64,000 bases of DNA from Sphaerisporangium krabiense (GTDB lineage Bacteria > Actinomycetota > Actinomycetes > Streptosporangiales > Streptosporangiaceae), in contig NZ_JACHBR010000001.1 of NCBI RefSeq assembly GCF_014200435.1, positions 620,001 through 684,000 of the forward strand. Direction: 5' to 3'. Shown in pieces: positions 1 to 64,000 of the stretch. Every line of letters starts with the position of its first letter. Positions within the stretch are counted from its first letter, which is position 1. The notes under the pieces were generated by a model. The model had not been told where the DNA came from and did no database searches. It saw only the letters and a program-made list of their open reading frames with translations. Position numbers and translations under genes: made by a program.

Positions 1-30
1 TTCACATGTCAGGGTAAACACGTAGAAGAT

Positions 31-52
31 GACATGTCTGTAGTGACATGTC
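31..52. promoter_or_regulatory. probable PadR operator
   Basis: Two copies of the perfect palindrome GACATGTC lie at 31-38 and 45-52, and a third copy with one mismatch (CACATGTC) at 3-10. Together the two full copies contain ATGT (34-37) and ACAT (46-49) separated by exactly 8 bases, which is the classical PadR-family operator layout ATGT-N8-ACAT. The site is about 22 bases upstream of the padR start codon, so autorepression is inferred. Confidence 0.6.
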
Positions 53-74
53 AATGCGAAGATAGGATGCCGTC

Positions 75-617
75 ATGTCCCTGCGGATCGCGCTTCTCGG
101 CCTGCTCAGCACCTCCGGCCCCGGCAGCGGCTACGACCTGGCCAAGGCGTTCGAGAGGTCGATCAACTACGTCTGGCACGCCGGGCACAGCCAGATCTAT
201 CCGGAGCTGGCCAAGATGGCCGCAGACGGCCTCGTCACGGTCGAGGCGCAGGGCACGCGCGGGCGCAAGACGTACGCGATCACCGACCAGGGCTCGGAGG
301 AACTGCACCGCTGGCTCACCGGACACCGGCCCGCGCCGCCCGTGCGCAGCGAGGGCGCGCTGCTGGCGTTCCTGCTCCCGCTCCTGGACCCGGCCGAGGC
401 GATCGGCGTGCTGAGCACCCTGGAGGCGGAGATGACCGCGCGGCTCCACGAGCTGGAGCAGCTCCGCGCCCTCAAGCGGTCGGCCCAGGTCCCGCCGCGA
501 GGCGGCCTCTACGCCCTGGACTTCGGCATCAGGAGCGCCCGCACGGGCCTGGAGTGGATCCGCGCCACCGCCGACGACATCGCCGCCCGGGCCACCCCCG
601 GCGACGCGGGCGCCTGA
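75..617 (+). CDS. PadR family transcriptional regulator
   Basis: A 180-residue DNA-binding repressor of the PadR family. The N-terminal winged helix (about residues 1-80) has the family features: a short LGLL-like helix 1, a SGYDL stretch in helix 2, an HSQIYPEL recognition-helix region, a wing with GRKTYAIT, then the helical C-terminal dimerisation part (about 95-175). ATG is preceded by AGGA about 7 bases upstream. The gene lies just downstream of an ATGT-N8-ACAT site, suggesting autoregulation. No target gene is visible because the window begins 74 bases upstream; its 3' end converges on the kinase gene with 15 bases between stops. The effector is unknown, as usual for this family. Confidence 0.9.
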   Translation: MSLRIALLGLLSTSGPGSGYDLAKAFERSINYVWHAGHSQIYPELAKMAADGLVTVEAQGTRGRKTYAITDQGSEELHRWLTGHRPAPPVRSEGALLAFLLPLLDPAEAIGVLSTLEAEMTARLHELEQLRALKRSAQVPPRGGLYALDFGIRSARTGLEWIRATADDIAARATPGDAGA

Positions 618-632
618 GCCCGCGCGCGCCCG

Positions 633-2513
633 TCAGTCGCAGCTCACCGGCACGGGCATCTGGGTCTCCGGCGTGAAGTGGACCTTCGAGAAGTACTTCT
701 CGAGCAGCGACCTCACCGTGCCGTCCTGGTACATGCGGTTGATGGCCCCCCGCACCGCCTTGCACGTCCGGGTGTCGCCCCGCTTGATCGCCACCGCGTA
801 CCGCTCGTCGGAGAGCTTGGCGCCCATGACGCGGTACCGGATGTTCTCGCGGTCGGCGAACCCGGCGAGCAGCAGGTCGTCGCCGGGGACGGCGTCCACG
901 GTCCCCTGCCGCAGCATGTTCATGCAGTCGGTGTAGTTGTCCGCGGCCACCAGCCGCACCTTGACGACGTCCTGCACCATGCCGATCGAGACGTTCGTCC
1001 CCGGCGCGCACAAATTGTGCCCCTTGAGATCCTGGATCTTGGTGAACGGGTCGCCGTCGCGGACCAGGACGTCCACGTGCGCGGTGTAGTACGGGCCGGC
1101 GAACGTCACCCGCTCGTCGTCGTTGATCGAGTAGGTCGCGATCACGAGGTCGGCCTCGCCGGAGTTCAGCATGGACACCCGCTCGTTGACGCCGGACTCG
1201 GCGAACGTCACGCCGCTCGCCGGCACCCCGAGCTGTCCGGCGATGTAGGCGCCGAGCTCGACCTCGAAGCCGCGCCAGCTGTCCCCCGAGCCGAGCGCGA
1301 TGCCCGGCAGCATGTTGCGCATGGCGATCGTCAGCTTGTGCGTCTTCGCCGCCTTGTCCACGACGGAGGTGAACCGGGGCGGCTGCGGCACCCTGGCCGA
1401 GGAGGTCTCGGTGGGCTCCGGGAGCGACCGGCCCCTCAGCTCGGCCCAGAGGTCGGGCGCGAACCGCCGCACGGCCATGACGCCCCCGCCCGCGAGCACG
1501 GCGACCGCGAGCACGGCGGCGATCCACCTGCCGGGGCCGGACCTCCGGGCGGGGACCGGGTTGTCCGCCACCCCGGCGGCGGCCCCGCCGCCGTCCCTGG
1601 CCGTCGTCCTTCGCCCCCACACCCCGCTCCGCGGGCGCGTGACCGTCTCGCGGGCGGCCAGTTCGGCGCCCTGGCTGAGCACGGCCGTGGACGCCCCGGC
1701 CTCCTCGTGCCGGCCGAGCAGCCGCAGCAGGATGTGGTCGGCGGTCGGGCGTTCCACCGGCTTCTTGTTCAGGCAGGCGCGGACCACGCCGCGCAGCGGC
1801 TCGGGGAGTCCGCCGACCTCGACCTCGTCGTTGAGCACGCGGTTCAGCACCACCGCGATGGAGTTCCCTCCGAAGGGCACCTCGCCGGTGGCGGCGAACG
1901 CGACCGTCGCGCCCCAGGCGAAGACGTCGGCGGGCGGGCCCACCTCGCCGCCCGAGATCTGCTCGGGCGCCATGTAGGCGGGCGTGCCGACGGCCCTGCT
2001 GGTGATGGTGCCCGTCGAGTCCAGGATGCGGGCGATGCCGAAGTCGACCACCCGGGGCCCGTCGGCGGCCATGAGCACGTTGTCGGGCTTGAAGTCGCGG
2101 TGGACGATGCCCGCGTGGTGGATCGCCGTGAGCGCGGTGGCCGTGCCGACCGCCAGCCGCTCCAGCGTGCTGCCCGACAGCGGGCCCGAGGTCTCGACGG
2201 TCTCGCGCAGCGACCTGCCGTCGATGTACTCGCTGGCGATGTACGGTGTGTCGCCGTCGAGGTCGGCGGCCAGCACCCGGGCCGTGCAGAACGAGGCCAC
2301 CCGCTCGGCGGCCTTCAGCTCGCGGGCGAAGCGCGACCTCGCGGTGCGGTCGCCGCTGAACTTGACGTGCAGCAGCTTGACCGCGGCGCGCTCCCCCGCG
2401 TCGTCCTGCCCGAGGTAGACGACCCCCTGCCCGCCTTCCCCGATGCGCCCGGTGAGTTCGAAAGGGCCCAGCCGCCGGGGGTCTCCCCGTTCGAGCGGCC
2501 CGAGTTCCGGCAT
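633..2513 (-). CDS. Ser/Thr protein kinase fused to an extracellular amino-acid-binding domain
   Basis: A predicted 626-residue single-pass membrane receptor kinase. Residues about 15-270 are a Hanks-type kinase with the glycine loop GEGGQG (25-30), the ATP-binding Lys in AAVKLL (about 46), HRDFKPDN (about 138) and DFG (about 157), so it should be active. A linker and one membrane helix (about 330-348) lead to a family-3 solute-binding domain (about 392-626), related to GlnH-type glutamate/glutamine-binding proteins, which would be extracytoplasmic. I chose ATG 2513 over an upstream TTG at 2537 because GGGGACGGGGA precedes it closely. The gene follows icd on the same strand, but a strong hairpin separates them. 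The combination recalls the mycobacterial GlnH-GlnX-PknG sensing system in one polypeptide; the ligand is inferred, not shown. Confidence 0.88.
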   Translation of the reverse strand: MPELGPLERGDPRRLGPFELTGRIGEGGQGVVYLGQDDAGERAAVKLLHVKFSGDRTARSRFARELKAAERVASFCTARVLAADLDGDTPYIASEYIDGRSLRETVETSGPLSGSTLERLAVGTATALTAIHHAGIVHRDFKPDNVLMAADGPRVVDFGIARILDSTGTITSRAVGTPAYMAPEQISGGEVGPPADVFAWGATVAFAATGEVPFGGNSIAVVLNRVLNDEVEVGGLPEPLRGVVRACLNKKPVERPTADHILLRLLGRHEEAGASTAVLSQGAELAARETVTRPRSGVWGRRTTARDGGGAAAGVADNPVPARRSGPGRWIAAVLAVAVLAGGGVMAVRRFAPDLWAELRGRSLPEPTETSSARVPQPPRFTSVVDKAAKTHKLTIAMRNMLPGIALGSGDSWRGFEVELGAYIAGQLGVPASGVTFAESGVNERVSMLNSGEADLVIATYSINDDERVTFAGPYYTAHVDVLVRDGDPFTKIQDLKGHNLCAPGTNVSIGMVQDVVKVRLVAADNYTDCMNMLRQGTVDAVPGDDLLLAGFADRENIRYRVMGAKLSDERYAVAIKRGDTRTCKAVRGAINRMYQDGTVRSLLEKYFSKVHFTPETQMPVPVSCD

Positions 2514-2656
2514 TCCCCGTCCCCGTGTTCCCGTCAAGTGTCGACCATGAGAACTTTACGACTTGTTGGCGTCTTTACACGGAGACGAGACCACGCCGTG
2601 ACCTGCCGTGTCGTTTCCGCCGACACGCGGAGCCGCCGGGGGTCTCGGACGCGAAA

Positions 2657-2693
2657 CGGCCCCTGCCCGGCGGGAAACCGCGGGCAGGGGCCG
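2657..2693 (-). terminator. hairpin terminator of icd
   Basis: A perfect 13-bp inverted repeat (arms 2657-2669 and 2681-2693, GCCCCTGCCCG-type) with an 11-base loop begins 8 bases beyond the icd stop codon. There is no clear U tract, which is common for actinobacterial terminators. It separates icd from the downstream kinase gene. Confidence 0.7.
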
Positions 2694-2700
2694 ATCGTGA

Positions 2701-3918
2701 CTAGCCCGCCATCTTCTTCTTCAGGTTCTCGTCCAGGGCGGCGAGGAAGTCCTGGGTGGTGAGCCACTTGGCGTCGCCGCCGACGAGCAGGGCGAGGTCC
2801 TTGGTCATCTGGCCGCTCTCGACGGTCTCGACGCAGACCTGCTCCAGGGTCTCGGCGAACGCGGTCACCTCGGGCTGGGAGTCCAGCTTGCCCCGGTGGG
2901 CGAGGCCGCGGGTCCAGGCGAAGATCGAGGCGATCGGGTTGGTGGAGGTGGGGTTCCCCTTCTGGTGCTCGCGGTAGTGGCGCGTGACCGTGCCGTGCGC
3001 GGCCTCGGCCTCGACCGTGCGGCCGTCGGGGGACATGAGGACGGAGGTCATCAGGCCGAGCGAGCCGAAGCCCTGGGCGACGGTGTCGGACTGCACGTCG
3101 CCGTCGTAGTTCTTGCACGCCCAGACGTAGCCGCCCTCCCACTTGAGCGCGGCGGCGACCATGTCGTCGATGAGCCGGTGCTCGTAGGTGAGGCCGGCGG
3201 CCTCGAAGTCGGCCTTGAACTCGGTCTCGTAGACCTCGGCGAAGATGTCCTTGAAGCGGCCGTCGTAGGCCTTGAGGATGGTGTTCTTCGTCGACAGGTA
3301 GACCGGGTAGTTGCGGGCCAGGCCGTACCGCATGGAGGCGCGCGCGAAGTCGCGGATCGACTCGTCCAGGTTGTACATCGCCAGCGCGACGCCCGAGCCG
3401 GGGAAGTCGTAGACGTCGAGCTCGATCGGCTCCGAGCCGTCCTTGGGGGTGAAGGTCAGCGTGAGCGTGCCCTCGCCGGGGATCTTGAGGTCGGTGGCGC
3501 GGTACTGGTCGCCGAAGGCGTGACGGCCGACCACGATCGGCTTGGTCCAGGTCGGCACGAGCCGCGGCACGTTCCTGATGATGATCGGCTCGCGGAAGAT
3601 GACGCCGCCGAGGATGTTACGGATCGTCCCGTTCGGAGAACGCCACATCTTCTTCAGCCCGAACTCCTCGACGCGGGCCTCGTCCGGCGTGATCGTGGCG
3701 CATTTCACCCCCACCCCGTACTGCTTGATCGCGTTGGCCGCGTCGACCGTCACCTGGTCGTCGGTCGCGTCACGGTGCTCGATCCCCAGGTCGTAGTACT
3801 TGAGGTCGACGTCGAGGTAGGGCAGGATCAGCTGGTCCTTGATGAACTGCCAGATGATCCGGGTCATCTCGTCGCCGTCGAGTTCGACGACGGGACCCGC
3901 TACCTTGATCTTGGGCAT
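2701..3918 (-). CDS. icd: NADP-dependent isocitrate dehydrogenase
   Basis: A 405-residue isocitrate dehydrogenase of the dimeric, eukaryote-like NADP type; it converts isocitrate to 2-oxoglutarate and CO2 in the TCA cycle. Recognisable elements are the N-terminal LDGDEMTR, the substrate loop with [16 protein letters not shown], the metal/catalytic segment [11 protein letters not shown], the NYDGDVQSD metal-binding motif and [11 protein letters not shown] at the NADP site. Length matches the family. The start is ATG 3918, giving MPKIKV, with GAAGGGGAA upstream; an earlier in-frame start would add eight unconserved residues. Citrate synthase and DUF3017 lie upstream on the same strand. Confidence 0.95.
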
Positions 3919-4018
3919 GCTTGGGGTTCCCCTTCTCAACACTTCTTACGACTAGGCTGACCAACCGGTCTGTTGCTGAACAACGCCGGTTGAGGCTACC
4001 GGACCGGGCAAATCCGGC

Positions 4019-4303
4019 TTACTGCCTACCCATGATCCATTGCACGGCGACGCTGACGGCGACCACGCCAAGGGCGACGCCGAGAACCGCGGATATGACG
4101 GCGTCGGTGCGCCTGCTGCGTACCGCGAGCAGGCTGTCGCCGTCATGGGGGACGAGCAGACGCAGCACGGCGCCCGCGAGCACCGAGCACGCCACGATGA
4201 ACGAGCCCGCCCATGCGGGCAGGCCCATCGCGATCGTCCCAAGGCCGGTGGCCGCACCCGCCACGGTGAGCAGGTACGGCCCCCACGCCTTACCGTTCGT
4301 CAA
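4019..4303 (-). CDS. DUF3017 membrane protein
   Basis: A 94-residue protein with three hydrophobic segments (about residues 8-28, 30-51 and 68-91) and a short polar loop containing RSRRTD, matching the actinobacterial DUF3017 family; function unknown. The start is TTG 4303, which lies inside the end of the citrate synthase gene (14-base overlap), so translational coupling is likely. In many actinomycetes this gene sits next to folD; here folD is about 24 kb away at 27750, and DUF3017 is instead between citrate synthase and icd. That suggests the ancestral neighbourhood was split by insertion or rearrangement. Confidence 0.8.
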   Translation of the reverse strand: MTNGKAWGPYLLTVAGAATGLGTIAMGLPAWAGSFIVACSVLAGAVLRLLVPHDGDSLLAVRSRRTDAVISAVLGVALGVVAVSVAVQWIMGRQ

Positions 4304-5411
4304 TCGGTATCCACTTCTGGTCGCGCTCTCCGATGTACTCGCTGTCCGGGCGGATCAGGCGGTTGTCGGCGTGCTGCTCGATCACGTGCGCCGTCCAGCC
4401 CGACATCCGGCTGACCGAGAACACCGGAGTGAACAGGTCCGTCGGGATGCCGAGGTAGTGGTAGACCGTCGCGGCGTAGAAGTCGACGTTCGGGTACAGA
4501 CCCTTCTCCGCGAAGACGACCTCCTCCATCTCCTTCGACATCCGATAGTAGGTGTCGTCCCCGCTCGCCTCGCCCAACTCCTGCGACATCTTGCGCAGGT
4601 GCGTCGCGCGCGGGTCCTCGGTCTTGTAGACCCGGTGCCCGAAGCCCATGATCTTCTCGCCGCGCCCCAGCTTGTCGCGCACGGCCTGCGCGACGCCGTC
4701 CGCCGGGATGCCCTCCAGCGTGCGCATGACCTGCTCGTTGGCGCCGCCGTGCAGCGGCCCCTTCAGCGTGCCGATGGCCGCGACGATCGCCGAGTGCATG
4801 TCCGACAGCGTGGCCGCGCAGACCCGGGCCGCGAACGTCGAGGCGTTCATGGTGTGGTCGGCGTGCAGCACGAGGCAGGCGTCGAAGATCTCGACGGCCC
4901 TCGGGTCGGGCTCGCTGCCGGTGATCTGCAGCAGGAAGTTCGCCGCGATGCTCAGCGCGGGATCGGCGTCTCTCGGGGTGACGCCGGTGCGCGCGGCATG
5001 GTAGCGGGCGACGAGCAGGGGCTGCTGCGCCGTCAGGCGCGCCGCCTTGCGGCGGTTGGCGTCCTGCTCGTTGGAGTCCTTGTCGGGATCGTCCGCCGAA
5101 GCCAGCGAGACGAGCGTGCGCAAGGCCTCCATGGGCGCCTGTGTCTGGGCGATCTCGTCGATGTTGGCCTGGACCAGAGCTCCTAGCTCGCGCCCTCGCA
5201 CGAGTTCCGCTCCGTAGTCGGCGAGTTGCCGGCGTGTCGGAAGCGTTCCGTGCTGCAGTAGGTGCGCGGTCTCTTCGAAGCTCGTGCGCCCGGCTAGATC
5301 ATGGATGTCGTAGCCGCGGTAGAAGAGGCGACCGGCTCTGCCGTCGATGTCACTCAGCGCTGTGGACGCGGCGACGACATCGGCGAGACCTTTGGTGGGG
5401 TTGTCCGCCAT
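4290..5411 (-). CDS. citrate synthase (2-methylcitrate synthase-like)
   Basis: A 373-residue type-I citrate synthase that condenses oxaloacetate with acetyl-CoA, possibly also propionyl-CoA, since short actinobacterial enzymes of this branch are often bifunctional. Visible signatures are DGRAGRLFYRGYDI near the N-terminus, the histidine segment LKGPLHGGANEQ, the second histidine in MGFGHRVYKTEDPR, and the C-terminal RPDSEYIGERD CoA/substrate region. ATG 5411 fits the usual MADN-type start. The gene overlaps DUF3017 and is upstream of icd, so citrate and isocitrate steps of the TCA cycle are probably co-expressed. Sequence alone does not decide between citrate and methylcitrate synthase. Confidence 0.9.
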   Translation of the reverse strand: MADNPTKGLADVVAASTALSDIDGRAGRLFYRGYDIHDLAGRTSFEETAHLLQHGTLPTRRQLADYGAELVRGRELGALVQANIDEIAQTQAPMEALRTLVSLASADDPDKDSNEQDANRRKAARLTAQQPLLVARYHAARTGVTPRDADPALSIAANFLLQITGSEPDPRAVEIFDACLVLHADHTMNASTFAARVCAATLSDMHSAIVAAIGTLKGPLHGGANEQVMRTLEGIPADGVAQAVRDKLGRGEKIMGFGHRVYKTEDPRATHLRKMSQELGEASGDDTYYRMSKEMEEVVFAEKGLYPNVDFYAATVYHYLGIPTDLFTPVFSVSRMSGWTAHVIEQHADNRLIRPDSEYIGERDQKWIPIDER

Positions 5412-5593
5412 GTGTTGTTTCCTCCGCTTATCTTCGTCCGCAGTCTACCTGTGAGCAGGTAAAACCAGCCGAGGAGGTCCAGACCAATTTCTGCAGTGAT
5501 TCTCGTTATGGCAAACGAGATTCCCCAACCCCTCGTTTGGGTAAGCCGGAGCTGTAGCGGAAGTAACGGCGGGCTACCTGGGGAGGAACTGCC

Positions 5594-6241
5594 GTGGAGG
5601 GGCCGTTCATACGCGTCGAGGACACCGGCGAGGTCGTCCCGTTGCGCCCCGAAGTCACGACGATCGGCCGAGGCCGAGGCGTCGACGTCAGGCTGGCCGA
5701 TCCGAGCGTGTCACGGCTGCACGCCGAGTTCGTCCGCCGCGGACCATACCTGTATGTCGTTGACCTGGGCCTGTCCCGCAACGGCACCCGGGTGAACGGG
5801 AGGCCGATCGCCCGGAGGGTACTCGACGACGGTGACGTCGTCTCGTTCGGCGCCGCCCGGTGCAGGGTGGGCGGCGTGCCAAGGGAGGACTTCGCCCCCG
5901 AGGTCGAGCTGCGCCGGGCCGCCGCGCCCGAGCTCACCCGGCGCGAGGTCGACGTCCTCACGTCCCTGTGCCGTCCCGCGCTGTCGGACGAGGCGTTCGT
6001 CGCCCCTGCCACGGCGCGCGAGATCGCCGACGACCTCGTGGTGACCGAGGCGGCGGTCAAACAGCACCTGCTGCGGCTGTACCAGAAGTTCCGCATCCCG
6101 GAGGGCATCAACCGCCGAACCCGGCTGGCCAACGAGGTAGTAGCCCTCGGCCTGGTCCGCCCCACCCCGGTGGTCCCCCCGCAACGCACCGCCGGCCCCG
6201 GCGAGTCACCCCCGCAAACCGCGGGCCGCCGCGCCTCGTAG
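5594..6241 (+). CDS. FHA-domain protein with C-terminal helix-turn-helix-like region
   Basis: A 215-residue cytoplasmic protein. Residues about 20-92 form a forkhead-associated domain, with the phosphothreonine-binding pattern TIGRGRGVD, VSRLHAEF and LSRNGTRVNG. Residues about 110-190 look like a helix-turn-helix unit: an LTRREVDVL start resembling LuxR-type DNA-binding domains, then TAREIADDL and TEAAVKQHLLRLYQKF; the tail is Pro-rich. GTG 5594 is preceded by GGGGAGGAAC. It is divergent from citrate synthase and about 3 kb from the receptor kinase. It lacks the N-terminal ETTS phosphorylation motif of GarA, so it is not a GarA orthologue. A phosphorylation-dependent DNA-binding protein is a reasonable inference. 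Confidence 0.75.
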   Translation: MEGPFIRVEDTGEVVPLRPEVTTIGRGRGVDVRLADPSVSRLHAEFVRRGPYLYVVDLGLSRNGTRVNGRPIARRVLDDGDVVSFGAARCRVGGVPREDFAPEVELRRAAAPELTRREVDVLTSLCRPALSDEAFVAPATAREIADDLVVTEAAVKQHLLRLYQKFRIPEGINRRTRLANEVVALGLVRPTPVVPPQRTAGPGESPPQTAGRRAS

Positions 6242-6461
6242 CACGAGCGAACACGGCCGTCCGGGCGCGCCTCCGCGCCGGCCACCCGGACGCCCTGTTC
6301 CTTCGCTCGCTCGGCACGCGATGCTCATGCGTGGCGCACACCATCCACCGCGGACTGATGGCGGGAATAGCGACCCGCAGCGTGACAGGCCTGTCGCTTT
6401 CCGTCTCGGCCTGGCGGGGAAAGTCAGGTGAAGACGCAAGCAGAATTGCTAGCGTGAGGCT

Positions 6462-7061
6462 ATGACAGTCCTGGTCCGGAGCGAAACCATGACAGACCCA
6501 CAGCTTCCCACCTGGCTGACTCCCCCGCCCGAGGGGTTCTACGCCGAAGACCTCGATCACTTTCCGGATTTGCCCGCACACACAGAGTTGCTCGATGGAA
6601 GCTTGGTCTTCGTGAACCCCCAAGCTTCCTTCCACTCTCTGACCATCACGGTCCTGGAACTCGGCCTGCGGCGGCACGCGCCCTCGGGCTTTCGCGTGCG
6701 CCGCGAGATGAGCGTCGTCCTCGGGCCGCGGCAGAGGCCGGAGCCGGATCTCATCGTGATCAATGCTGACGCGGATCTCGGCCTCAACGTCACGGCGTAC
6801 CAGCCCGCCGATGTCCTCCTCGCGATCGAGGTGGTGAGCCCCGACTCGACGACCCGCGAGCGCAAGCCGCAACTCTACGCCGCAGCCGAGATCCCTCATT
6901 TCTGGCGGGTCGAGCAGAAGGACGGTCGTCCTACGGTGTACGTCTACGAACTTGACCCCGCCACCCGCTCGTACGCCCTCATGGGCATCCATCACGACAA
7001 GCTGCACCTCTCGTCCCCGTTCGAGATCGACATTGACCTCACCGAGGCAGAACGGCTCTGA
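6462..7061 (+). CDS. Uma2 family (DUF820) restriction-endonuclease-fold protein
   Basis: A 199-residue member of the Uma2/DUF820 family, which adopts the PD-(D/E)xK nuclease fold; biological role unknown. The expected acidic and basic residues are visible in order: Glu in HTELLDGSLV, Asp in RPEPDLIVI, Glu in LAIEVVSPDS and Lys in RERKPQLYAA, so the catalytic set appears intact. ATG 6462 is used here; a second ATG at 6489 (MTDPQL) is possible. It is a single gene preceded by about 220 bases without a gene, and its 3' end converges with the first SARP regulator. Such genes occur in many paralogues in actinomycetes and cyanobacteria. Confidence 0.85.
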   Translation: MTVLVRSETMTDPQLPTWLTPPPEGFYAEDLDHFPDLPAHTELLDGSLVFVNPQASFHSLTITVLELGLRRHAPSGFRVRREMSVVLGPRQRPEPDLIVINADADLGLNVTAYQPADVLLAIEVVSPDSTTRERKPQLYAAAEIPHFWRVEQKDGRPTVYVYELDPATRSYALMGIHHDKLHLSSPFEIDIDLTEAERL

Positions 7062-7087
7062 TTCCCGATCTCCCGTGGTCCAGTCGA

Positions 7088-10009
7088 TCAGGGGTTTCTG
7101 AGGAGGTCCCTCAGAAAAGCGGTCAGCTCCGGGAGGGACAGTTCGCGTCCCCGAGACGCCGCGGTTTCGTAGCGGTCGGGAGGGAGGGAGTCGCGGACGG
7201 CGGCGGCTTCGCGGGGGCCGTCCAAGGGGTCCATCAGTTCTGGGGAGAAGCCCACTCGGCGGCCTACCGCCTCTACGCCGCCCATCAGGATGGCGGCCTC
7301 CTGCGCCCGGCCGGTGAGCGTGAGGGCGTGGGCGGCGGTGTGGAGCAGGACCAGGCGGGAGGTCACGTCCTCGTGGCGGTCGAGGGCGTCGACGATGCCG
7401 GCGGCGATCTCCAGGGCTCGCCGGCCGTCGCCGCCGTCGCAGGCGGTCTTCATGCCCGCCCACGCCGAGGAGCCCGCGGCCCAGTCGTGCCCGCAGGAGT
7501 TCGCCGTCGCCACGGCCTCGGCCAGCACGACGGCCGCCCCGGGAAGGTCGCCGAGGACGCGGGCCAGCATCCCCTGCACCATCAGGGCCTCGGCCACCAG
7601 CCAGTCCTCCCCGGCGCGCCGGGCGAGGCCGACGGCGCTGCGGGCCAGCGCCGGGGCGTCGACGGGCACCCCGGCGAGCACGCCGAAGTGCGTCTGGTAA
7701 ACGCGGGCGGACGCCTCGACGACCGCGTCACCGGCCTCCCGGCCCTCCGCCTCCGCCAGCAGGACGGCCTCGTACGCCTCGCGCGGCCGGCCGGCGAGGT
7801 AGCTCAGACCGCTGACGGCGAGCCGGGCACGGCCCCGGACCCCGGGCTCGGCGTCCGGGGCCGCGGCGAAGGCCTTGTCCATCCAGGCCAGGCCCTCGGC
7901 GATGTGGCCCATGCGGTACCAGAACCAGTACAGCGCGCCGCCCAGCCGCAGCGCGTAGACCCCGTCGCCCTCCTCCAGCGCGGAGGCGAAGGCCGCGCGG
8001 AACTCGGGCTGCTCGCGGGTCAGCCGGGCCAGCAGCTCGGGGGCCTGCGGGCCGTGCAGCCGGCGCTCGGCGCTCTCGGCCCGCGCCAGCGCCCAGGCCC
8101 GGTGGCGGCGCCGGGTGCCCGCGAGGTCGGCCACGTCCAGCTCGCGCAGCGCGTACTGGCGCAGCGTCTCCAGCATCCGGTAGCGGCGCGGCGCGGTGCC
8201 GGGCTCGACGGTGACCAGGGACTTGCGGACCAGGGCCGACAGCGGGCGCAGGACCTGCGGCTGGCCGCCGACCGCGCCCGCGGAGTCCAGGTCGAACCCG
8301 GCGGCGAAGACGCCGAGCCGGTGGAACAGCCGCCGTTCCTCGGGTTCGAGGAGCTGGTGGCTCCAGGCGACGGCGGCCTCCAGCGCGCGGTGCCGCGCGG
8401 GCAGGTCGAGCGGGCCGTCGACCAGCACGTCGAAGCGGTGCTCCAGGGCGTCGGCGATCTGGCCGACCGACAGCACGCGGCACTGCGCGGCGGCCAGCTC
8501 GATGGCGAGCGGGATGCCGTCGAGGCCGGCGCACAGCACCGGGATCCGGTCCAGGTCGCCGGGGTCGGGGGACCAGGCGGGCAGCGCGGTGGCGACCCGG
8601 CTGCGGAACAGTTCGCTGCCGTCCCCGGCGGGGTCGAGCGGCGGCACCTCGTAGACCGCCTCCCCCTCCACGCCGAGCGCCTCGCGGCTGGTGGCCAGCA
8701 CGCGCAGGTCACGGCAGCGGCTCAGCAGGACGCCGATGAGCGGGGTGACCGCCTCCAGCAGGTGCTCGCAGTTGTCCAGGACCACCACAAGGCGGCGTCC
8801 GGCGAGCACGGCGGCCAGTTCTTCGGCGGAGGACGGCCCCGGAACCCCGAGGGCGGCGGCGACGGTGGCGGGCAGCAGGTCGGCGGAGGTCAGAGCGGCC
8901 AGTTCCACCATCCAGGGCCCGTCGGCGTCGCCGGTACGGCGCCTGGCGAGCTCCAGCGCCAGCCGCGTCTTGCCCACCCCGCCCGGGCCGGTCAGCGTGA
9001 CCAGCCGGTACTCGGCCAGCAGGCCCTCCACGGCCGTGATCTCGGCGGCGCGCCCCACGAAGCTGGACAGCGCGAAGGGCAGGTTTCCCGGCACCGGGCG
9101 GGCGGCGCCTCGGGCGCCCGTGGCGCCGGATGCTCCCCCGGCGTCCGGCGTCACCCCCGCCTCCTGTGTCCCCCCGCCCCGCTCGGCGCGCCTCGGCCCG
9201 GCGGCGCCCCCGAGGCGGGGAGGAGGGTCGAGGCGCGGGTCCTGGGTGAGCACCGCGGTCTCCAGGTCTCGGAGCGCGGGCCCCGGGTCGACGCCGAGCT
9301 CGTCGGCGAGCCGTCTGCGCGCCGCGCGCAGCGTGGCGGTGGCGTCGGCGCGCCGCCCCGACCGGTACAGCGCCAGGGTGAGCAGTTCCCAGCCGCGCTC
9401 CCGCAGCGGCTGCTCGGCCACCTGGGCCTCCAGCTCGCCGGCGGCCGCGGCGTGCCGGCCGAGGTCGATGGCGGCGGCCAGCCGGTCCTCCTGGGCGCCG
9501 GCCCGCAGGTCCTCCAGCCGCGCGGCCTCGGGCACCGCGAAGCCCGCCTCGGCGAAGTCGGCGTAGGCGGGGCCGCGCCACAGGCCGACCGCCTCGGTGA
9601 GCAGTTCCTCGGCCTCCCCCGGCCTGCCGCCGCCCAGGGCGCGCTTGCCGGCCACGGCCAGGTCGGCGAACCGCTCGGCGTCCACGGCGGCCGGGTCGGC
9701 CCGCAGCGCGTACCCGGGCCCCTCGCGGACGAGGAGCCGGGGCGGCGCGCCGGACGGGCGCCGGTGCTCCAGGGCCCGGCGCAGCTCGGAGACGTACGCG
9801 TGGAGGGTGGCCGGCGAGGGCGGGGGTGAGTCCTCCCACACCTCGGCCATGATCCGATCGGCGGAGACCATCCGCCCCCGGGCGATCAGCAGGACCGCCA
9901 GGACCGCCCGCTGCCGCGGGCCCCCCAGGCCGGCGGCCCGTCCCTCCACCTCGGCCCGGAGGGGGCCGAGCACTCCGAACCGCACAGCTGCGGGATCGAC
10001 CCCGGCCAT
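7088..10009 (-). CDS. AfsR-like SARP transcriptional regulator, copy 1
   Basis: A 973-residue large SARP regulator. In order: an OmpR-type winged helix (about 8-95) with LLIARGRMVSADRI, a bacterial transcriptional activator domain (about 108-253), a Gly/Ala-rich linker, an NB-ARC-like ATPase with GPGGVGKT (about 341-348) and VVVLDNCEHLL (about 408-418), and a C-terminal TPR-like helical region. I chose ATG 10009 because CGAGGAGG precedes it; an earlier GTG at 10093 would add 28 unconserved residues. An inverted repeat AGATC-N4-GATCT lies at 10033-10046, about 24 bases upstream of the start. It is closely similar along its whole length to the copy at 12457-15381 and lies downstream of the peptide/monooxygenase operon. 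It probably activates a nearby secondary-metabolite operon. Confidence 0.9.
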   Translation of the reverse strand: MAGVDPAAVRFGVLGPLRAEVEGRAAGLGGPRQRAVLAVLLIARGRMVSADRIMAEVWEDSPPPSPATLHAYVSELRRALEHRRPSGAPPRLLVREGPGYALRADPAAVDAERFADLAVAGKRALGGGRPGEAEELLTEAVGLWRGPAYADFAEAGFAVPEAARLEDLRAGAQEDRLAAAIDLGRHAAAAGELEAQVAEQPLRERGWELLTLALYRSGRRADATATLRAARRRLADELGVDPGPALRDLETAVLTQDPRLDPPPRLGGAAGPRRAERGGGTQEAGVTPDAGGASGATGARGAARPVPGNLPFALSSFVGRAAEITAVEGLLAEYRLVTLTGPGGVGKTRLALELARRRTGDADGPWMVELAALTSADLLPATVAAALGVPGPSSAEELAAVLAGRRLVVVLDNCEHLLEAVTPLIGVLLSRCRDLRVLATSREALGVEGEAVYEVPPLDPAGDGSELFRSRVATALPAWSPDPGDLDRIPVLCAGLDGIPLAIELAAAQCRVLSVGQIADALEHRFDVLVDGPLDLPARHRALEAAVAWSHQLLEPEERRLFHRLGVFAAGFDLDSAGAVGGQPQVLRPLSALVRKSLVTVEPGTAPRRYRMLETLRQYALRELDVADLAGTRRRHRAWALARAESAERRLHGPQAPELLARLTREQPEFRAAFASALEEGDGVYALRLGGALYWFWYRMGHIAEGLAWMDKAFAAAPDAEPGVRGRARLAVSGLSYLAGRPREAYEAVLLAEAEGREAGDAVVEASARVYQTHFGVLAGVPVDAPALARSAVGLARRAGEDWLVAEALMVQGMLARVLGDLPGAAVVLAEAVATANSCGHDWAAGSSAWAGMKTACDGGDGRRALEIAAGIVDALDRHEDVTSRLVLLHTAAHALTLTGRAQEAAILMGGVEAVGRRVGFSPELMDPLDGPREAAAVRDSLPPDRYETAASRGRELSLPELTAFLRDLLRNP

Positions 10010-10267
10010 CGGCCTCCTCGCGGCGCTCGTGGAGATCGTGAGATCTTCTGCGAGGGTAACCGAAGGGGCACGCCCCCAGAAGGGGTCGGCCACCGGACGG
10101 ATCGGGCTTCTGGCGGCGGGCCGGACCGAGACGTGCGTACGCGCGTTCCCCTTGGCGTCCTCGCACGTCCCGCCACGACCGGCCTCTCACTTCCCCCCTT
10201 GCCGGGACATCCGCAGGACGGCTCCCCCCTCGGCAACCGTCCTGCCCGATGCGTCACGGCCGTGGTC

Positions 10268-10624
10268 TCAGCCCGCGCAGGTGGCCTTGACGGAGACGTA
10301 CACGCGGAGGGCTCCCCCGTTGGTGGCGGTCACGGTGAGCTTGTCGCGGCTGAAGGCGTCGGACGTGGTGTCCAGGCTGGTGCCGACGGACACCGCGGGG
10401 CCGGCGGTGACGTTGATCGTGTCGGTCAGCATGGTGGGCGCGTACGACGGGCACATGACGAGGAACGAGCGGGTGGCGCCGGGCTCGACCCAGACCGCGT
10501 TGCCGGCGGTGGCCGTCCCCGCCGCGGAGGCCGGGAGGGCGGCGAGGGTCAGCCCGCCCGCGACGGTGGCGGCGGCCAGGGTGACGCCGGCGGCGCAGCG
10601 CTTGATCGTGACAGCGTTGATCAT
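10268..10624 (-). CDS. small secreted protein of unknown function
   Basis: A 118-residue protein with a Sec signal peptide: charged start MINAVTIKR, hydrophobic core to about residue 31 and a cleavage-like ASA-A. The mature part (about 84 residues) is Thr/Val/Ala-rich, with two Cys residues, one mid-chain (VMCPSY) and one at the end (ATCAG), which could form a disulphide. I do not recognise the family. ATG 10624 is supported by AAAGGA upstream; a longer in-frame reading lacks a ribosome site. It lies 79 bases downstream of the flavin monooxygenase on the same strand and may be the third gene of the peptide operon. Confidence 0.7.
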   Translation of the reverse strand: MINAVTIKRCAAGVTLAAATVAGGLTLAALPASAAGTATAGNAVWVEPGATRSFLVMCPSYAPTMLTDTINVTAGPAVSVGTSLDTTSDAFSRDKLTVTATNGGALRVYVSVKATCAG

Positions 10625-10703
10625 GACAGGGTCCTTTCGCTTCGGTCCCGTCCGGGACCATTCGGAATTTCGAGGTCTCCGCTTCGGATTCGGGCGGGGT
10701 GTT

Positions 10704-12089
10704 TCAGTGACCGGCCGGGACACGGTCCCGGGCCGGGGTCTTGTGGCGGGCGCGGCCGGGACGCGGCCGGAGCACCCGGGCGAGGACGCCCGGCGACAGC
10801 AGCCGCCGGGGCGGGGCCTGCAGGTTGGCGACGCTCAGGAAGGCGTGCCCGACCACCGGGTCCGCCTCCGCGGCCACGTGCAGGCGTGCGATGTAGTTGT
10901 TGAGCAGCTTGAGGCGCAGGGGACGCGGGCCCTCGACGGACGGGAAGCGCAGGTCGCCACCGACCGATATGTCCCAGGCCACGTCGATGATCCGCGCGGC
11001 GCGCCCGTGGAAGCGCCGGGCGAGCCCGCCGCGTCCGCCGGGCGCCGCCAGGCATTCGCGCAGCGCGACCGCCTCGCACGCGGCCACGGTCATGCCCTGC
11101 CCGTAGGTGGGGTTGAACTGGCACAGCGCGTCGCCGAACACCAGGTAGCCCTCGGGGAAGCGGCTCAGGCGCTCATAGCGGCGGCGGACGCTCACCGGGA
11201 TGCGCATCAGCCGGGGCTCCCCGAGCGGTTCCAGCCGTTCGAGGAGGCGGTGCAGGTCCGGGACCGGGACGCGGGCGGCGAACCGGTGGTAGCCGTCCGG
11301 GTCGGTGGGCGGGATGTCGTCGCCCATGCCGTACAGCGTGACCAGCCAGCGGTCGCCCTCGCCGCTCAGCGCGACCCCGCCCCGCGGGACGGCCGTGCTG
11401 TGCCCGACGATCATGGCGACGACGTCGGCGTCGCCCGGCCGGCGCCGGTACTCGCGGGAGACGTACGCCAGCCGCGAGTCGACGCGCTCCTCGGCCGCGG
11501 GCTCGTACCCCAGCCGGCGCAGCCACTCGGCCCCCCGGTTGCCGCGGCCGGTGGCGTTCACCACGAGGTCGGCCTCGATCTCCTCGACCTCCCCGGGCCG
11601 GCCGGGAAGCGCCACGCGCACCCCCGTGACCGCGCCGGGCCGTCCGGCGACCGGCTCGACCACCTCGCGGCGGTCCTGGATCACCACGCCGGGCAGGGCC
11701 TCGACCCGGGACCGCAGGTGGCGTTCGAGCAGCGGCCTGCTCACCGACAGGCCGCGCAGCCGCGACGGCGCCGGGCGCAGAAGCAGCCCGTCGTTGTACC
11801 AGCGGACGTCCCGCTGGATGTCGCACGGCACGGCGCCCGCGGCGACCAGGTCGTCGTGCAGGCCGGGGAACAGCTCGTCGAGGATCTCGCGGCCCTGGGA
11901 GAGCAGCCCGTGCGCGTGGTGGCCCTGCGGCACACTCCGCCTCGGGACGCCCTCCCCGGGCAGCGCGTCACGGTCGAGCACCGTGACGCGGTCGAAGGTC
12001 TCGCCGAGCACCCGGGCCGCGAGCAGCCCGCCGATCCCCGCTCCCACGACGACGGCGTGGCGCTCGGAGGCGCGGCCGCTGCCTGTCAC
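10704..12089 (-). CDS. FAD-dependent monooxygenase (epoxidase/hydroxylase-like)
   Basis: A 461-residue group-A flavoprotein oxidoreductase. The N-terminal dinucleotide motif VVVGAGIGGLLAARVL, an SRPLLERHLR segment after about 115 residues, ADLVVNATGR, and the second FAD motif YLVFGDALCQFNPTYGQGM identify the fold shared with aromatic hydroxylases and polyether epoxidases. The WxWxIP motif of tryptophan halogenases is absent. The start is GTG 12089; its GAGGACGCC ribosome site overlaps the stop codon of the upstream GDPSQW peptide gene (7 bases apart), so the two are almost certainly co-translated. Modification of the peptide, or of a small molecule bound by it, is inferred. The C-terminal 40 residues are Arg/Pro-rich. 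Confidence 0.85.
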   Translation of the reverse strand: MTGSGRASERHAVVVGAGIGGLLAARVLGETFDRVTVLDRDALPGEGVPRRSVPQGHHAHGLLSQGREILDELFPGLHDDLVAAGAVPCDIQRDVRWYNDGLLLRPAPSRLRGLSVSRPLLERHLRSRVEALPGVVIQDRREVVEPVAGRPGAVTGVRVALPGRPGEVEEIEADLVVNATGRGNRGAEWLRRLGYEPAAEERVDSRLAYVSREYRRRPGDADVVAMIVGHSTAVPRGGVALSGEGDRWLVTLYGMGDDIPPTDPDGYHRFAARVPVPDLHRLLERLEPLGEPRLMRIPVSVRRRYERLSRFPEGYLVFGDALCQFNPTYGQGMTVAACEAVALRECLAAPGGRGGLARRFHGRAARIIDVAWDISVGGDLRFPSVEGPRPLRLKLLNNYIARLHVAAEADPVVGHAFLSVANLQAPPRRLLSPGVLARVLRPRPGRARHKTPARDRVPAGH

Positions 12090-12096
12090 GGCGTCC

Positions 12097-12264
12097 TCAC
12101 CCCCACTGGGAGGGGTCGCCAGTGACGGACCACTGCGAAGGGTCGCCCGGCGCGGACCACTGGGACGGGTCGCCGCCGGCGGCCTGGGCGGCGGCGCCCG
12201 GGCCCAGCAGGGCTCCCAGGGCGATCCCGGCCACCGCGGCCGTGCGGATGATGCGCTTCCTCAC
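12097..12264 (-). CDS. 55-residue exported peptide with three GDPSQW repeats
   Basis: A short gene read as GTG AGG AAG CGC: charged N-terminus MRKRIIR, a hydrophobic stretch AVAGIALGALL and an AxA-type cleavage region, i.e. a complete Sec signal peptide of about 28 residues. The mature part of about 27 residues is three copies of GDPSQW separated by SAP and SVT, ending in Gly. GTG 12264 is fixed by an in-frame stop immediately upstream (TGA ACC GTG) and by GAGGTGA. The stop is 7 bases before the monooxygenase start. Repetition of one Trp-containing hexapeptide suggests a repeat-core precursor (RiPP-like) or a structural or signalling peptide; I know no family with this repeat. Confidence 0.8.
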   Translation of the reverse strand: MRKRIIRTAAVAGIALGALLGPGAAAQAAGGDPSQWSAPGDPSQWSVTGDPSQWG

Positions 12265-12367
12265 GGTTCACCTCGTTGTCTGAGTCGTCGCCGCCCTGTG
12301 CCGGGCGGCGTCTCGTTCACGACAACGAGCATGCGGACGGCCGCTTGGCGGCCGATGGGAACCGGCT

Positions 12368-12407
12368 TTCCCAGTGCTTCCCAGCGCTTCCCAGTGGATT
12401 CCAAGCG
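12368..12407 (-). promoter_or_regulatory. 10-bp-period direct repeats, putative SARP-binding site
   Basis: Four consecutive decamers begin at 12368, 12378, 12388 and 12398 (plus-strand TTCCCAGTGC, TTCCCAGCGC, TTCCCAGTGG and the weaker ATTCCAAGCG). On the minus strand this reads as CTGGGAA repeated once per helical turn, about 100-140 bases upstream of the GDPSQW peptide gene. SARP proteins bind short direct repeats with one-helical-turn spacing, and two SARP genes flank this operon. Use as an activator site is inferred. Confidence 0.5.
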
Positions 12408-12456
12408 CCCCCGGCGATGCTGGGAGGCACGACAGGGGCGCGCCGGGCGCGCGGGA

Positions 12457-15381
12457 TCAGAGGAGGGCGATCAGGTGGCCGAGCAGGGCGCCGACCTCCT
12501 GGCGGGACAGCGTGCGGCCCCGGGCGGCGTGGCGCGCGTACTCCTCGGGCGGCAGGGCCTCGCGCACGGCGGCGGCCTCGCGCGGGCCGTCCAGCGGGTC
12601 CATCAGCTCCGGCGAGACGCCGGCCCGCGTGCCGATGGCCTCCACGGCCCCCATGAGCACCGCCGCCTCCTCGGCCTTCCCGGCCAGCACGAGCGCGCGG
12701 GCGGCGCTGTGCACCGTCACCAGCCAGAAGGAGATGTCCCCGTAACGGTCCATAGTGGCGAGGATGCCCCCCGCGACGGCGAGCGCCCGTGCCCCGTCGC
12801 CCCGGTCGCAGGCGGTCTTCATCTCGCACCAGGCGGCCCCGTCGGCGGCCCAGTCGTGGCCGCTGGCGCGGGCCGCGGCGATCGCCCGGCGGAACACCGC
12901 CTCGGCGGCGGGCAGGTCTCCGAGGGCCCGCAGGACCATGCCCTGCACCATGAGCGTCTCGGCCTCCACCCAGTCCTGCCCGGTGCGCCGGGCCGACCGG
13001 ACGCCCTCCTCGGCGAGCGCGGCGCCGTCGCCGGGCCCCCGGGTGAGCACGCCGAGGTAGGCGGTGTACGCGATCGCGAGCGACTCGGTCACCGGGTCGC
13101 CGGCCGCACGGGCCTCCTCCACCGCCACGCGGGCGGCCTGGTGCGCCTCGTCCGTACGCCCGGCCACATAGCACAGTGCCGCCACGGCGAACCGGGCCCG
13201 CGCGCGGACGTCGGCGGCGGCGTCCGGGGCCGCGGCGAACGCCTCGGACAGCCAGGCCAGGCCCTCCCCCACGTATCCCATGCGGAACCAGAACCAGAAG
13301 AGCGCGCCGCCCAGCCGCAGGGCGTACTCGCCGTCCCCGAGTTCCAGGGCCGAGGCGAAGGCGGCGCGGAACTCCGCCTGGTCGCGTCCGAGCCCCTGCA
13401 GCAACGCCACCGCCTGCGGGCCGCGCAGGTGGCGTTCGACGTTCTCGGCCCGGGCCAGCGCCCAGGCGCGGTGGCGTTCCCGGGCGGCGTCGTGCTCCTC
13501 CGGCGGCAGCGCGGCGACGGCGTAGTAGCGCAGCGTCTCCAGCATCCGGTAGCGACGCGGCGCCGTGCCGGGTTCCACGGTGACCAGGGACTTGCGGACC
13601 AACGCCGACAGCGGGCCCAGCACGGGGGCGATCCCGCCGACCGCGGCGGCCGCCTCCAGGTCGAAGCCGCCTTCGAGCACGCCGAGCCGGTGGAAGAGGC
13701 GGCGTTCGGCCGGCTGGAGGAGCTGGTCGCTCCAGGCGATGGTGTCCACCAGGGTGCGGTGGCGGTCGGGCCGCCCCGCGGGCCCGGCGACCAGCAGGGT
13801 GAAGCGGTCCTTCAGCGCGTCCGCGATCTGGTCCAGGGACAGCGTGCGGCACTGCGCGGCGGCGAGCTCGATGGCCAGCGGGTTCCCGTCGAGCCGCGCG
13901 CACACGGTTCTGATCGTCTCCCGGTCGCCGGCCTCGGGGATCCCGCCGGGCAGCGCGGCGGCGGCCCGGCGCAGGAAGAGTTCCGTTCCTTCGGTGGCCG
14001 CGTCCAGGGGCGGCACGTCGTAGACGGCCTCCCCGGTGATGCCGAGTGACTCGCGGCTGGTGCACAGGACGCGCACGCCGCCGCAGCGGGCCAGCAGGGT
14101 GTGGGCCAGGTGGGCGGCGTGGACCAGCAGGTGCTCGCAGTTGTCCAGGACGAGGAGCGTACGGCGGCCGGCCAGCATGCCGGCGAGCTGCTCGGGGGAA
14201 CCGGCGGAGGGCAGTCCGAGGGCCGCGGCGACGGTGGGGGTGAGCAGTTCGGGAGCGTGCAGCCCCGCCATCTCCACCAGCCACGGCCCGTCGGCGTCGG
14301 CACGGGCGCGGGCCGCCTCCAGGGCTAATCGGGTCTTGCCGGCCCCGCCGGGCCCGGTGAGCGTGACCAGCCGGTGCGTGTCCAGGTACGCGCCGACGGC
14401 GGCCAGGTCCCGGGTGCGCCCGACGAAGCTCGACAGGGCGAACGGCAGGTTCCCCTGGCCGGGCGCGCCCCCGGCGGCCTGTCCGGCCGTACCGCCGGAG
14501 GCCGGGCGCTCCGGCCCCGTCACGGGCGCGCCGGCGCCCGCGGGTCCGAGGTCCGGACGGGGGCCGGCCTCGGCCGCAGGGCTCGTTCGCCGCGGCGCCG
14601 CCGGGCTCAGCGCCGGGTCCTGGGCGAGGATGGCCTCCTCCAGGTCGCGCAGGCCGCGGCCCGGGTCGATGCCGAGCTCGTCGGACAGCCGCCTGCGCAC
14701 CGCGCGCAGGGCGGCGAGCGCGTCGCCCTGCCGTCCGGACCGGTACAGCGCCAGGGCCAGCAGTTCCCAGCCGCGCTCGCGCAGCGGCTGCTCGGCGACC
14801 AACGCCTCCAGCTCGCCGACGGCGGCGGCGTGCCGCCCGGCGGCGATGATCGCGGCGAGCCGGTCCTCGTGGACGGCGGCCCGCAGGTTCTCCAGCCGCG
14901 TAGCGTCGGGGGTGGCGAAGGCGGCGCCGCCGAAGTCGGCGTAGGCGGGCCCCCGCCACAGCGCGAGCGCCTGCCCGAGCAGGTCGGCGGCCCGTTCGGG
15001 ATCGCCGCCTTCCAGCTCGCGCCGGCCGCGCGCGGCCAGGTCGGCGAAGCGTTCGGCGTCGACGGCGGTGGGGGCGGCGCGCAGCGCGTACCCGGGCCCG
15101 TCACGGACCAGCAGGCTGGGCGGCGCGCCGGGGGTCCGTCCCGGCTCCAGCGCGCGGCGCAGATCGGCGACGTACCCGTGCAGGGTGGTCGGCGAGGGCT
15201 GCCGGGAGTCGCTCCACACGTCGGACAGGATCCGGTCGGCCGAGACGATCCTGCCCCGCGCGATCAGCAGCAACGCCAGCACCGCCCGCTGCCGCGGCCC
15301 GCCGAGCCCCGCCGGCCGGCCGCCCACCTCCGCCCGGAGCGTTCCCAGTACCCCGAACCGCACGTCCTCGGCGACGCTCAC
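12457..15381 (-). CDS. AfsR-like SARP transcriptional regulator, copy 2
   Basis: A 974-residue paralogue of the regulator at 7088-10009 with the same domain order: winged helix, activator domain, NB-ARC-like ATPase with GPGGAGKT and LLVLDNCEHLL, and TPR-like C-terminus. Many stretches are identical, for example in AVDAERFADLA and QPLRERGWELL. GTG 15381 (MSVAEDVRFG) is chosen because CAGGGAGG precedes it and it aligns with copy 1; upstream residues are unconserved. A perfect inverted repeat GACGAT-N6-ATCGTC lies at 15406-15423. The gene is about 190 bases upstream of the GDPSQW peptide operon in the same direction, but the repeat array in that gap suggests a separate promoter there. Confidence 0.9.
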   Translation of the reverse strand: MSVAEDVRFGVLGTLRAEVGGRPAGLGGPRQRAVLALLLIARGRIVSADRILSDVWSDSRQPSPTTLHGYVADLRRALEPGRTPGAPPSLLVRDGPGYALRAAPTAVDAERFADLAARGRRELEGGDPERAADLLGQALALWRGPAYADFGGAAFATPDATRLENLRAAVHEDRLAAIIAAGRHAAAVGELEALVAEQPLRERGWELLALALYRSGRQGDALAALRAVRRRLSDELGIDPGRGLRDLEEAILAQDPALSPAAPRRTSPAAEAGPRPDLGPAGAGAPVTGPERPASGGTAGQAAGGAPGQGNLPFALSSFVGRTRDLAAVGAYLDTHRLVTLTGPGGAGKTRLALEAARARADADGPWLVEMAGLHAPELLTPTVAAALGLPSAGSPEQLAGMLAGRRTLLVLDNCEHLLVHAAHLAHTLLARCGGVRVLCTSRESLGITGEAVYDVPPLDAATEGTELFLRRAAAALPGGIPEAGDRETIRTVCARLDGNPLAIELAAAQCRTLSLDQIADALKDRFTLLVAGPAGRPDRHRTLVDTIAWSDQLLQPAERRLFHRLGVLEGGFDLEAAAAVGGIAPVLGPLSALVRKSLVTVEPGTAPRRYRMLETLRYYAVAALPPEEHDAARERHRAWALARAENVERHLRGPQAVALLQGLGRDQAEFRAAFASALELGDGEYALRLGGALFWFWFRMGYVGEGLAWLSEAFAAAPDAAADVRARARFAVAALCYVAGRTDEAHQAARVAVEEARAAGDPVTESLAIAYTAYLGVLTRGPGDGAALAEEGVRSARRTGQDWVEAETLMVQGMVLRALGDLPAAEAVFRRAIAAARASGHDWAADGAAWCEMKTACDRGDGARALAVAGGILATMDRYGDISFWLVTVHSAARALVLAGKAEEAAVLMGAVEAIGTRAGVSPELMDPLDGPREAAAVREALPPEEYARHAARGRTLSRQEVGALLGHLIALL

Positions 15382-15526
15382 CGCAGCCTCCCTGATGCCC
15401 GCCGTGACGATATCCGAATCGTCTACGTCTGCGAAGAGCCGAGTTCGGACGTGCGTCCGGCGCCGTTCGGGAGGCGTCCGCCGGACCGGCGGCACAGGGA
15501 TAGGGGCGGACGGCTTCGCGGGGCCT

Positions 15527-15554
15527 CCGCTCGGTGGCGTACGCCACCGAGCGG
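15527..15554. terminator. 28-bp perfect palindrome, probable terminator
   Basis: A perfect 28-bp palindrome (half-site CCGCTCGGTGGCGT) is centred at 15540/15541, about 65 bases beyond the multicopper oxidase stop and about 145 bases upstream of the second SARP start. A second, weaker hairpin (CCTCCGG paired with CCGGAGG) lies at about 15564-15586. As RNA it would form a 14-bp stem with almost no loop; as DNA it could be a dimeric operator. I favour a terminator, with moderate confidence. Confidence 0.45.
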
Positions 15555-15617
15555 GTCGTCTCACCTCCGGCCGACGTCACCGGAGGCGGGCGCGACGACC
15601 ACCGCCGATCGAGCGGA

Positions 15618-17078
15618 TCAGGGGACGACCTCCATCTGGGCCATCATGCCGAGGGACGAGTGCTCCAGATAGTGGCAGTGGTACACGTACCGGCCCAGGT
15701 AGTTGCGGAACGTCGCCTGGACGCGCACGGTCTCGTTGGGCGGGAGCTGGATCGTGTCCTTGAGCCCCGCGTCCCACGGCCGCGGCGGGGCCCCGTTCCG
15801 GTCCAGCACCCGGAACTGCACCAGGTGCATGTGGAAGGTGTGCTCGATGCCCTGGTCGCTGTCGCCGTTGGTCAGGGTCCAGATCTCCGTGTCGCCGCGC
15901 TTGATCCGGAAGTCCACCCGGTTCGGGTCGAACTGCTTGTCGTTCACCAGCCCGAAGACGTCGGTCTCGGTGTACCCGAAGCGCATCGACACCTCCCGCC
16001 GCACCGTCGCCGCCGGCATCGGGGGCAGCGGCCTGAGCACGTCGGGCACGCGGCTGTCGTCCCACGCCTGCCGCACCACGTCGAACCTGAGCACGGGGGC
16101 GCCACTGGCGGCGTCGGTGAGGACGACCTGGGTGCCGACCGGGTAGCGCGCGAAGTCGACGACGATGTCCGCGCGCTGCGCCGAGCCGAGAACCAGCTCG
16201 GTCAGCGGCACGGGCGCGGGCAGCAGCCCTCCGTCGGACGCGATCTGCTGGAACTCCGCGCCGCCGAGGGTGAGCCGGAAGGTGTACTCGTTGGCCCCGT
16301 TGACGAGCCGGAACCGGTACTTGCGCGCCGCGACCGGGAAGTACGGCTGCGGCCTGCCGTTGGCCAGGATCGTTGTGCGATCGTAGGGGCTGAAGAAGAC
16401 CAGGCCGCCGTTCTCGTCGAACTGGGCGTTGCGCAGGAAGATCGGCACGTCGTAGGGCCCGTCGGGCAGGCGCAGGCGCCGCTCGGCCGGGTCGTCGATC
16501 ACGTACATGCCGTGCAGGCCGCGGTAGACGTGCTCGGCCTCCATGTGGTGGCTGTGGTCGTGGTACCACAGCGTGGTGCCCTGCTGGGCGTTCGGGTAGT
16601 CGTAGCTCCGGAAGCGCCCGGGGTCGATGGTCTCCATGGGGTGTCCGTCGCTGACCGCGGGCACGTGCGCGCCGTGCAGGTGCACGTTGGTCGGCCGGTC
16701 GAGCTGGTTGACGAACACGACCTTGGCCGGGCGGCCGGTCCGCGCGCGGATCGTCGGCCCGACGAACGTGCCGCCGTAGGTCAGCAGGGGGGTGGTGAGC
16801 CCGGGGAGGATCTCCAGGTTCGCCGGTTTGACGGCGATCTTGTAGAGGTCGTGGTCGGGTCCCGACCAGGCGGGCCGCAGCTCCTGCGGCACCGGCATCC
16901 GCACCGAGAACGGAGCCACCGCGGAGCGCGCCGCGGCCCTCGGGGCGCGCGGGATCAGGTCCTGCCTGCGCAGCGGCACCGTGTCGTCGGCGCCCTCGGC
17001 GGTGAGCCTGGAGAACGGCAGGACCATCGCACCACCGGTGATGGCGCCGAGCGCCAGTAATCGTCGCCGATTCAGCAT
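15618..17078 (-). CDS. Tat-exported multicopper oxidase
   Basis: A 486-residue three-cupredoxin-domain oxidase (CotA/bilirubin oxidase/phenoxazinone synthase-like). The N-terminus MLNRRRLLALG followed by a hydrophobic segment is a Tat signal. All copper motifs are present: HLHG, WYHDHSHH, HTFHMH near residue 400 and the C-terminal HCHYLEHSSLGMM with the type-1 axial Met. It would oxidise phenolic or similar substrates while reducing O2 to water. ATG 17078 is preceded by GGGGAAG. The gene is upstream of the second SARP regulator on the same strand, separated by a 28-bp palindrome. Membership of the peptide gene cluster is possible but not shown. Confidence 0.9.
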   Translation of the reverse strand: MLNRRRLLALGAITGGAMVLPFSRLTAEGADDTVPLRRQDLIPRAPRAAARSAVAPFSVRMPVPQELRPAWSGPDHDLYKIAVKPANLEILPGLTTPLLTYGGTFVGPTIRARTGRPAKVVFVNQLDRPTNVHLHGAHVPAVSDGHPMETIDPGRFRSYDYPNAQQGTTLWYHDHSHHMEAEHVYRGLHGMYVIDDPAERRLRLPDGPYDVPIFLRNAQFDENGGLVFFSPYDRTTILANGRPQPYFPVAARKYRFRLVNGANEYTFRLTLGGAEFQQIASDGGLLPAPVPLTELVLGSAQRADIVVDFARYPVGTQVVLTDAASGAPVLRFDVVRQAWDDSRVPDVLRPLPPMPAATVRREVSMRFGYTETDVFGLVNDKQFDPNRVDFRIKRGDTEIWTLTNGDSDQGIEHTFHMHLVQFRVLDRNGAPPRPWDAGLKDTIQLPPNETVRVQATFRNYLGRYVYHCHYLEHSSLGMMAQMEVVP

Positions 17079-17262
17079 CGATCTTCCCCCTATCAGATGA
17101 CGACCGGGCGGCGGCGCTCCCGGCCGCACGCCGGACCACGCCCAAGGGAATGCGCGTTAGGGAAGAATCTTGCATCGACGCAGGGCGGCGTCTTCTTTCA
17201 AAGTGCCTGACCGCTTCGGCGATCTGTCGCCGCACGTCGGTGCCCGGCGCCGGCCGTGCCGA

Positions 17263-17709
17263 TCAGATGGTGGACATCTGAAACCACACGACGTGGCCGT
17301 CCGGATCCGCGCGCCAGCCCCAGGCGCTGGCGAGCTGGCACACCAGCCAGAGCCCGCGCCCGCCCTCGGAGCTCTCCCCCACGTCCCTGTGGACGTACGG
17401 GTGCGCGCTCGCCCCCTCGTCGATCACGTCCACCTGGATGGCGCGGCCGTGGTCGGTCAGCACGACGGCGAGCCGCCCGTCCGGACGCCGGCCGGAGCCG
17501 GAGTACCGGATCGCGTTCGTCACCAGCTCGCTGACCATCAGCACCGCGTCGTCCGTCTCCTGGCAGCGGGTCGTGCGCAGGATCTCCCGCACGAACGCCC
17601 GCGCCAGCCCTACCGACGCCGCCCTGCCGGGAAGCTCCACCCGCCCCAGCAGATCCGCCGTCGCCATCACCCCGATCTCCGGCATCGCCGTCATCGCCCC
17701 GTCCTTCAT
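17263..17709 (-). CDS. RsbW-like ATP-binding regulatory protein
   Basis: A 148-residue single-domain GHKL ATPase of the anti-sigma-factor/serine kinase type common in actinomycetes. The N-box region is VSELVTNAIRYSGSG, the G1 box DVIDEG, and the G2 box GGRGLWLVCQLA. Such proteins usually bind sigma factors or anti-anti-sigma partners; none is encoded next to it. ATG 17709 (MKDGAM) has AGGGGGCAA upstream and is preferred to ATG 17733. An AT-richer stretch without genes follows upstream. Confidence 0.85.
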   Translation of the reverse strand: MKDGAMTAMPEIGVMATADLLGRVELPGRAASVGLARAFVREILRTTRCQETDDAVLMVSELVTNAIRYSGSGRRPDGRLAVVLTDHGRAIQVDVIDEGASAHPYVHRDVGESSEGGRGLWLVCQLASAWGWRADPDGHVVWFQMSTI

Positions 17710-18315
17710 TTGCCCCCTGGCGGACCGCGCCATGGTACGCGTGGCCTCGTACTTAGCATGGCATTCTTCATTGAATGGTGTAAATCACTTTGTTTGGCGG
17801 ATTCACCATCCCCAGGCGACACAAGGGGTCATATTCAAGATCATCAACGAGAATGCGAAAACGGGCCGGAGCTTAACGCGATAGGGGACCCCCCAAAGGG
17901 ACGCGTGAGCGCACGCACAAGGCGCATGCCCCACCAGTCCGCACCCACCCCGCCTGCGACACCCCGCGGGAGCCTCCCGGGCCCGTGGACCCACAGGCAG
18001 CCACCCCGAACCACGGAGAGATGACCCCCTAAGCCGCCCGCCAAACACCGAAATAAAGTCATCAATTGGACAGCGCATCCCCCTCGCCAACCCATACGGC
18101 TCTCGCCATACTGAGACGGCCGCCACTAACCCTCTCTATTACCGCAGAGCCCGATTTACCCATCTGGAACGGTACAAAAATTCTCGAACAGCTCGGATGC
18201 CGTCAAGTCCCAGATCGCGCACATCCTTCACCGCTATTGACGTTCCAATATGGAATGATCCGCCCCCCACCCCGAAAAAGCGTGAAGAACAACCGTTCTC
18301 ATCGACAGGAGCACA
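17710..18315. other. 606-base intergenic region, AT-richer than surroundings
   Basis: No gene is supported here. Overlapping reading frames on the minus strand around 17803-18126 have no ribosome site, no recognisable domain and poor codon use. The last 200 bases are comparatively AT-rich and probably hold the promoter of the beta-helix gene at 18316, with a 5' leader of uncertain length; I could not pick a convincing -35/-10 pair. Confidence 0.5.
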
Positions 18316-19497
18316 GTGAACACGATTCGATTAAGCCGGGCAGAGCGTCATCCCCGGCCCGCGCGGCCCCGTCAGCGGCGCATGGGACGGCACCTTGCCG
18401 CCGTCCTCCTGGCCGCGCTCCCCCTCGGCCAGGGCCTGCCCGCCGCGGCCGACTCCGTCCCCGGCTCCACCGGCGCCGCCACGGGATGGGGATGCGGCCT
18501 CGTCCTCACCACCAGCGTCACCCTCACCGAGGACCTCGTCTGCGACGGCGACGGACCGCTCATCGGCGCCGACGACGTCACGATCGACCTCAACGGCCAT
18601 GCCGTCCGCGGTCCCGGCTCGGGCTCCGGCATCGGCAACACCGGCTACCGCCGCAACACCTGGAAAAGGCTGACCGTACGCGACGGCAGGATTGAAGGGT
18701 TCGCCGAGGCTATCGCGTTCGTCGGGGTCTCCGACTCGGCGATCACCAACGTGGCCGTCGCCGGAGGACGGGTCGGCATCGAGGCCTCCTCCGCGGTGAC
18801 GATCAGCGGCACACCCGAACAATGTGTCCTGGACGGCTTCGTGGCCCGCGGCCACGCACAGCTGACGATCGATCACTGCACCCTGCGCGGTGACACGTCG
18901 TTCTACGATTCGGCGGTGACGCTCGAGAACAGCAGGCTCGTCGCCGGCCACCTGCATCTGGGCCAATCCGACAACAGCGTCGTGACCGGCAACGTCTTCG
19001 ACGGCTACCCTGTCTCCCTGGGTTACCAGAGCCGTCGCAACGTGTTCAGGGACAACGTCTTCAGTAACGCCGGCGTCGCCGTCAGGACGGACGGCGCGTC
19101 CCCCGGCGCCACGTTCGAGAACAACACCTTCCAGAACAACAACGTCGGCATCAACAGCTACATCTTCAGCGAGACCGTCACCGGGAACCGCTTCGTCGGC
19201 AACCGGACCGCGGGCATCTACATCCGCGACGTGATCTCCACGTCGAGCATCACCGGAAACGTCTTCCAGAGCAACGGCGGCGCCCCGAGCGGGCTCACCG
19301 ACCCCTCCGGAACCCCGGTACGCGGCGGCGTCCACATCGGGTCGAGCCAGCCCGAGACCCTCACCCTGACCGGCAACACCGGGGTGGACAACGCCGGTTA
19401 CTTCATCTTCGCCCGCCCCGGCACCGTGACCGACGGCGGCGGCAACACAGGCAGCCCCTGCGGACCCTCGCCCAATTCCGCGGTGACCTGCCACTGA
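18316..19497 (+). CDS. secreted right-handed beta-helix repeat protein, copy 1
   Basis: A 393-residue exported protein. A Sec signal peptide with an extended basic start (to about residue 46, cleavage after AAA) precedes parallel beta-helix rungs rich in Asn and Gly, such as NSVVTGNVFDG, NVFRDNVFSN and NNTFQNNNVG; this is the pectate-lyase-like fold used by carbohydrate-active and adhesive proteins. Conserved edges are WGCGLVLTTSVTL before the helix and CGPSPNSAVTCH at the end, probably a disulphide-capped helix. GTG 18316 is preceded by CAGGAG. It is a paralogue of the tandem pair at 29077 and 30496. Catalytic residues cannot be assigned. Confidence 0.8.
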   Translation: MNTIRLSRAERHPRPARPRQRRMGRHLAAVLLAALPLGQGLPAAADSVPGSTGAATGWGCGLVLTTSVTLTEDLVCDGDGPLIGADDVTIDLNGHAVRGPGSGSGIGNTGYRRNTWKRLTVRDGRIEGFAEAIAFVGVSDSAITNVAVAGGRVGIEASSAVTISGTPEQCVLDGFVARGHAQLTIDHCTLRGDTSFYDSAVTLENSRLVAGHLHLGQSDNSVVTGNVFDGYPVSLGYQSRRNVFRDNVFSNAGVAVRTDGASPGATFENNTFQNNNVGINSYIFSETVTGNRFVGNRTAGIYIRDVISTSSITGNVFQSNGGAPSGLTDPSGTPVRGGVHIGSSQPETLTLTGNTGVDNAGYFIFARPGTVTDGGGNTGSPCGPSPNSAVTCH

Positions 19498-19658
19498 CGC
19501 CGGGGTCGTCACGGACCACCCGCGCGACGACGACATCTCCGGGCCCGCGTGGTCCGCGCGCGGTACAGTGCCGCCGAGGCCACGGGTGTGTGACCTCCAT
19601 GGAGGGCCGCGCCTCGCTTACTGTCGGAGCAGGGGACGGCGAAGCACAGGGAGCCTCG

Positions 19659-20840
19659 GTGCCTGAGACCTGCGACGTCGCGATCATCGGTGGTGGTGTG
19701 ATCGGCTGCGCGGCGGCACGCGCGCTCGCCGCGCGGGGCCGCACCGTCCTGATCGTCGACGCGGCCGACCGGCTCGGCTCCGGCGCGTCCAGCGCGGCCA
19801 TGGGAGGCATCCTCACCCAGACCGAGCCCTCCTGCCTGGGGCCGCTCAGCACGGTCATCAAGCGCAGCCGCGACCTCTACCTCGGCTGGCTGGACGAGCT
19901 GACCTCGGTGTCGGGGGTGGAGGTCCCGGTCCTCCAGGGCGGCGACATCCAGGTCGCGCTCGACGAGACCGAGATGCGGCGCCTGGAGGAGGAGGTGCTG
20001 CCGCGCTGGGCGGGCTCGCCGTTCGAGGTCGTCCGCCTCAGCGCCGCCGACGCCAGGGAACTGGAGCCGATGCTGAGCGAGGCCGTGGCCGGAGGCTTCC
20101 TGCTGCCCGAGGAGCTGGCGCTCGACCCGATGCTGCTCATGGAGGCGCTGACCACGGCGCTGAAGGCCGGCGACCTGCCGATCCGCGTGCGGACGGGCGC
20201 GCCCGCGGCGCGGGTGACCTCCACTCCGGGCGGCGCGGAGGTCCACCTGCGCGACGGCGAGCGGGTCACGGCGGACGTGGTCGTGGTCGCCGCCGGCCAC
20301 CGCAGCCCGGCCCTGCTGCCCGGCCACCGCGCGCACCTGTTCCCGATCAAGGGCGAGGCGTTCGACACCCGCCCGCCCGGCGCGCGATGCTACCCGCTGC
20401 GCCACCACGTCTTCACCGAGTACCGGGACGGCGGCTTCGAGGCGTTCCCCTACCTGGTGCCGCGGCACGACGGCCGGGTGGCGATGGGCGTCACCTACGA
20501 GCCGTACGTGAGCGACACGACGGCGACCGCCGCGGCCCGCGAGCAGATCATGCGCGGGGTCGCGGCCCTGATGCCCGCGGCGGCGACATGGCCGGTGGTG
20601 CGCCACTGGGCGGGCCTGCGCCCCGGCAGCACCGACCACCTGCCGATCATCGGCCACGTCGACGACCACGCCCGCGTCCTCGCCGCGACCGGCCACAGCG
20701 GCCTCGGCATCACTCTGGCCCCCGCCACCGCCGAACTCGTCGCCGCCCTGATCACCGGCGACATCACCCCCGAGCTGCGCCCCCTGCTCGCCATCTGCCG
20801 CCCCGATCGCGAGTTCGTCCCTGCCTCCGCGGCCGCTTGA
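19659..20840 (+). CDS. glycine oxidase/DadA-like FAD-dependent oxidoreductase
   Basis: A 393-residue D-amino-acid-oxidase-fold flavoprotein. It begins with the FAD motif CDVAIIGGGVIGCAAA, has GSGASSAAMGGI after about 50 residues, a VVVVAAGHRSP second-strand motif and a C-terminal GHSGLGITLAPATAELV typical of glycine/sarcosine oxidases. It probably oxidises a small amino acid or secondary amine with O2; ThiO-like thiamine biosynthesis is possible, but no thi genes are nearby. GTG 19659 (MPETCD) has CAGGGAG upstream and is preferred to GTG 19590. It converges with the SCO2521-type gene (79 bases between stops). Confidence 0.85.
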   Translation: MPETCDVAIIGGGVIGCAAARALAARGRTVLIVDAADRLGSGASSAAMGGILTQTEPSCLGPLSTVIKRSRDLYLGWLDELTSVSGVEVPVLQGGDIQVALDETEMRRLEEEVLPRWAGSPFEVVRLSAADARELEPMLSEAVAGGFLLPEELALDPMLLMEALTTALKAGDLPIRVRTGAPAARVTSTPGGAEVHLRDGERVTADVVVVAAGHRSPALLPGHRAHLFPIKGEAFDTRPPGARCYPLRHHVFTEYRDGGFEAFPYLVPRHDGRVAMGVTYEPYVSDTTATAAAREQIMRGVAALMPAAATWPVVRHWAGLRPGSTDHLPIIGHVDDHARVLAATGHSGLGITLAPATAELVAALITGDITPELRPLLAICRPDREFVPASAAA

Positions 20841-20919
20841 TCTCGCGTAACGCGCGGACGATCCTGGGCGGTGCGGCCGAACGCGGGGACGGCTTCCACT
20901 CGCGGCCTCGATCATTCCC

Positions 20920-21849
20920 TCAGATGTCCCGGCTTCCCGGCTTCCGCGCCGCGGTCGCGTGGAGCAGGGCCAGCGTGTTCACCGCGACCTGGTCCCGGAT
21001 GCGGTCGACGAGCGTCAGCCACTGGCGGGTGAACCCGGACCTGCGATCGAGGCTCTCCCAGAAGGGGAGCAGCGAGGGATCGACGTGCGCGGCGGGCATC
21101 CACAGGTGGAGCAGGTGGTCGATGGCGGGCGCCAGCCGGGCCGCGGCGTCGGCCCTGACCCCGATGCCGGCCTTCTCCGCCATCCGCAGCACCGTGGTCA
21201 GCAGCCAGTCGTGCAGCGCCAGGTCCTCGCAGAGGCTGAGCACGGCCGGGGTGAACGGGCCGGCGTGGACCACGCGCAGGGTGCGCAGGCCGTCCTCGCG
21301 GACGGTGAAGCGGATCGCGGGCTCCCCCGTCTCGGCGACCCAGCGCACCAGGGTCCGCGCGGCCTTGAACGAGGCCCGGCGGTCGAGGTGCCGGGACGCC
21401 TGGATGAGGTCCACGAGGCGGGCGCCGATCGATCCCAGGTCGAGCCCGTCCGGGGCCGGGTCGCCGCCGAAGCCCTCGGCGACGTCCGCGGCCTTGACCT
21501 TCCCGAGCACCTCGACGACCCCGGGGCGGGCCATGTAGTGGGACCACGGGAGCCTGCGGTCGGCGCCCCGCTCGACGCGGGCGTGCGCGGAGCCCTGCAC
21601 GACACGGCCGCCCGTGATCGTGCCGCGGGCCAGCACCGTGCCGACGCCGCGGACCCGCGCGCGGGACGCCGAGGGAAGCCCGCAGTCGACGCCGGCCAGG
21701 CGATCCGGCGAGACGGCGTAGGCGATGGGACGCCAGGACAGCCGCACGGGCTCGCCCGCCGTCAGCGCGAGCACGCTCGCGCACGCGTCGCCGTCGATCT
21801 GACCGGAGTTCTGCAGCAGCGCGGTCCTGACCTCTCCCAGCACCAGCAT
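20920..21849 (-). CDS. SCO2521 family protein
   Basis: A 309-residue cytoplasmic protein and the last gene of a four-gene operon that corresponds, in order and character, to the conserved SCO2524-SCO2523-SCO2522-SCO2521 cassette of actinomycetes. No signal peptide, membrane helix or catalytic motif is visible. Notable stretches are the N-terminal MLVLGEVRTALLQNSGQ, a middle region with LPWSHYMARPG, and a helical Leu/Trp-rich C-terminal half (DWLLTTVLRMAEKAG, LLHLWMPAAH). ATG 21849 lies 14 bases after the SCO2522-type stop. Function is unknown; the family assignment rests on neighbourhood and remembered family features. Confidence 0.75.
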   Translation of the reverse strand: MLVLGEVRTALLQNSGQIDGDACASVLALTAGEPVRLSWRPIAYAVSPDRLAGVDCGLPSASRARVRGVGTVLARGTITGGRVVQGSAHARVERGADRRLPWSHYMARPGVVEVLGKVKAADVAEGFGGDPAPDGLDLGSIGARLVDLIQASRHLDRRASFKAARTLVRWVAETGEPAIRFTVREDGLRTLRVVHAGPFTPAVLSLCEDLALHDWLLTTVLRMAEKAGIGVRADAAARLAPAIDHLLHLWMPAAHVDPSLLPFWESLDRRSGFTRQWLTLVDRIRDQVAVNTLALLHATAARKPGSRDI

Positions 21850-21863
21850 CGGCGTCCCGTCCG

Positions 21864-22820
21864 CTAGCCGAAGACGTAGAAGACGCGGTCGACGAGCTCG
21901 TCGGCGAGCTCGACGCCCTCTTCCCCGCCGCGTTCCTTGAGCTGCCGCAGGACCTCAGGGTCCACGGCGACCTGGCTCAGGATCGTGCGCACGGCCAGCT
22001 CGACCGGCAGGAACCGCGGGGACAGCACGGACATGGTGGTGTAGGCGGTGAACGGCGCGGCGTCGTCGCGCAGGCGGACGACGGCGGGCAGGGCGTCCCA
22101 GTCCTCGGGCCAGGCGGCCGGCCGCGGCCTCGGACGTACGGGCAGCGCGCCGTTGTCGCGCAGCGCCCCGAGGCGCAGGAGCTGCCAGACCGAAGCGAGG
22201 AACGGGCAGGACCAGACGCGCTCGGCGCCCTTCTCGTCCCACAGCTCCACGTCCACGAAGACGGAGTGGCCGCGCTTGGCGTTCTGCACCGGGGGCGCCC
22301 ACCGCCGCTCCTTGCCCATGGCCTGCGCGCCCGCCCCGGACGGCGAGCGTACTCCGTTGCACAACCAGCCCGACTCCATGACCGGCGGGCGGGAGCCGTT
22401 CGTGCCGGGCGGCGGATCCGAGACGATGCGGTCGGCGACCAGCCGCGCGAGGTCGAGCCCGTCGGCGGTCGCGCAGGCGGACTCGCGCGCCAGGTAGTCG
22501 ACGCGCAGCCCGCACCTCTCGGCCACGTCCAGCACCATGGGGGCCAGCGCGGCCGGGGTGCCGAAGCGGCTGAAGTAGTCGTCGATCAGGAAGCAGGTGC
22601 TGATCCGGGCGGACTGGGACCCCACGCGTCCCCGCCAGGCCGAGCGGACGGCCTCCAGCCAGGGCGCGACCCGGCGGAACTGCGCCTCCAGCCGCTCGGG
22701 CCCGGCCTGGAAGTCCTCCATGTAGAGATGTCCCAGCTCGACCGAGACATGGGACAACGGGGCGAAGGAGACCCTGCGTTCGGCGGAGGTCTCCCCGAAC
22801 GCCGCGTCGACGGACGTCAC
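21864..22820 (-). CDS. SCO2522 family protein
   Basis: A 318-residue protein, third in the cassette. The N-terminal half contains SHVSVELGHLYMEDF and STCFLIDDYFSRFG; the C-terminal third contains VFVDVELWDEKG and ends EGVELADELVDRVFYVFG. No transmembrane helix or known catalytic motif is seen. The gene starts with GTG 22820, which overlaps the stop of the P-loop gene as GTGA and has TGGGAGGGG just upstream, so translation is coupled. Function unknown. The tight coupling suggests stoichiometric action with the P-loop protein. Confidence 0.75.
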   Translation of the reverse strand: MTSVDAAFGETSAERRVSFAPLSHVSVELGHLYMEDFQAGPERLEAQFRRVAPWLEAVRSAWRGRVGSQSARISTCFLIDDYFSRFGTPAALAPMVLDVAERCGLRVDYLARESACATADGLDLARLVADRIVSDPPPGTNGSRPPVMESGWLCNGVRSPSGAGAQAMGKERRWAPPVQNAKRGHSVFVDVELWDEKGAERVWSCPFLASVWQLLRLGALRDNGALPVRPRPRPAAWPEDWDALPAVVRLRDDAAPFTAYTTMSVLSPRFLPVELAVRTILSQVAVDPEVLRQLKERGGEEGVELADELVDRVFYVFG

Positions 22821-23728
22821 AACCCCTCCCACGCGCTGTCGTCGATGATCTTCTTGGCGAGGTTCTCGAACGCCTCGGCGGTCTCGGCGTTGGCGATCTT
22901 GCTGACGAGGACGTCCTCGTCGGTGATGAGCTGCTCGCGCCACTGCAGGACCGGGTCGAGCGGCACCTTCCCCAGCATCGCCGTACGGCCGACGCCGTGC
23001 CGTCCCGCCAGCTCGCGCAGCTCGCCGTCACAGGCGCTCAGCCACGCCCGCTGCTCGTCGCGCAGCCCCTCCAGCTCGGCGGCGCCGGCCTCCAGGACCG
23101 CGGTCCTGACGAAGCGGATGCGGTCGCGCAGGACCTCGGCGTCGTGGCCGTACCGGGCGCCGACCTCGAGGAGGCCGTCGGCGCCGGTGACGAGGCCGGC
23201 GGCCGCGATGATGTGCTGGCGGGTCCAGCGATGGAAGACCAGCCAGCGGAAGGGGAGCTGCGCCCGGGAGGTGACCTTGAGGATCATCTCGGCGGTGAAC
23301 GAGCGCCCGGCGCTCACGTCCACCATGCACAGGTCGTACTCCTCCTCCAGCAGGCCGAACAACCGCCCGCACCTGCGCACCATCTCGTCGTCCACCGCCG
23401 ACAGCTCGCCGCCGCCCTCGCTGCCGGGGTAGAGGATCATGCGCCCGGCGCCGGAGGGCCTGCTCCTGAGCCCCTCGCGGTCCGACTCCCCCCACACGTC
23501 GACGCGCCGCGGCTCGGCGACCTCCCCGCGCAGGTACTCGTGCAGGCCGCCGGACCTGATGCCGCGTGCCACCGCGCCGACGCCGAAGATGGCGCCCGCC
23601 GTCGGCGAGCCGAAGTCGAAGTCCAGGTAGCAGACGTCGTTGCCCTGCAGGGCGTGGCGGTAGACGATGTTGGTCCCGGTGACCGACCGCCCGGTGCCGC
23701 CCTTGTCGGAGATCACGAACACCAGCAT
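22817..23728 (-). CDS. SCO2523 family variant P-loop protein
   Basis: A 303-residue ParA/MinD-type protein, second in the cassette. The N-terminal MLVFVISDKGGTGRSVTG is a deviant Walker A in which the canonical lysine-threonine pair of KGGxGKT is GRSV, hence 'variant P-loop'. It is followed by VCYLDFDFGSPTAG (switch-I-like Asp pair) and YDLCMVDVSAGRSF (Walker-B-like). Nucleotide binding is likely; hydrolysis is uncertain. The start ATG shares one base with the stop of the upstream SCO2524-type gene (TGATG), so it is translationally coupled at both ends. Related proteins position cargo on DNA or membranes, but the partner here is unknown. Confidence 0.85.
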   Translation of the reverse strand: MLVFVISDKGGTGRSVTGTNIVYRHALQGNDVCYLDFDFGSPTAGAIFGVGAVARGIRSGGLHEYLRGEVAEPRRVDVWGESDREGLRSRPSGAGRMILYPGSEGGGELSAVDDEMVRRCGRLFGLLEEEYDLCMVDVSAGRSFTAEMILKVTSRAQLPFRWLVFHRWTRQHIIAAAGLVTGADGLLEVGARYGHDAEVLRDRIRFVRTAVLEAGAAELEGLRDEQRAWLSACDGELRELAGRHGVGRTAMLGKVPLDPVLQWREQLITDEDVLVSKIANAETAEAFENLAKKIIDDSAWEGL

Positions 23729-25575
23729 CAGACGGCCTCCGACGCGCTGTCCCGTGCGGCCGCCAGCCCTTCCAGGGCGAGCAGGGCGTCGTAGATCAGC
23801 GCCTGCGCGGTGGCGGGCCTGTCGCCGACGATGGCCCGCGCCCGCTGCAGGCCCGCCTGGATGCCGCGCAGCCTCGGCTGGATGGTCTGGCCGGCCACCA
23901 GCGGACGGCTCACCAGCTCCTGGTCCAGCAGGTGCTCGGCCTCGCCCAGCATCTGATGGGCCAGCTCCACCAGGTCGGGGCTGCGCGGCGGCGCGTCACC
24001 GCTGGACTTCGCCGCCGACACGAGGACCTCGACCACGCGCTCAGTGACGTACCAGCAGGGCTCGTCGTGGCGGGCCTCGATGTCGGGGAAGACGTTGCCG
24101 GGCTGGTCCCACAGCCCGCGCGCCGCGCCGTCGGCGCACCGGCGCAGCTCCACGTGCCGCCAGATGCCGTCGGCGAGCCGCAGCAGCCGTTCGCGGACGG
24201 CGGTGTGCCGGGCGACGGACGCGGCCCAGATCGTGTGTTTCAGCAGAGTGGTCGAGAAGTCGGAGAGCATCCAGATCAGGCTCGGCCCGAGCGCGTCCGA
24301 GCCGTGCAGGCCGGCGGCGACTCCGGGGTGGTGCATGCGCACGGCGGGGTCGCCCGGGACGGCGCGCCGGGTGATCCGCGCCCGCATGGCGAGCTCTTCC
24401 AGCACTCCGGTGATCCGGCCGAGGTCGACATCGGAGGCGGCCCGGCCGCCGGCGTCGTTCACCAGACTCTGCACCACGATGGCCGACACCAGGAGGCTGT
24501 AGTAGTCCGACTCCTTCTCGTTGGTCGTCCGCCAAGGGATGTCCTCCAGCGGCCAGGCGCCGCGGCCGAACGTGGCGATCGTGCGCCAGTAGAGGCGGGT
24601 CAGGTCCCAGCGGCGCTGGAGCGCCTGGGCCAGGGTGAGCTGCTCGTCGTTCAGCAGGCCGAGGACGCGCGTGCGCTGGGAGAACAGATCGGCGATGCCG
24701 GCGAGGGCGTTGACCGTGAAACAGAGGCGCGGGGCGTCGGCGGCGATGCCCTTGGGCTGGGGGCCGATGTCGAGCGAGGTCACGATGTCGGGCGCGTCCT
24801 TGACGATGCCCCAGGACCACCCGCACTCGAAGAGCAGGTTGTCGTTGTCCAGATCCACCTGGCTGCCCGAGCCGACGGTGAGGTCGCGCAGGCCCGCGCG
24901 GACCGGCCCCAGTCCGCGGCGCAGGTCGTCCAGCACGCGGCGGGTGGGCGCCCCGGTCTGATCGACGGACTTGAGCAGCGCGCGCCCCGCCGCCGAGCCG
25001 GGGTCGAAGGCGTTGACCGTGAAGCTGCGCAGCAAGCCCACCATGGCGGCCGACAGCCGCTTGCCGGCCTCCCTTTCGATCAGCGCGATCTCGGCGCGGA
25101 TCGCCTCCCTGCGCACACTCTGCCGGAAGAGCTTGAGGAAGCCCAGCGTGCCCAGCATGAGCGTGACCGATATGGAGAACGAGTCCACGACGTCGAGCCG
25201 GAGCTGGTCGGGGGTGATCTCGGCGTTCTCGTCCACGGCGCGGAAGTAGCCGCCCCCGGAGAAGATCGGCCGGCCGTCCCCGGCGGTGTAGGTGCGGATG
25301 TACGCGCCGATCACCCTCAGAAGAAGTCTGGGAATCTCGACGGAGTCCCCGAGACCGGACAACGCGGCGAGAACGTCGTCGGCGGTCTGATCCGGCGTGT
25401 CCAACCGGAGGCCGGGAAGTTCCGAGGCCGGATATATGAAGCACAGCAACTGTTCCGCGTCGGAGATCGAGTTGGACCCGCCGTGTCCGCCCCACGTCCA
25501 TCCCCCGCCGCGGTACGACGTGCGGGCGGCGGCCTCCCATAGCTCCAGAAGCTGCTGGCGGGGCTGCAGTCTCAT
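23728..25575 (-). CDS. SCO2524 family protein
   Basis: A 615-residue protein and first gene of the four-gene cassette. The N-terminus MRLQPRQQLLELWEAAARTS followed by GGWTWGGHGGSNSISDAEQLL is distinctive. The rest is largely helical, with patches such as SVTLMLGTLGFLKLF and LCFTVNALAGIADLF, but with no clear signal peptide or transmembrane topology. ATG 25575 has ATAGGGAGGA upstream. No enzymatic motif is recognised. The divergent gap to the dehydrogenase at 25825 should contain the cassette promoter; all downstream genes overlap or lie within 14 bases. Confidence 0.78.
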   Translation of the reverse strand: MRLQPRQQLLELWEAAARTSYRGGGWTWGGHGGSNSISDAEQLLCFIYPASELPGLRLDTPDQTADDVLAALSGLGDSVEIPRLLLRVIGAYIRTYTAGDGRPIFSGGGYFRAVDENAEITPDQLRLDVVDSFSISVTLMLGTLGFLKLFRQSVRREAIRAEIALIEREAGKRLSAAMVGLLRSFTVNAFDPGSAAGRALLKSVDQTGAPTRRVLDDLRRGLGPVRAGLRDLTVGSGSQVDLDNDNLLFECGWSWGIVKDAPDIVTSLDIGPQPKGIAADAPRLCFTVNALAGIADLFSQRTRVLGLLNDEQLTLAQALQRRWDLTRLYWRTIATFGRGAWPLEDIPWRTTNEKESDYYSLLVSAIVVQSLVNDAGGRAASDVDLGRITGVLEELAMRARITRRAVPGDPAVRMHHPGVAAGLHGSDALGPSLIWMLSDFSTTLLKHTIWAASVARHTAVRERLLRLADGIWRHVELRRCADGAARGLWDQPGNVFPDIEARHDEPCWYVTERVVEVLVSAAKSSGDAPPRSPDLVELAHQMLGEAEHLLDQELVSRPLVAGQTIQPRLRGIQAGLQRARAIVGDRPATAQALIYDALLALEGLAAARDSASEAV

Positions 25576-25824
25576 GTGCGTCCTCCCTATACTCAGGGTC
25601 GCGCATAGGCAGCCGAGTGGCGGCGAGTGGATCTTTACCACTCAGCCGGGGTTCGCCATCACGTTTGCCTTCACGTTTGCCTTCAAAAGCGACACGCCCC
25701 TTACCCTTATACCATCGCAATGCATTCGCCGCCTGAACGGCCGAATAAGTGCGCGCGCGTGTTCGCAGGCAACAGGAGTGGTTCGACAAAACGGACATCC
25801 AGCCTTAGTTGGGAGCACGAAGAA
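25576..25824. promoter_or_regulatory. divergent intergenic region with 12-bp tandem repeat
   Basis: This AT-richer gap separates the SCO2524-type cassette from the dehydrogenase gene. It contains a 12-bp tandem repeat (CATCACGTTTGC then CTTCACGTTTGC at about 25658-25681), which could bind a regulator serving either gene. No convincing promoter hexamers were assigned. Confidence 0.3.
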
Positions 25825-27009
25825 ATGCCCTGTGAATCGGCACCCGCGGACGGTCGCGACCACCACGCATCTCAGCCGACGGCCAGAGACAGGCATACCT
25901 TCCACGGCAAAAGAGTCCTGGTCACCGGTGCCGCCATCGACATGTCACTTCTGAGCCCCCTGCTGATTCGAGGGCTCGTGCCATGGCGGCCGAGCGAGGT
26001 CCTCTCGGAAAAGGATCTCGTGCGCGAACTCGACGGCGCGGTCGCTTACCTGCACGGTGGCGAGGAGCGTGCCACCGAGGCCGCGTTACGGGCGGCCGCG
26101 GGCACTCTCAAGGTCGTGGCGTTCCTGGGCGTAGGCTACGAGAACTTCGTGGACGTGGCCGCCGCCGAACGCCTCGGCATCGTCGTGACCAACACCCCGG
26201 GCGCCGCCACCGACTCGGTCGCCACATTCGCCGTCGGCCAGATCATCAACGCCAACCTTCGCATCACGCGCCATCTGGGCCGTGTGGTCCCCGAATGGTC
26301 GGAGGGTGAGGAACTCCCGAACGAGCTCAGCCAGCTCAAAGTCGGCATCATCGGCTTGGGGGCCATCGGCACCCGCGTCGCGGAAATGCTGCGGCACACT
26401 CTCGGCACGAGGGTCGCATATTACAGTCGCACCAGAAAGCCCCACGTCGAGGTCTCCCTCGACATGCCGTATCTCCCGCTCCACGAGTTGTGCGAGTTCA
26501 GCGACGCGCTGGTGATCGCGACACCGGAGAACGGCGGGACGAAATCCATGGTGGACTCCTCGGTGATCTCCCGGCTGAGGCGCGGCGCCATTCTGGTGAA
26601 CGTCGCGCGCCCGGGCATCGTGGACGCGGAGGCGCTGTACAACGGCATGAGGGAAGATCGTGTGGCGGTCGCCGTCTTCGACGGCTTCTACGGCGGCGAC
26701 TCCTATTTCGGTCTCCGGATTCGCGCGGAATTCCCCGACCGGCTCCTGGTCACCGGCCATATCGCCTCGCACACGCGCCAGGCCATGGATCGAATGACCC
26801 GATCCGCGAGCGGGTCGGCGCCCGCGTGGTCACCACCGTCAGCGGCAAGGGCGTGGTGCCGGAGAGCCACCGGCTCTGCCTGGGCGCGACCCTGCACCTG
26901 GAGACCGTGCGCCACTGGCTCGCCACCTGCGACGTCGTGCTGGCCATCGGCACCGAACTCGGCCCCGCCGACCTGTGGGAGGAGCGCTTCGCGCTCACCG
27001 GCACGCTGA
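25825..27009 (+). CDS. NAD-dependent 2-hydroxyacid dehydrogenase, 3'-truncated and chimeric
   Basis: Residues 1 to about 324 are a D-2-hydroxyacid dehydrogenase: GVGYENFVDVAAA, the Rossmann motif VGIIGLGAIGTRVAEML, the catalytic Arg in LVNVARPGIVD and the His in TGHIASHT. The usual Glu of the catalytic triad (in the DVF-EP region) is not evident (VFDGFYGGDSYFG), and the last helix stops at QAMDRM, near 26796. From there the frame enters a different gene and continues for about 70 unrelated, Ser/Ala/Trp-rich residues to a stop at 27009. ATG 25825 is used, with GGGAG upstream. Codon use is less GC-biased than in neighbours, suggesting transfer. Activity is doubtful. Confidence 0.6.
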   Translation: MPCESAPADGRDHHASQPTARDRHTFHGKRVLVTGAAIDMSLLSPLLIRGLVPWRPSEVLSEKDLVRELDGAVAYLHGGEERATEAALRAAAGTLKVVAFLGVGYENFVDVAAAERLGIVVTNTPGAATDSVATFAVGQIINANLRITRHLGRVVPEWSEGEELPNELSQLKVGIIGLGAIGTRVAEMLRHTLGTRVAYYSRTRKPHVEVSLDMPYLPLHELCEFSDALVIATPENGGTKSMVDSSVISRLRRGAILVNVARPGIVDAEALYNGMREDRVAVAVFDGFYGGDSYFGLRIRAEFPDRLLVTGHIASHTRQAMDRMTRSASGSAPAWSPPSAARAWCRRATGSAWARPCTWRPCATGSPPATSCWPSAPNSAPPTCGRSASRSPAR

Positions 27010-27728
27010 TCCGCGTGGACGTGGACCCCGCCCAGATGTACGGCGACCACGTGGCCGACGTGGCGATCGTGGCCGACGCCGCGCTCGCCGTCCAAGGGCT
27101 CGGGGATCACCTCCGGGACGTCGCGGGCCCGGCGTCACGGGAAGGGCCGGGATGCGACTACCGCGCCGAACAGGAGAAGCTGACCGGGCGCTGGACCGGA
27201 TACCTGCGCGCGCTCGGCCAGGCCCTGCCCGAGGACGCGATCATCGTGGGCGACAACTCGATGGTCGTCTACCACGGGGCCCTGGTCGGCATGGTCATCG
27301 ACCCGCCGGGGCGGTTCCTCTTCCCCGCCGGGTTCGGCACGCTCGGCTTCGCGCTGCCCGCGGGGATCGGCGCGAAGCTCGGCCGCCCGGACCGGCCCGT
27401 CGCCGTGCTGGCCGGCGACGGCGCGCTGCAGTTCAGCCTCCAGGAGCTGGCGATGGCCGTGGAGCTGGGCCTGAGCCTGCCCGTGATCGTCGCGCTGAAC
27501 GGGGGATTCGGGGAGATCAGGGAGGAGATGGTGCGCAAGGGCATGCGCCCGGTGGCCGTCGACCTGCACGGGCCGGACTTCCCCGTGCTCGCCGAGGCCT
27601 ACGGCGCGCACGGCCGCGCGGTGAAGTCGCCCGAGGGGCTGCGGGAGGCCGTGGAGGAGGCCCTGCGGACCCCCGTCCCCACTGTGATCACCTTCACCGA
27701 GCCCTGCGGAGACGACGGTCCCGAGTGA
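26800..27728 (+). pseudogene. 5'-truncated thiamine-diphosphate enzyme (acetolactate synthase-like)
   Basis: About 305 residues corresponding to the middle and C-terminal (PP) domains of an acetolactate-synthase-family enzyme, closest in character to 2-oxo-acid (guanidino-oxopentanoate-type) decarboxylases. It opens abruptly at IRERVGARVVTTVSGKGVVPES and retains the cofactor motif GDGALQFSLQELAMA with NGG downstream, but the whole N-terminal PYR domain (about 180-200 residues), which carries the catalytic Glu, is missing. It is out of frame with the fused dehydrogenase upstream. No ribosome site precedes it, so I call it a remnant; a shorter internal start cannot be excluded. Confidence 0.7.
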
Positions 27729-27749
27729 CCGGGGGCACCCGGGACACGG

Positions 27750-28601
27750 TCAGCGGGCGCGGCGTTCCGCGGACTCGACGACGTTGGTGAGGAGCATCGC
27801 GCGGGTCATCGGGCCCACGCCGCCGGGGTTCGGCGAGAAGAACCCCGCGACCTCCTTGACCTCCAGGGAGACGTCGCCCGCGAGCTTGCCGTCGAGGCGC
27901 GAGACGCCGACGTCCAGGACGGCCGCGCCGGGCTTGACCATCTCGCGCGTGATCAGGCCGGGCACCCCGGCGGCGGCCACGACGATGTCGGCCCCGCGCA
28001 CGTGGGCGGCCAGGTCCTGCGTGCCGGTGTGGCAGAGGGTGACGGTGGCGTTCTCGGTGCGCCGGGTGAGCAGCAGGCCGAGCGGACGGCCGACGGTGAT
28101 GCCGCGGCCGATGACGGCGACCTCGGCCCCCTTGATCGGCACGCCGTACTCCTGCAGCAGGGCCACGATGCCGCGCGGGGTGCAGGGCAGCGGGGCGTCG
28201 ACCATGTGGACCAGACGGCCCAGGTTCACCGGGTGCAGGCCGTCGGCGTCCTTGGACGGGTCCATGCGCTCGATCAGCGCCTGGGCGTCGAGGTGGCGGG
28301 GCAGGGGGAGCTGGACGATGTAGCCCGTGCAGGCCGGGTCGGCGTTGAGCTCGTCGATCGCGGCCTCGACCTCGGCCTGCGTGGCCGTCTCGGGAAGGTC
28401 CTTGCGGATCGAGGCGATGCCGACCTCCGCGCAGTCGCGGTGCTTGCCGGCGACGTAGATCTGACTGCCCGGGTCGTCCCCGACGAGGACCGTGCCGAGA
28501 CCGGGCGTGACGCCCTCGGCGGTCAGCCGGGCGACGCGCCGCGCGAGGTCGGACTTGATCTTTGCCGCGGTGGCCTTGCCATCGAGAATCTGCGCGCTCA
28601 C
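27750..28601 (-). CDS. folD: bifunctional methylenetetrahydrofolate dehydrogenase/cyclohydrolase
   Basis: A 283-residue FolD, which interconverts 5,10-methylene-, methenyl- and 10-formyl-tetrahydrofolate, supplying formyl groups for PurH and PurN encoded a few kb away. Signatures: [23 protein letters not shown] with the catalytic Lys, [25 protein letters not shown], and the NADP motif [30 protein letters not shown] near the end. GTG 28601 (MSAQILDG) has TGGGAGGATGG upstream. Length is normal. In related actinomycetes DUF3017 usually follows folD; here the next gene is the broken dehydrogenase/TPP locus. Confidence 0.95.
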
Positions 28602-29076
28602 AACTCGCCATCCTCCCATGCCGCCCGCGCCCGCCACGCGCCGACCGGCCCGATCGGGCGGCCCGTCTCCCGCGCCGCCCCCCTGCTCGGCGGCGGCGGG
28701 AATCCCGCGCGCCCCGGCGCCGGTACCGGACGGCTCCCCGCGTGAGAGGCGAACCATCATACGTGGCGGACGGCGAATGTGAAGTCGTGCGCGACGTCGT
28801 AAACAGGCGGCCGAAGTCTCTCGTCAATCCGAGATCACTTAGTTCATAATAGCCGCGTTGTCCCTCATATCCGGAGGAACTGCTCGTCAGCATAACGACA
28901 CGCTGATCCGATTCGGCTGACCACAATCTTCGTGGCCGTAAGCCCGTTACGACGGATACGTGTCCATTGAGCAATCTCGCGATTCCTTCGTCCGGTCGAT
29001 CGGGCGGGCCGGTCGTGGAACGTGCCATAACCGGCTCCCCTTTCGAGGCCCCTCAACGGCACAGGAAAGGACAAAA
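28602..29076. other. 475-base divergent intergenic region
   Basis: AT-richer spacer between folD and the second beta-helix gene; no gene supported. It includes a TTCATAAT stretch near 28845 that could be a -10 element and a small inverted repeat CGTAA-N5-TTACG at about 28935-28950. Its last 80 bases resemble the leader of the next beta-helix gene (CGATCGG, GGCCGG and GAACGTGCC elements). Confidence 0.35.
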
Positions 29077-30390
29077 GTGCTGCCACACGAGAAAAGGCAG
29101 GCGAGAAATCTCCCTTGGCCGGCAGGGTGGCGCCGAGCGGGTTCGGCCCTCTTCCTGCTCACCGCGCTGCTCGGCATGGCACTCGGGCGGATCCCGGCGA
29201 GCGCCGCCACCTTGACCGGGGGCGCCGCCGTCGCGCCGCCCGGCCCGGTCGCCGACCCCGCGCCGCCGTTCTCCCTCTCGGAGATCACCATCAGCCCCAG
29301 GCCGTCCCTCTTCGCCCCTCCGCCGACCGGTTTCGGCTGCGGGAAGCTGCTGGTCACCAGCGTCACCCTGACCGAGGACCTCACCTGCGAGGGCGACGGC
29401 CCGATCATCGGCGCGGCCAACGTCACGATCAACCTCAACGGGCACACGATCTCGGGGTCGGGCACGGGATACGGCATCACGGTCGGCGACCACGCGACCG
29501 GATACTGGCCGGGCACCGTCATCCGCAACGGCAGGATCGACGGCTTCCCCGTCGGGATCTACGTGGAGCGTTCGACCGGCACACGGCTCGTCAACGTGAC
29601 CAACTCCGGAGGCCGCATCCAGGCGCTGCTCGGGGCGGGTCTCGCGATCACCGGCTCGCGCGGCAGATGCGTCATCGAAGGGCTGTACGTCCAGGATTCC
29701 GCGCTGACCGTCGACCACTGCACGATTCACGGCGACAACGGCCTGAACCGGGGCAACGGATTCTCCATAACCTCCAGCCGGTTCATCGGCGGAAGCCTCG
29801 GCGTCGGCCAGTCGGACAACGGCGTCATCACCGGCAGCGTTCTCGACGACTGGTCGTTGTCCTTCTACGCGGAGAGCCGCGGTAACAAGGTTCACGACAA
29901 CGTGTTCAAGAACTCCGAGACCGCGCTCTGGCTGGGCGACACCTCGGTGCCGACGGTGGTCGAGCACAATTCCTTCAGGGACAATTCCGTGGCCGTCGAG
30001 GGCTACTACTTCAGCGGCATCGTGAAGAACAACGAATTCATCCGCAACGCGACGGCCGGCGTCTACATCCGCAACGCCCAGGGCGTGACGGGCGCGATCG
30101 CCGGCAACACCTTCGCCAGGAACGGCAGGGCCCCCAGCGGGCGCACCGATCCGGACGGCAACCCCGTGCAAGGGGACATCCACCTCGGCTGGAAGGACGA
30201 CCCCAAGCCGATCACCGTCAGCGGCAACGTCGGCACGCGCACCACCGGCTGGTTCATCTGGGCGCCGCACGACTCCGTGATCGACGGCGGCGGCAACCAC
30301 GGCGCCCCCTGCGGCCCGCCCCCCTACGAGCAGCACACCCCCGGCGGCGGCCCCACGGTCACCATCAACCCGGCCGTGACCTGTAGCTGA
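29077..30390 (+). CDS. secreted right-handed beta-helix repeat protein, copy 2
   Basis: A 437-residue exported beta-helix protein. Signal peptide: basic start, core ALFLLTALLGMALG and cleavage after ASA. The passenger has the same opening FGCGKLLVTSVTLTEDL and rung-like repeats (GVITGSVLDDW, NKVHDNVFKN, EHNSFRDNS), and ends PTVTINPAVTCS. GTG 29077 is chosen because CAGGAAAGGA lies just upstream; an earlier ATG would place an unlikely tail before the signal peptide. It is the tandem neighbour and close paralogue of the next gene, and a more distant paralogue of 18316-19497. No catalytic residues assigned. Confidence 0.8.
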   Translation: MLPHEKRQARNLPWPAGWRRAGSALFLLTALLGMALGRIPASAATLTGGAAVAPPGPVADPAPPFSLSEITISPRPSLFAPPPTGFGCGKLLVTSVTLTEDLTCEGDGPIIGAANVTINLNGHTISGSGTGYGITVGDHATGYWPGTVIRNGRIDGFPVGIYVERSTGTRLVNVTNSGGRIQALLGAGLAITGSRGRCVIEGLYVQDSALTVDHCTIHGDNGLNRGNGFSITSSRFIGGSLGVGQSDNGVITGSVLDDWSLSFYAESRGNKVHDNVFKNSETALWLGDTSVPTVVEHNSFRDNSVAVEGYYFSGIVKNNEFIRNATAGVYIRNAQGVTGAIAGNTFARNGRAPSGRTDPDGNPVQGDIHLGWKDDPKPITVSGNVGTRTTGWFIWAPHDSVIDGGGNHGAPCGPPPYEQHTPGGGPTVTINPAVTCS

Positions 30391-30495
30391 CGGACCACAC
30401 CCAAGGGTCCGGTCCCTTCGTTCGATCGGCCGGAGAGCCGGCCATGGACCGTGCCGCTTTCCTTCGATGTCCAGCAACACCATGAAAGGAGAGAA

Positions 30496-31836
30496 ATGCG
30501 CCCACACCACGAGATCCGAGCAAAAGCCAGCCCTCGGTCGGCACGACCGGCAGGGTGGCGCACAAGGGGTTTCCTCGCCTTCCTGCTCGTCGCGCTGCTC
30601 GGCATGACACTCGGCCAGGTCCCGGCGAACGCCGCCACGCCAGGAGGGGACGCGACAGACGGGGGCACCGCCGTCGCGCCGCCCGATCCGCGCACCGAAC
30701 CCCTACCACCGATGGTGCCCCTCCCGCCCCGACCGACCCGCCTGGCACCGCCGCCCGTCGGCTTCGGCTGCGGCATGCTCCTGGTCACCAGCGTCAAACT
30801 GGAAGAAGACCTCGTCTGCACCGGCGACGGCATCATCATCGGCGCGAACGACATCACGATCGACCTCAACGGCCACACGATCTCAGGGCCGAGCGAGGGA
30901 ATCAACTTCGGCATCAGCTCCGGACTGCACACACCGGAGAACTGGTCGAACACCGTCATCCGCGACGGAAGAATAGAAGGTTTCAAATACCAGATCTATC
31001 TGGAGCAGGCGACGGGCACGAGACTCGTGAACCTGACCAATTCGGGTGGCGGCTCCTACGGCTCTATCTACGCGTTCCACTCGGACCTTACGATCACCGG
31101 CTCGCGAAGCAGGTGCCAGATAGAACGAACCTACATGCTGGATTCCCCGCTCACCGTCGACCACTGCACGCTGCATGGAAGCCACGGCATGACCAGGGGC
31201 AACAACTTCTCGATCTCGTCGACCAAGCTGATCGACGGCGGTCTCGTCGTCGGCCAGTCGGACAACGGTGTCATCACGAAAAGCGTTCTCGACGACTTCT
31301 CCGTCTCCGTCTATGCCTATAGCAATGGCAACAGGTTCCACGACAACGTGTTCAAGAACTCTGACAACGCGCTGGGCCTGGGTGACGCGGCCAGACCGAC
31401 CGTGGTCGAGAACAACACGTTCAAGGACAACTCGATCGCCATCTACGGCTCCTGGTTCACCGGTATCGTCAAGAACAACGAGTTCATTCACAACCGGACG
31501 GCGGGCATCTATATCTTCAAAGCCCATCCGGTGGCCAGCCAGATCACCGGCAACACCTTCGTGAGGAACGGCGCCGACCCCGAGAGCGTCACGGATCCGA
31601 ACGGCAACACGGTACGGGGGGACATCCACATCGGCTGGCAGGACGACCCCCAGCCGATCACCCTGAGCGGCAACTCCGGCAAGCGGACCAACGGGTGGTT
31701 CATCTGGGCCCCGCACGACTCCGTGATCGACGGAGGCGGCAACCACGGCGCCCCCTGCGGCCCGGCCCCCTACGATCGCCCCACCCCCGGCGGCGGCCCC
31801 ACGGTCACCATCAACCCGGCCGTGACCTGTAGCTGA
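30496..31836 (+). CDS. secreted right-handed beta-helix repeat protein, copy 3
   Basis: A 446-residue paralogue of the preceding gene. Signal peptide core FLAFLLVALLGMTLG with cleavage after ANA; then a Pro-rich stretch, FGCGMLLVTSVKLEEDL and beta-helix rungs (NGVITKSVLDDF, NRFHDNVFKN, ENNTFKDNS, KNNEFIHN). The C-terminal segment from WFIWAPHDSVIDGGGN to AVTCS is nearly identical to copy 2. ATG 30496 has AAAGGAGAGAA upstream. The 105-base gap carries leader elements resembling those before copy 2, consistent with duplication of gene plus leader. A bidirectional hairpin follows, and the gene converges with purH. Confidence 0.8.
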   Translation: MRPHHEIRAKASPRSARPAGWRTRGFLAFLLVALLGMTLGQVPANAATPGGDATDGGTAVAPPDPRTEPLPPMVPLPPRPTRLAPPPVGFGCGMLLVTSVKLEEDLVCTGDGIIIGANDITIDLNGHTISGPSEGINFGISSGLHTPENWSNTVIRDGRIEGFKYQIYLEQATGTRLVNLTNSGGGSYGSIYAFHSDLTITGSRSRCQIERTYMLDSPLTVDHCTLHGSHGMTRGNNFSISSTKLIDGGLVVGQSDNGVITKSVLDDFSVSVYAYSNGNRFHDNVFKNSDNALGLGDAARPTVVENNTFKDNSIAIYGSWFTGIVKNNEFIHNRTAGIYIFKAHPVASQITGNTFVRNGADPESVTDPNGNTVRGDIHIGWQDDPQPITLSGNSGKRTNGWFIWAPHDSVIDGGGNHGAPCGPAPYDRPTPGGGPTVTINPAVTCS

Positions 31837-31922
31837 TCGCCCAGGCTCAGCCGGTCGGCGCCGTGCCCCCGCCGGGGACGTCCTCACCCACGCCCGGCGG
31901 CGGAACAGCGGATCGACCGGCC

Positions 31923-31957
31923 CCGGCGCCGGGCGTGACACACGCGCCCGGCGCCGG
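31923..31957. terminator. bidirectional terminator between beta-helix gene and purH
   Basis: A perfect 13-bp inverted repeat (arms 31923-31935 and 31945-31957, CCGGCGCCGGGCG) with a 9-base loop lies between two convergent stop codons, 86 bases after the beta-helix stop and 4 bases beyond the purH stop. Confidence 0.75.
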
Positions 31958-31961
31958 TCGG

Positions 31962-33506
31962 TCAGTGGAAGAAGTGCCGTGTGCCGGTGAAGTACAGCGT
32001 GATGCCGGCCTTGGCGGCGGCCTCGATCACCTCTTCGTCGCGGATGGAGCCGCCCGGCTCGACCACGGCCTTCACCCCGGCGTCGATGAGCACTTGAAGG
32101 CCGTCGGGGAAGGGGAAGTACGCGTCCGAGGCGCCCACCGCGCCCGCGGCCCGCTCCCCCGCCCGGGTCACGGCGAGGCGCGCGGAGTCGACCCGGTTGA
32201 CCTGGCCCATGCCGACGCCGACCGTCGCGCCGTCCGCGGCGAGCAGGATCGCGTTGGACTTCACCGACCGGCAGGACTTCCACGCGAAGGCCAGGTCGGC
32301 CAGCACCTCGGGCGAGGCGGGGGCGCCGGCCTTCAGCTCCCAGGTGGCGGGGTCGTCGCCGGGGGCGTTCACGCGGTCCACCGTCTGGACCAGCAGCCCG
32401 CCGTCGATCCGGCGGAACTCGGCGGTGTTGGACGGCCCGGCCGGGCAGCGCAGCAGCCGGATGTTCTTCTTGGTCGTCAGCACCGCCAGGGCCTCCTGGC
32501 TGAACTCCGGAGCGACCACGACCTCGGTGAAGATCGGCGCGATCTGCTCGGCGAGCGCGCCGGTGACCTCGCGGTTGACGGCGATCACCCCGCCGTACGC
32601 GGAGAGCGGGTCGCAGTCGTGCGCCTTGCGGTGCGCCTCGACGACGTCGGCGCCGACGGCGAGCCCGCAGGGGTTGGCGTGCTTGATGACGGCGACGGCG
32701 GGCTCGGGGAAGTCCCACACCGCCCGCCAGGCGGCGTCGGCGTCCAGGTAGTTGTTGTAGGACATCTCCTTGCCGTGCAACTGCTCGGCGCCGGCCAGGC
32801 CGTCCTCGGAGCCCGAGTACAGCGCGGCCCCCTGGTGCGGGTTCTCGCCGTAGCGCAGGACGGCGCGGCGCTGCCAGGCCGCGCCCATGAACGTGGGCCA
32901 GCCCGCGTCCTCGGGGGCGTAGACGTTGCCGAACCACGAGGCCACCGCGGTGTCGTAGGCGGCGGTGTGGGCGTACGCCTGGGCTGCCAGGCGGCGGCGC
33001 TGCGGCTCGGTGAAGCCGCCCTCCTCGACCGCCCGCAGCACGTCGCCGTACCCGCGCGGGTCCACGACGACGGCGACCGTGCCGTGGTTCTTGGCCGCGG
33101 CGCGGATCATCGCGGGCCCGCCGATGTCGATCTGCTCGACGCACTCCTCGGGCGAGGCGCCGGAGGCCACCGTCTGCTGGAACGGGTACAGGTTGACCAC
33201 GACGAGCTGGAACGGCTCGATCTCCAGCTCTTCGAGCTGCTTCACGTGAGAGGGGTTGTTCCCGTCGGCCAGCAGGCCGGCGTGGACCCGGGGGTGCAGG
33301 GTCTTGACCCGGCCGCCCAGGCACTCGGGGAAGCCGGTCAGCGACTCGACCGGGGTGACCGGCACGCCGAAGGACGCGATCTTCGAGGCCGTGCCGCCCG
33401 TGGACACGATCTCGACGCCGGCGGCGTCCAGCGCCCGGACCAGCTCCTCCAGCCCGGACTTGTCATATACGGTGATCAGCGCGCGCCGGATGGCGATGCG
33501 GGTCAC
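31962..33506 (-). CDS. purH: bifunctional AICAR formyltransferase/IMP cyclohydrolase
   Basis: A 514-residue enzyme for the last two steps of IMP synthesis. The N-terminal IMP cyclohydrolase domain (about 1-200) has [44 protein letters not shown] and NLYPFQQTV. The C-terminal transformylase has [39 protein letters not shown] and [14 protein letters not shown] 33506 follows GGGAGGAG. It is just downstream of purN on the same strand (114-base gap). In mycobacteria the order perM-purN-purH is the same as here. Confidence 0.96.
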
Positions 33507-33620
33507 TTCGTGCTCCTCCCTGTGTCCGGGCGGCCCGGCGCACCGGGCGGTCCGGAGGTTGCCACTGGCGGGACGTCGCGCGCCGGGACCTCCCGGGCCG
33601 CGCGCCTCCGCGCCCTCCCA

Positions 33621-34244
33621 CTACTGTCCGCCGTCGCCCGCTGCCGCGCCAAGGCGGACGTGACGACCGGTGAGCGTCCAGCCGTGCCTGGCCATGCGGC
33701 CGACGACGTCGACGAGCAGGCGGCGCTCGACGATCTTGATGCGCTCGTGGAGGGACCGCTCGTCGTCACCATCCTCCACGGCCACCGGCTCCTGCGCGAT
33801 CACCGGGCCGGTGTCCACGCCCGCGTCGACCAGATGCACCGTGCAGCCGGTGACGCGCACCCCGTAGGCCAAGGCCTGCGGCACCGCGCGGGCGCCGGGG
33901 AACGCCGGCAGCAGGGCCGGGTGGGTGTTGACGACGGTGAACGCCTGGAGCACGCGCGGGCCGAGGATCTTCATGAACCCGGCGGACACCACCAGATCGG
34001 GCCGGTGCTCGGCGATGCGCGCGCACAGGGCCTCGTCCCAGCCCTCCCGGGTCGCGTGATCGGCCACCTTGACGACGAAGGTGGGCAGACCCGCACGACG
34101 CGCGCGGGCCAGGCCCTCGATGTCGTCGCGGTCGGCGCCGACCGCGACGACGCGGGCGCCGTAGCCTTCGTCAGCGGCGGCGTCCATGATGGCCTGTAGG
34201 TTGGTCCCTGAACCGGAGACGAGGACCACGAGCCGAGCCGACAG
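33621..34244 (-). CDS. purN: phosphoribosylglycinamide formyltransferase
   Basis: A 207-residue GAR transformylase using 10-formyl-THF. Motifs: VLVSGSGTNLQAIMD, FMKILGP, NTHPALLPAFPGA with catalytic Asn and His, and CTVHLVDAGVDTGPVI with catalytic Asp. GTG 34229 would remove the first beta strand; extending to CTG 34244 restores the family-typical N-terminus SARLVVLVSGSGTNLQ and has AAGGAG with a 7-base spacing, so a CTG start is proposed. No ATG or GTG is available in between. Confidence 0.93.
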   Translation of the reverse strand: MSARLVVLVSGSGTNLQAIMDAAADEGYGARVVAVGADRDDIEGLARARRAGLPTFVVKVADHATREGWDEALCARIAEHRPDLVVSAGFMKILGPRVLQAFTVVNTHPALLPAFPGARAVPQALAYGVRVTGCTVHLVDAGVDTGPVIAQEPVAVEDGDDERSLHERIKIVERRLLVDVVGRMARHGWTLTGRHVRLGAAAGDGGQ

Positions 34245-34328
34245 GGCTGCACTCCTTCGGGGCGACGTTGACGGGTACGGCAGTCAGCGTATAGGCCCCG
34301 CCACGCTCTCCAACGCAGAGGAGGTCAG

Positions 34329-34739
34329 GTGCTTCACCAACCCGCGGACGCCTCGGGGGTCGAGATCGGGCGCCGGGCGCTGCTGCTGTCCATCGGCGCG
34401 CTGGCGTTGACGCTCATGTTCCCGGTGCTGGGCCTGGCCCTGGGCGTCTTCTCGATCGTCGTCAGCGTGCGCGGCTGGCAGGCGCTGGCGCGCAAGAAGA
34501 GGTCCGTGCTGATGCCCGTGCTCGGGTCGCTGATCTCGTCGGCGTCGATCGTGCTGGCCGCTCTGATGGCCTGGTTCCAGACGTACTTCGGCAACGAGCT
34601 GAGCTCCTACACCGAGTGCATGAAGGGCGCCGGCACCACCACCGCCCAGCAGATCTGCGCCACCGACCTCCAGCGTGACATGGAGCGCAGGCTCCCCTTC
34701 CTGCCGGAGGGCAGCCTGCGGTTCTCCCTGCCCTCGTGA
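34329..34739 (+). CDS. small membrane protein of unknown function
   Basis: A 136-residue protein with two predicted membrane helices (about residues 18-48 and 60-83), a short basic cytoplasmic loop (GWQALARKKR) and a roughly 50-residue C-terminal tail containing two Cys (TECMKGAG and QQICATD), possibly extracytoplasmic. GTG 34329 is preceded by GAGGAGG. It is divergent from purN. I do not recognise the family; the layout resembles DUF4190-like proteins. It lies where mycobacteria carry a small Pro-rich membrane protein gene next to perM, but the sequence does not show orthology. Confidence 0.7.
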   Translation: MLHQPADASGVEIGRRALLLSIGALALTLMFPVLGLALGVFSIVVSVRGWQALARKKRSVLMPVLGSLISSASIVLAALMAWFQTYFGNELSSYTECMKGAGTTTAQQICATDLQRDMERRLPFLPEGSLRFSLPS

Positions 34740-34864
34740 GCCGGGCGCGGGCGCACCGCACCCGGACCTGACCTGGTACGGGCGGGATCCGGTCGTGGCG
34801 GTCCCGGGAGGCCGGGAGGCCGGTACAGTGCGGTGGCGGTGCCGTTCCCAACCGAGGAGAAGCC

Positions 34865-35161
34865 GTGAGCGTCTGCACACACCTGGAACTGCTGCGCGAC
34901 GTCGAGCCGCGCACCGACCTCGGCTGCGAGGACTGCCTGGCCAGCGGGGGGCGCTGGGTCCACCTGCGGACCTGCCTCAGCTGCGGTCACGTCGGCTGCT
35001 GCGACTCCTCGCCGAACCGCCACGCCTCCCGGCACGCCGCGGGGGTGGGCCACCCCATCGCCGAGTCCTTCGAGCCCGGCGAGGACTGGGCGTGGTGCTT
35101 CGCCGACCAGGTGCTCTTCGAGCCCTCCCCGAGCGGCAAGGGCATCCGCGCGCACGTGTAG
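34865..35161 (+). CDS. UBP-type zinc-finger protein
   Basis: A 98-residue protein consisting of one ZnF-UBP domain. Metal ligands appear in order: CTHL, LGCEDCLASG, WVHLRTCLSCGHVGCCDSS, NRHASRHAAGVGHPI, about eight Cys/His positions matching the family. In eukaryotes the domain binds ubiquitin C-termini; bacterial stand-alone copies have no established role. GTG 34865 has GAGGAGAAG upstream. The gene converges with perM (10 bases between stops). Confidence 0.88.
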   Translation: MSVCTHLELLRDVEPRTDLGCEDCLASGGRWVHLRTCLSCGHVGCCDSSPNRHASRHAAGVGHPIAESFEPGEDWAWCFADQVLFEPSPSGKGIRAHV

Positions 35162-35171
35162 GACGGCCCCG

Positions 35172-36758
35172 CTAGGCGTCGCGGTCCCAGGCGTAGGGGT
35201 CCACGTAGATGACGTGGCCGCCGCGGTCGTCCGACTCGTCGACGATGTCGCGGCGCGGGGGCCGGGCCGCGGCGGGCGCGGTGGTGGCGGCGTGCTCGTC
35301 GGTCCAGTCGGCGCGGATGACCGGGATGGGCCCGGTGTCGGCCTCGGTGGCGTCCATCCAGTGGCCGGACGGCTCGGGCGCGGCCGGTTTGACGCGGGCC
35401 GCCACGCTCGCCACCTTGGCGAGAGCCTCCCCCGCCTTGCGGACGGGCGCGGGCTCCGCGCCGGCGCCGTGGTAGGTCAGCCACCAGTTGGTCAGCCCGG
35501 CCGAGATGCCGGACGCCACGCCGACCTCCAGCGTGGCCGACAGCGCGACCTCCCAGGCGGACGGTCCGACGGCGGACAGGCGCGCGCCGCCGAGCGGGCC
35601 GCCGGCCAGGGCCGCGAGCAGCCCCGCCGACAGGCCCGTGGCCAGGCCGCAGGCGAAGCCCCACAGCGGGGCCGATTCGAGCTGGGGGGTCGGGGCGATG
35701 CGGGCCATGACCACCCCGGCGACCGCGCCCGCGAGGAACGGCACCGCGAGCACGCTCATCGTCCACGGGGAGGTGACCCCGGGGTCGGGGAGCGCGCCGA
35801 GGACCGGCAGGGCGGGCACGTCGCCGAGTTGCACGCCGGTGGGCGCGACCAGCGTGCCCGTGCCGAGCGCGAACCCGGGGCCGCTGAGGTAGGCCATGCC
35901 CCAGATGACGAAGTTGAACAGGTAGAGCACCTGCACGAGCACCAGGAGCAGGCCGCCGACGAAGCCGGGCGCCAGCAGTGACGACAGCCGCTGCACGTCG
36001 CCGAAGTTGAGGACGACCGCCGCCAGCGCCAGCACGAGCCCGGCGGCCAGCATCGCGGACAGGGCGACGGCCGTGCCCGCCACCACCGACCGGGCGCGCA
36101 CGGGGAGCAGCCGCAGCATCGACCGCCACGGCCCGATGGTGCGCGCGGTGGCCAGCGACCCGGCCAGGAAGGCCAGCAGGAAGTGGCTGAGCAGCGCCTC
36201 GCCGACGAACGGCTGCGTGACGTTGTTGTGGGCCACCAGCGCGATCACGCCCGCCAGCAGCGCGTAGGGCGCGGCCAGCGAGATGCCCGCCTGGGCGATG
36301 AGCCTGAGCTGGGCGCGGCGGCGCGCGGCGGACAGGTCCTTGGCGCTGCCCTTGGGCAGACGGGCCGGCAGGCGCAGCCGCAGGTCGGCGTCGCGGGCCA
36401 TCCACAGGGCGGCGCGGTAGAGCAGGATCGCGGGCAGGAGCATCAGGCCGAGCGGGAGCAGCCCGATCCGTCCGCCGGGGATGGCGAAGCCGGCGTGGTG
36501 CGCGGCGAGCCAGACCTGGCAGGCGGCGCGGAAGACGCCGGGGAGTCCCTGCCCGAAGGCGCCGCGCGGGGCGGCGATCCACCCGATGAGGGTGAGGGTG
36601 GTCAGAACGGCGAGGCCGGCGCCGAGGGTGGAGGCGGCGGCGAGCATGCCGGAGACGGGCAACGGGCGGCGCGTCTCGTCGTCGTCGCCCCCGCTCCCGG
36701 GGATACGCCCGAGTACGGCGCGGGGAGCCGCACGGAGTTGGTCGAAGAGGGCCGTCAC
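35172..36758 (-). CDS. PerM-like cell-division membrane protein (DUF6350)
   Basis: A 528-residue integral membrane protein with roughly eleven hydrophobic segments and an Arg/Pro-rich cytoplasmic tail ending YVDPYAWDRDA. It matches the actinobacterial DUF6350/PerM family; mycobacterial PerM is needed for cell division under stress and is likewise encoded beside purN and near sucCD. GTG 36758 (MTALFDQLRAAP) is chosen by position just before the first hydrophobic region; the ribosome site is weak, and longer frames add unlikely residues. Orthology to perM is inferred from family and neighbourhood. Confidence 0.8.
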   Translation of the reverse strand: MTALFDQLRAAPRAVLGRIPGSGGDDDETRRPLPVSGMLAAASTLGAGLAVLTTLTLIGWIAAPRGAFGQGLPGVFRAACQVWLAAHHAGFAIPGGRIGLLPLGLMLLPAILLYRAALWMARDADLRLRLPARLPKGSAKDLSAARRRAQLRLIAQAGISLAAPYALLAGVIALVAHNNVTQPFVGEALLSHFLLAFLAGSLATARTIGPWRSMLRLLPVRARSVVAGTAVALSAMLAAGLVLALAAVVLNFGDVQRLSSLLAPGFVGGLLLVLVQVLYLFNFVIWGMAYLSGPGFALGTGTLVAPTGVQLGDVPALPVLGALPDPGVTSPWTMSVLAVPFLAGAVAGVVMARIAPTPQLESAPLWGFACGLATGLSAGLLAALAGGPLGGARLSAVGPSAWEVALSATLEVGVASGISAGLTNWWLTYHGAGAEPAPVRKAGEALAKVASVAARVKPAAPEPSGHWMDATEADTGPIPVIRADWTDEHAATTAPAAARPPRRDIVDESDDRGGHVIYVDPYAWDRDA

Positions 36759-37198
36759 AGTAGTCGATGCTCTCAGGCCGGACGGGGCGGGCGAACGTAG
36801 GCGCCCCGCGTGTCGCCCCGTTTGTCCCCTCGCCGCCCGATACCTGCACGCCGCTCGTCCCTGGACGGCATGGCGTCCCGGCGCCGGGGTGTCCGTTTCA
36901 GGATAATGTCGCGCATTTTCCGGGCGGTTCGCGCTCCTTTCGTGGAGGCCCATACACAGGCCGGTGTCCGCATCCTGCAACGTGCCGTTTCCTGGTCGGG
37001 CAGGGGGCAGTCGGGGCGCGGCTGACCTGGGACGACGCGTGGTGGCACGTATATGCGCGACAGTCCGGGAACGGCTGACAGGAAACGGCCACGGCCGTGC
37101 AACTTGCTGCCGCGCCCCCGTCTGTCGTGGGGGCGGTGAATCCCGCAGAGTTGTGGGTGAGAGAACGGTCGAGCCGCGAAGGAAAGCGAGAGAAGAAA
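36759..37198. other. 440-base intergenic region upstream of the GTTWD peptide
   Basis: No gene supported. It separates the divergent perM-like gene and the peptide gene. About 65-85 bases before the peptide start is a hairpin (CGCCCCC and GGGGGCG, 37113-37135) preceded by the palindrome CACGGCCGTG at about 37090. These could be a leader hairpin or protein-binding sites. A GTATATG near 37048 is a possible -10 element. Confidence 0.35.
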
Positions 37199-37471
37199 AT
37201 GTCGAGCCTCACCGCCCACCCGGACTCCGGCCTCGTTTCCCGGATTTCCACCGTGGTCGTCTCCGCCGCCGTCGCGTTCGGAATCGCCGCCGCCGGGTAC
37301 ACCGCCGTGAATTCGGGGACCACCTGGGACTCCCACTCGCGCGTCGCGGCCCTCGGCACCACCTGGGACGTCGCACCGGCCGGTACGACCTGGGACAGCG
37401 CGCCCGCCGACGGCACGGGCACCACCTGGGACTCCGCGCCCGCGCGCACCAACGGCACGACCTGGGACTGA
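37199..37471 (+). CDS. 90-residue exported/anchored peptide with five GTTWD repeats
   Basis: A hydrophobic segment at about residues 17-38 (ISTVVVSAAVAFGIAAAGY), lacking a strongly basic start, is followed by about 50 residues containing GTTWD five times, spaced 9-15 residues apart by short Ala/Pro/Ser/Asp linkers such as SAPAD and SAPART; the last copy is the C-terminus. The sole aromatic residue of each repeat is Trp. ATG 37199 follows GAGAAGAAA (a weak ribosome site). The plan resembles the GDPSQW peptide at 12097: hydrophobic export segment then short Gly-to-Trp repeats. No modifying enzyme is adjacent. I know no family for it. A surface peptide, a cleavable repeat-core precursor or a pore-type peptide are all possible. 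Confidence 0.75.
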   Translation: MSSLTAHPDSGLVSRISTVVVSAAVAFGIAAAGYTAVNSGTTWDSHSRVAALGTTWDVAPAGTTWDSAPADGTGTTWDSAPARTNGTTWD

Positions 37472-37551
37472 GAAAAGCCCGGCGAAACGCCATCCGAGAT
37501 CAGCAAGAACCGCACGAATTCGCCGGGACCGGGAATCAACCGATCGACGCG

Positions 37552-37746
37552 ATGAGAATATCGGCCCCGCCGCCACGGCAATGGACGCGGCATCTCCGGC
37601 AGGCCGACGGGGAATCGGCCGTCCGCGTGGACACGGCGGACGAGACCGCGCCCCCCGCGCACATCATGACCGCAGCCGCCGCTCTCGCCGACCCGGCCGT
37701 CACCCCCCGGCGATCGAGCGCCTGCGAGCCCCTCGCCTTTCTCTGA
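37552..37746 (+). CDS. possible small ORF downstream of the GTTWD peptide
   Basis: A 64-codon frame starting ATG 37552 with fairly biased third positions, beginning MRISAPPPRQWTRH and containing DGESAVRVDTADETAPP. There is no good ribosome site and no recognisable domain. It is 80 bases after the peptide stop in the same direction and could be a co-transcribed small protein, but it may equally be non-coding. Confidence 0.2.
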   Translation: MRISAPPPRQWTRHLRQADGESAVRVDTADETAPPAHIMTAAAALADPAVTPRRSSACEPLAFL

Positions 37747-37794
37747 GGCCCCGCGCCTCTGCCGTCAAGCCCTCCCTCGCCGAGTCCGGAAACG

Positions 37795-37827
37795 CGGAAG
37801 CGCCCGGCGGGTGGCCGGGCGCTTCCG
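37795..37827 (-). terminator. terminator of sucCD
   Basis: A 14-bp perfect stem (arms CGGAAGCGCCCGGC at 37795-37808 and its complement at 37814-37827) with a 5-base loop lies about 50 bases beyond the sucD stop. The remaining space from 37472 to 37875 holds only the doubtful small frame at 37552. Confidence 0.75.
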
Positions 37828-37875
37828 AGGTGGTCACCGCTGGACGATGGTCCGGTGCGGCGTTCCTGATGCCGG

Positions 37876-38762
<887 letters not shown>

Positions 38763-38763
<1 letters not shown>

Positions 38764-39941
38764 TACGCACCTACCGCGGCGAGCTCGGCGGCCCGCTTGG
38801 CCGCGTCGTCCATCGTGTCAACGAGTTCGACCCGGGGCAGGCCCGCGTCGGAGAGGATCTGCCGCCCCAGGGCGGCGTTGTTGCCGTCCAGGCGGACGAC
38901 GAGCGGGTGCGTCACGGCCTCGCCGCGGTCACCGAGCAGTTTGAAGGCCGAGACGATGCCGTTGGCGACCGCGTCGCAGGCGGTGATGCCGCCGAAGACG
39001 TTCACGAACACCGACTTGACGCTCGGGTCGGACAGCACGATCTCCAGACCGTTGGCCATGACCTCGGCGGACGCGCCGCCGCCGATGTCGAGGAAGTTCG
39101 CCGGACGCTGGCCGCCGAACTGCTCGCCCGCGTAGGCCACGACGTCGAGCGTGGACATGACCAGGCCGGCGCCGTTGCCGATGATGCCGACCGAGCCGTC
39201 GAGCTTGACGTAGTTGAGGTCCTTGGCCTTGGCCCTGGCCTCCAGCGGGTCCTCCGCGGACTTGTCGGCGTACGCCCCGTGCTCGGTCTGGCGGAAGGAG
39301 GCGTTGTCGTCGAGGGTGACCTTGCCGTCCAGCGCCTTCACCTCGCCGTCCTTGGTCAGGATCATGGGGTTGACCTCGACCAGCGTGGCGTCCTCGTCGA
39401 CGAAGACGGCCCACAGCTTCTCGATGATCTCGGCGGCGCCGTCGAGCGCGGCCTCCGGCAGGCCGCCGGCCTGGGCGATCTCGCGCCCGCGCGCGCGGTC
39501 CACGCCGGTCAGCGGGGAGACCGGGATCTGCGCGACCTTCTCGGGGCTCGTGTGCGCGACCTCTTCGATGTCCATGCCGCCCGACGCGGAGCAGATGGCG
39601 AGGAAGGTGCGGTTCGCGCGGTCGAGCAGGAAGGAGAAGTAGTACTCCTCCGCGATCGCGCTGGCCTCTTCGACGAGCACCTTGTGAACCGTGTGCCCCT
39701 TGATGTCCATGCCGAGGATGTCGGTGGCCTTGCGCTCGGCGTCGGCGGCGTCGTCGGCGACCTTGACGCCTCCCGCCTTACCGCGGCCCCCGGTCTTGAC
39801 CTGGGCTTTGACGACGACGCGGCCGGTCAGCTGGTCCGCTGCCGCGCGCGCCTCCTCCACGGTGCGCGCGACGACGCCGCGCGGCACCGGGATGCCGTAT
39901 TCCGCGAAGAGCTCCTTCGCCTGATGTTCGAACAGGTCCAC
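38763..39941 (-). CDS. sucC: succinyl-CoA synthetase beta subunit
   Basis: A 392-residue ATP-grasp beta chain forming the heterodimer with SucD; it converts succinyl-CoA and NDP plus phosphate to succinate, CoA and NTP. It begins [20 protein letters not shown], carries [30 protein letters not shown] and [18 protein letters not shown], and ends ELAAVGA. GTG 39941 is the conventional start for MDLFEHQAK. With icd and citrate synthase at the left, the window carries several TCA steps in separate operons. Confidence 0.96.
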
Positions 39942-40379
39942 GAGGGTCCGTCCTTGCTTGTCCGGCTGACTTCTTCTCTACGTTGAGGGACCAGACCCCG
40001 GGGCACCCGCGAACTACCGGGAAGCCTGGCCTCAGAAGCCTAGCCGCCGCGGGAACGTGAAGCGCCCGCCGGGGGGCCTTTGCCGCCGCAGGACAAGTAA
40101 TGCGATACGGCAAGTTTCCCCAAAATTCGTGAAACCACGGGCGGCGACGGCGCCCGCCGCCGGGCCGCACCGGGCCGTCCCGGGCCGCACGGGACGGTGA
40201 CGGAGGGTCGCGTACCGCATGAGCACCGACACCACGTATGCCGATATATCGGGCGGCGGCTGGTATTTGCACCAAAGGCCCTCTCCACCTGGCAATCCGT
40301 GATATCAAGCTGATCTTGCACGGCAAGGAAGCCGGGACCCTCGATCGCAGGAGGGTCACACCATGGGAGGAACCCCTAG
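39942..40379. other. 438-base divergent intergenic region with a short upstream ORF
   Basis: This gap between sucC and the LppX-like gene contains GC-rich repeated GGCCG/CCGGG tracts (about 40145-40195). Its end encodes a seven-codon leader ORF (ATG 40363, stop TGA 40381-40383) whose stop overlaps the next start as ATGA. The leader ORF has its own AGGAGG 8 bases upstream. No other gene was supported. Confidence 0.45.
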
Positions 40380-41240
40380 ATGAGGCGATTGATCGCCCTG
40401 ACCGCGACCGCGCTGGTCGCCCCCGCGCTGGCTCTCGCCGCGTCGGCCACCGCGCACGCCGCCCCCAAGCCCGCCACGACCAGCCCGCTCGACGCCCTGC
40501 GGCAGCAGCTGGCCAAGCGCACCACCGTGCGCATCGACGAGCGCACCGACCTCCGGCTCGGCAGGGCCGCCCTGCGCTACCGGGAGACGGGCGTCGTCCG
40601 GTTCGGGACGTCAGGCCCGGACGCCTCCGACACCAAGGTGCGGGTCAGCAACGGCAAGGAGACGCAGTCCGGTCGCCTCATCGCGATCGGCGGCAAGGTG
40701 TACTACAAGAGCTCGCCCTTTGACGAGGCGCTGCCCGCGGGCAAGACCTGGGTGAGAACGCCCGGCCTGCCGCGAAACCCCCTGCTGCTGGACGTGCTGC
40801 AGCCCCAAACCCTCAAGGCGCTGATCACGCACACGAAGAGCAGGACGCCGGGCGGCGTGGTCGGCGGCACCAGGACCACCCTGCTGCGCGGCAGCATCAC
40901 GCTGGGCGAGCTGGCCAAGGCCGCGCCGTCGGGCACCATCCCGGTGCTGCTCGACGACAAGGAGAAGGACACCGCGCTGCCGTGGAAGCTGTGGGTCGGC
41001 GGCGACCAGCTCCCCCGGCGGTTCGCGTCGGACCTGGCTTTGGGACAGAAGTCCTCGCTCGCCGGTCTGCGGGTCGTGGTCGACGCCCGCTACACCGCCT
41101 GGGGCGGGAAGGTGACCATCCAGGCCCCGCCGGCCGACCAGGTCATCGACATGAAGGACCTGAACGATGACGAGGACCTGCCCGAGGCACGGCCCGACCT
41201 CATCACCACCATCACCGGCCGGGCGGCCCGCCACGGCTGA
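40380..41240 (+). CDS. secreted LppX/LprG-like protein
   Basis: A 286-residue exported protein. Signal peptide MRRLIALTATALVAPALALA with cleavage near AHA-A; there is no lipobox Cys, so it is probably soluble or surface-retained rather than a lipoprotein. The mature part, with repeated beta strands such as LRYRETGVVRFG, KVYYKSSPF and LLRGSITLGEL, resembles the LolA/LppX-like half-barrel that binds lipids in the mycobacterial LprG/LppX family. ATG 40380 is preceded by GGAGGAACC, which itself lies in a seven-codon upstream ORF. Ligand and partner are unknown; it converges with pcrA at a double hairpin. Confidence 0.75.
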   Translation: MRRLIALTATALVAPALALAASATAHAAPKPATTSPLDALRQQLAKRTTVRIDERTDLRLGRAALRYRETGVVRFGTSGPDASDTKVRVSNGKETQSGRLIAIGGKVYYKSSPFDEALPAGKTWVRTPGLPRNPLLLDVLQPQTLKALITHTKSRTPGGVVGGTRTTLLRGSITLGELAKAAPSGTIPVLLDDKEKDTALPWKLWVGGDQLPRRFASDLALGQKSSLAGLRVVVDARYTAWGGKVTIQAPPADQVIDMKDLNDDEDLPEARPDLITTITGRAARHG

Positions 41241-41249
41241 CCACCCCCC

Positions 41250-41270
41250 GCCGCCGTCCGTGACGGCGGC
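41250..41270. terminator. first hairpin of the pcrA/LppX-like convergent terminator
   Basis: A 9-bp inverted repeat (GCCGCCGTC with GACGGCGGC) and 3-base loop, ten bases after the stop of the LppX-like gene. It is immediately followed by a second, stronger hairpin. Confidence 0.6.
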
Positions 41271-41273
41271 GCC

Positions 41274-41310
41274 CCGAGGGCCCGGCGAGGCACGCTCGCC
41301 GGGCCCTCGG
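41274..41310. terminator. second hairpin, bidirectional terminator
   Basis: A perfect 16-bp inverted repeat (arms 41274-41289 and 41295-41310) with the loop GCACG, between the convergent LppX-like gene and pcrA. It ends 24 bases before the pcrA stop position. Confidence 0.8.
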
Positions 41311-41334
41311 CACTCACCGCGCCGTACGCGGCGG

Positions 41335-43599
41335 CTAGAGCTTCTCGATCGGGGCGTACGCCAGCAGCAGGGTCTTCTCGCCGCCGGAGCCGAAGTCGAT
41401 CTTCACCTTGGCCTTCTCCGCGACGCCCTCGACCGTGACCACGGTGCCGAGCCCGAAGGCGTCGTGCGTGACACGGTCGCCCGGGCTGAGGTTCGGGATC
41501 GACCGCCCGCCGCCGCGCGACGACGTGGCCGCGGGGGCGCGCGTCTCGCGGACGGTCGCCGCCGTCCACGCCGACTTCTGCGGGTCGCTACGCCAGTCGA
41601 GCAGGTCGGACGGCACCTCGGCCAGGAAGCGGGACGCCGGGTTGAACGCGGGGGACCCCCACGAGCTGCGCACGGCCGCGCGCGACACGTACAGCCGCTG
41701 CTGGGCGCGGGTGATGCCGACGTAGGCGAGGCGGCGTTCCTCCTCCAGCTCGCGCGGCTCGCCGAGGGACCTCATGTGGGGGAAGACGCCGTCCTCCAGG
41801 CCGGTGAGGAACACGACCGGGAACTCCAGGCCCTTGGCGGTGTGCAACGTCATCAGCGTGACGACGCCCTGGTGGTCCTCCCCCTCGGGGATCTGGTCGG
41901 CGTCGGCGACCAGGGAGACCTGCTCCAGGAAGTCCACGAGCGTGCCCTCGGGGTTGGCCTCCTCGAACTCCTGGGCCACGGAGATCAGCTCGTTGAGGTT
42001 CTCCAGCCGGCTCTCGTCCTGCGGGTCGCCGGAGGTCTCCAGCTCGGTGCGGTAGCCGGTGCTCGCCAGGACCTCTTCGGCCAGCTCGGACAGCTTCAGC
42101 TCCTTGCCCCGCAGATCTTCCAGCAGGGCGACGAACTCCTTGATGGCGTTGAGGGAGCGCGTGGCCAGCCCCGGCGCCTCCTCCGCCCGGCGCAGGCCCT
42201 CCCAGAAGCTGACGCGCTCGCGGGTGGCGAACGCCTCGACCATGGCCTCGGCGCGCTCGCCGATGCCGCGCTTCGGGACGTTGATGACGCGGCGCAGCGA
42301 GACGGTGTCGTTGGGGTTGGCCAGCACCCGCAGGTAGGCCAGCAGGTCGCGGACCTCGCGGCGCTCGTAGAACCGCACGCCGCCGACGACCTTGTACGGC
42401 AGGCCGGTGCGGATGAAGATCTCTTCGAAGACGCGGGAGGCGGCGTTGGTGCGGTAGAAGACGGCGACCTGGCCGGGCGTGACGTCCTCGTCGTCGGCGA
42501 GGCGGTCGACCTCCTGGGCGACGAACATGGCCTCGTCGTGCTCGTTGTCGGCCACATAACCGATGATCTTGGGCCCCGCGCCCTGGTCGGACCAGAGGTT
42601 CTTGGGCTTGCGGCTCTCGTTGCGCGAGATCACGGCGTTGGCCGCGGACAGGATCGTCTGGGTGGAGCGGTAGTTCTGCTCCAGCAGGATCGTGCGCGCC
42701 TGCGGGTAGTCGCGCTCGAACTCCAGGATGTTGCGGATCGTCGCGCCGCGGAAGGCGTAGATCGACTGGTCGGCGTCGCCCACCACGCACAGCTCGGCGG
42801 GCTCCACTCCCCCGCCCTCCGCCACCGGCTCGCCGTCCACGGTGAGGCGCTCGGGCAGGCCGACCAGCTCTCTGATCAGCATGTACTGGGCGTGGTTGGT
42901 GTCCTGGTACTCGTCGACCATGACGTGGCGGAAGCGGCGGCGGTAGTGCTCGGCGACGTCCGGGAAGAGCTGGAACAACGTGACCGTCAACATGATCAGG
43001 TCGTCGAAGTCCATCGCGTCGGCCTCGGTCAGCCGTCGCTGGTAGGTGGCGTACGCCTGGGCCAGCGTGCGCTCCAGGTGGGTCTGCGCCTTGTCCTTGG
43101 CGGTGTCGTAGTCGATCAGCTCGTTCTTGAGGTTGCTGACCTGCGCGGAGAACGAGCGCGGCGGGTAGCGCTTGGGATCGAGCTCCAGCTCGCGGCAGAC
43201 CATCGCCATCAGGCGCTGGGAGTCGGCCTGGTCGTAGATCGAGAAGCTGGAGGAGAAGCCCAGCCGCTTGGCCTCGCGGCGCAGGATGCGGACGCAGGCG
43301 CTGTGGAAGGTCATCACCCACATGGCCCTGGACCGGGGGCCGATGAGGCGGTCCACCCGCTCCTTCATCTCTTTGGCGGCCTTGTTGGTGAAGGTGATCG
43401 CCAGGACTTCCTGCGGCTGGACGTGCCGCTCGGACAGCAGGTAGGCGATGCGGTGGGTGAGCACCCGCGTCTTGCCCGAGCCGGCCCCCGCGACGATCAG
43501 GAGGGGGCTTCCCTCGTGGACGACGGCGTCGCGCTGCTGCGGGTTGAGCCCGTCCAGCAGGGGATGGTCAACGGCGGGATTCGCGGCACGGGTGGACAC
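41335..43599 (-). CDS. pcrA: UvrD/PcrA-type ATP-dependent DNA helicase
   Basis: A 754-residue superfamily-1A 3'-5' helicase for nucleotide-excision repair and replication restart. The helicase motifs are in order: Q-motif LNPQQRDAV, Walker A AGAGSGKT, Ia ITFTNKAAKEM, II DEYQDTN, III VVGDADQSIYAFRGA, IV QNYRST, V TLMTLHTAKGLEFPVV and VI YVGITRAQQRLY. The C-terminal Tudor-like patch LSPGDRVTHDAFGLGTV binds RNA polymerase in relatives. GTG 43599 has no properly spaced ribosome site, but a CATAAT element ends 8 bases upstream, suggesting a leaderless mRNA. Mycobacterial uvrD1 occupies the same neighbourhood near sucCD. Confidence 0.95.
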   Translation of the reverse strand: MSTRAANPAVDHPLLDGLNPQQRDAVVHEGSPLLIVAGAGSGKTRVLTHRIAYLLSERHVQPQEVLAITFTNKAAKEMKERVDRLIGPRSRAMWVMTFHSACVRILRREAKRLGFSSSFSIYDQADSQRLMAMVCRELELDPKRYPPRSFSAQVSNLKNELIDYDTAKDKAQTHLERTLAQAYATYQRRLTEADAMDFDDLIMLTVTLFQLFPDVAEHYRRRFRHVMVDEYQDTNHAQYMLIRELVGLPERLTVDGEPVAEGGGVEPAELCVVGDADQSIYAFRGATIRNILEFERDYPQARTILLEQNYRSTQTILSAANAVISRNESRKPKNLWSDQGAGPKIIGYVADNEHDEAMFVAQEVDRLADDEDVTPGQVAVFYRTNAASRVFEEIFIRTGLPYKVVGGVRFYERREVRDLLAYLRVLANPNDTVSLRRVINVPKRGIGERAEAMVEAFATRERVSFWEGLRRAEEAPGLATRSLNAIKEFVALLEDLRGKELKLSELAEEVLASTGYRTELETSGDPQDESRLENLNELISVAQEFEEANPEGTLVDFLEQVSLVADADQIPEGEDHQGVVTLMTLHTAKGLEFPVVFLTGLEDGVFPHMRSLGEPRELEEERRLAYVGITRAQQRLYVSRAAVRSSWGSPAFNPASRFLAEVPSDLLDWRSDPQKSAWTAATVRETRAPAATSSRGGGRSIPNLSPGDRVTHDAFGLGTVVTVEGVAEKAKVKIDFGSGGEKTLLLAYAPIEKL

Positions 43600-43607
43600 C
43601 CCCCTAG

Positions 43608-43613
43608 ATTATG
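43608..43613 (-). promoter_or_regulatory. -10 element of a leaderless pcrA transcript
   Basis: On the minus strand CATAAT lies 8 bases before the GTG start of pcrA. That spacing places the transcription start at or beside the start codon. No good -35 hexamer is visible. Confidence 0.45.
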
Positions 43614-43764
43614 GCGACTCACCGACAGTGGACGCCTCTTCGCCCCCCATCCCGCCCCTGTTTCCGCGCCCGATGCGGCCGATCGGCTCAGCACTCCGGC
43701 AAGTCACTGGAAATATCAAGTTGCCGTGGTTTGTTCATGGCGCAGTGAACCGAGGAGGAACAGC

Positions 43765-44493
43765 GTGACCCCACTTGACGACGCCGACGTGAGCACCGTT
43801 CTGGTGGTGACCGCGCACCCCGACGACGTGGACTTCGGCGCGGCCGGGACCGTGGCGATGCTCACCGACAAGGGAATCCGGGTCGTGTACTGCATCGTCA
43901 CCGACGGCGACGCCGGAGGCTTCGATCGCGAGCTGGACAACGGCGGCATGGCTCAGCTGCGGCGCGCCGAGCAGACCGAGGCGGCCAAGAGGGTGGGCGT
44001 GACCGACCTGCGCTTCCTGGGCTACCAGGACGGCACGGTGGAGCCCACCCTGGGCCTGCGCCGCGACATCTCGCGGGTGATCCGGCAGGTGCGTCCCGAC
44101 CGGGTGATCACCTCCTCGCCCGAGCGCAACTACGTCCGCATCCAGCCGAGCCACCCCGACCACCGGGCCGTGGGCGGCGCGACGCTGGACGCGGTCTACC
44201 CCGACGCCCGCAACCCCTACGCCTTCCCCGAGCTGCTGGCCGACGAGGGGCTTGAGGCGTGGGCGGTCAGGGAGGTGTGGCTGACCGGCGGCCAGACCAA
44301 CAACCACTGGGTGGACATCACGGCGACCGTCGACCGCAAGGTGTCCGCGCTGAAGGCGCACGTCAGCCAGATCGCGCACATCGCCGACGGCATCGAGCAG
44401 TTCGTGCGCGGCTTCCTCGCCGCCAACGCCAAGGCGGCGGGGCTGCCGGAGGGCAGCTACGCCGAGGGCTTCCAGGTCGTGCAGACCGCCTGA
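43765..44493 (+). CDS. PIG-L family N-acetylglucosaminyl deacetylase-like hydrolase
   Basis: A 242-residue LmbE/PIG-L zinc hydrolase. The metal-binding signature AHPDDVDFGAAG is near the N-terminus and the third ligand region SHPDHRAVG follows about 130 residues later. Family members deacetylate GlcNAc-type substrates (PIG-L, MshB); the exact substrate is not determinable, and the Asp-Val replacing the usual Asp-Glu differs from MshB. GTG 43765 follows GAGGAGGAAC. An inverted repeat GTTCA-N8-TGAAC at 43733-43750 lies just before the ribosome site. The 3' end overlaps the convergent CPBP gene by 37 bases. Confidence 0.9.
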   Translation: MTPLDDADVSTVLVVTAHPDDVDFGAAGTVAMLTDKGIRVVYCIVTDGDAGGFDRELDNGGMAQLRRAEQTEAAKRVGVTDLRFLGYQDGTVEPTLGLRRDISRVIRQVRPDRVITSSPERNYVRIQPSHPDHRAVGGATLDAVYPDARNPYAFPELLADEGLEAWAVREVWLTGGQTNNHWVDITATVDRKVSALKAHVSQIAHIADGIEQFVRGFLAANAKAAGLPEGSYAEGFQVVQTA

Positions 44494-45353
44494 CCGCCGG
44501 GCCGCCCCGCGCGCCGTTCGAGGCGGCGCGCGGCCCGCGCGGCGAAGTAGCCGAGCGTGTTGGTGGCCAGGTGGAGCAGGGACGGCGCCGCCAGCCCGCC
44601 GCGCCGCCGCAGCTCGTGGAAGGCGGCCCCGGCCAGGGCGGTGGTGAGCACCGTGCCCGCGACGACCCGGACCGGGCCCTCCGCGGGGCCGTCCTGCGGC
44701 TCGCCCGAGGCCAGGCGGCTGAAGGAGGGGTTGGTGGCGGCCATGTCCAGCGCGGGCAGGATGTGCCACAGCCCGAACAGCGCCGAGGCGCCCGCGACGG
44801 CCGCCACCTGGCCGTGGGAGCGGCGCAGCGCGGCGGGCAGCACGCCGCGGAAGGCGACCTCCTCCAGCAGGACGGTGCCGAGCGGCACCTGGACCAGGGC
44901 CTCCTCCAGCAGGCGGGCCCGGGACACGCCGAGGGCGCGTTCGTCGAGGAACAGCGGGCGGGTGCGCGGCGTGAGCACGCCCGCGGTGTAGACGGCGGCG
45001 ACGGCGACGGCCAGGGCCCCGCCGATCGCGGCCCCCCGGCGCGGGGTGGTGAAGCCCATCTCGGGCCAGGACAGGCCCGCGCGCCGGCCCAGCGCCACCA
45101 GCGCCCCGGCCGCGACGGCCGAGGTCACCGGCGCCAGCCGCCGCGCGACCCGGTTGTTCAGCACATTGGCCGCCGCGAGCACCCCCACGGCCGGCACCAC
45201 GACCCGGCCGACGACGTTCCCACTTTCCCCGGGGGACCCGGAAGCGGCCGACTGAACTGACTTGCCGGCCCCATCGAGCTCAGTCCACTCCGTCGGCTCG
45301 GCGGCGCGTCCGGAGGAGGGGCGCGGCGAGATGGGCGGCTCGGAGGCGTTCAC
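44457..45353 (-). CDS. CPBP family intramembrane glutamic protease
   Basis: A 298-residue membrane protein with about seven to eight hydrophobic helices. It carries the CPBP/CAAX-protease motifs LLEEVAFRGVLPAAL (EExxxR), FGLWHILPAL and HLATNTLGYF, the glutamate, arginine and histidines of the active site. Substrate unknown; relatives act in bacteriocin immunity, prenyl-protein processing or sigma-factor release. GTG 45353 overlaps the whiB-like stop as GTGA, so it is translationally coupled to that regulator. The 3' end overlaps the PIG-L gene tail-to-tail by 37 bases. Confidence 0.87.
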   Translation of the reverse strand: MNASEPPISPRPSSGRAAEPTEWTELDGAGKSVQSAASGSPGESGNVVGRVVVPAVGVLAAANVLNNRVARRLAPVTSAVAAGALVALGRRAGLSWPEMGFTTPRRGAAIGGALAVAVAAVYTAGVLTPRTRPLFLDERALGVSRARLLEEALVQVPLGTVLLEEVAFRGVLPAALRRSHGQVAAVAGASALFGLWHILPALDMAATNPSFSRLASGEPQDGPAEGPVRVVAGTVLTTALAGAAFHELRRRGGLAAPSLLHLATNTLGYFAARAARRLERRAGRPGGQAVCTTWKPSA

Positions 45354-45616
45354 GAGGCGGCCCTGCGGCCCCAGCCCGGGGGGAATCGCAGGCGGCGGCG
45401 CTCGTCGGTGGTCAGACCGCCCCAGATGCCGTCGCGCTCCCCCGCCCGCACCGCGTACGCCCGGCACTCCAGGATGACGGGACAGGCGGCGCAGACGGCC
45501 TTGGCCCTGGCCTCCTGTTCGGGGAACGGCGCCTCGGGGAAGAACAGCTCGGGATCGGCGCCGCGGCAGGCCCCCCTGCTCGCCCAGCTCGCCTCGCGAA
45601 CGGCCCGCGTCCCCAT
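45350..45616 (-). CDS. WhiB-like iron-sulphur transcription factor
   Basis: An 88-residue WhiB-family regulator with four cysteines that coordinate a [4Fe-4S] cluster: GACRG, then AVCAACPVILEC (CxxCxxxxxC spacing), followed by the GIWGGLT turn and the basic tail ERRRLRFPPGWGRR. Such proteins bind the primary sigma factor and respond to redox or nitric oxide. ATG 45616 follows GGGAGGTG. Its stop overlaps the start of the CPBP protease gene (GTGA). The subclass could not be fixed from sequence. Confidence 0.93.
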   Translation of the reverse strand: MGTRAVREASWASRGACRGADPELFFPEAPFPEQEARAKAVCAACPVILECRAYAVRAGERDGIWGGLTTDERRRLRFPPGWGRRAAS

Positions 45617-45774
45617 GATGCACCTCCCGGCCGCGCGGCCCCCGCGCGTCATGACCGCGCGCGCCGGCCCGTCCGGCCGCGCTCCAATACGCCAGGTTAC
45701 GGGCCCGCCACGGGTGCCACATCCGCCCACGGGTGTATCCCGGCTCCCCATCACGGCGTAGCCCGCGCGGGCCG

Positions 45775-46485
45775 TCAGCACGCGTCGGCGGCGTTGTCGT
45801 AGCCGCCCGCGAACGCCTGCTGGCGCTGGGCCGGGGTGCCGTGCGCGTCCGGGCGCAGCCACTCGTCGGTGGGGTCGCCGGCCGCGGCGAGGTTGGCGAG
45901 CAGTTCCTCGTCGTCGCCCGCCTCGGCCTCGACGGAGCCGGAGTCGATCATGCCGCGCAGCGCGGCGCCCGCGTAGCAGTCGGCCTGCAGCTCGCGCTGG
46001 ACGTTGAGGCTGAAGTCGCTCATGAGCTGCGCCTGCACGGCGTGCCCCAGCTCGTGCGGGATGATCACGTACACGGCGCCGTCGCCGCCGTTCTCGTACA
46101 GCTTGCGCATCCACGCCTCGTCGTAGGCGACGAAGTGCCCGAGCGGGCAGTAGAAGGCGTTCTCGGGCACCGAGGGCTGCCCGCCGCACGCGGGCCCGTT
46201 CTCGCCCGAGTACGCCTGGAACCCCTGGAGCGGGCGGTAGACCCGGCCCGCGGCCTCGAACCTCTGCTGCCAGAAGCGCTCGGTGAGCGTGCGGGCGAGC
46301 TCGACGTCCTCGTCGAAGTTCTGGCCGAAGGACCGGGGCGAGGCGGAGGCGCTCCCGCCCGAACCGGCGTCGCCGCTCTGGTCGGGGTACCTGCGGGGGA
46401 AGCCGGAGGAGCAGCCCGCCGACAACGCCACGGCCAGCAGGACCGACAGGACGGGCAGGACGTACGACTTGGTGCGAGGGGTCAC
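45775..46485 (-). CDS. neutral zinc metallopeptidase lipoprotein
   Basis: A 236-residue exported lipoprotein. The signal peptide core is VLPVLSVLLAVALSAG with lipobox LSAGC near residue 25. The metallopeptidase motif IPHELGHAVQAQ (HExxH) sits mid-protein, with QADCYAGA downstream supplying the third ligand region, as in YpfJ-type neutral zinc metallopeptidases. GTG 46485 has AGGA at 6-base spacing; ATG 46494 three codons earlier lacks a spaced ribosome site but cannot be excluded. It is downstream of the two-component genes on the same strand. Confidence 0.85.
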   Translation of the reverse strand: MTPRTKSYVLPVLSVLLAVALSAGCSSGFPRRYPDQSGDAGSGGSASASPRSFGQNFDEDVELARTLTERFWQQRFEAAGRVYRPLQGFQAYSGENGPACGGQPSVPENAFYCPLGHFVAYDEAWMRKLYENGGDGAVYVIIPHELGHAVQAQLMSDFSLNVQRELQADCYAGAALRGMIDSGSVEAEAGDDEELLANLAAAGDPTDEWLRPDAHGTPAQRQQAFAGGYDNAADAC

Positions 46486-46525
46486 ACGTCCCATCCTGAC
46501 GGAACCGCCCCGCCCGCGCGGAAGG

Positions 46526-47158
46526 TCACACCAGACGGCGCGCGGTGGCCCAGCGGGACAGCTCGTGCCGGTTGGAGAGCTGAAGTTTGCGCAGGACCGA
46601 CGAGACGTGCGTCTCGACCGTCTTCACCGAGATGAACAGCTCCTTGGCGATCTCTTTGTAGGCGTAACCGCGGGCGATCAGGCGCAGCACCTCGCGCTCC
46701 CGCGAGGTCAGGGAGTCCAGCTCGGGATCGATGGACGGCGCCTCGGTGGAGGCGAAGGCGTCCAGCACGAACCCGGCCAGCCGCGGCGAGAAGACCGCGT
46801 CCCCCTCCGAGACCCGGACGATCGCGTCGGTCAGCTCCCTGCCGCTGATGGTCTTGGTGACGTAGCCGCGCGCGCCGCCGCGGATCACGCCGATGACGTC
46901 CTCGGCGGCGTCGGACACCGACAGGGCGAGGAAGCGCACCTGCGAGCCGGAGCCGAGCACCCGGCGCAGCACCTCCTGCCCACCGCCCCCGGGCATGTGG
47001 ACGTCCAGCAGCACGACGTCGGGCTTGAGCTCCTCGATGGCGCCGACCGCCGTGTCGACGTCCTCGGCCTCGCCGACCACCTCGATCTGCGGGCCCAGCT
47101 CGGCGCGGACGCCGGACCTGAAGAGCCGGTGGTCGTCCACGATCAGTACCTTGACCAT
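46526..47158 (-). CDS. NarL/FixJ-type response regulator (LiaR-like)
   Basis: A 210-residue response regulator. The receiver domain has the acidic pair VDDH, the phosphoacceptor Asp in VVLLDVHMPG, LALSVSD and the Lys of GYVTKTIS; the C-terminal LuxR helix-turn-helix has LTSREREVLRLIARGYAYKEIA and VKTVETHVSSVLRKL. ATG 47158 has GGGAG at 8-base spacing and is preferred to GTG 47164. The kinase gene ends 31 bases upstream, so they form one two-component operon. The pairing with a PspC-containing kinase and a LiaF-like neighbour suggests cell-envelope stress control. Confidence 0.93.
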   Translation of the reverse strand: MVKVLIVDDHRLFRSGVRAELGPQIEVVGEAEDVDTAVGAIEELKPDVVLLDVHMPGGGGQEVLRRVLGSGSQVRFLALSVSDAAEDVIGVIRGGARGYVTKTISGRELTDAIVRVSEGDAVFSPRLAGFVLDAFASTEAPSIDPELDSLTSREREVLRLIARGYAYKEIAKELFISVKTVETHVSSVLRKLQLSNRHELSRWATARRLV

Positions 47159-47189
47159 CGTCACAGCTCCCTCACACGCCGGTTGCGGA

Positions 47190-48410
47190 TCACGCCTGCT
47201 CCCGCTTCATCGTCAGCATTACCTCGGTCCCGTCGCCCGGTTCCGTCCGCACCCGCGCGCTGCCGCCGTGCCGCTCCATGCGGCCGATGATCGACTGGCG
47301 GATGCCCATGCGGTCGTCGGGGACCTCGTCCATGTTGAACCCCTTGCCGCGGTCCCTGACGAACACGGTGACCTCCTCGGGCTCGACCTCCGCGTAGACG
47401 GAGATGACAGGAGCCTCAGCGTATTTGGCCGCGTTGACCATCGCCTGCCGGGCCGCCTGCAGCATCGCGCGCAGGCCGTCGTCCAGGTCGCAGTCGCCGA
47501 CGCAGACGATCTCGATGGGCACGCCGTGCTCGTCCTCGATCTCGGCGGCCACCCGGCGGACGGCCGCCGCCATGGTGGCGTCGGCGTCGGACTTCGGCTG
47601 GTACAGCCAGTTGCGCAGCTCGCGCTCCTGCGAGCGGGCGAGGCGGGTGACCTCGAAGGGGTCGTGGGCGCTGCGCTGGATCAGCGTCAGGGTGTGCAGG
47701 ACCGAGTCGTGCACGTGCGCGGCCATCTCGGCGCGCTCCTCCTGGCGGATGCGCTCCGTGCGCTCCTTCTGCAGTTCCTTCCACAGACCGGTCAGCCAGG
47801 GCGCGGCGATGAGGCCGATGCCGCCGACGACGACGCCCGTGAACGCCAGGCCGGGCCGGGCCTCGGCCAGCTTGCCCTGCGCGGCCAGGAAGCCGATCGC
47901 GCCGATGACGACCAGGACCAGGCCGATGCCGGTGCGGATCCAGGACCTGCGGACCTGCCGGACGGCGTCGGTCATCCAGCGCGCGCGCCGCCCGGGGTCG
48001 GCCTGCTGCCACAGGATCAGCGTGCCGATGCCGCCGACGGCGATCGACCAGGTGCCGACGCCGCCGGTGGACGCGCCGGTGAGCCAGCCGAAGGACGTCA
48101 ACGCGGCGCCGAGCACACCGTACGCGGTGGCCTGTGCCCAGTCGCGGGGCGGCGCCTCACCGGGCTCGCGCGGGGTGAACATCCACAGCGCGGCGTACGC
48201 GAGGACGCCCAGGCCGTCCAGGACGCTGAGCAGCACGAAGGCGAGCCGCAGCACCACGGGGTCCAGCCTGAGCTGGGCGGCGGCCCCTTGGGCGACGCCC
48301 GCGACGAGCCGGCCTTTCAGCGGCCGGATCAAGCGCGGGTACGCCTCGGGAAGGGTGGGGGTCTCTGACATCTCCTGAGCATCGTCACACGTGAGAGGGC
48401 GGGAACGCAT
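47190..48410 (-). CDS. sensor histidine kinase with N-terminal PspC domain
   Basis: A 406-residue membrane kinase. A PspC domain (RLIRPLKGRLVAGVAQGAAAQL and the following helix) opens the protein, then further hydrophobic segments to about residue 205, a HisKA_3 region with the phosphoacceptor in HVHDSVLHTLTLIQ, and a GHKL ATPase with NAAKYAE, VRDRGKGFN and MGIRQSIIGRMERHGG. ATG 48410 has AGGGAG at 7 bases; the internal ATG 48371 (MSETPTLP) abuts its AGGAG and is less likely. It is divergent from the PspC/LiaF-like gene. Signal unknown; membrane stress is inferred from the PspC domain. Confidence 0.92.
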   Translation of the reverse strand: MRSRPLTCDDAQEMSETPTLPEAYPRLIRPLKGRLVAGVAQGAAAQLRLDPVVLRLAFVLLSVLDGLGVLAYAALWMFTPREPGEAPPRDWAQATAYGVLGAALTSFGWLTGASTGGVGTWSIAVGGIGTLILWQQADPGRRARWMTDAVRQVRRSWIRTGIGLVLVVIGAIGFLAAQGKLAEARPGLAFTGVVVGGIGLIAAPWLTGLWKELQKERTERIRQEERAEMAAHVHDSVLHTLTLIQRSAHDPFEVTRLARSQERELRNWLYQPKSDADATMAAAVRRVAAEIEDEHGVPIEIVCVGDCDLDDGLRAMLQAARQAMVNAAKYAEAPVISVYAEVEPEEVTVFVRDRGKGFNMDEVPDDRMGIRQSIIGRMERHGGSARVRTEPGDGTEVMLTMKREQA

Positions 48411-48504
48411 CAGGGCGCTCCCTGACTCCTGCCCTGAGGGCTCGGGGACGAGTCAGGGGTTCCCCGGATGGTGAGCCGGCCCCCGGACCGGCCACGATGG
48501 TGCC

Positions 48505-50046
48505 ATGACCGAACCAGGCGGTGCCGGCACGGCGCAGGACACGGGTGCCGACCCGGGCGAGCGGCGCGTCCTCCAGCGTAGCGACGAGGGACGCATGCTC
48601 ACGGGCGTGTGCGCCGGGCTCGGCCGCGCCACCGGGATGGACCCCGTGATCTTCCGCGTGGGCTTCGCCGTCCTCGTCGTGGGCTCGGGCATCGGCATCA
48701 TGCTGTACGTCGCGGCGTTCCTTCTCATGCGCGGCGCGAACGGCGCCCCCGGGTACGTCGAGCAGTGGAGCCGCAGGTCCTTCGACACCGAGACCGTGAT
48801 GGCGCTGCTGGCCGCGGTCTTCGCGCTCGGCCTGGTGATCAACCTGGCGGCCGACGGCATCGGCACCGCCACCGTCATCGTGGGCACCCTGCTCGCCATC
48901 GCGCTCCTCGCGGCGCACGCCCGCGGCGTGGACCTGCTGGCCGTGGCCAAGAGCCTGCCCGAGCGGGTCAGGCGGCGGGCCGAGGAACCGGTCGGCGACT
49001 TCCAGCTCAGCGGCTCCCTGCTGGGCCGGCCCTTCGGGCAGGCCGCCACGGCCGCCTTCGCCCAGGCCGCCGCTCCCGCGGACGCCCCCGCCGCACCCCC
49101 CTCGGACGCCCCGCCCCCGCGCACACCTCCCACGGACGCACCCGTCCGGGACGCGCCCGTCCGGGACGCGCCGTCGCCCGGACCGGGGCGGATGACGCCA
49201 GAAGACTTCCGGCAGGCGGCGCCCGGCGAGGCGCCCCGCCCGGCGTACCGGCCCGCCCCGGAGTACCGCCGCCTGTCCGACCTCGCGCGAGAGGCCCGCC
49301 CCGGCGGGTTCGACTCCTCCGGCGAGCCTTTCGCCCCGCACGGCCCGTACGGCTTCCGGGGCCCCAACCTGGCGTACGAGCCGCACGACTGGGCTCACGA
49401 CAGGCGCGCCACCGCCGCGCCGGCGCGGCCCAAGCGCCCGAAGTCGTTCATCGGCGGCATAACGATGCTCGCCGCGTTCGTGGTCGGAGGAATCATGGTC
49501 GCAACGCAGTCCCCCCCAGGCACGCTGAACTTCCCCGTCGTCGGGGCCTCCGTCCTGATCACCATCGGCGCGGGGCTGCTGGTCGCGACCTGGTTCGGCA
49601 GGGGCGTGGGACTCGTGGCCGCCGGCACGCTGATGGCGGTCGTCCTGGTCGCCGGCTCGACGGTGAGCGACATCCCGAAGAGGATCGGCAGCTACACCTG
49701 GCAGCCCACCGACGCCGCGGTGGCCGCGCGCACCTACGAGGTGGGCATCGGCGACGGCACCCTCGACCTGAGCGACACCAAGTTCGCGCCCGGGTCGCGG
49801 ACCCGGTTCGACGCCTCGGTGGGCATCGGCGAGATGAAGGTGATCGTGCCCCCGACGGCCCGGGTGGAGGTGTTCGGCCGCACCAGGCTCGGCGACGTGA
49901 AGATCGAGCACGTGGTGCAGGGCGGCACGGACGTCCAGCACGACAAGGTCCTGGAGCCGGACGCGACGCCTCCGGGCAGCCCCGCGGTCATCGAGCTGCA
50001 CGTCAAGGCGGGCATAGGCGACGTGGAGGTGCGCCGTGCGGCATAG
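48505..50046 (+). CDS. PspC domain protein with LiaF-like C-terminal domain
   Basis: A 513-residue membrane protein. The PspC domain (about 25-95) contains MLTGVCAGLGRATGMDP and a first helix; two further helices follow at about 95-140, then a Pro/Ala/Asp-rich cytoplasmic linker (about 190-310, with VRDAP repeated), three helices (about 312-395) and a beta-rich C-terminal domain (about 400-513) with YEVGIGDGTLDLSD, VGIGEMKVIVPP and VKAGIGDVEV, the repeated pattern of the LiaF/DUF2154 beta-helix. It probably modulates the divergent kinase-regulator pair. ATG 48505. A 58-codon gene overlaps its last 11 bases. Confidence 0.88.
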   Translation: MTEPGGAGTAQDTGADPGERRVLQRSDEGRMLTGVCAGLGRATGMDPVIFRVGFAVLVVGSGIGIMLYVAAFLLMRGANGAPGYVEQWSRRSFDTETVMALLAAVFALGLVINLAADGIGTATVIVGTLLAIALLAAHARGVDLLAVAKSLPERVRRRAEEPVGDFQLSGSLLGRPFGQAATAAFAQAAAPADAPAAPPSDAPPPRTPPTDAPVRDAPVRDAPSPGPGRMTPEDFRQAAPGEAPRPAYRPAPEYRRLSDLAREARPGGFDSSGEPFAPHGPYGFRGPNLAYEPHDWAHDRRATAAPARPKRPKSFIGGITMLAAFVVGGIMVATQSPPGTLNFPVVGASVLITIGAGLLVATWFGRGVGLVAAGTLMAVVLVAGSTVSDIPKRIGSYTWQPTDAAVAARTYEVGIGDGTLDLSDTKFAPGSRTRFDASVGIGEMKVIVPPTARVEVFGRTRLGDVKIEHVVQGGTDVQHDKVLEPDATPPGSPAVIELHVKAGIGDVEVRRAA

Positions 50047-50212
50047 GACCGACTGGCTGTCGCTGCTGTGCGGCCTGCTGTTCGTCGGCATCGGGGTCCT
50101 GTACCTCACCGGGACGGCGCCCGACATGGCGGTCATGGCCCTGGTCCTCGTCGCCGGGCTGGGGCTGGCCGGGTTCGTGGCGGTGCTCGCCAAGGCCGTG
50201 CGCAAGCGCTGA
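50036..50212 (+). CDS. 58-residue small membrane protein
   Basis: A small gene starting with GTG 50036 inside the end of the PspC/LiaF-like gene (11-base overlap, different frame), with GGAGG 6 bases before the start. The product begins [11 protein letters not shown], has two hydrophobic helices (about 8-24 and 31-52) separated by TGTAPD and ends KAVRKR, so both termini are probably cytoplasmic. High hydrophobicity, a good ribosome site and coupling support a real gene. It may be a small partner of the envelope-stress module. Confidence 0.7.
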
Positions 50213-50280
50213 CACGGCGGCCGTGGACCGCCCGCGCGCGGGTATGCCCAGGTGAGAGCCCACCTGACCGGGGAGTTGCC

Positions 50281-50736
50281 GTGACCGCACCGCTGAGGCC
50301 GCCGTTCACCGAGGAGACCGCGCGGGCGAAGGTCCAGGCCGCCGAGGACGCCTGGAACACCCGCGACCCCGGCCACGTCGCCCTCGCGTACACGCCCGAC
50401 TCGGTGTGGCGCAACCGGTCGGAGTTCGTGACCGGCCGCGAGGAGATCATCCGGTTCCTCACCCGGAAGTGGGCCAGGGAACTCGGCTACGCGCTGCGCA
50501 AGGAGCTGTGGGCGTTCACCGGCGACCGCATCGCCGTGCGCTTCCAGTACGAATGCCACGACGCGGGCGGCCAGTGGTGGCGCAGCTACGGCAACGAGCT
50601 GTGGGAGTTCGACGCCGGCGGCCTGATGCGGCGGCGCGAGGCCAGCATCGACGACGTCCCGATCGAGGAGGCCGACCGGCGCGTCTTCGGTTCCAGGCCC
50701 GCGGCGGAGCTCGGACTCCCTTTCCCGCTCCGGTGA
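50281..50736 (+). CDS. NTF2-like (DUF1348) protein
   Basis: A 151-residue member of the SnoaL/NTF2-like superfamily, DUF1348 branch: [48 protein letters not shown] and the Trp-rich [15 protein letters not shown]. It has a cone-shaped ligand pocket, but no reaction is established for the family. GTG 50281 has GGGGAG upstream. It is a single gene between the envelope-stress module and the cox-like operon. Confidence 0.88.
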
Positions 50737-50812
50737 ACGCGCCCGCGGCGGTCCGGAGCGCGCGGGACTGGGGGGACGCGGGGCCACGGCGGCGTGTCCC
50801 GGGCCCTGGGGG

Positions 50813-50840
50813 TTGACCCGGCACGTCAGGGGCGTACGTT
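50813..50840 (+). promoter_or_regulatory. probable promoter of the cox-like operon
   Basis: TTGACC (50813-50818) and TACGTT (50835-50840) are separated by 16 bases, a fair match to a vegetative actinobacterial promoter, about 90 bases upstream of the coxS-like start at 50930. Confidence 0.4.
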
Positions 50841-50929
50841 CGCAGTTGTCGGTTCACCTCAGCGCGCAGAGACGCGCACGATGCCGCGCACGGCGACGGA
50901 AACACACGGCCACCTGTCCTGGAGGTCCA

Positions 50930-51412
50930 ATGACCCGTATCACCGTCACGGTCGACGGCGTCGCCTACGAGGAGGAGGTGGAGCCCCGCCTGCTCCTCGT
51001 CCACTTCCTGCGCGACCGGCTCGGCAAGGTCGGCACGCCCGTCGGCTGCGACACGAGCAACTGCGGCGCCTGCACGGTCCTGCTGGACGGCAGGAGCGCC
51101 AAGAGCTGCGCCGTCCTCGCCGTCCAGGCCGACGGGAGCGACGTCCTCACCATCGAAGGGCTCGCGGACGGCGACGCCTGGCACCCCATGCAGCGGGCCT
51201 TCCACGAGGAGCACGGACTGCAGTGCGGCTACTGCACGCCCGGCATGATCATGGCCGCCCTCGACCTGCTCAAGGACGACCCCGACCCCTCAGAGGAGGC
51301 GATCCGCTCGGGCCTGGAGGGCAACCTGTGCCGGTGCACCGGCTACACCAACATCGTCAGGTCCGTGCGCCGGGGCGCGCGCGACATGAGCGGCCGGGAG
51401 GTGACGCCGTGA
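50930..51412 (+). CDS. molybdenum hydroxylase 2Fe-2S subunit (CoxS-like)
   Basis: A 160-residue iron-sulphur subunit. The N-terminal plant-type ferredoxin domain has [16 protein letters not shown]; the C-terminal helical domain has [12 protein letters not shown] and [11 protein letters not shown], giving the eight Cys for two [2Fe-2S] clusters that pass electrons from the molybdenum site to FAD. ATG 50930 is preceded by GGAGGT. The stop overlaps the coxL-like start (GTGA). The S-L-M order differs from the classical coxMSL order. Confidence 0.95.
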
Positions 51413-53835
51413 CCGAGCTCGACACCGGGGTGGCCGCCGGGATCGGCGACCTCGGCGCGCCCGCGCCCGGCGGGCCGGAGATCGGCGCGGCGCGCAGGCG
51501 CAAGGAAGACGCCCGGCTGGTGACCGGGCGCACGCGCTGGACCGACAACATCCAGCTCCCCGGCATGCTGCACGTCGCGTTCCTGCGCAGCCCGCTCGCC
51601 CACGCCCGCATCCTGCGCGCCGACGCCTCCGCCGCCCTGCGCAGGCCGGGGGTCGTCGCCGCCTTCACCGGCCGCGACCTCGCCGGCGAACTGGGCGGCC
51701 TGCCGTGCGCCTGGCCGGTCACCGAGGACATCGTCATGCCCGACCACCCCCCGATGGCGGCGGACGAGGTCAGGTACGCGGGCGAGGCGGTGGCCTGCGT
51801 GATCGCCACCGACCGGTACAAGGCCCACGACGCGCTGGAGCACATCGACATCGACTACGACCCCCTGCCCGCCGTCGTGGACCTGACCGCCGCCCTCGCC
51901 GAGGGCTCCCCCACCGTCCACGACGCCGGCAACCGGGCGTACGTGTGGAAGTTCAGCGCCGGCGACACCGAGGCCGCGTTCCGCGACGCGCCCGTGGTGA
52001 TCGAGCGCACCTACCTGCAGCAGCGGCTGATCCCCGCGGCCATGGAGCCCCGCGCGGTCGTGGCGCAGACCGACGGCGAGACCTTCACGCTGTACTCCTC
52101 CACGCAGATCCCGCACATCCTGCGCGTGATGCTGGCCCAGGTCACCGGCATCCCCGAGCACCGGCTGCGCGTGATCGCGCCGGACGTGGGCGGCGGCTTC
52201 GGCTCCAAGCTCCAGGTCACGGCGGAGGAGGCGCTGGCGCTCCTGCTCACCCGCAGGCTCGGCAGGCCGGTGAAGTGGACCGAGTCCCGCACCGAGGGCA
52301 ACCTGTCCGTCCACCACGGCCGCGGCCAGCTCCAGCGCGTCGCCATCGCCGCCGAACCCGACGGGCGTCTGAGGGGCCTGCGCGTCGACCTGCTGGCCGA
52401 CCTCGGCGCCTACCTCATGCTGATCACGCCCGGCGTGCCCGTGCTCGGCGGGTTCATGTACCCGGGCATCTACAAGATGGACGCCTACGACTTCACCTGC
52501 ACCGGCGTGTTCACGACCAAGATGCCGACCGACGCCTACCGGGGCGCGGGCCGTCCCGAGGCCACGTTCGCCATCGAACGGCTCATGGACGAGCTGGCCG
52601 CCGAACTCGGCCTGGACCCCGTCGAGGTGCGGCGGCGCAACTGGATCGCCCACGAGGAGTTCCCGCACACCACGATCGCCGGCATGACCTACGACAGCGG
52701 CCACTACGAGGCCGCCACCGAGAAGGCGCTCACGCTGTTCGGGTACGACGACCTGAGGGCCGAGCAGGCCCGCCGCCGCGACCGCGGCGACCCCGTGCAG
52801 CTCGGCATCGGCGTCTCCACGTTCACCGAGATGTGCGGCCTCGCCCCGAGCCGGGTGCTCGGCTCGCTCAGCTTCGGCGCCGGAGGGTGGGAGCACGCCG
52901 CCGTGCGCATGCTGCCCACCGGCAAGGTCGAGGTCGTCACCGGCACCAGCCCGCACGGCCAGGGCCACGTCACGGCCTGGAGCCAGATCGTCGCCGACGC
53001 GCTCGGCGTGCCGTTCGAGGACGTTTCCGTCCTGCACGGCGACACCGCCGTCGCCCCCAAGGGCATGGACACCTACGGCTCCCGCTCGCTGGCGATCGGC
53101 GGGGTGGCGCTGCTCCAGGCGTGCGACAAGGTCAAGGAGAAGGCCCGGCACGTCGCCGCCCACATGCTGGAGGCGTCCGCCGACGACATCGAGTTCTCCA
53201 AGGGCGTGTTCCGGGTGCGCGGCACCGGGTCCGGCACGACCATCCAGGAGGTCGCGCTCGCGGTGTTCGCCGCGCACGACCTGCCCGACGGCGCCGAGCC
53301 GAGCCTCGACTCCGACGCGACCTACGACCCGGTGAACTTCTCCTTCCCGCACGGCACCCACCTGTGCGCGGTGGAGGTCGACACCGAGACCGGCGCCACC
53401 GAGATCAGGTCGTACGTCGCCGTGGACGACGTCGGCAAGGTGATCAACCCGCTGATCGTGGAAGGACAGGTCCACGGCGGCCTCGCCCAGGGCATCGCGC
53501 AGGCCCTGTTCGAGGAGGCCGTCTACGACGCCGAGGGCAACCTGCTCACCGCCACGCTGGCCGACTACCTGGTGCCGTCCGCCGCCGACCTGCCCGGCTT
53601 CGTCACCGCCAGGACCGAGACGCCCGCGACCAGTAACCCGCTCGGCGTCAAGGGCGTCGGCGAGGCGGGCACGATCGCCTCCACGCCCGCCGTGGTCAAC
53701 GCCGTCGTGGACGCCCTGCGCCCCTACGGCGTCCACGACGTCCCCATGCCGTGCACCCCCGAACGGGTGTGGCGCGCCCTCCGGGGCGGAACCGACGCAG
53801 CCGACGCGACCATCGTCCCGGAGGGTGGCTCATGA
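51409..53835 (+). CDS. molybdenum hydroxylase large subunit (form-II CoxL-like)
   Basis: An 808-residue xanthine-oxidase-family molybdopterin subunit. It has [18 protein letters not shown], the loop [19 protein letters not shown] and the catalytic Glu near the end in [20 protein letters not shown] marks form-II 'CoxL-like' enzymes rather than true CO dehydrogenase (form I, AYxCSFR), so the substrate is probably another small carbonyl or N-heterocyclic compound. GTG 51409 overlaps the coxS-like stop, and the stop overlaps the next ATG (ATGA). Maturation genes are not present in the window. Confidence 0.93.
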
Positions 53836-54800
53836 TCCCCGCGGCCTTCGATTACGTGCGCCCCTCCTCACTCGAGGAGGCCGTCGAGGTGCTGGAGGAC
53901 GCCGGCGACGAGGGCAAGGTGCTGTCCGGCGGGCAGTCCCTGCTGCCCTTGCTGCGGCTGCGCCTGGCCTACCCGAGCGTGCTCGTCGACATCGGACGGC
54001 TGCCCGGGCTGCGCGGCATCCGCGACGAGGGCGGCCACGTCCACATCGGCGCCACCACCACGCACGACGAGATCGTCCGCTCGCCGCTCGTCAACGCCGC
54101 CTGCCCGCTGGTCGCGCTGGCCACCGCCACCGTCGCCGACCCCGCCGTACGGCACCGGGGCACCTTCGGCGGGTCCCTGGCCCACGCCGACCCCGCCGGA
54201 GACCTGCCCGCCGTCGCCCTGGCCCTCGACATGGAGTTCGTGATCCGGTCCGGCTCGGGCGAACGGGTCGTCGCCGCCCGCGACTTCTTCACCGACTATC
54301 TGGAGACCGCCCTCGAACCCGGCGAGATCCTCACCGGCGTCCGCGTGCCCAAGCCGGGCGAGGGCTGGGGCTTCCACTACGAGAAGTTCCACCGCACGGC
54401 CCAGGCGTGGGCGATCGTCGGCGTCGCCGCGGCGGTCCGCGTCTCGGGCGACGCGACCGCGCCCCGCGTCGAGGAGGCCCGGGTGGCCCTCACCAACATG
54501 GGCCCCACCCCCATACGCGCCACCACCACCGAATCCGCCGCCCGCGGCGCCACCCTCACCACCGTCCCCGCCCTGAACGGCTTCACCCCGGCGACCGCTC
54601 CCGGCCGATCCCGTGCTCCCGGCTCGGCCAACGGGCTGCGGGACGCGCTGCGCGAGGCGGCGTCCCACGCCGACGAGGGCACCTCCCCCACCGCCGACCT
54701 GCACGCCACCCCCGAATACCGCCGGCACCTGGCCCGCGTCCTGACCTACCGCGCCCTGAGATCCGCCGCCACGGCCGCCCGGCGACTCCCGCCTTCCTGA
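53832..54800 (+). CDS. molybdenum hydroxylase FAD subunit (CoxM-like)
   Basis: A 322-residue flavin subunit with FAD-binding GGQSLLPLLRLRLAYP and the second motif RGTFGGSLAHADPAGDLP, then the CO-dehydrogenase-flavoprotein C-terminal domain (WAIVGVAAAVRV, ALTNMGPTPIRA). The stretch between about residues 250 and 285 is unusually Thr/Ala/Pro-rich. ATG 53832 overlaps the coxL-like stop (ATGA), so the S-L-M subunits are translationally coupled. The operon is then interrupted by an oppositely oriented secreted-protein gene before a coxG homologue. Confidence 0.93.
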   Translation: MIPAAFDYVRPSSLEEAVEVLEDAGDEGKVLSGGQSLLPLLRLRLAYPSVLVDIGRLPGLRGIRDEGGHVHIGATTTHDEIVRSPLVNAACPLVALATATVADPAVRHRGTFGGSLAHADPAGDLPAVALALDMEFVIRSGSGERVVAARDFFTDYLETALEPGEILTGVRVPKPGEGWGFHYEKFHRTAQAWAIVGVAAAVRVSGDATAPRVEEARVALTNMGPTPIRATTTESAARGATLTTVPALNGFTPATAPGRSRAPGSANGLRDALREAASHADEGTSPTADLHATPEYRRHLARVLTYRALRSAATAARRLPPS

Positions 54801-54848
54801 GCCGCCTCGCCCTTCGGTGACACCCGCGACGGCGGGCGAGGGCTCGCG

Positions 54849-56153
54849 TCAGGAAGGCTGGCTCCAGCCGAGGCCGGTGGTGGCCCTGAGGGTGAGCTTC
54901 CGCGCTCCGGCGCGCCCGCCGCCGGGCAGGACCTCCAGCGCGCCCGCGCCGTACACGCCGGGAAGCCCCACGACGAGATCGGCGCGGGCGTCGCCGGTCA
55001 CGTTCGCCAGGCGCAGGCTCGTGCCGTACCTGGTCTCGTAGGTGTCGTGCGTGTACGTCCTGACCGGCCGCGCGGTCACGCCGGTGGAGGTGCCCGCGTG
55101 CAGGACGGCCCAGTCGTGGTCGCCTTCGCCCGCGACGTGGACGGCGAGATCGGCGCGGCCGTCCCCGGTGACGTCACCGAGCGCGACGCCGGCCGGGTAG
55201 CCGTCCCCGTACGCCAATGCCCGCGCGGGCCCGAACCCGGTGCCCGTGCTGAGCTGCACGATCACTTGGAACACCACGTTCCCGGGGTCGGTGGAGGTGA
55301 CACGGACCAGGTCGGCCCTGCGGTCACCGTTGACGTCGCCCACGGCGAGGGCCCGGGCGGCCCGCTCCGCCGGACTGATCGACCAGGCGTTCTTCAGCGA
55401 CAGCCCGGCCCTGGACCCGGGCACGACGGTGATCCGCTGCGGCCCCACCGGCTCGGCCGGCGCCGGACGCCGCTCGGTCGCCACGAGGTCGGCGAGCCCG
55501 TCGCCGGTCACGTCCCCGGCCGCGAGCTCCGCGCCGAACCGCGGGGCGCCATTGGCGAGGCCGGCCATGCGCAGGCCCGTCCTGCCGCCCCGCAGCACGA
55601 CGATCCGCTTGTCCCCGGCGACGGCCGCGTCCCCGTACCCGTCACCGTCGAAGTCCGCGGCGGCCATGGCGGGCTCGGTGACCGGCCAGGGGATCACCTG
55701 GGCGGGCTTCCCGCGCAGCCCCGCCCGGGAACCCCGGAAGAGCACCAGCCTCTTCCGCGCGGCCGCCAGGACATCGGCGTACCCGTCCCTGTCGAAGTCC
55801 GCCGACACGAGCACCCGCCCGAGGTTCTCCTTGGCGACGGGATCACCTGCCGTGACGACCCGCGCCCGCCCGGAGACCGCCTTCGCGCCACCGAGATAGA
55901 CGACCACACCCCCGGCGTCGCTCTTCCCGTTCACCTTCAGCAGATGAACCCCGGCGATCACATCGCTCCGCCCGTCCCCGTCGACGTCCCCCGCCCGAGC
56001 GCTCCGGGCCGAGCCGGCCACGGCGGGCACGGCCGTCGTGATCCCGAGAGGACTCGCCGCGACGGGCACGACCACCCCGCCGGCCCCGATCAGCCCCACG
56101 GCGACCGCCGCGACCAGCCCGCCCCTCCCCATGTGCCTGACCGTCACCCGCAT
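54849..56153 (-). CDS. secreted FG-GAP/VCBS beta-propeller protein
   Basis: A 434-residue exported protein. After a signal peptide (core GLVAAVAVGLIGAGGVVV, cleavage near VAA) it carries about seven FG-GAP-type repeats, each with a calcium-binding loop: DVDGDGRSD, DFDRDGYAD, DFDGDGYGD, DVTGDGLAD, DVNGDRRAD, DVTGDGRAD and NVTGDARAD. This predicts a seven-bladed integrin-like propeller. ATG 56153 (MRVTVRHMGRGG) is chosen as it puts the signal peptide at the N-terminus; frames further upstream are Pro-rich and unsupported. No catalytic domain accompanies the propeller. It sits in reverse orientation inside a cox-like gene set. Confidence 0.85.
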   Translation of the reverse strand: MRVTVRHMGRGGLVAAVAVGLIGAGGVVVPVAASPLGITTAVPAVAGSARSARAGDVDGDGRSDVIAGVHLLKVNGKSDAGGVVVYLGGAKAVSGRARVVTAGDPVAKENLGRVLVSADFDRDGYADVLAAARKRLVLFRGSRAGLRGKPAQVIPWPVTEPAMAAADFDGDGYGDAAVAGDKRIVVLRGGRTGLRMAGLANGAPRFGAELAAGDVTGDGLADLVATERRPAPAEPVGPQRITVVPGSRAGLSLKNAWSISPAERAARALAVGDVNGDRRADLVRVTSTDPGNVVFQVIVQLSTGTGFGPARALAYGDGYPAGVALGDVTGDGRADLAVHVAGEGDHDWAVLHAGTSTGVTARPVRTYTHDTYETRYGTSLRLANVTGDARADLVVGLPGVYGAGALEVLPGGGRAGARKLTLRATTGLGWSQPS

Positions 56154-56431
56154 GCCCGACCGTCCCTTCGGCGTAGGTAACCAGTCAGACGGCCACCCCG
56201 GCCCCGGCGCCGACCCGGTCCCGAAGAGTTCACCTCCCGGCAACCGAATGGCCGTGATCGGCCCGGCCCCGCGCGCGAACGAGCCCGTGCCGGAAGCGTG
56301 GAGGGGCGGTGGCGCCGGTCGACGCCGAGGGCGAGGAGTGGGAGGCGGGTAGGGGGTCATAATGGCGCGTGAGCGACGATGGTCGTTCTGTCGTTCTTCG
56401 GCTGGGAGTCGTCTGGGACAGGAGCGGCGCG

Positions 56432-57364
56432 ATGGCGATGCGGTTCGAGCACGAGTTCACGGTTCCCGTGCCGGTCGAGCAGGCGTGGTCCGTGCTCCTC
56501 GACGTGGAGCGGGTGGCTCCGTGCCTGCCGGGCGCGTCGTTGGACGGCGTGGCGGGCGAGGTGTTCAGCGGGCGGATGAAGGTCAAGGTGGGTCCCATCA
56601 CCGTGACCTACCGCGGGGAGGCGTCGTTCACGTCGGTGGACAAGGACGCGCGCACGCTGAGCCTCAAGGCGTCGGGCAAGGAGGCGAGGGGGACCGGCAC
56701 CGCCGGTGCGACGGTCACCGCGACGCTGGCGGGCGAGGGGCCGCGCACGCGGGTCAGGGTCGAGACGTCCTTCACCGTCACCGGACGGCCCGCGCAGTTC
56801 GGACGGGGCGTCATGGCGGAGGTCGGGGCCAAGCTGATCGACCGGTTCGCCGAGAACCTGGCCGCCCTGCTCCGCGAGGCACCCGGGGAAGCGGGGGCGG
56901 AGACCGTGGCGGCCGACGTCGCCGCGGCCGAGGTCACCGCGGTGGCCGAGGTCCCTGAGGGTGAGGTCCCTGAGGGTGAAGTCGCCGCGCCGGCTCCTGA
57001 GGGTGAGGACGCCGCGCTCGGTACCACTCCGTTCAACGCGCCGGCCGTGCCGTCGTCGGCCGAGCCGTCCGGTTTCGGGCCCGAGGAGGTTCCCGTTCCG
57101 GCGGCCGAGGGCAGGGAGCCGGGGCAGCGGCATCTCAGTGCCGTTCCGGACGCGCATGGTGGGGCGCGTTCCGGGGAGGCGGCGTCCTGGGAGGCGCATC
57201 CGGCGGGGACGATCCGGACGTCTCGTACCGCTGAGGAGGAAGCGCTCGATCTGCTGCGGATCGCCGGCGTGCCGATGCTCAAGCGGGTGGCCCCGCTGGT
57301 GGCGGCCCTGACCGCCGTGGTGGTCCTGGCCTGGCTGGTACGCCGGGCCCTCAAGGGCCGCTGA
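56432..57364 (+). CDS. CoxG-like SRPBCC protein with C-terminal membrane anchor
   Basis: A 310-residue protein. Residues 1 to about 150 are a CoxG/SRPBCC domain (MRFEHEFTVPVPVEQAWSVL, PCLPGASLDG, FSGRMKVKVGPITVTYRG); CoxG anchors CO dehydrogenase to the membrane in carboxydotrophs. An acidic Pro/Ala-rich linker (about 155-270, with PEGEV repeats) leads to a single hydrophobic helix near the end (VAPLVAALTAVVVLAWLV) and a basic tail, a tail-anchor arrangement. ATG 56432 follows CAGGAG; ATG 56438 is an alternative. It probably belongs functionally with the coxS-L-M-like genes 1.6 kb upstream. Confidence 0.85.
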   Translation: MAMRFEHEFTVPVPVEQAWSVLLDVERVAPCLPGASLDGVAGEVFSGRMKVKVGPITVTYRGEASFTSVDKDARTLSLKASGKEARGTGTAGATVTATLAGEGPRTRVRVETSFTVTGRPAQFGRGVMAEVGAKLIDRFAENLAALLREAPGEAGAETVAADVAAAEVTAVAEVPEGEVPEGEVAAPAPEGEDAALGTTPFNAPAVPSSAEPSGFGPEEVPVPAAEGREPGQRHLSAVPDAHGGARSGEAASWEAHPAGTIRTSRTAEEEALDLLRIAGVPMLKRVAPLVAALTAVVVLAWLVRRALKGR

Positions 57365-57500
57365 CGCCGACAGTAGAGCGTCCGGCTACTTCGGTAAAAG
57401 TCGGAAATGAGCTGGTCAGCAGTCCTCTGTGCGGGGCAGCGCGGGGGGTTGTGGGGGAATACACCCGGGCAGCGTCGGTGCGGACTCGGGGGAACGAACC

Positions 57501-60155
57501 ATGCAGCCGGATGTCAGCGTTGTCCTCGTCACGTACAACGACTCGGCCGGCCTGCGGCGTGCGATCGGCTCGGTTCTCGGCCAGTCCCTGCGCGACCTCG
57601 AAGTGATCGTCGTGGACGACGCGGGCGGCGGCGGCACGCCCCGGCTGATCGCCCGCCTCGACGACCCACGTGTGCGTTATCTGCGCAGGCAGGCGCCCGG
57701 CGGAGGCCCCGGCGCGCCGCGCAACGACGGCATGGACGCGGCCCGCGCGCCGTACGTGATGTTCCTCGACGGCGGCGACGAGCTGCCCCGGCACGCGTGC
57801 AAGAGCCTGCTGGAGGAGATCGAGCGCACCGGCGCCGACTTCGTGGCGGGTCAGCTCTCACGGGTTCTGGCCGGGGTGGGCGAGCAGCGCACGGTGACGC
57901 GCACCCAGCGGTACCGGCCCGCGCTGTACGGGCGGCGGGTGGTGGAGGGGATCCGTGCCGAGCCGGAGTTCTTTCTCGACGGGTTCGCGACGAACAAGCT
58001 GTACCGGGTGGACTTCCTGCGCGAGCACGCGCTGAGGTTCGAGGAGGGCCTCCGGTACGGGGACCACGTCTTCACCGCCGCCGTGTACTGCGCGGCGCGC
58101 CGGTTCGCCGTGGTGCCGTGGGCGGTCTACCTGTGGCACGGCGGACCGGGGACGGCGGCCGGGGACGAGATCGAGGACGTGCGGGACCGGGTGCGGGCGG
58201 CGCAGCTCGGCGACGCGATCCTGCGCGAGCGCGGCCACGCCGACCTGGTCGGGGCGCGCCAGGACCGTTTCCTGCGGCAGGACCTGCGCGGTCACCTGGA
58301 ACGGCTCCCCCGGCGCCCGGCGGTGCGGGTGAAGGAGTTCGCCGCGGTGACGCGGCCGTACCTGGACGAGCTGGAGCCGGGCGTGGCGGACCGGGCCGAC
58401 CCGCTGGTGCGGGTGTGCTGCCATCTGGTCCGCACCGACCACCCGGAGGATCTGGTGGTCGCGGCGCGGTCCCTGACCGGACCCAAGGCGGCGCCCCGGC
58501 ACGCGCTGCGCGTGGACGGCCGCACGTACTGGGGGACGCGCGCCGATCCGGCGATGGACATCACCGCGCTGCGGCTGGGCGAGCTGCCGTTCTCGGCGGC
58601 GCGGGTCCGGCACGAGGTGACGGAGGTGTCGTGCGAGGGGACGGCGGTGTCGCTGACGGTGCGCACCTATGACCCGTTCGCGGTGCTGAGGCGCTGGAAG
58701 ACGCGGGCCGAGCTGGTGCTCAAGGGGCTGCGCGTGCCGCTGGAGCCGGCGCGGCAGGCGGACGGCAGCTACCTGACGCGGGTGGAGTTCGACCTGGCCG
58801 AGGTGAGGCCGGGCAGGGGCCGCCGCGATCCGCGCGTGTCGTACGTCCGCGCGGACGGGCACCGCACGAGCGACCGGCTGCTGGTGGACCCGGCCACGCC
58901 GCCGCTGTCGTGCGCCGTGGGCGGGCACGAGGTGACGGTGGGCCCGGTGGGGGACGCCGCGGTGCTGGCGGTGTCCTGGCGACCGGCGCCGCGCCGGGTG
59001 TCGCGGCTGCGCGTGGCGGCGTCGGGCGCGGCCCTGAAGCTGTGGGCGTACCGGTGGCTGGTGCGCGTGGTGCCGCGCCGCCGCGACCTGGCGTTGTTCG
59101 AGTCGGAGAACGGCGCGGCGTACACGGGCAATCCGCGGTACGTCTACGAGGAGATCCGCGGCAGGGGCATGCCGTTGCGGGTGTGGTGGTCGGTGCGCGG
59201 CGAGGCGTCCGGGTTCCCCACGGACGTGCCGCTGGTGCCCCGGATGAGCTGGCGGCACGTCTGGATCATGGCGCGGGCGGCGTACTGGGTGGACAGCCAC
59301 GGCTTCCCCGCGGGCTTCCCCAAGCCGAAGGGCACGCGCTACCTGCAGACCTGGCACGGGCAGGCGCTCAAGACGGTCGGGTTCGACTCCCCCGCGCTGC
59401 GCGGAGACCTGCCCGGGCCGCGCGAGCGGTGGCGCGCGTCCGTGGCGCGGTGGGACGCGCTGGTGTGCCCGGGCGGGGAGTTCGAGCGGGTCTTCGTGCC
59501 GTCCAACGAGTACACGGGCACCGTGCTGCGCTTCGGCTCGCCGCGCTGCGACGTGCTGGTGAACGGCGATCCGACGGCCGAGGCCCGGGTGCGCGAGGCC
59601 CTGGAGATCCCGGCGGACCGCAGGATCCTGCTGTACGCGCCGACGTACCGCGAGGGGGCGGTCGGCGCGTCGGTGCGGGCCGACCTGGACGCGCTGGGCG
59701 AGGCCCTGGGCGGGGAGTGGGTCGTGGTGCTGCGGCCGCATCCGGCCGAGCGGTTCCGCGTGCCGGAGCGGGTGCGCCACTTCGTCCGGGCCGCGGGCTC
59801 GTATCCGGAGGTGAACGACCTGATCCTCGCCTCTGACGCGCTGCTGAGCGACTATTCCTCGATCATCTGCGACTACGCGTGCACCGGCCGTCCGATCCTG
59901 CTCTACGCCGACGACTACGACGCCTACGCGCGGGTGGAGCGGGGGCTGAACTACGACCTGCGCGAGATCGGGCCGGGTCCGGTGCTCGCCACCACCGAGG
60001 AGCTGGTGGCCGCGCTGCGTGACCTGCCGGCGGTGGCCGCCGAGTACGCGGGCCGGTACGCCGACTTCGTCACCCTGTTCTGCGCCGAGGAGACGGGGAA
60101 GGCCGCGCCGCGGGTGGTGGACGCCTTCTTCCACGGGACCGGGCCGCGGCCATGA
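57501..60155 (+). CDS. fused GT2 glycosyltransferase / CDP-glycerol glycerophosphotransferase (TagF-like)
   Basis: An 884-residue two-part enzyme. Residues about 1-230 form a GT-A glycosyltransferase with VSVVLVTYNDSAGLRRAI, VIVVDDAGGGG and FLDGGDEL. The middle (about 300-520) is a beta-rich region of unknown role. The C-terminal half (about 530-880) is a TagB/TagF-type glycerophosphotransferase with LFESENGAAYTGNPRYVYEE, QTWHGQALKTVGFDS, LLYAPTYREG, VVLRPHP and DALLSDYSSIICDYAC. It probably glycosylates and polymerises a teichoic-acid-like polyol phosphate chain at the membrane. ATG 57501 follows GGGGGAACG. The stop overlaps the next start (ATGA). Confidence 0.9.
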   Translation: MQPDVSVVLVTYNDSAGLRRAIGSVLGQSLRDLEVIVVDDAGGGGTPRLIARLDDPRVRYLRRQAPGGGPGAPRNDGMDAARAPYVMFLDGGDELPRHACKSLLEEIERTGADFVAGQLSRVLAGVGEQRTVTRTQRYRPALYGRRVVEGIRAEPEFFLDGFATNKLYRVDFLREHALRFEEGLRYGDHVFTAAVYCAARRFAVVPWAVYLWHGGPGTAAGDEIEDVRDRVRAAQLGDAILRERGHADLVGARQDRFLRQDLRGHLERLPRRPAVRVKEFAAVTRPYLDELEPGVADRADPLVRVCCHLVRTDHPEDLVVAARSLTGPKAAPRHALRVDGRTYWGTRADPAMDITALRLGELPFSAARVRHEVTEVSCEGTAVSLTVRTYDPFAVLRRWKTRAELVLKGLRVPLEPARQADGSYLTRVEFDLAEVRPGRGRRDPRVSYVRADGHRTSDRLLVDPATPPLSCAVGGHEVTVGPVGDAAVLAVSWRPAPRRVSRLRVAASGAALKLWAYRWLVRVVPRRRDLALFESENGAAYTGNPRYVYEEIRGRGMPLRVWWSVRGEASGFPTDVPLVPRMSWRHVWIMARAAYWVDSHGFPAGFPKPKGTRYLQTWHGQALKTVGFDSPALRGDLPGPRERWRASVARWDALVCPGGEFERVFVPSNEYTGTVLRFGSPRCDVLVNGDPTAEARVREALEIPADRRILLYAPTYREGAVGASVRADLDALGEALGGEWVVVLRPHPAERFRVPERVRHFVRAAGSYPEVNDLILASDALLSDYSSIICDYACTGRPILLYADDYDAYARVERGLNYDLREIGPGPVLATTEELVAALRDLPAVAAEYAGRYADFVTLFCAEETGKAAPRVVDAFFHGTGPRP

Positions 60156-61258
60156 CGTCCCGGGCCGCGGCGTCCGGGCGTGGTCAGGCGGTGGTGTTCG
60201 CCTGCATGGACGCCGACACGCTGGGCGGGGTGCAGCAGGTGACGCACATCGTCGCCCAGGGGCTGGCCCTGCGCGGCCACGACGTGCACGTGGTGGGCCT
60301 GCACCGCTCGCCCGACCCGTTCCGGTTCGTCGAGCACCCGTTGTACGAACACCACGTGGTGCAGCGGCGGCCGCCGGGCGCGGGGCGGCCGTGGGCGGCG
60401 CGGGGGCGGGTGTCGCGGCTGCTGTCCTCGCTGGGGCAGGGGTACGCGGTGCTGACCTCGCCCGCGGTGGTGTCGTGGCTGGCGGGCGCGCTGCCGTCCC
60501 GGTTCCGGGCGATCGGCCAGTACCACGGCTCCTACGAGCACGCCCGGGGCACCTGGCACTTCGCCTCGGTGCGCCGCCACTACGGCGACCTGGCGCGGTC
60601 GGTGTTCCTCAGCCCCGAGGACGCGGCGCGGTTCGCCGAGCAGGCGCTGCTGCCGAACGCCGACGACGTGCCGAACCCGCTGCGGGCCTGGCCGGCGGCG
60701 CCGTCGTTCCTGGACGTGCCGCGCGTGCTCGGCGTCGGCAGGCTGGCCTGGGTGAAGCGCTTCGACCGGCTGATCACGGCGTTCGCCCGGGCGGCGCGCA
60801 CGCGGCAGGACTGGCAGCTCCACCTGGTCGGCGACGGCCCGGAGCTGCCGCGCCTGCGCGCGCACGCGGCCTCGCTGGGCATGGCGGGCCGCGTGGTGTT
60901 CCGCGGCAGGGTGCCCGCGGCGGAGATCGGCCGCGAGTACCTCAACGGGGCGATCCTCGGCCTCACCAGCGAGCACGAAGGGTTCCCGCTGGTGGTGGGC
61001 GAGGCGGCCTCGTACGGCATGCCCGCGGTGGCGTTCGACGTCTCCGGAGGGGTGCGCGCGCTGGTCCGGCACGGCACGACGGGCGTGCTCGTGCCGCCCG
61101 CGGACCTGGGCGCGCTCACCGGCGCGCTGGCGGGCCTGATGGCCGACCACGCGCGGCGGCGGCGGCTCGGCGCGGCGGCACGGGCCCACGCCGAGGCGTT
61201 CCGGCTGGAGCGGGTGCTGGACCGCTGGGAGGAGGTCTTCGCGCGGATCAGCCGGTGA
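60152..61258 (+). CDS. family-4 glycosyltransferase
   Basis: A 368-residue GT-B retaining glycosyltransferase. The C-terminal Rossmann domain has VLGVGRLAWVKRFDRLI, WQLHLVGDGPELPRL, VVFRGRVPAAEI and the donor-binding SEHEGFPLVVGEAASYGMP with the two-Glu pattern of GT4. ATG 60152 overlaps the TagF-like stop (ATGA), and the two genes are co-translated, implying joint action on a cell-wall polyol polymer. Sugar and acceptor are unknown. It converges with the sulfotransferase gene, 5 bases between stops. Confidence 0.92.
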   Translation: MTSRAAASGRGQAVVFACMDADTLGGVQQVTHIVAQGLALRGHDVHVVGLHRSPDPFRFVEHPLYEHHVVQRRPPGAGRPWAARGRVSRLLSSLGQGYAVLTSPAVVSWLAGALPSRFRAIGQYHGSYEHARGTWHFASVRRHYGDLARSVFLSPEDAARFAEQALLPNADDVPNPLRAWPAAPSFLDVPRVLGVGRLAWVKRFDRLITAFARAARTRQDWQLHLVGDGPELPRLRAHAASLGMAGRVVFRGRVPAAEIGREYLNGAILGLTSEHEGFPLVVGEAASYGMPAVAFDVSGGVRALVRHGTTGVLVPPADLGALTGALAGLMADHARRRRLGAAARAHAEAFRLERVLDRWEEVFARISR

Positions 61259-61263
61259 GGGCG

Positions 61264-62310
61264 TCAGCGGTCGACGAGCTCGCTCGAGGCGGCACGGGGA
61301 CGGGGGACGCCGACCTGGGAGAGCTGCCCGGAGGTGAGCATCGCGGCGAGGGGGCCGGGCTCGCGCATGCGGTTGACCCGGTCGCGGACCACCTGGTCGG
61401 CCCGGGACAGCGCGCGCCTGGCGGCGGTTCTCCGATAGGCGAGCAGGTGCCGGACCGACGCCCCCGACCCGGCCGGGACGTCGTACCCGCATGCCCGCAG
61501 GCGGCGTCCGAGCACCTCCTCGCACAGCGCGATCTCCCACGGCGCCAGGCGGGTGCTCCAGGTGCCGACCCGGGCCTGGGTGACGGCGCGGTGGGTGTTG
61601 CTGTGCCAGACCTTGCGCGAGGGCACCGCGACCTGCGCCAGGTGGCGCGGCTCGCACATGGCGGGGACGTACTCCTCGCCGAGGAACGCGCAGATCTTGG
61701 CCAGCTCGGTCGCCGGGTCGGCGGTGAGGTCCTCGTAGCGCAGCTCGTGGTAGGCGTCGGCGGGCAGCCGGGCGGCGTGGCGGCGGCTGCGGTCGATGGT
61801 GGCGGCCCAGATGGCGGCGGCGTGGTAGACGTCCAGCGTGAACCAGGGCATCTCCTTGAGCGAGGCGACGCAGTCGCGCCCGTCCCTGATCAGGTGGATG
61901 AACTGGGCGTCGGGGAACAGGCGCAGCAGGACGTCCACGTGCTTGGAGTACATCGGCCGCTTGTCCCCCCAGCGGGGCTTGCCGAAGCGCTCGGCGTACG
62001 CGCGGAACACCTCGCCGATCACCGAGCCGAGCGAGCCGGGGCCGTCGACGGCCCTGCGGATGTAGGCGTCGGCGTCGATGCCGAGCTCGCGGAACTTGGT
62101 GCTCTTGTCGGTGGCGATCCACTCGGCGAGCGCGCGCCGGTTCCCGGGCACGCGCATGTCGCCGTGGATCCGCCGGTGGTAGTAGACCTGGAGCAGGAAG
62201 CGCGTCTCGGGCGGCACGGCGATGCGCGGGTGCGCGTGCAGCATGAGCTGCAGCATCGTGGTGCCGGAGCGCGGGCAGCCGATGATGAAGACGGGCCGGT
62301 CTGAGCGCAT
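61264..62310 (-). CDS. PAPS-dependent sulfotransferase family protein
   Basis: A 348-residue sulfotransferase. The 5'-phosphosulphate loop FIIGCPRSGTTMLQLML and the 3'-phosphate site HLIRDGRDCVAS are intact, and the general base region PETRFLL follows the first strand. It probably sulphates a carbohydrate or lipid. ATG 62310; the upstream CDP-alcohol phosphatidyltransferase gene ends 4 bases before it, so the two form an operon. Joined with the convergent wall-polymer genes, sulphation of a surface glycolipid or polymer is a plausible inference. Confidence 0.9.
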   Translation of the reverse strand: MRSDRPVFIIGCPRSGTTMLQLMLHAHPRIAVPPETRFLLQVYYHRRIHGDMRVPGNRRALAEWIATDKSTKFRELGIDADAYIRRAVDGPGSLGSVIGEVFRAYAERFGKPRWGDKRPMYSKHVDVLLRLFPDAQFIHLIRDGRDCVASLKEMPWFTLDVYHAAAIWAATIDRSRRHAARLPADAYHELRYEDLTADPATELAKICAFLGEEYVPAMCEPRHLAQVAVPSRKVWHSNTHRAVTQARVGTWSTRLAPWEIALCEEVLGRRLRACGYDVPAGSGASVRHLLAYRRTAARRALSRADQVVRDRVNRMREPGPLAAMLTSGQLSQVGVPRPRAASSELVDR

Positions 62311-62314
62311 CGAT

Positions 62315-63571
62315 CTACACCCCCGTGAAGAAAGGATCGGTCCGCACGTGCCGCTGGTCGTCCTCGCCGGAGGCGTCCGGCGCGGCCTTTCCGAGCGCCC
62401 GGGTGGACAGCCACATGCGGTAGACGAGGAAGATCTCGTTGGCGACGAGCAGGCCGCCCGCGAGCGTGGTGACGGGAAGCAGCGCGGCCGGGCCGATGAC
62501 CGGGGCCACGACGAACACGGCGGCGTGGAACTCGATGCCGCTCATCAGGTGGGTGCGCACCCGGTGCCGGGCCAGGAAGTGGCCGACGCGCCGGCGCAGG
62601 CCCACCGGCGCCTCGCCCTCCCCCGGCGGCTGGGGCGGCGCCTGGTCGTACCCCTCCGCCTCGTACCTGCGGACGTACTCGGGCAGGTCGCCGGCCATGT
62701 CCGACTCCTGGTCGTACACCTGGTCGCGGGGCGGGGGCGGGAGGAGGTGGGGAACTCGGCCGGGATCGGGCCCGGGAACGGGGACGGGGACGGGGACGGT
62801 GGCGGCGAGGGAGTCCTCGGAGCCGGACGCCTGCCGTGGGATGGCGGGGCCGTCCCACGCGGCGCCGCGGGCCTGGGCCGGCGCCTCGCCGTCGAGGCAG
62901 GGGTCGGCAGGGGACGGATAGTCGAGCGGGCCGTGCGGCGGGAGCGGGTAGTCGTGGAACTCCTCGGCGGTCGCGGCGTGGTCGTCGTAGGCGACCACGC
63001 CCATGGCGTCGCCGTGGTCCCGGGCGAGCGAGTCGACGGCCATCGCCTCGCGCACCGCGGTGAGTTCGTCGCGGCGGGCGGCGCGGCGTCTGGCCTTGAC
63101 GGTCTGGCGTACCCGTTTCATCTGCGGGGCGTTGACGTAGCGGAACAGGTCCAGGATCGCGATGCCGGCGCCGAGCAGGACGAAGGCCATGCGGCCGGTG
63201 GCGGCGTACTGCCCGTAGGCGATGCCGGCGGCGCAGCAGACGACGCGGATGCGGTCGCCGACGTAGTCGAGCCAGAGCCCGAACGGCGTGCCGGTGCCCT
63301 TGAGCCTCGCGATCTTGCCGTCCACACAGTCGATCATGAAGCTGACGTAGAAGAGCGCCGCGCCGAGGGCGAGCCGGTTGGCGGCGAAGCAGGCCGCCGA
63401 GGCCATGCCGAGGATCAGGGAGAGGCGGGTCAGGGCATTGGGCGTGATCTCGGTGCGATTCGCTACGAACAGTGCCACCCGGCATGCGACCGGGTCGACC
63501 ACGAACACCGTCCACCATGAGTCTCTGCGTTTGCGCGTCGCGAGCACGTCATCCAGCGAATAGGACCTCAT
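62315..63571 (-). CDS. CDP-alcohol phosphatidyltransferase with large internal linker
   Basis: A 418-residue membrane enzyme that transfers a substituted phosphate from a CDP-alcohol. The full catalytic signature D-G-x2-A-R-x8-G-x3-D-x3-D lies at about residues 84-106, between the early membrane helices. About four helices (to about residue 145) are followed by a long hydrophilic Arg-, Asp- and Pro-rich segment (about 150-330, with VPVPVPVPGPDPG) before the last two helices (about 350-390). Typical members have no such insert. ATG 63571 gives MRSYSLDDVLATRKRRDSWW; the ribosome site is weak. Product unknown (phosphatidylinositol-like or other polar lipid). Confidence 0.85.
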   Translation of the reverse strand: MRSYSLDDVLATRKRRDSWWTVFVVDPVACRVALFVANRTEITPNALTRLSLILGMASAACFAANRLALGAALFYVSFMIDCVDGKIARLKGTGTPFGLWLDYVGDRIRVVCCAAGIAYGQYAATGRMAFVLLGAGIAILDLFRYVNAPQMKRVRQTVKARRRAARRDELTAVREAMAVDSLARDHGDAMGVVAYDDHAATAEEFHDYPLPPHGPLDYPSPADPCLDGEAPAQARGAAWDGPAIPRQASGSEDSLAATVPVPVPVPGPDPGRVPHLLPPPPRDQVYDQESDMAGDLPEYVRRYEAEGYDQAPPQPPGEGEAPVGLRRRVGHFLARHRVRTHLMSGIEFHAAVFVVAPVIGPAALLPVTTLAGGLLVANEIFLVYRMWLSTRALGKAAPDASGEDDQRHVRTDPFFTGV

Positions 63572-63817
63572 GGCTGCCAGCATGGCGACGTGAAGCCACC
63601 GAAATCCGACCGTCTGTAACTCACATGAGATCTCTAGATGGTTTCTTGACCGCCCCCGGCGACTGGCCCCGGCGGCTTGACCTCCCGCCACACGATCGCT
63701 TCCTGGACGCTCGATCGGGCCCCCGTTCTCGAAACGTTTAATACTGATTTGGCGTGATTTTTACGTTCCATTGGAAAGCGGAGTAGGGTTGCGCGGCGTC
63801 GGCGAAGGAGGAGGACC

Positions 63818-64000
63818 ATGCGGCCTGCACAGCCAGCACAGCCTGCACAGCCCGCACCGCGAGCCGGGCGGATGATGCGACGGTTCGTCCCGGTCGCCGC
63901 GGCGGTCGCCCTGTTGGCGGCGACGCTCCCCGCCTCGGCCGAGGAGCCCGCGTCCGCGAGCGCCAAGGGCGTCGACTGCGCCCGGGTGAAGTGCATCGCG
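63818..64000 (+). CDS. N-terminal part of a secreted protein (truncated by the window end)
   Basis: The first 61 residues of a longer gene. ATG 63818 has a strong ribosome site (GAAGGAGGAGG). The product begins with a Gln/Pro/Ala-repeat (PAQPAQPAQPAPR), then a signal peptide core MMRRFVPVAAAVALLAATLP and a cleavage-like ASA, with a Cys pair starting at DCARVKCIA. The upstream 100 bases are AT-rich and probably contain the promoter. The function cannot be judged from this fragment. Confidence 0.7.
   Translation, partial: MRPAQPAQPAQPAPRAGRMMRRFVPVAAAVALLAATLPASAEEPASASAKGVDCARVKCIA

Follow-up and report, generated by a model that had tools for sequence, protein, structure and literature searches.

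A conserved GDPSQW-repeat peptide gene beside large SARP regulators in Sphaerisporangium krabiense and its possible role as an exported signal

Organization of the locus

The window analyzed here is a stretch of 64,000 nucleotides from Sphaerisporangium krabiense. On its minus strand lie, in the order of transcription, a gene for a large SARP regulator (SARP_up, 12457-15564), a short gene for a peptide with GDPSQW repeats (12097-12264), a flavin monooxygenase gene (10704-12089), a gene for a small secreted-looking protein of 123 aa (10268-10639) and a second regulator gene (SARP_dn, 7088-10093). The peptide gene, delimited by its ORF, its homologues and codon comparison, starts with GTG and encodes the 55 aa MRKRIIRTAAVAGIALGALLGPGAAAQA / AGGDPSQWSAPGDPSQWSVTGDPSQWG, where the slash marks a cleavage point judged by eye. 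Residues 1-28 (12181-12264, minus strand) resemble a signal peptide, likewise by eye, and cleavage at AQA/A is a guess. DNA pattern matching placed the three GDPSQW copies at 12157-12174, 12130-12147 and 12103-12120 of the minus strand; these are the only exact matches in the 8.5-Mb genome, in which the reversed pattern, used as a control, gave none. ORF, coordinates and pattern scan thus agree with an earlier note on this DNA, which had described a 55-codon gene with a signal peptide and exactly three GDPSQW repeats. Also found in the sequence, as the note had read them, were a gap of 7 nt between the peptide stop and the GTG of the monooxygenase gene and a Shine-Dalgarno-like stretch, GGTGAGG, that overlaps this stop ahead of the monooxygenase. 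From this arrangement, the two genes are probably translationally coupled in the window.

The 123-aa protein, which the note had taken to be a small secreted protein following the monooxygenase, is indeed secreted-looking and has no known family in Pfam or NCBIfam. BTAD matches in both 12457-15564 and 7088-10093 confirm that two SARP regulators flank the operon. The secondary-metabolite setting suggested in the same note was not borne out: in the window gene call, read by eye, the genes surrounding the operon look like isocitrate dehydrogenase, citrate synthase, sucCD, purine and UvrD-type genes, and no secondary-metabolite cluster was seen. Products in this gene call were guessed by eye from N-terminal stretches, and profile searches covered six proteins.

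SARP_up, 1035 aa as called, matched the Pfam models Trans_reg_C and BTAD above cut-off, and AAA/NB-ARC and TPR below the curated cut-offs; the TPR matches were weak, the best at 5e-5. Its similarity to AfsR in the PDB (E 7e-46) extends over residues 67-706. The make-up of a large AfsR-like SARP, namely a winged helix, BTAD, NOD and TPR, is therefore present in SARP_up, with the AAA/NB-ARC and TPR parts at sub-cut-off scores. SARP_dn, assigned by Pfam, is a paralogous SARP-NOD-TPR regulator with 63% identity to SARP_up.

Comparison of orthologous loci

Orthologous loci in the Streptosporangiaceae were collected with tblastn at 1e-10, giving ten in all: the window and L050-L058 (L044-L046 and L048 duplicate L053, L055, L057 and L058 and were counted once). 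SARP_up lies upstream of the site in all ten, and immediately upstream in all eight that carry the peptide. The monooxygenase gene occurs in nine, the secreted-looking protein in seven, and SARP_dn in six within the stretches compared. The peptide is absent or not intact in L051, where an insertion separates SARP_up from the monooxygenase gene and just a remnant of the peptide end remains, and in L054, where the leader runs directly into the monooxygenase gene; at both loci SARP_up retains an open frame. L055, in turn, has the peptide and lacks the monooxygenase. Thus, peptide and monooxygenase are separable in both directions and SARP_up is the gene that is always present. On this comparison we regard the monooxygenase and the 123-aa protein as separable passengers.

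Conservation of the repeat units

Within 12 peptide genes, the GDPSQW-type units of each gene were compared pairwise, which yielded 43 synonymous and 8 nonsynonymous codon differences; all single-base changes of one unit comprise 11 that are synonymous and 43 that are not. Between the eight Streptosporangiaceae loci, the last, C-terminal copy is identical at the protein level (7 synonymous and 0 nonsynonymous pairwise differences), and the first copy shows 53 synonymous and 12 nonsynonymous differences. The peptides at these loci contain two to four copies and all end in QW, QWG or QWV; the database relative P0005 has another C-terminal ending. Because the units differ mostly synonymously and orthologues occur in several genera, 12097-12264 is, on codon comparison, a real gene; a chance ORF was ruled out by the homologues, the confinement of GDPSQW matches in the genome to this gene and the synonymous bias. 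We also rejected the idea that the repeats are mere DNA operator repeats, as the same words use other codons in L090 and L091, two of the loci outside the Streptosporangiaceae described below.

Putative regulatory sequences

Several sequence elements, all read on the minus strand, precede the peptide gene. Two 11-bp direct repeats, CCCATCGGCCG-CCAAGCGGCCG, were located at 12338-12359 by a repeat scan over the ten loci as a set, two of them without the peptide, at every start and at offsets of 9-13. The best result was obtained at offset 11, with a mean of 7.3 of 11 positions identical (5 to 9 per locus); none of 300 column shuffles reached this value, the largest being 7.0. According to the available text of PMC10936776, AfsR binds the afsS promoter, in which the -35 region is overlapped by two 11-bp direct repeats, and we consider the conserved box an afs-box-like candidate for a SARP operator. 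Further upstream, at 12368-12403, alignments of the loci showed repeats of the TGGGA(A) type at a spacing of 10 nt; TGGGA repeats spaced by 10-11 nt are found upstream in part of the loci, vary in number, and are absent from L053, L055 and L058. The consensus TGGGAA-N5-GGTTCCCA had no match in the window.

A possible -10 element, CATGCT, was noticed by eye in the alignments at 12328-12333, and a search for a sigma-70 consensus promoter ahead of the operon found none. The leader also contains a conserved inverted repeat, CTCGTTGTC...GACAACGAG, at 12272-12329, with an inner GCCGCC/GGCGGC stem and the ribosome site in its 3' arm. Eight of its ten outer pairs form in all eight peptide loci and the other two in six, with almost no covariation; hairpin energies had z-scores from -3.29 to +0.16 at the six of the eight loci that were folded with shuffles, and Rfam gave no match in 6000-18000. 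Judged from its pairing, the inverted repeat may act as an RNA hairpin or as a DNA element; a transcript starting right after CATGCT would lack the 5' arm of the hairpin.

The peptide family and its distribution

A search with the window peptide alone gave 64 proteins at E<=1 and 28 at E<=1e-3, its own entry included, and the named matches were from Sphaerisporangium, Planotetraspora and Nonomuraea. A profile of 20 members found at least 321 proteins at E<=0.01 (8000 candidates were scored and the best 120 listed), and a third search, with a member containing only the word KVNEYEGQHR as query, gave 97 at E<=1e-3. The family so defined combines a Sec-type start with repeated conserved words and is found in Actinomycetota, Chloroflexota and metagenomes. 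Among 196 family sequences, in counts that are biased by the search seeds, a GDPSQW-like unit follows the signal region in 171 and a VNEYEGQ-like unit in 157; other recurrent words are KKGSFD (15), NFTKIE (14), KDPEFPVTP (13), KVTVVFL (7) and QDFHF (5). The words are near-invariant across phyla.

The window peptide falls into no family of Pfam or NCBIfam; when 20 aligned members were compared with both, nothing scored under E 0.001 (best 0.0014 and 0.0079), and GDPSQW, NEYEGQH and KVNEYEGQHR are absent from the open-licence full-text literature in PubMed Central (5.39 million papers). The description of this peptide system as undescribed therefore stands, with a large unnamed family behind it. 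Independent of function, hundreds of exported repeat peptides for which Pfam and NCBIfam have no model are worth naming.

Genomes were surveyed by exact DNA pattern. In the host family, 6 of 341 genomes had two adjacent GDPSQW units, which is a minimum because the pattern missed the carriers G008 and G001; in the Micromonosporaceae family 4 of 250 genomes matched, all four judged real. The Acidimicrobiia class yielded one real case in 247 genomes and the Chloroflexota phylum one in 251; the matches in two of three matching Acidimicrobiia genomes and in four of five matching Chloroflexota genomes were discarded once the ORFs were inspected. KVNEYEGQ occurred in one of ten genomes of the family of G365, namely G365 itself, and VNEYEGQH in none of 396 genomes surveyed at the phylum level. 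By exact pattern, the peptide gene is rare in these surveys. Origin from a mobile element was considered and set aside, as two exact patterns had no match in viral contigs and, on plasmids, P0001 had no match and P0042 one at E 0.6.

Peptide loci outside the Streptosporangiaceae

Six further peptide loci had a readable context, for which genes were predicted with a gene caller of our own, so that start sites are approximate. In three of these a BTAD regulator with an AAA/NB-ARC domain is immediately adjacent to the peptide, in three different orientations. In L093 (Micromonospora sp. CB01531) the peptide gene is followed after 97 nt by the gene of a BTAD-AAA regulator in the same orientation; in L092 (Catellatospora sp. 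KI3) a BTAD-NB-ARC-TPR regulator is divergent from the peptide at a distance of about 170 nt; and in L091 (an Acidimicrobiia MAG) the peptide gene converges on a BTAD-AAA regulator gene, the two stops overlapping, and a second BTAD-AAA gene lies beside the regulator. These regulators have identities to the window regulators of 49% (L091, 264 aa), 34% (L092, 646 aa) and 42% (L093, 290 aa), and only that of L092 has a convincing TPR match. The other three loci have no adjacent BTAD gene. L109 (Micromonosporaceae) has an M23 peptidase gene next to the peptide and, at about 2.4 kb, a LuxR-type AAA regulator, L110 (Micromonosporaceae) has a gene for a TIR protein next to it, and L090 (an Anaerolineae MAG) has genes for a DUF4062-NACHT(-FGE) protein at about 1 kb and a CHAT-TPR protein at about 2.5 kb.

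In total, a BTAD regulator adjoins the peptide in 11 of the 14 loci with context (8/8 in Streptosporangiaceae and 3/6 elsewhere). The probability that at least three of the six would be adjacent under random placement, with 6-37 BTAD matches per genome, is 6.8e-6; this value assumes independence and a density of one gene per 1050 bp, and L092, L109 and L110 have similar peptides and are not fully independent. The converse rule, that large SARPs generally adjoin such a peptide, found no support: among 41 large BTAD regulators at 40 loci in 8 carrier genomes, only the known locus of G211 had a repeat-bearing secreted-looking neighbor (0/40 regulators besides it). These controls were the best-scoring BTAD matches and hence non-random, and 12 short ORFs, the G211 positive included, passed the crude secretion filter.

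The monooxygenase

The earlier note had favored a RiPP-like role, with the peptide as a repeat-core precursor whose Trp or Pro is oxidized by the adjacent monooxygenase. The tight, probably coupled spacing of the two genes in the window is in keeping with this, as is the presence of the enzyme in seven of the eight Streptosporangiaceae peptide loci. Outside this family, blastp at 1e-4 found no counterpart of the monooxygenase at any of the six peptide loci, and no GDPSQW ORF was found near distant homologues of the enzyme at 11 loci, drawn from 43 further matches. L093 encodes a FAD_binding_3 protein some 3.5 kb downstream of its peptide gene; this might be counted in favor of oxidation, but the protein is a different one, again with no blastp match to the window enzyme at 1e-4. 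The monooxygenase also has weak similarity (score 32.8 bits, cut-off 240) to QhpG, a flavoenzyme that hydroxylates a protein Trp, which would speak for such a role; its nearest solved relatives, however, are MonCI and Lsd18/LasC (E about 5e-55, residues 10-437 of 461), to which it is related over nearly its full length. According to the accessible text of PMC10560226 and PMC12144862, these enzymes epoxidize polyene polyketides; they differ from the present case in that the window gene call, read by eye, has no polyketide synthase or polyether cluster. At orthologous sites either partner may also be missing, the peptide in L051 and L054 and the enzyme in L055. A RiPP is defined by a precursor made up of leader and core and by an enzyme in the locus that is dedicated to its modification; here the start is signal-peptide-like and the enzyme separable. 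On the grounds of separable loss and the epoxidase family we discarded tailoring by this monooxygenase, and a RiPP-like precursor appears very improbable.

Possible function of the peptide

We prefer, tentatively and at somewhat less than an even chance, to read the peptide as a signal precursor with several copies of its unit, exported by the Sec route, that acts together with the adjacent large SARP-STAND regulator, of the BTAD-ATPase-TPR type, and is also controlled by it. The precursor would be exported and then trimmed to units of the GDPSQWG type, among which the C-terminal copy would be essential; the units would re-enter the cell through an oligopeptide importer and bind the C-terminal sensor of SARP_up, the proposed receptor, and of SARP_dn where present, releasing the STAND switch. 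Once active, the SARP would act at the direct repeats to switch on the peptide promoter, as positive feedback, and would also turn on outputs particular to each lineage, among them the epoxidase and the small secreted protein.

With a short, apparently exported peptide that repeats its unit, a STAND protein of the AfsR class as the most constant neighbor and a SARP-type box in front, the locus is arranged like a peptide-signalling pair. A role as signal for the regulator is suggested by SARP_up being the most constant partner (10/10, against 9 for the monooxygenase, 7 for the secreted protein and 6 for SARP_dn), and the signalling role that the earlier note had offered as an alternative is supported. 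That low-identity BTAD regulators adjoin three of the six outside loci extends the link beyond orthology, and the lack of nonsynonymous differences in the C-terminal copy and the afs-like box point the same way. Against a signal stand the three loci without an adjacent BTAD gene, the retention of SARP_up without an intact peptide in L051 and L054, and the weak TPR matches in SARP_up, with none convincing in the regulators of L091 and L093. The words, moreover, are alike across phyla, unlike RRNPP pheromones, which are private. STAND proteins are switched by inducer binding (PMC10936776), but AfsR itself is described as controlled by Ser/Thr phosphorylation in the available text of PMC6988585 and PMC10936776, so that a peptide inducer is not required; in the accessible part of the latter the word ligand does not occur, and no switch of AfsR-like STAND regulators besides phosphorylation is told.

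Several of these points would also suit an output of the regulator, that is, a SARP-controlled secreted peptide acting outside the cell as a surface, adhesive, antimicrobial or public-good factor. This is the main rival and a serious one, which we nevertheless think more probably wrong than right. The direct-repeat box precedes the peptide, a secreted-looking neighbor is present in seven of ten loci, words shared between phyla are as expected for a structural or binding motif, and switching by phosphorylation and the loci without a BTAD neighbor are readily accommodated. An output would not explain as well why the regulator is more constant than any other gene or why the peptide is associated with non-orthologous BTAD regulators, and very short, C-terminal, multi-copy units, as found here, are typical of signals. 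The CHAT-TPR, DUF4062-NACHT-FGE, TIR and LuxR-AAA proteins near the non-BTAD loci, together with the restriction of readable carriers to Actinomycetota and Chloroflexota, raise the further idea of a self-marker or trigger peptide that serves, in filamentous bacteria, an immune-like STAND/TPR/CHAT/TIR network with the SARP-STAND pair as one branch. We judge this improbable, since genes of the STAND, CHAT and TIR types are common in these carrier groups, the distances in L090 and L109 are 1-2.5 kb, and PADLOC gave no match for four of the seven proteins scanned and weak ones for the other three. In the available text of PMC7159879, on bacterial conflict systems, BTAD and short or secreted peptides were not found.

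The signal reading could be widened to a widespread, unnamed peptide language of Actinomycetota and Chloroflexota, in which exported precursors of shared words (GDPSQWG, KVNEYEGQHR, KKGSFD, NFTKIEF, KDPEFPVTP), repeated or mixed as in neuropeptide precursors, would be read by SARP-STAND-TPR and other STAND-type sensors; in this general form we consider it doubtful. Neuropeptide-type and yeast alpha-factor-type precursors have a signal peptide followed by several copies of short conserved units, a likeness of layout, whereas the peptide here is bacterial and unrelated. If true, such a language would provide some of the AfsR-like regulators with an inducer that has been missing so far. A genetically encoded ligand beside its regulator would make the switching of AfsR-like STAND regulators directly testable and could offer a handle on silent antibiotic clusters.

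Comparison with known systems

Among known systems, the RRNPP pairs of Bacillota (Rap-Phr, PlcR-PapR, Rgg, AimR-AimP) likewise place the gene of a short propeptide with a Sec-type signal next to that of a cytosolic regulator that senses through a TPR-type domain. In these systems the mature peptide, once imported, binds the TPR domain. As defined in the accessible text of PMC10075063, they comprise a Sec-type propeptide of 10-100 aa adjacent to the regulator and a receptor of 250-500 aa with a peptide-binding TPR; the same text describes signals of Actinomycetota as typically small molecules. The 55-aa peptide, with its signal judged by eye and a BTAD neighbor in 11 of 14 loci, agrees with the definition of the propeptide, but the regulators, BTAD-ATPase proteins of about 940-1110 aa, are twice the size and of another class, so that the system is not RRNPP by definition. 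It differs further in its SARP-NOD-TPR activator of about 1000 aa, its multi-copy and multi-word precursors, its occurrence in Actinomycetota and Chloroflexota and the likeness of its words across phyla. The AfsR-AfsS pair of Streptomyces resembles the locus in combining a SARP-NOD-TPR activator with a small-protein gene that has two 11-bp direct repeats in its promoter. AfsS is controlled directly by AfsR through such repeats, and for the present peptide those at 12338-12359 are a candidate for control of this kind. AfsS, however, is a protein of 63 aa that acts on promoters of regulatory genes (PMC6988585, available text), whereas the peptide described here begins like a signal peptide and carries GDPSQW units, a distinction drawn from the description of AfsS only.

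DNA features of the peptide gene

In the last GDPSQW copy of the peptide gene (window positions 12103-12120 and its orthologues; 8 loci), the synonymous sites are also almost invariant, and because of this the DNA of the copy may carry a second function. The peptide gene has its ribosome site inside a conserved hairpin (12272-12329), which is possibly a translational gate or an operator.

The 8-mer CACTGGGA of the TGGGA(A)-type repeats upstream of the peptide gene is present as well, on the opposite strand, within the stretches that encode peptide repeats 3 and 1 (12104-12111 and 12158-12165, respectively). Together with those at 12369-12376 and 12389-12396, these make up all four matches in the window, each confined to the peptide locus; 1.8 were expected in the window, and counts of at least the observed four arose in 12 of 100 shuffles.

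Gene neighborhoods and a related precursor

A multicopper oxidase gene (15618-17129) lies upstream of SARP_up, the BTAD/SARP-type regulator gene at 12457-15564, on the same strand, and has a counterpart in equivalent position in the orthologous locus L050 (94-95% identical). In L051, where the peptide has decayed, an insertion (4846-7590) between the SARP_up and monooxygenase genes holds a second copy of the C-terminal end of SARP_up. TIR, CHAT-TPR and DUF4062-NACHT-FGE proteins are encoded close to peptide genes lacking a BTAD neighbor (L110, a Micromonosporaceae-family genome, 7968-9344; L090, an Anaerolineae MAG, 4573-7419 and 11502-14309). The metagenomic precursor P0124 has GDPSQWG and KVNEYEGQHR units flanked by basic-rich stretches, in which it is reminiscent of processed prohormones.
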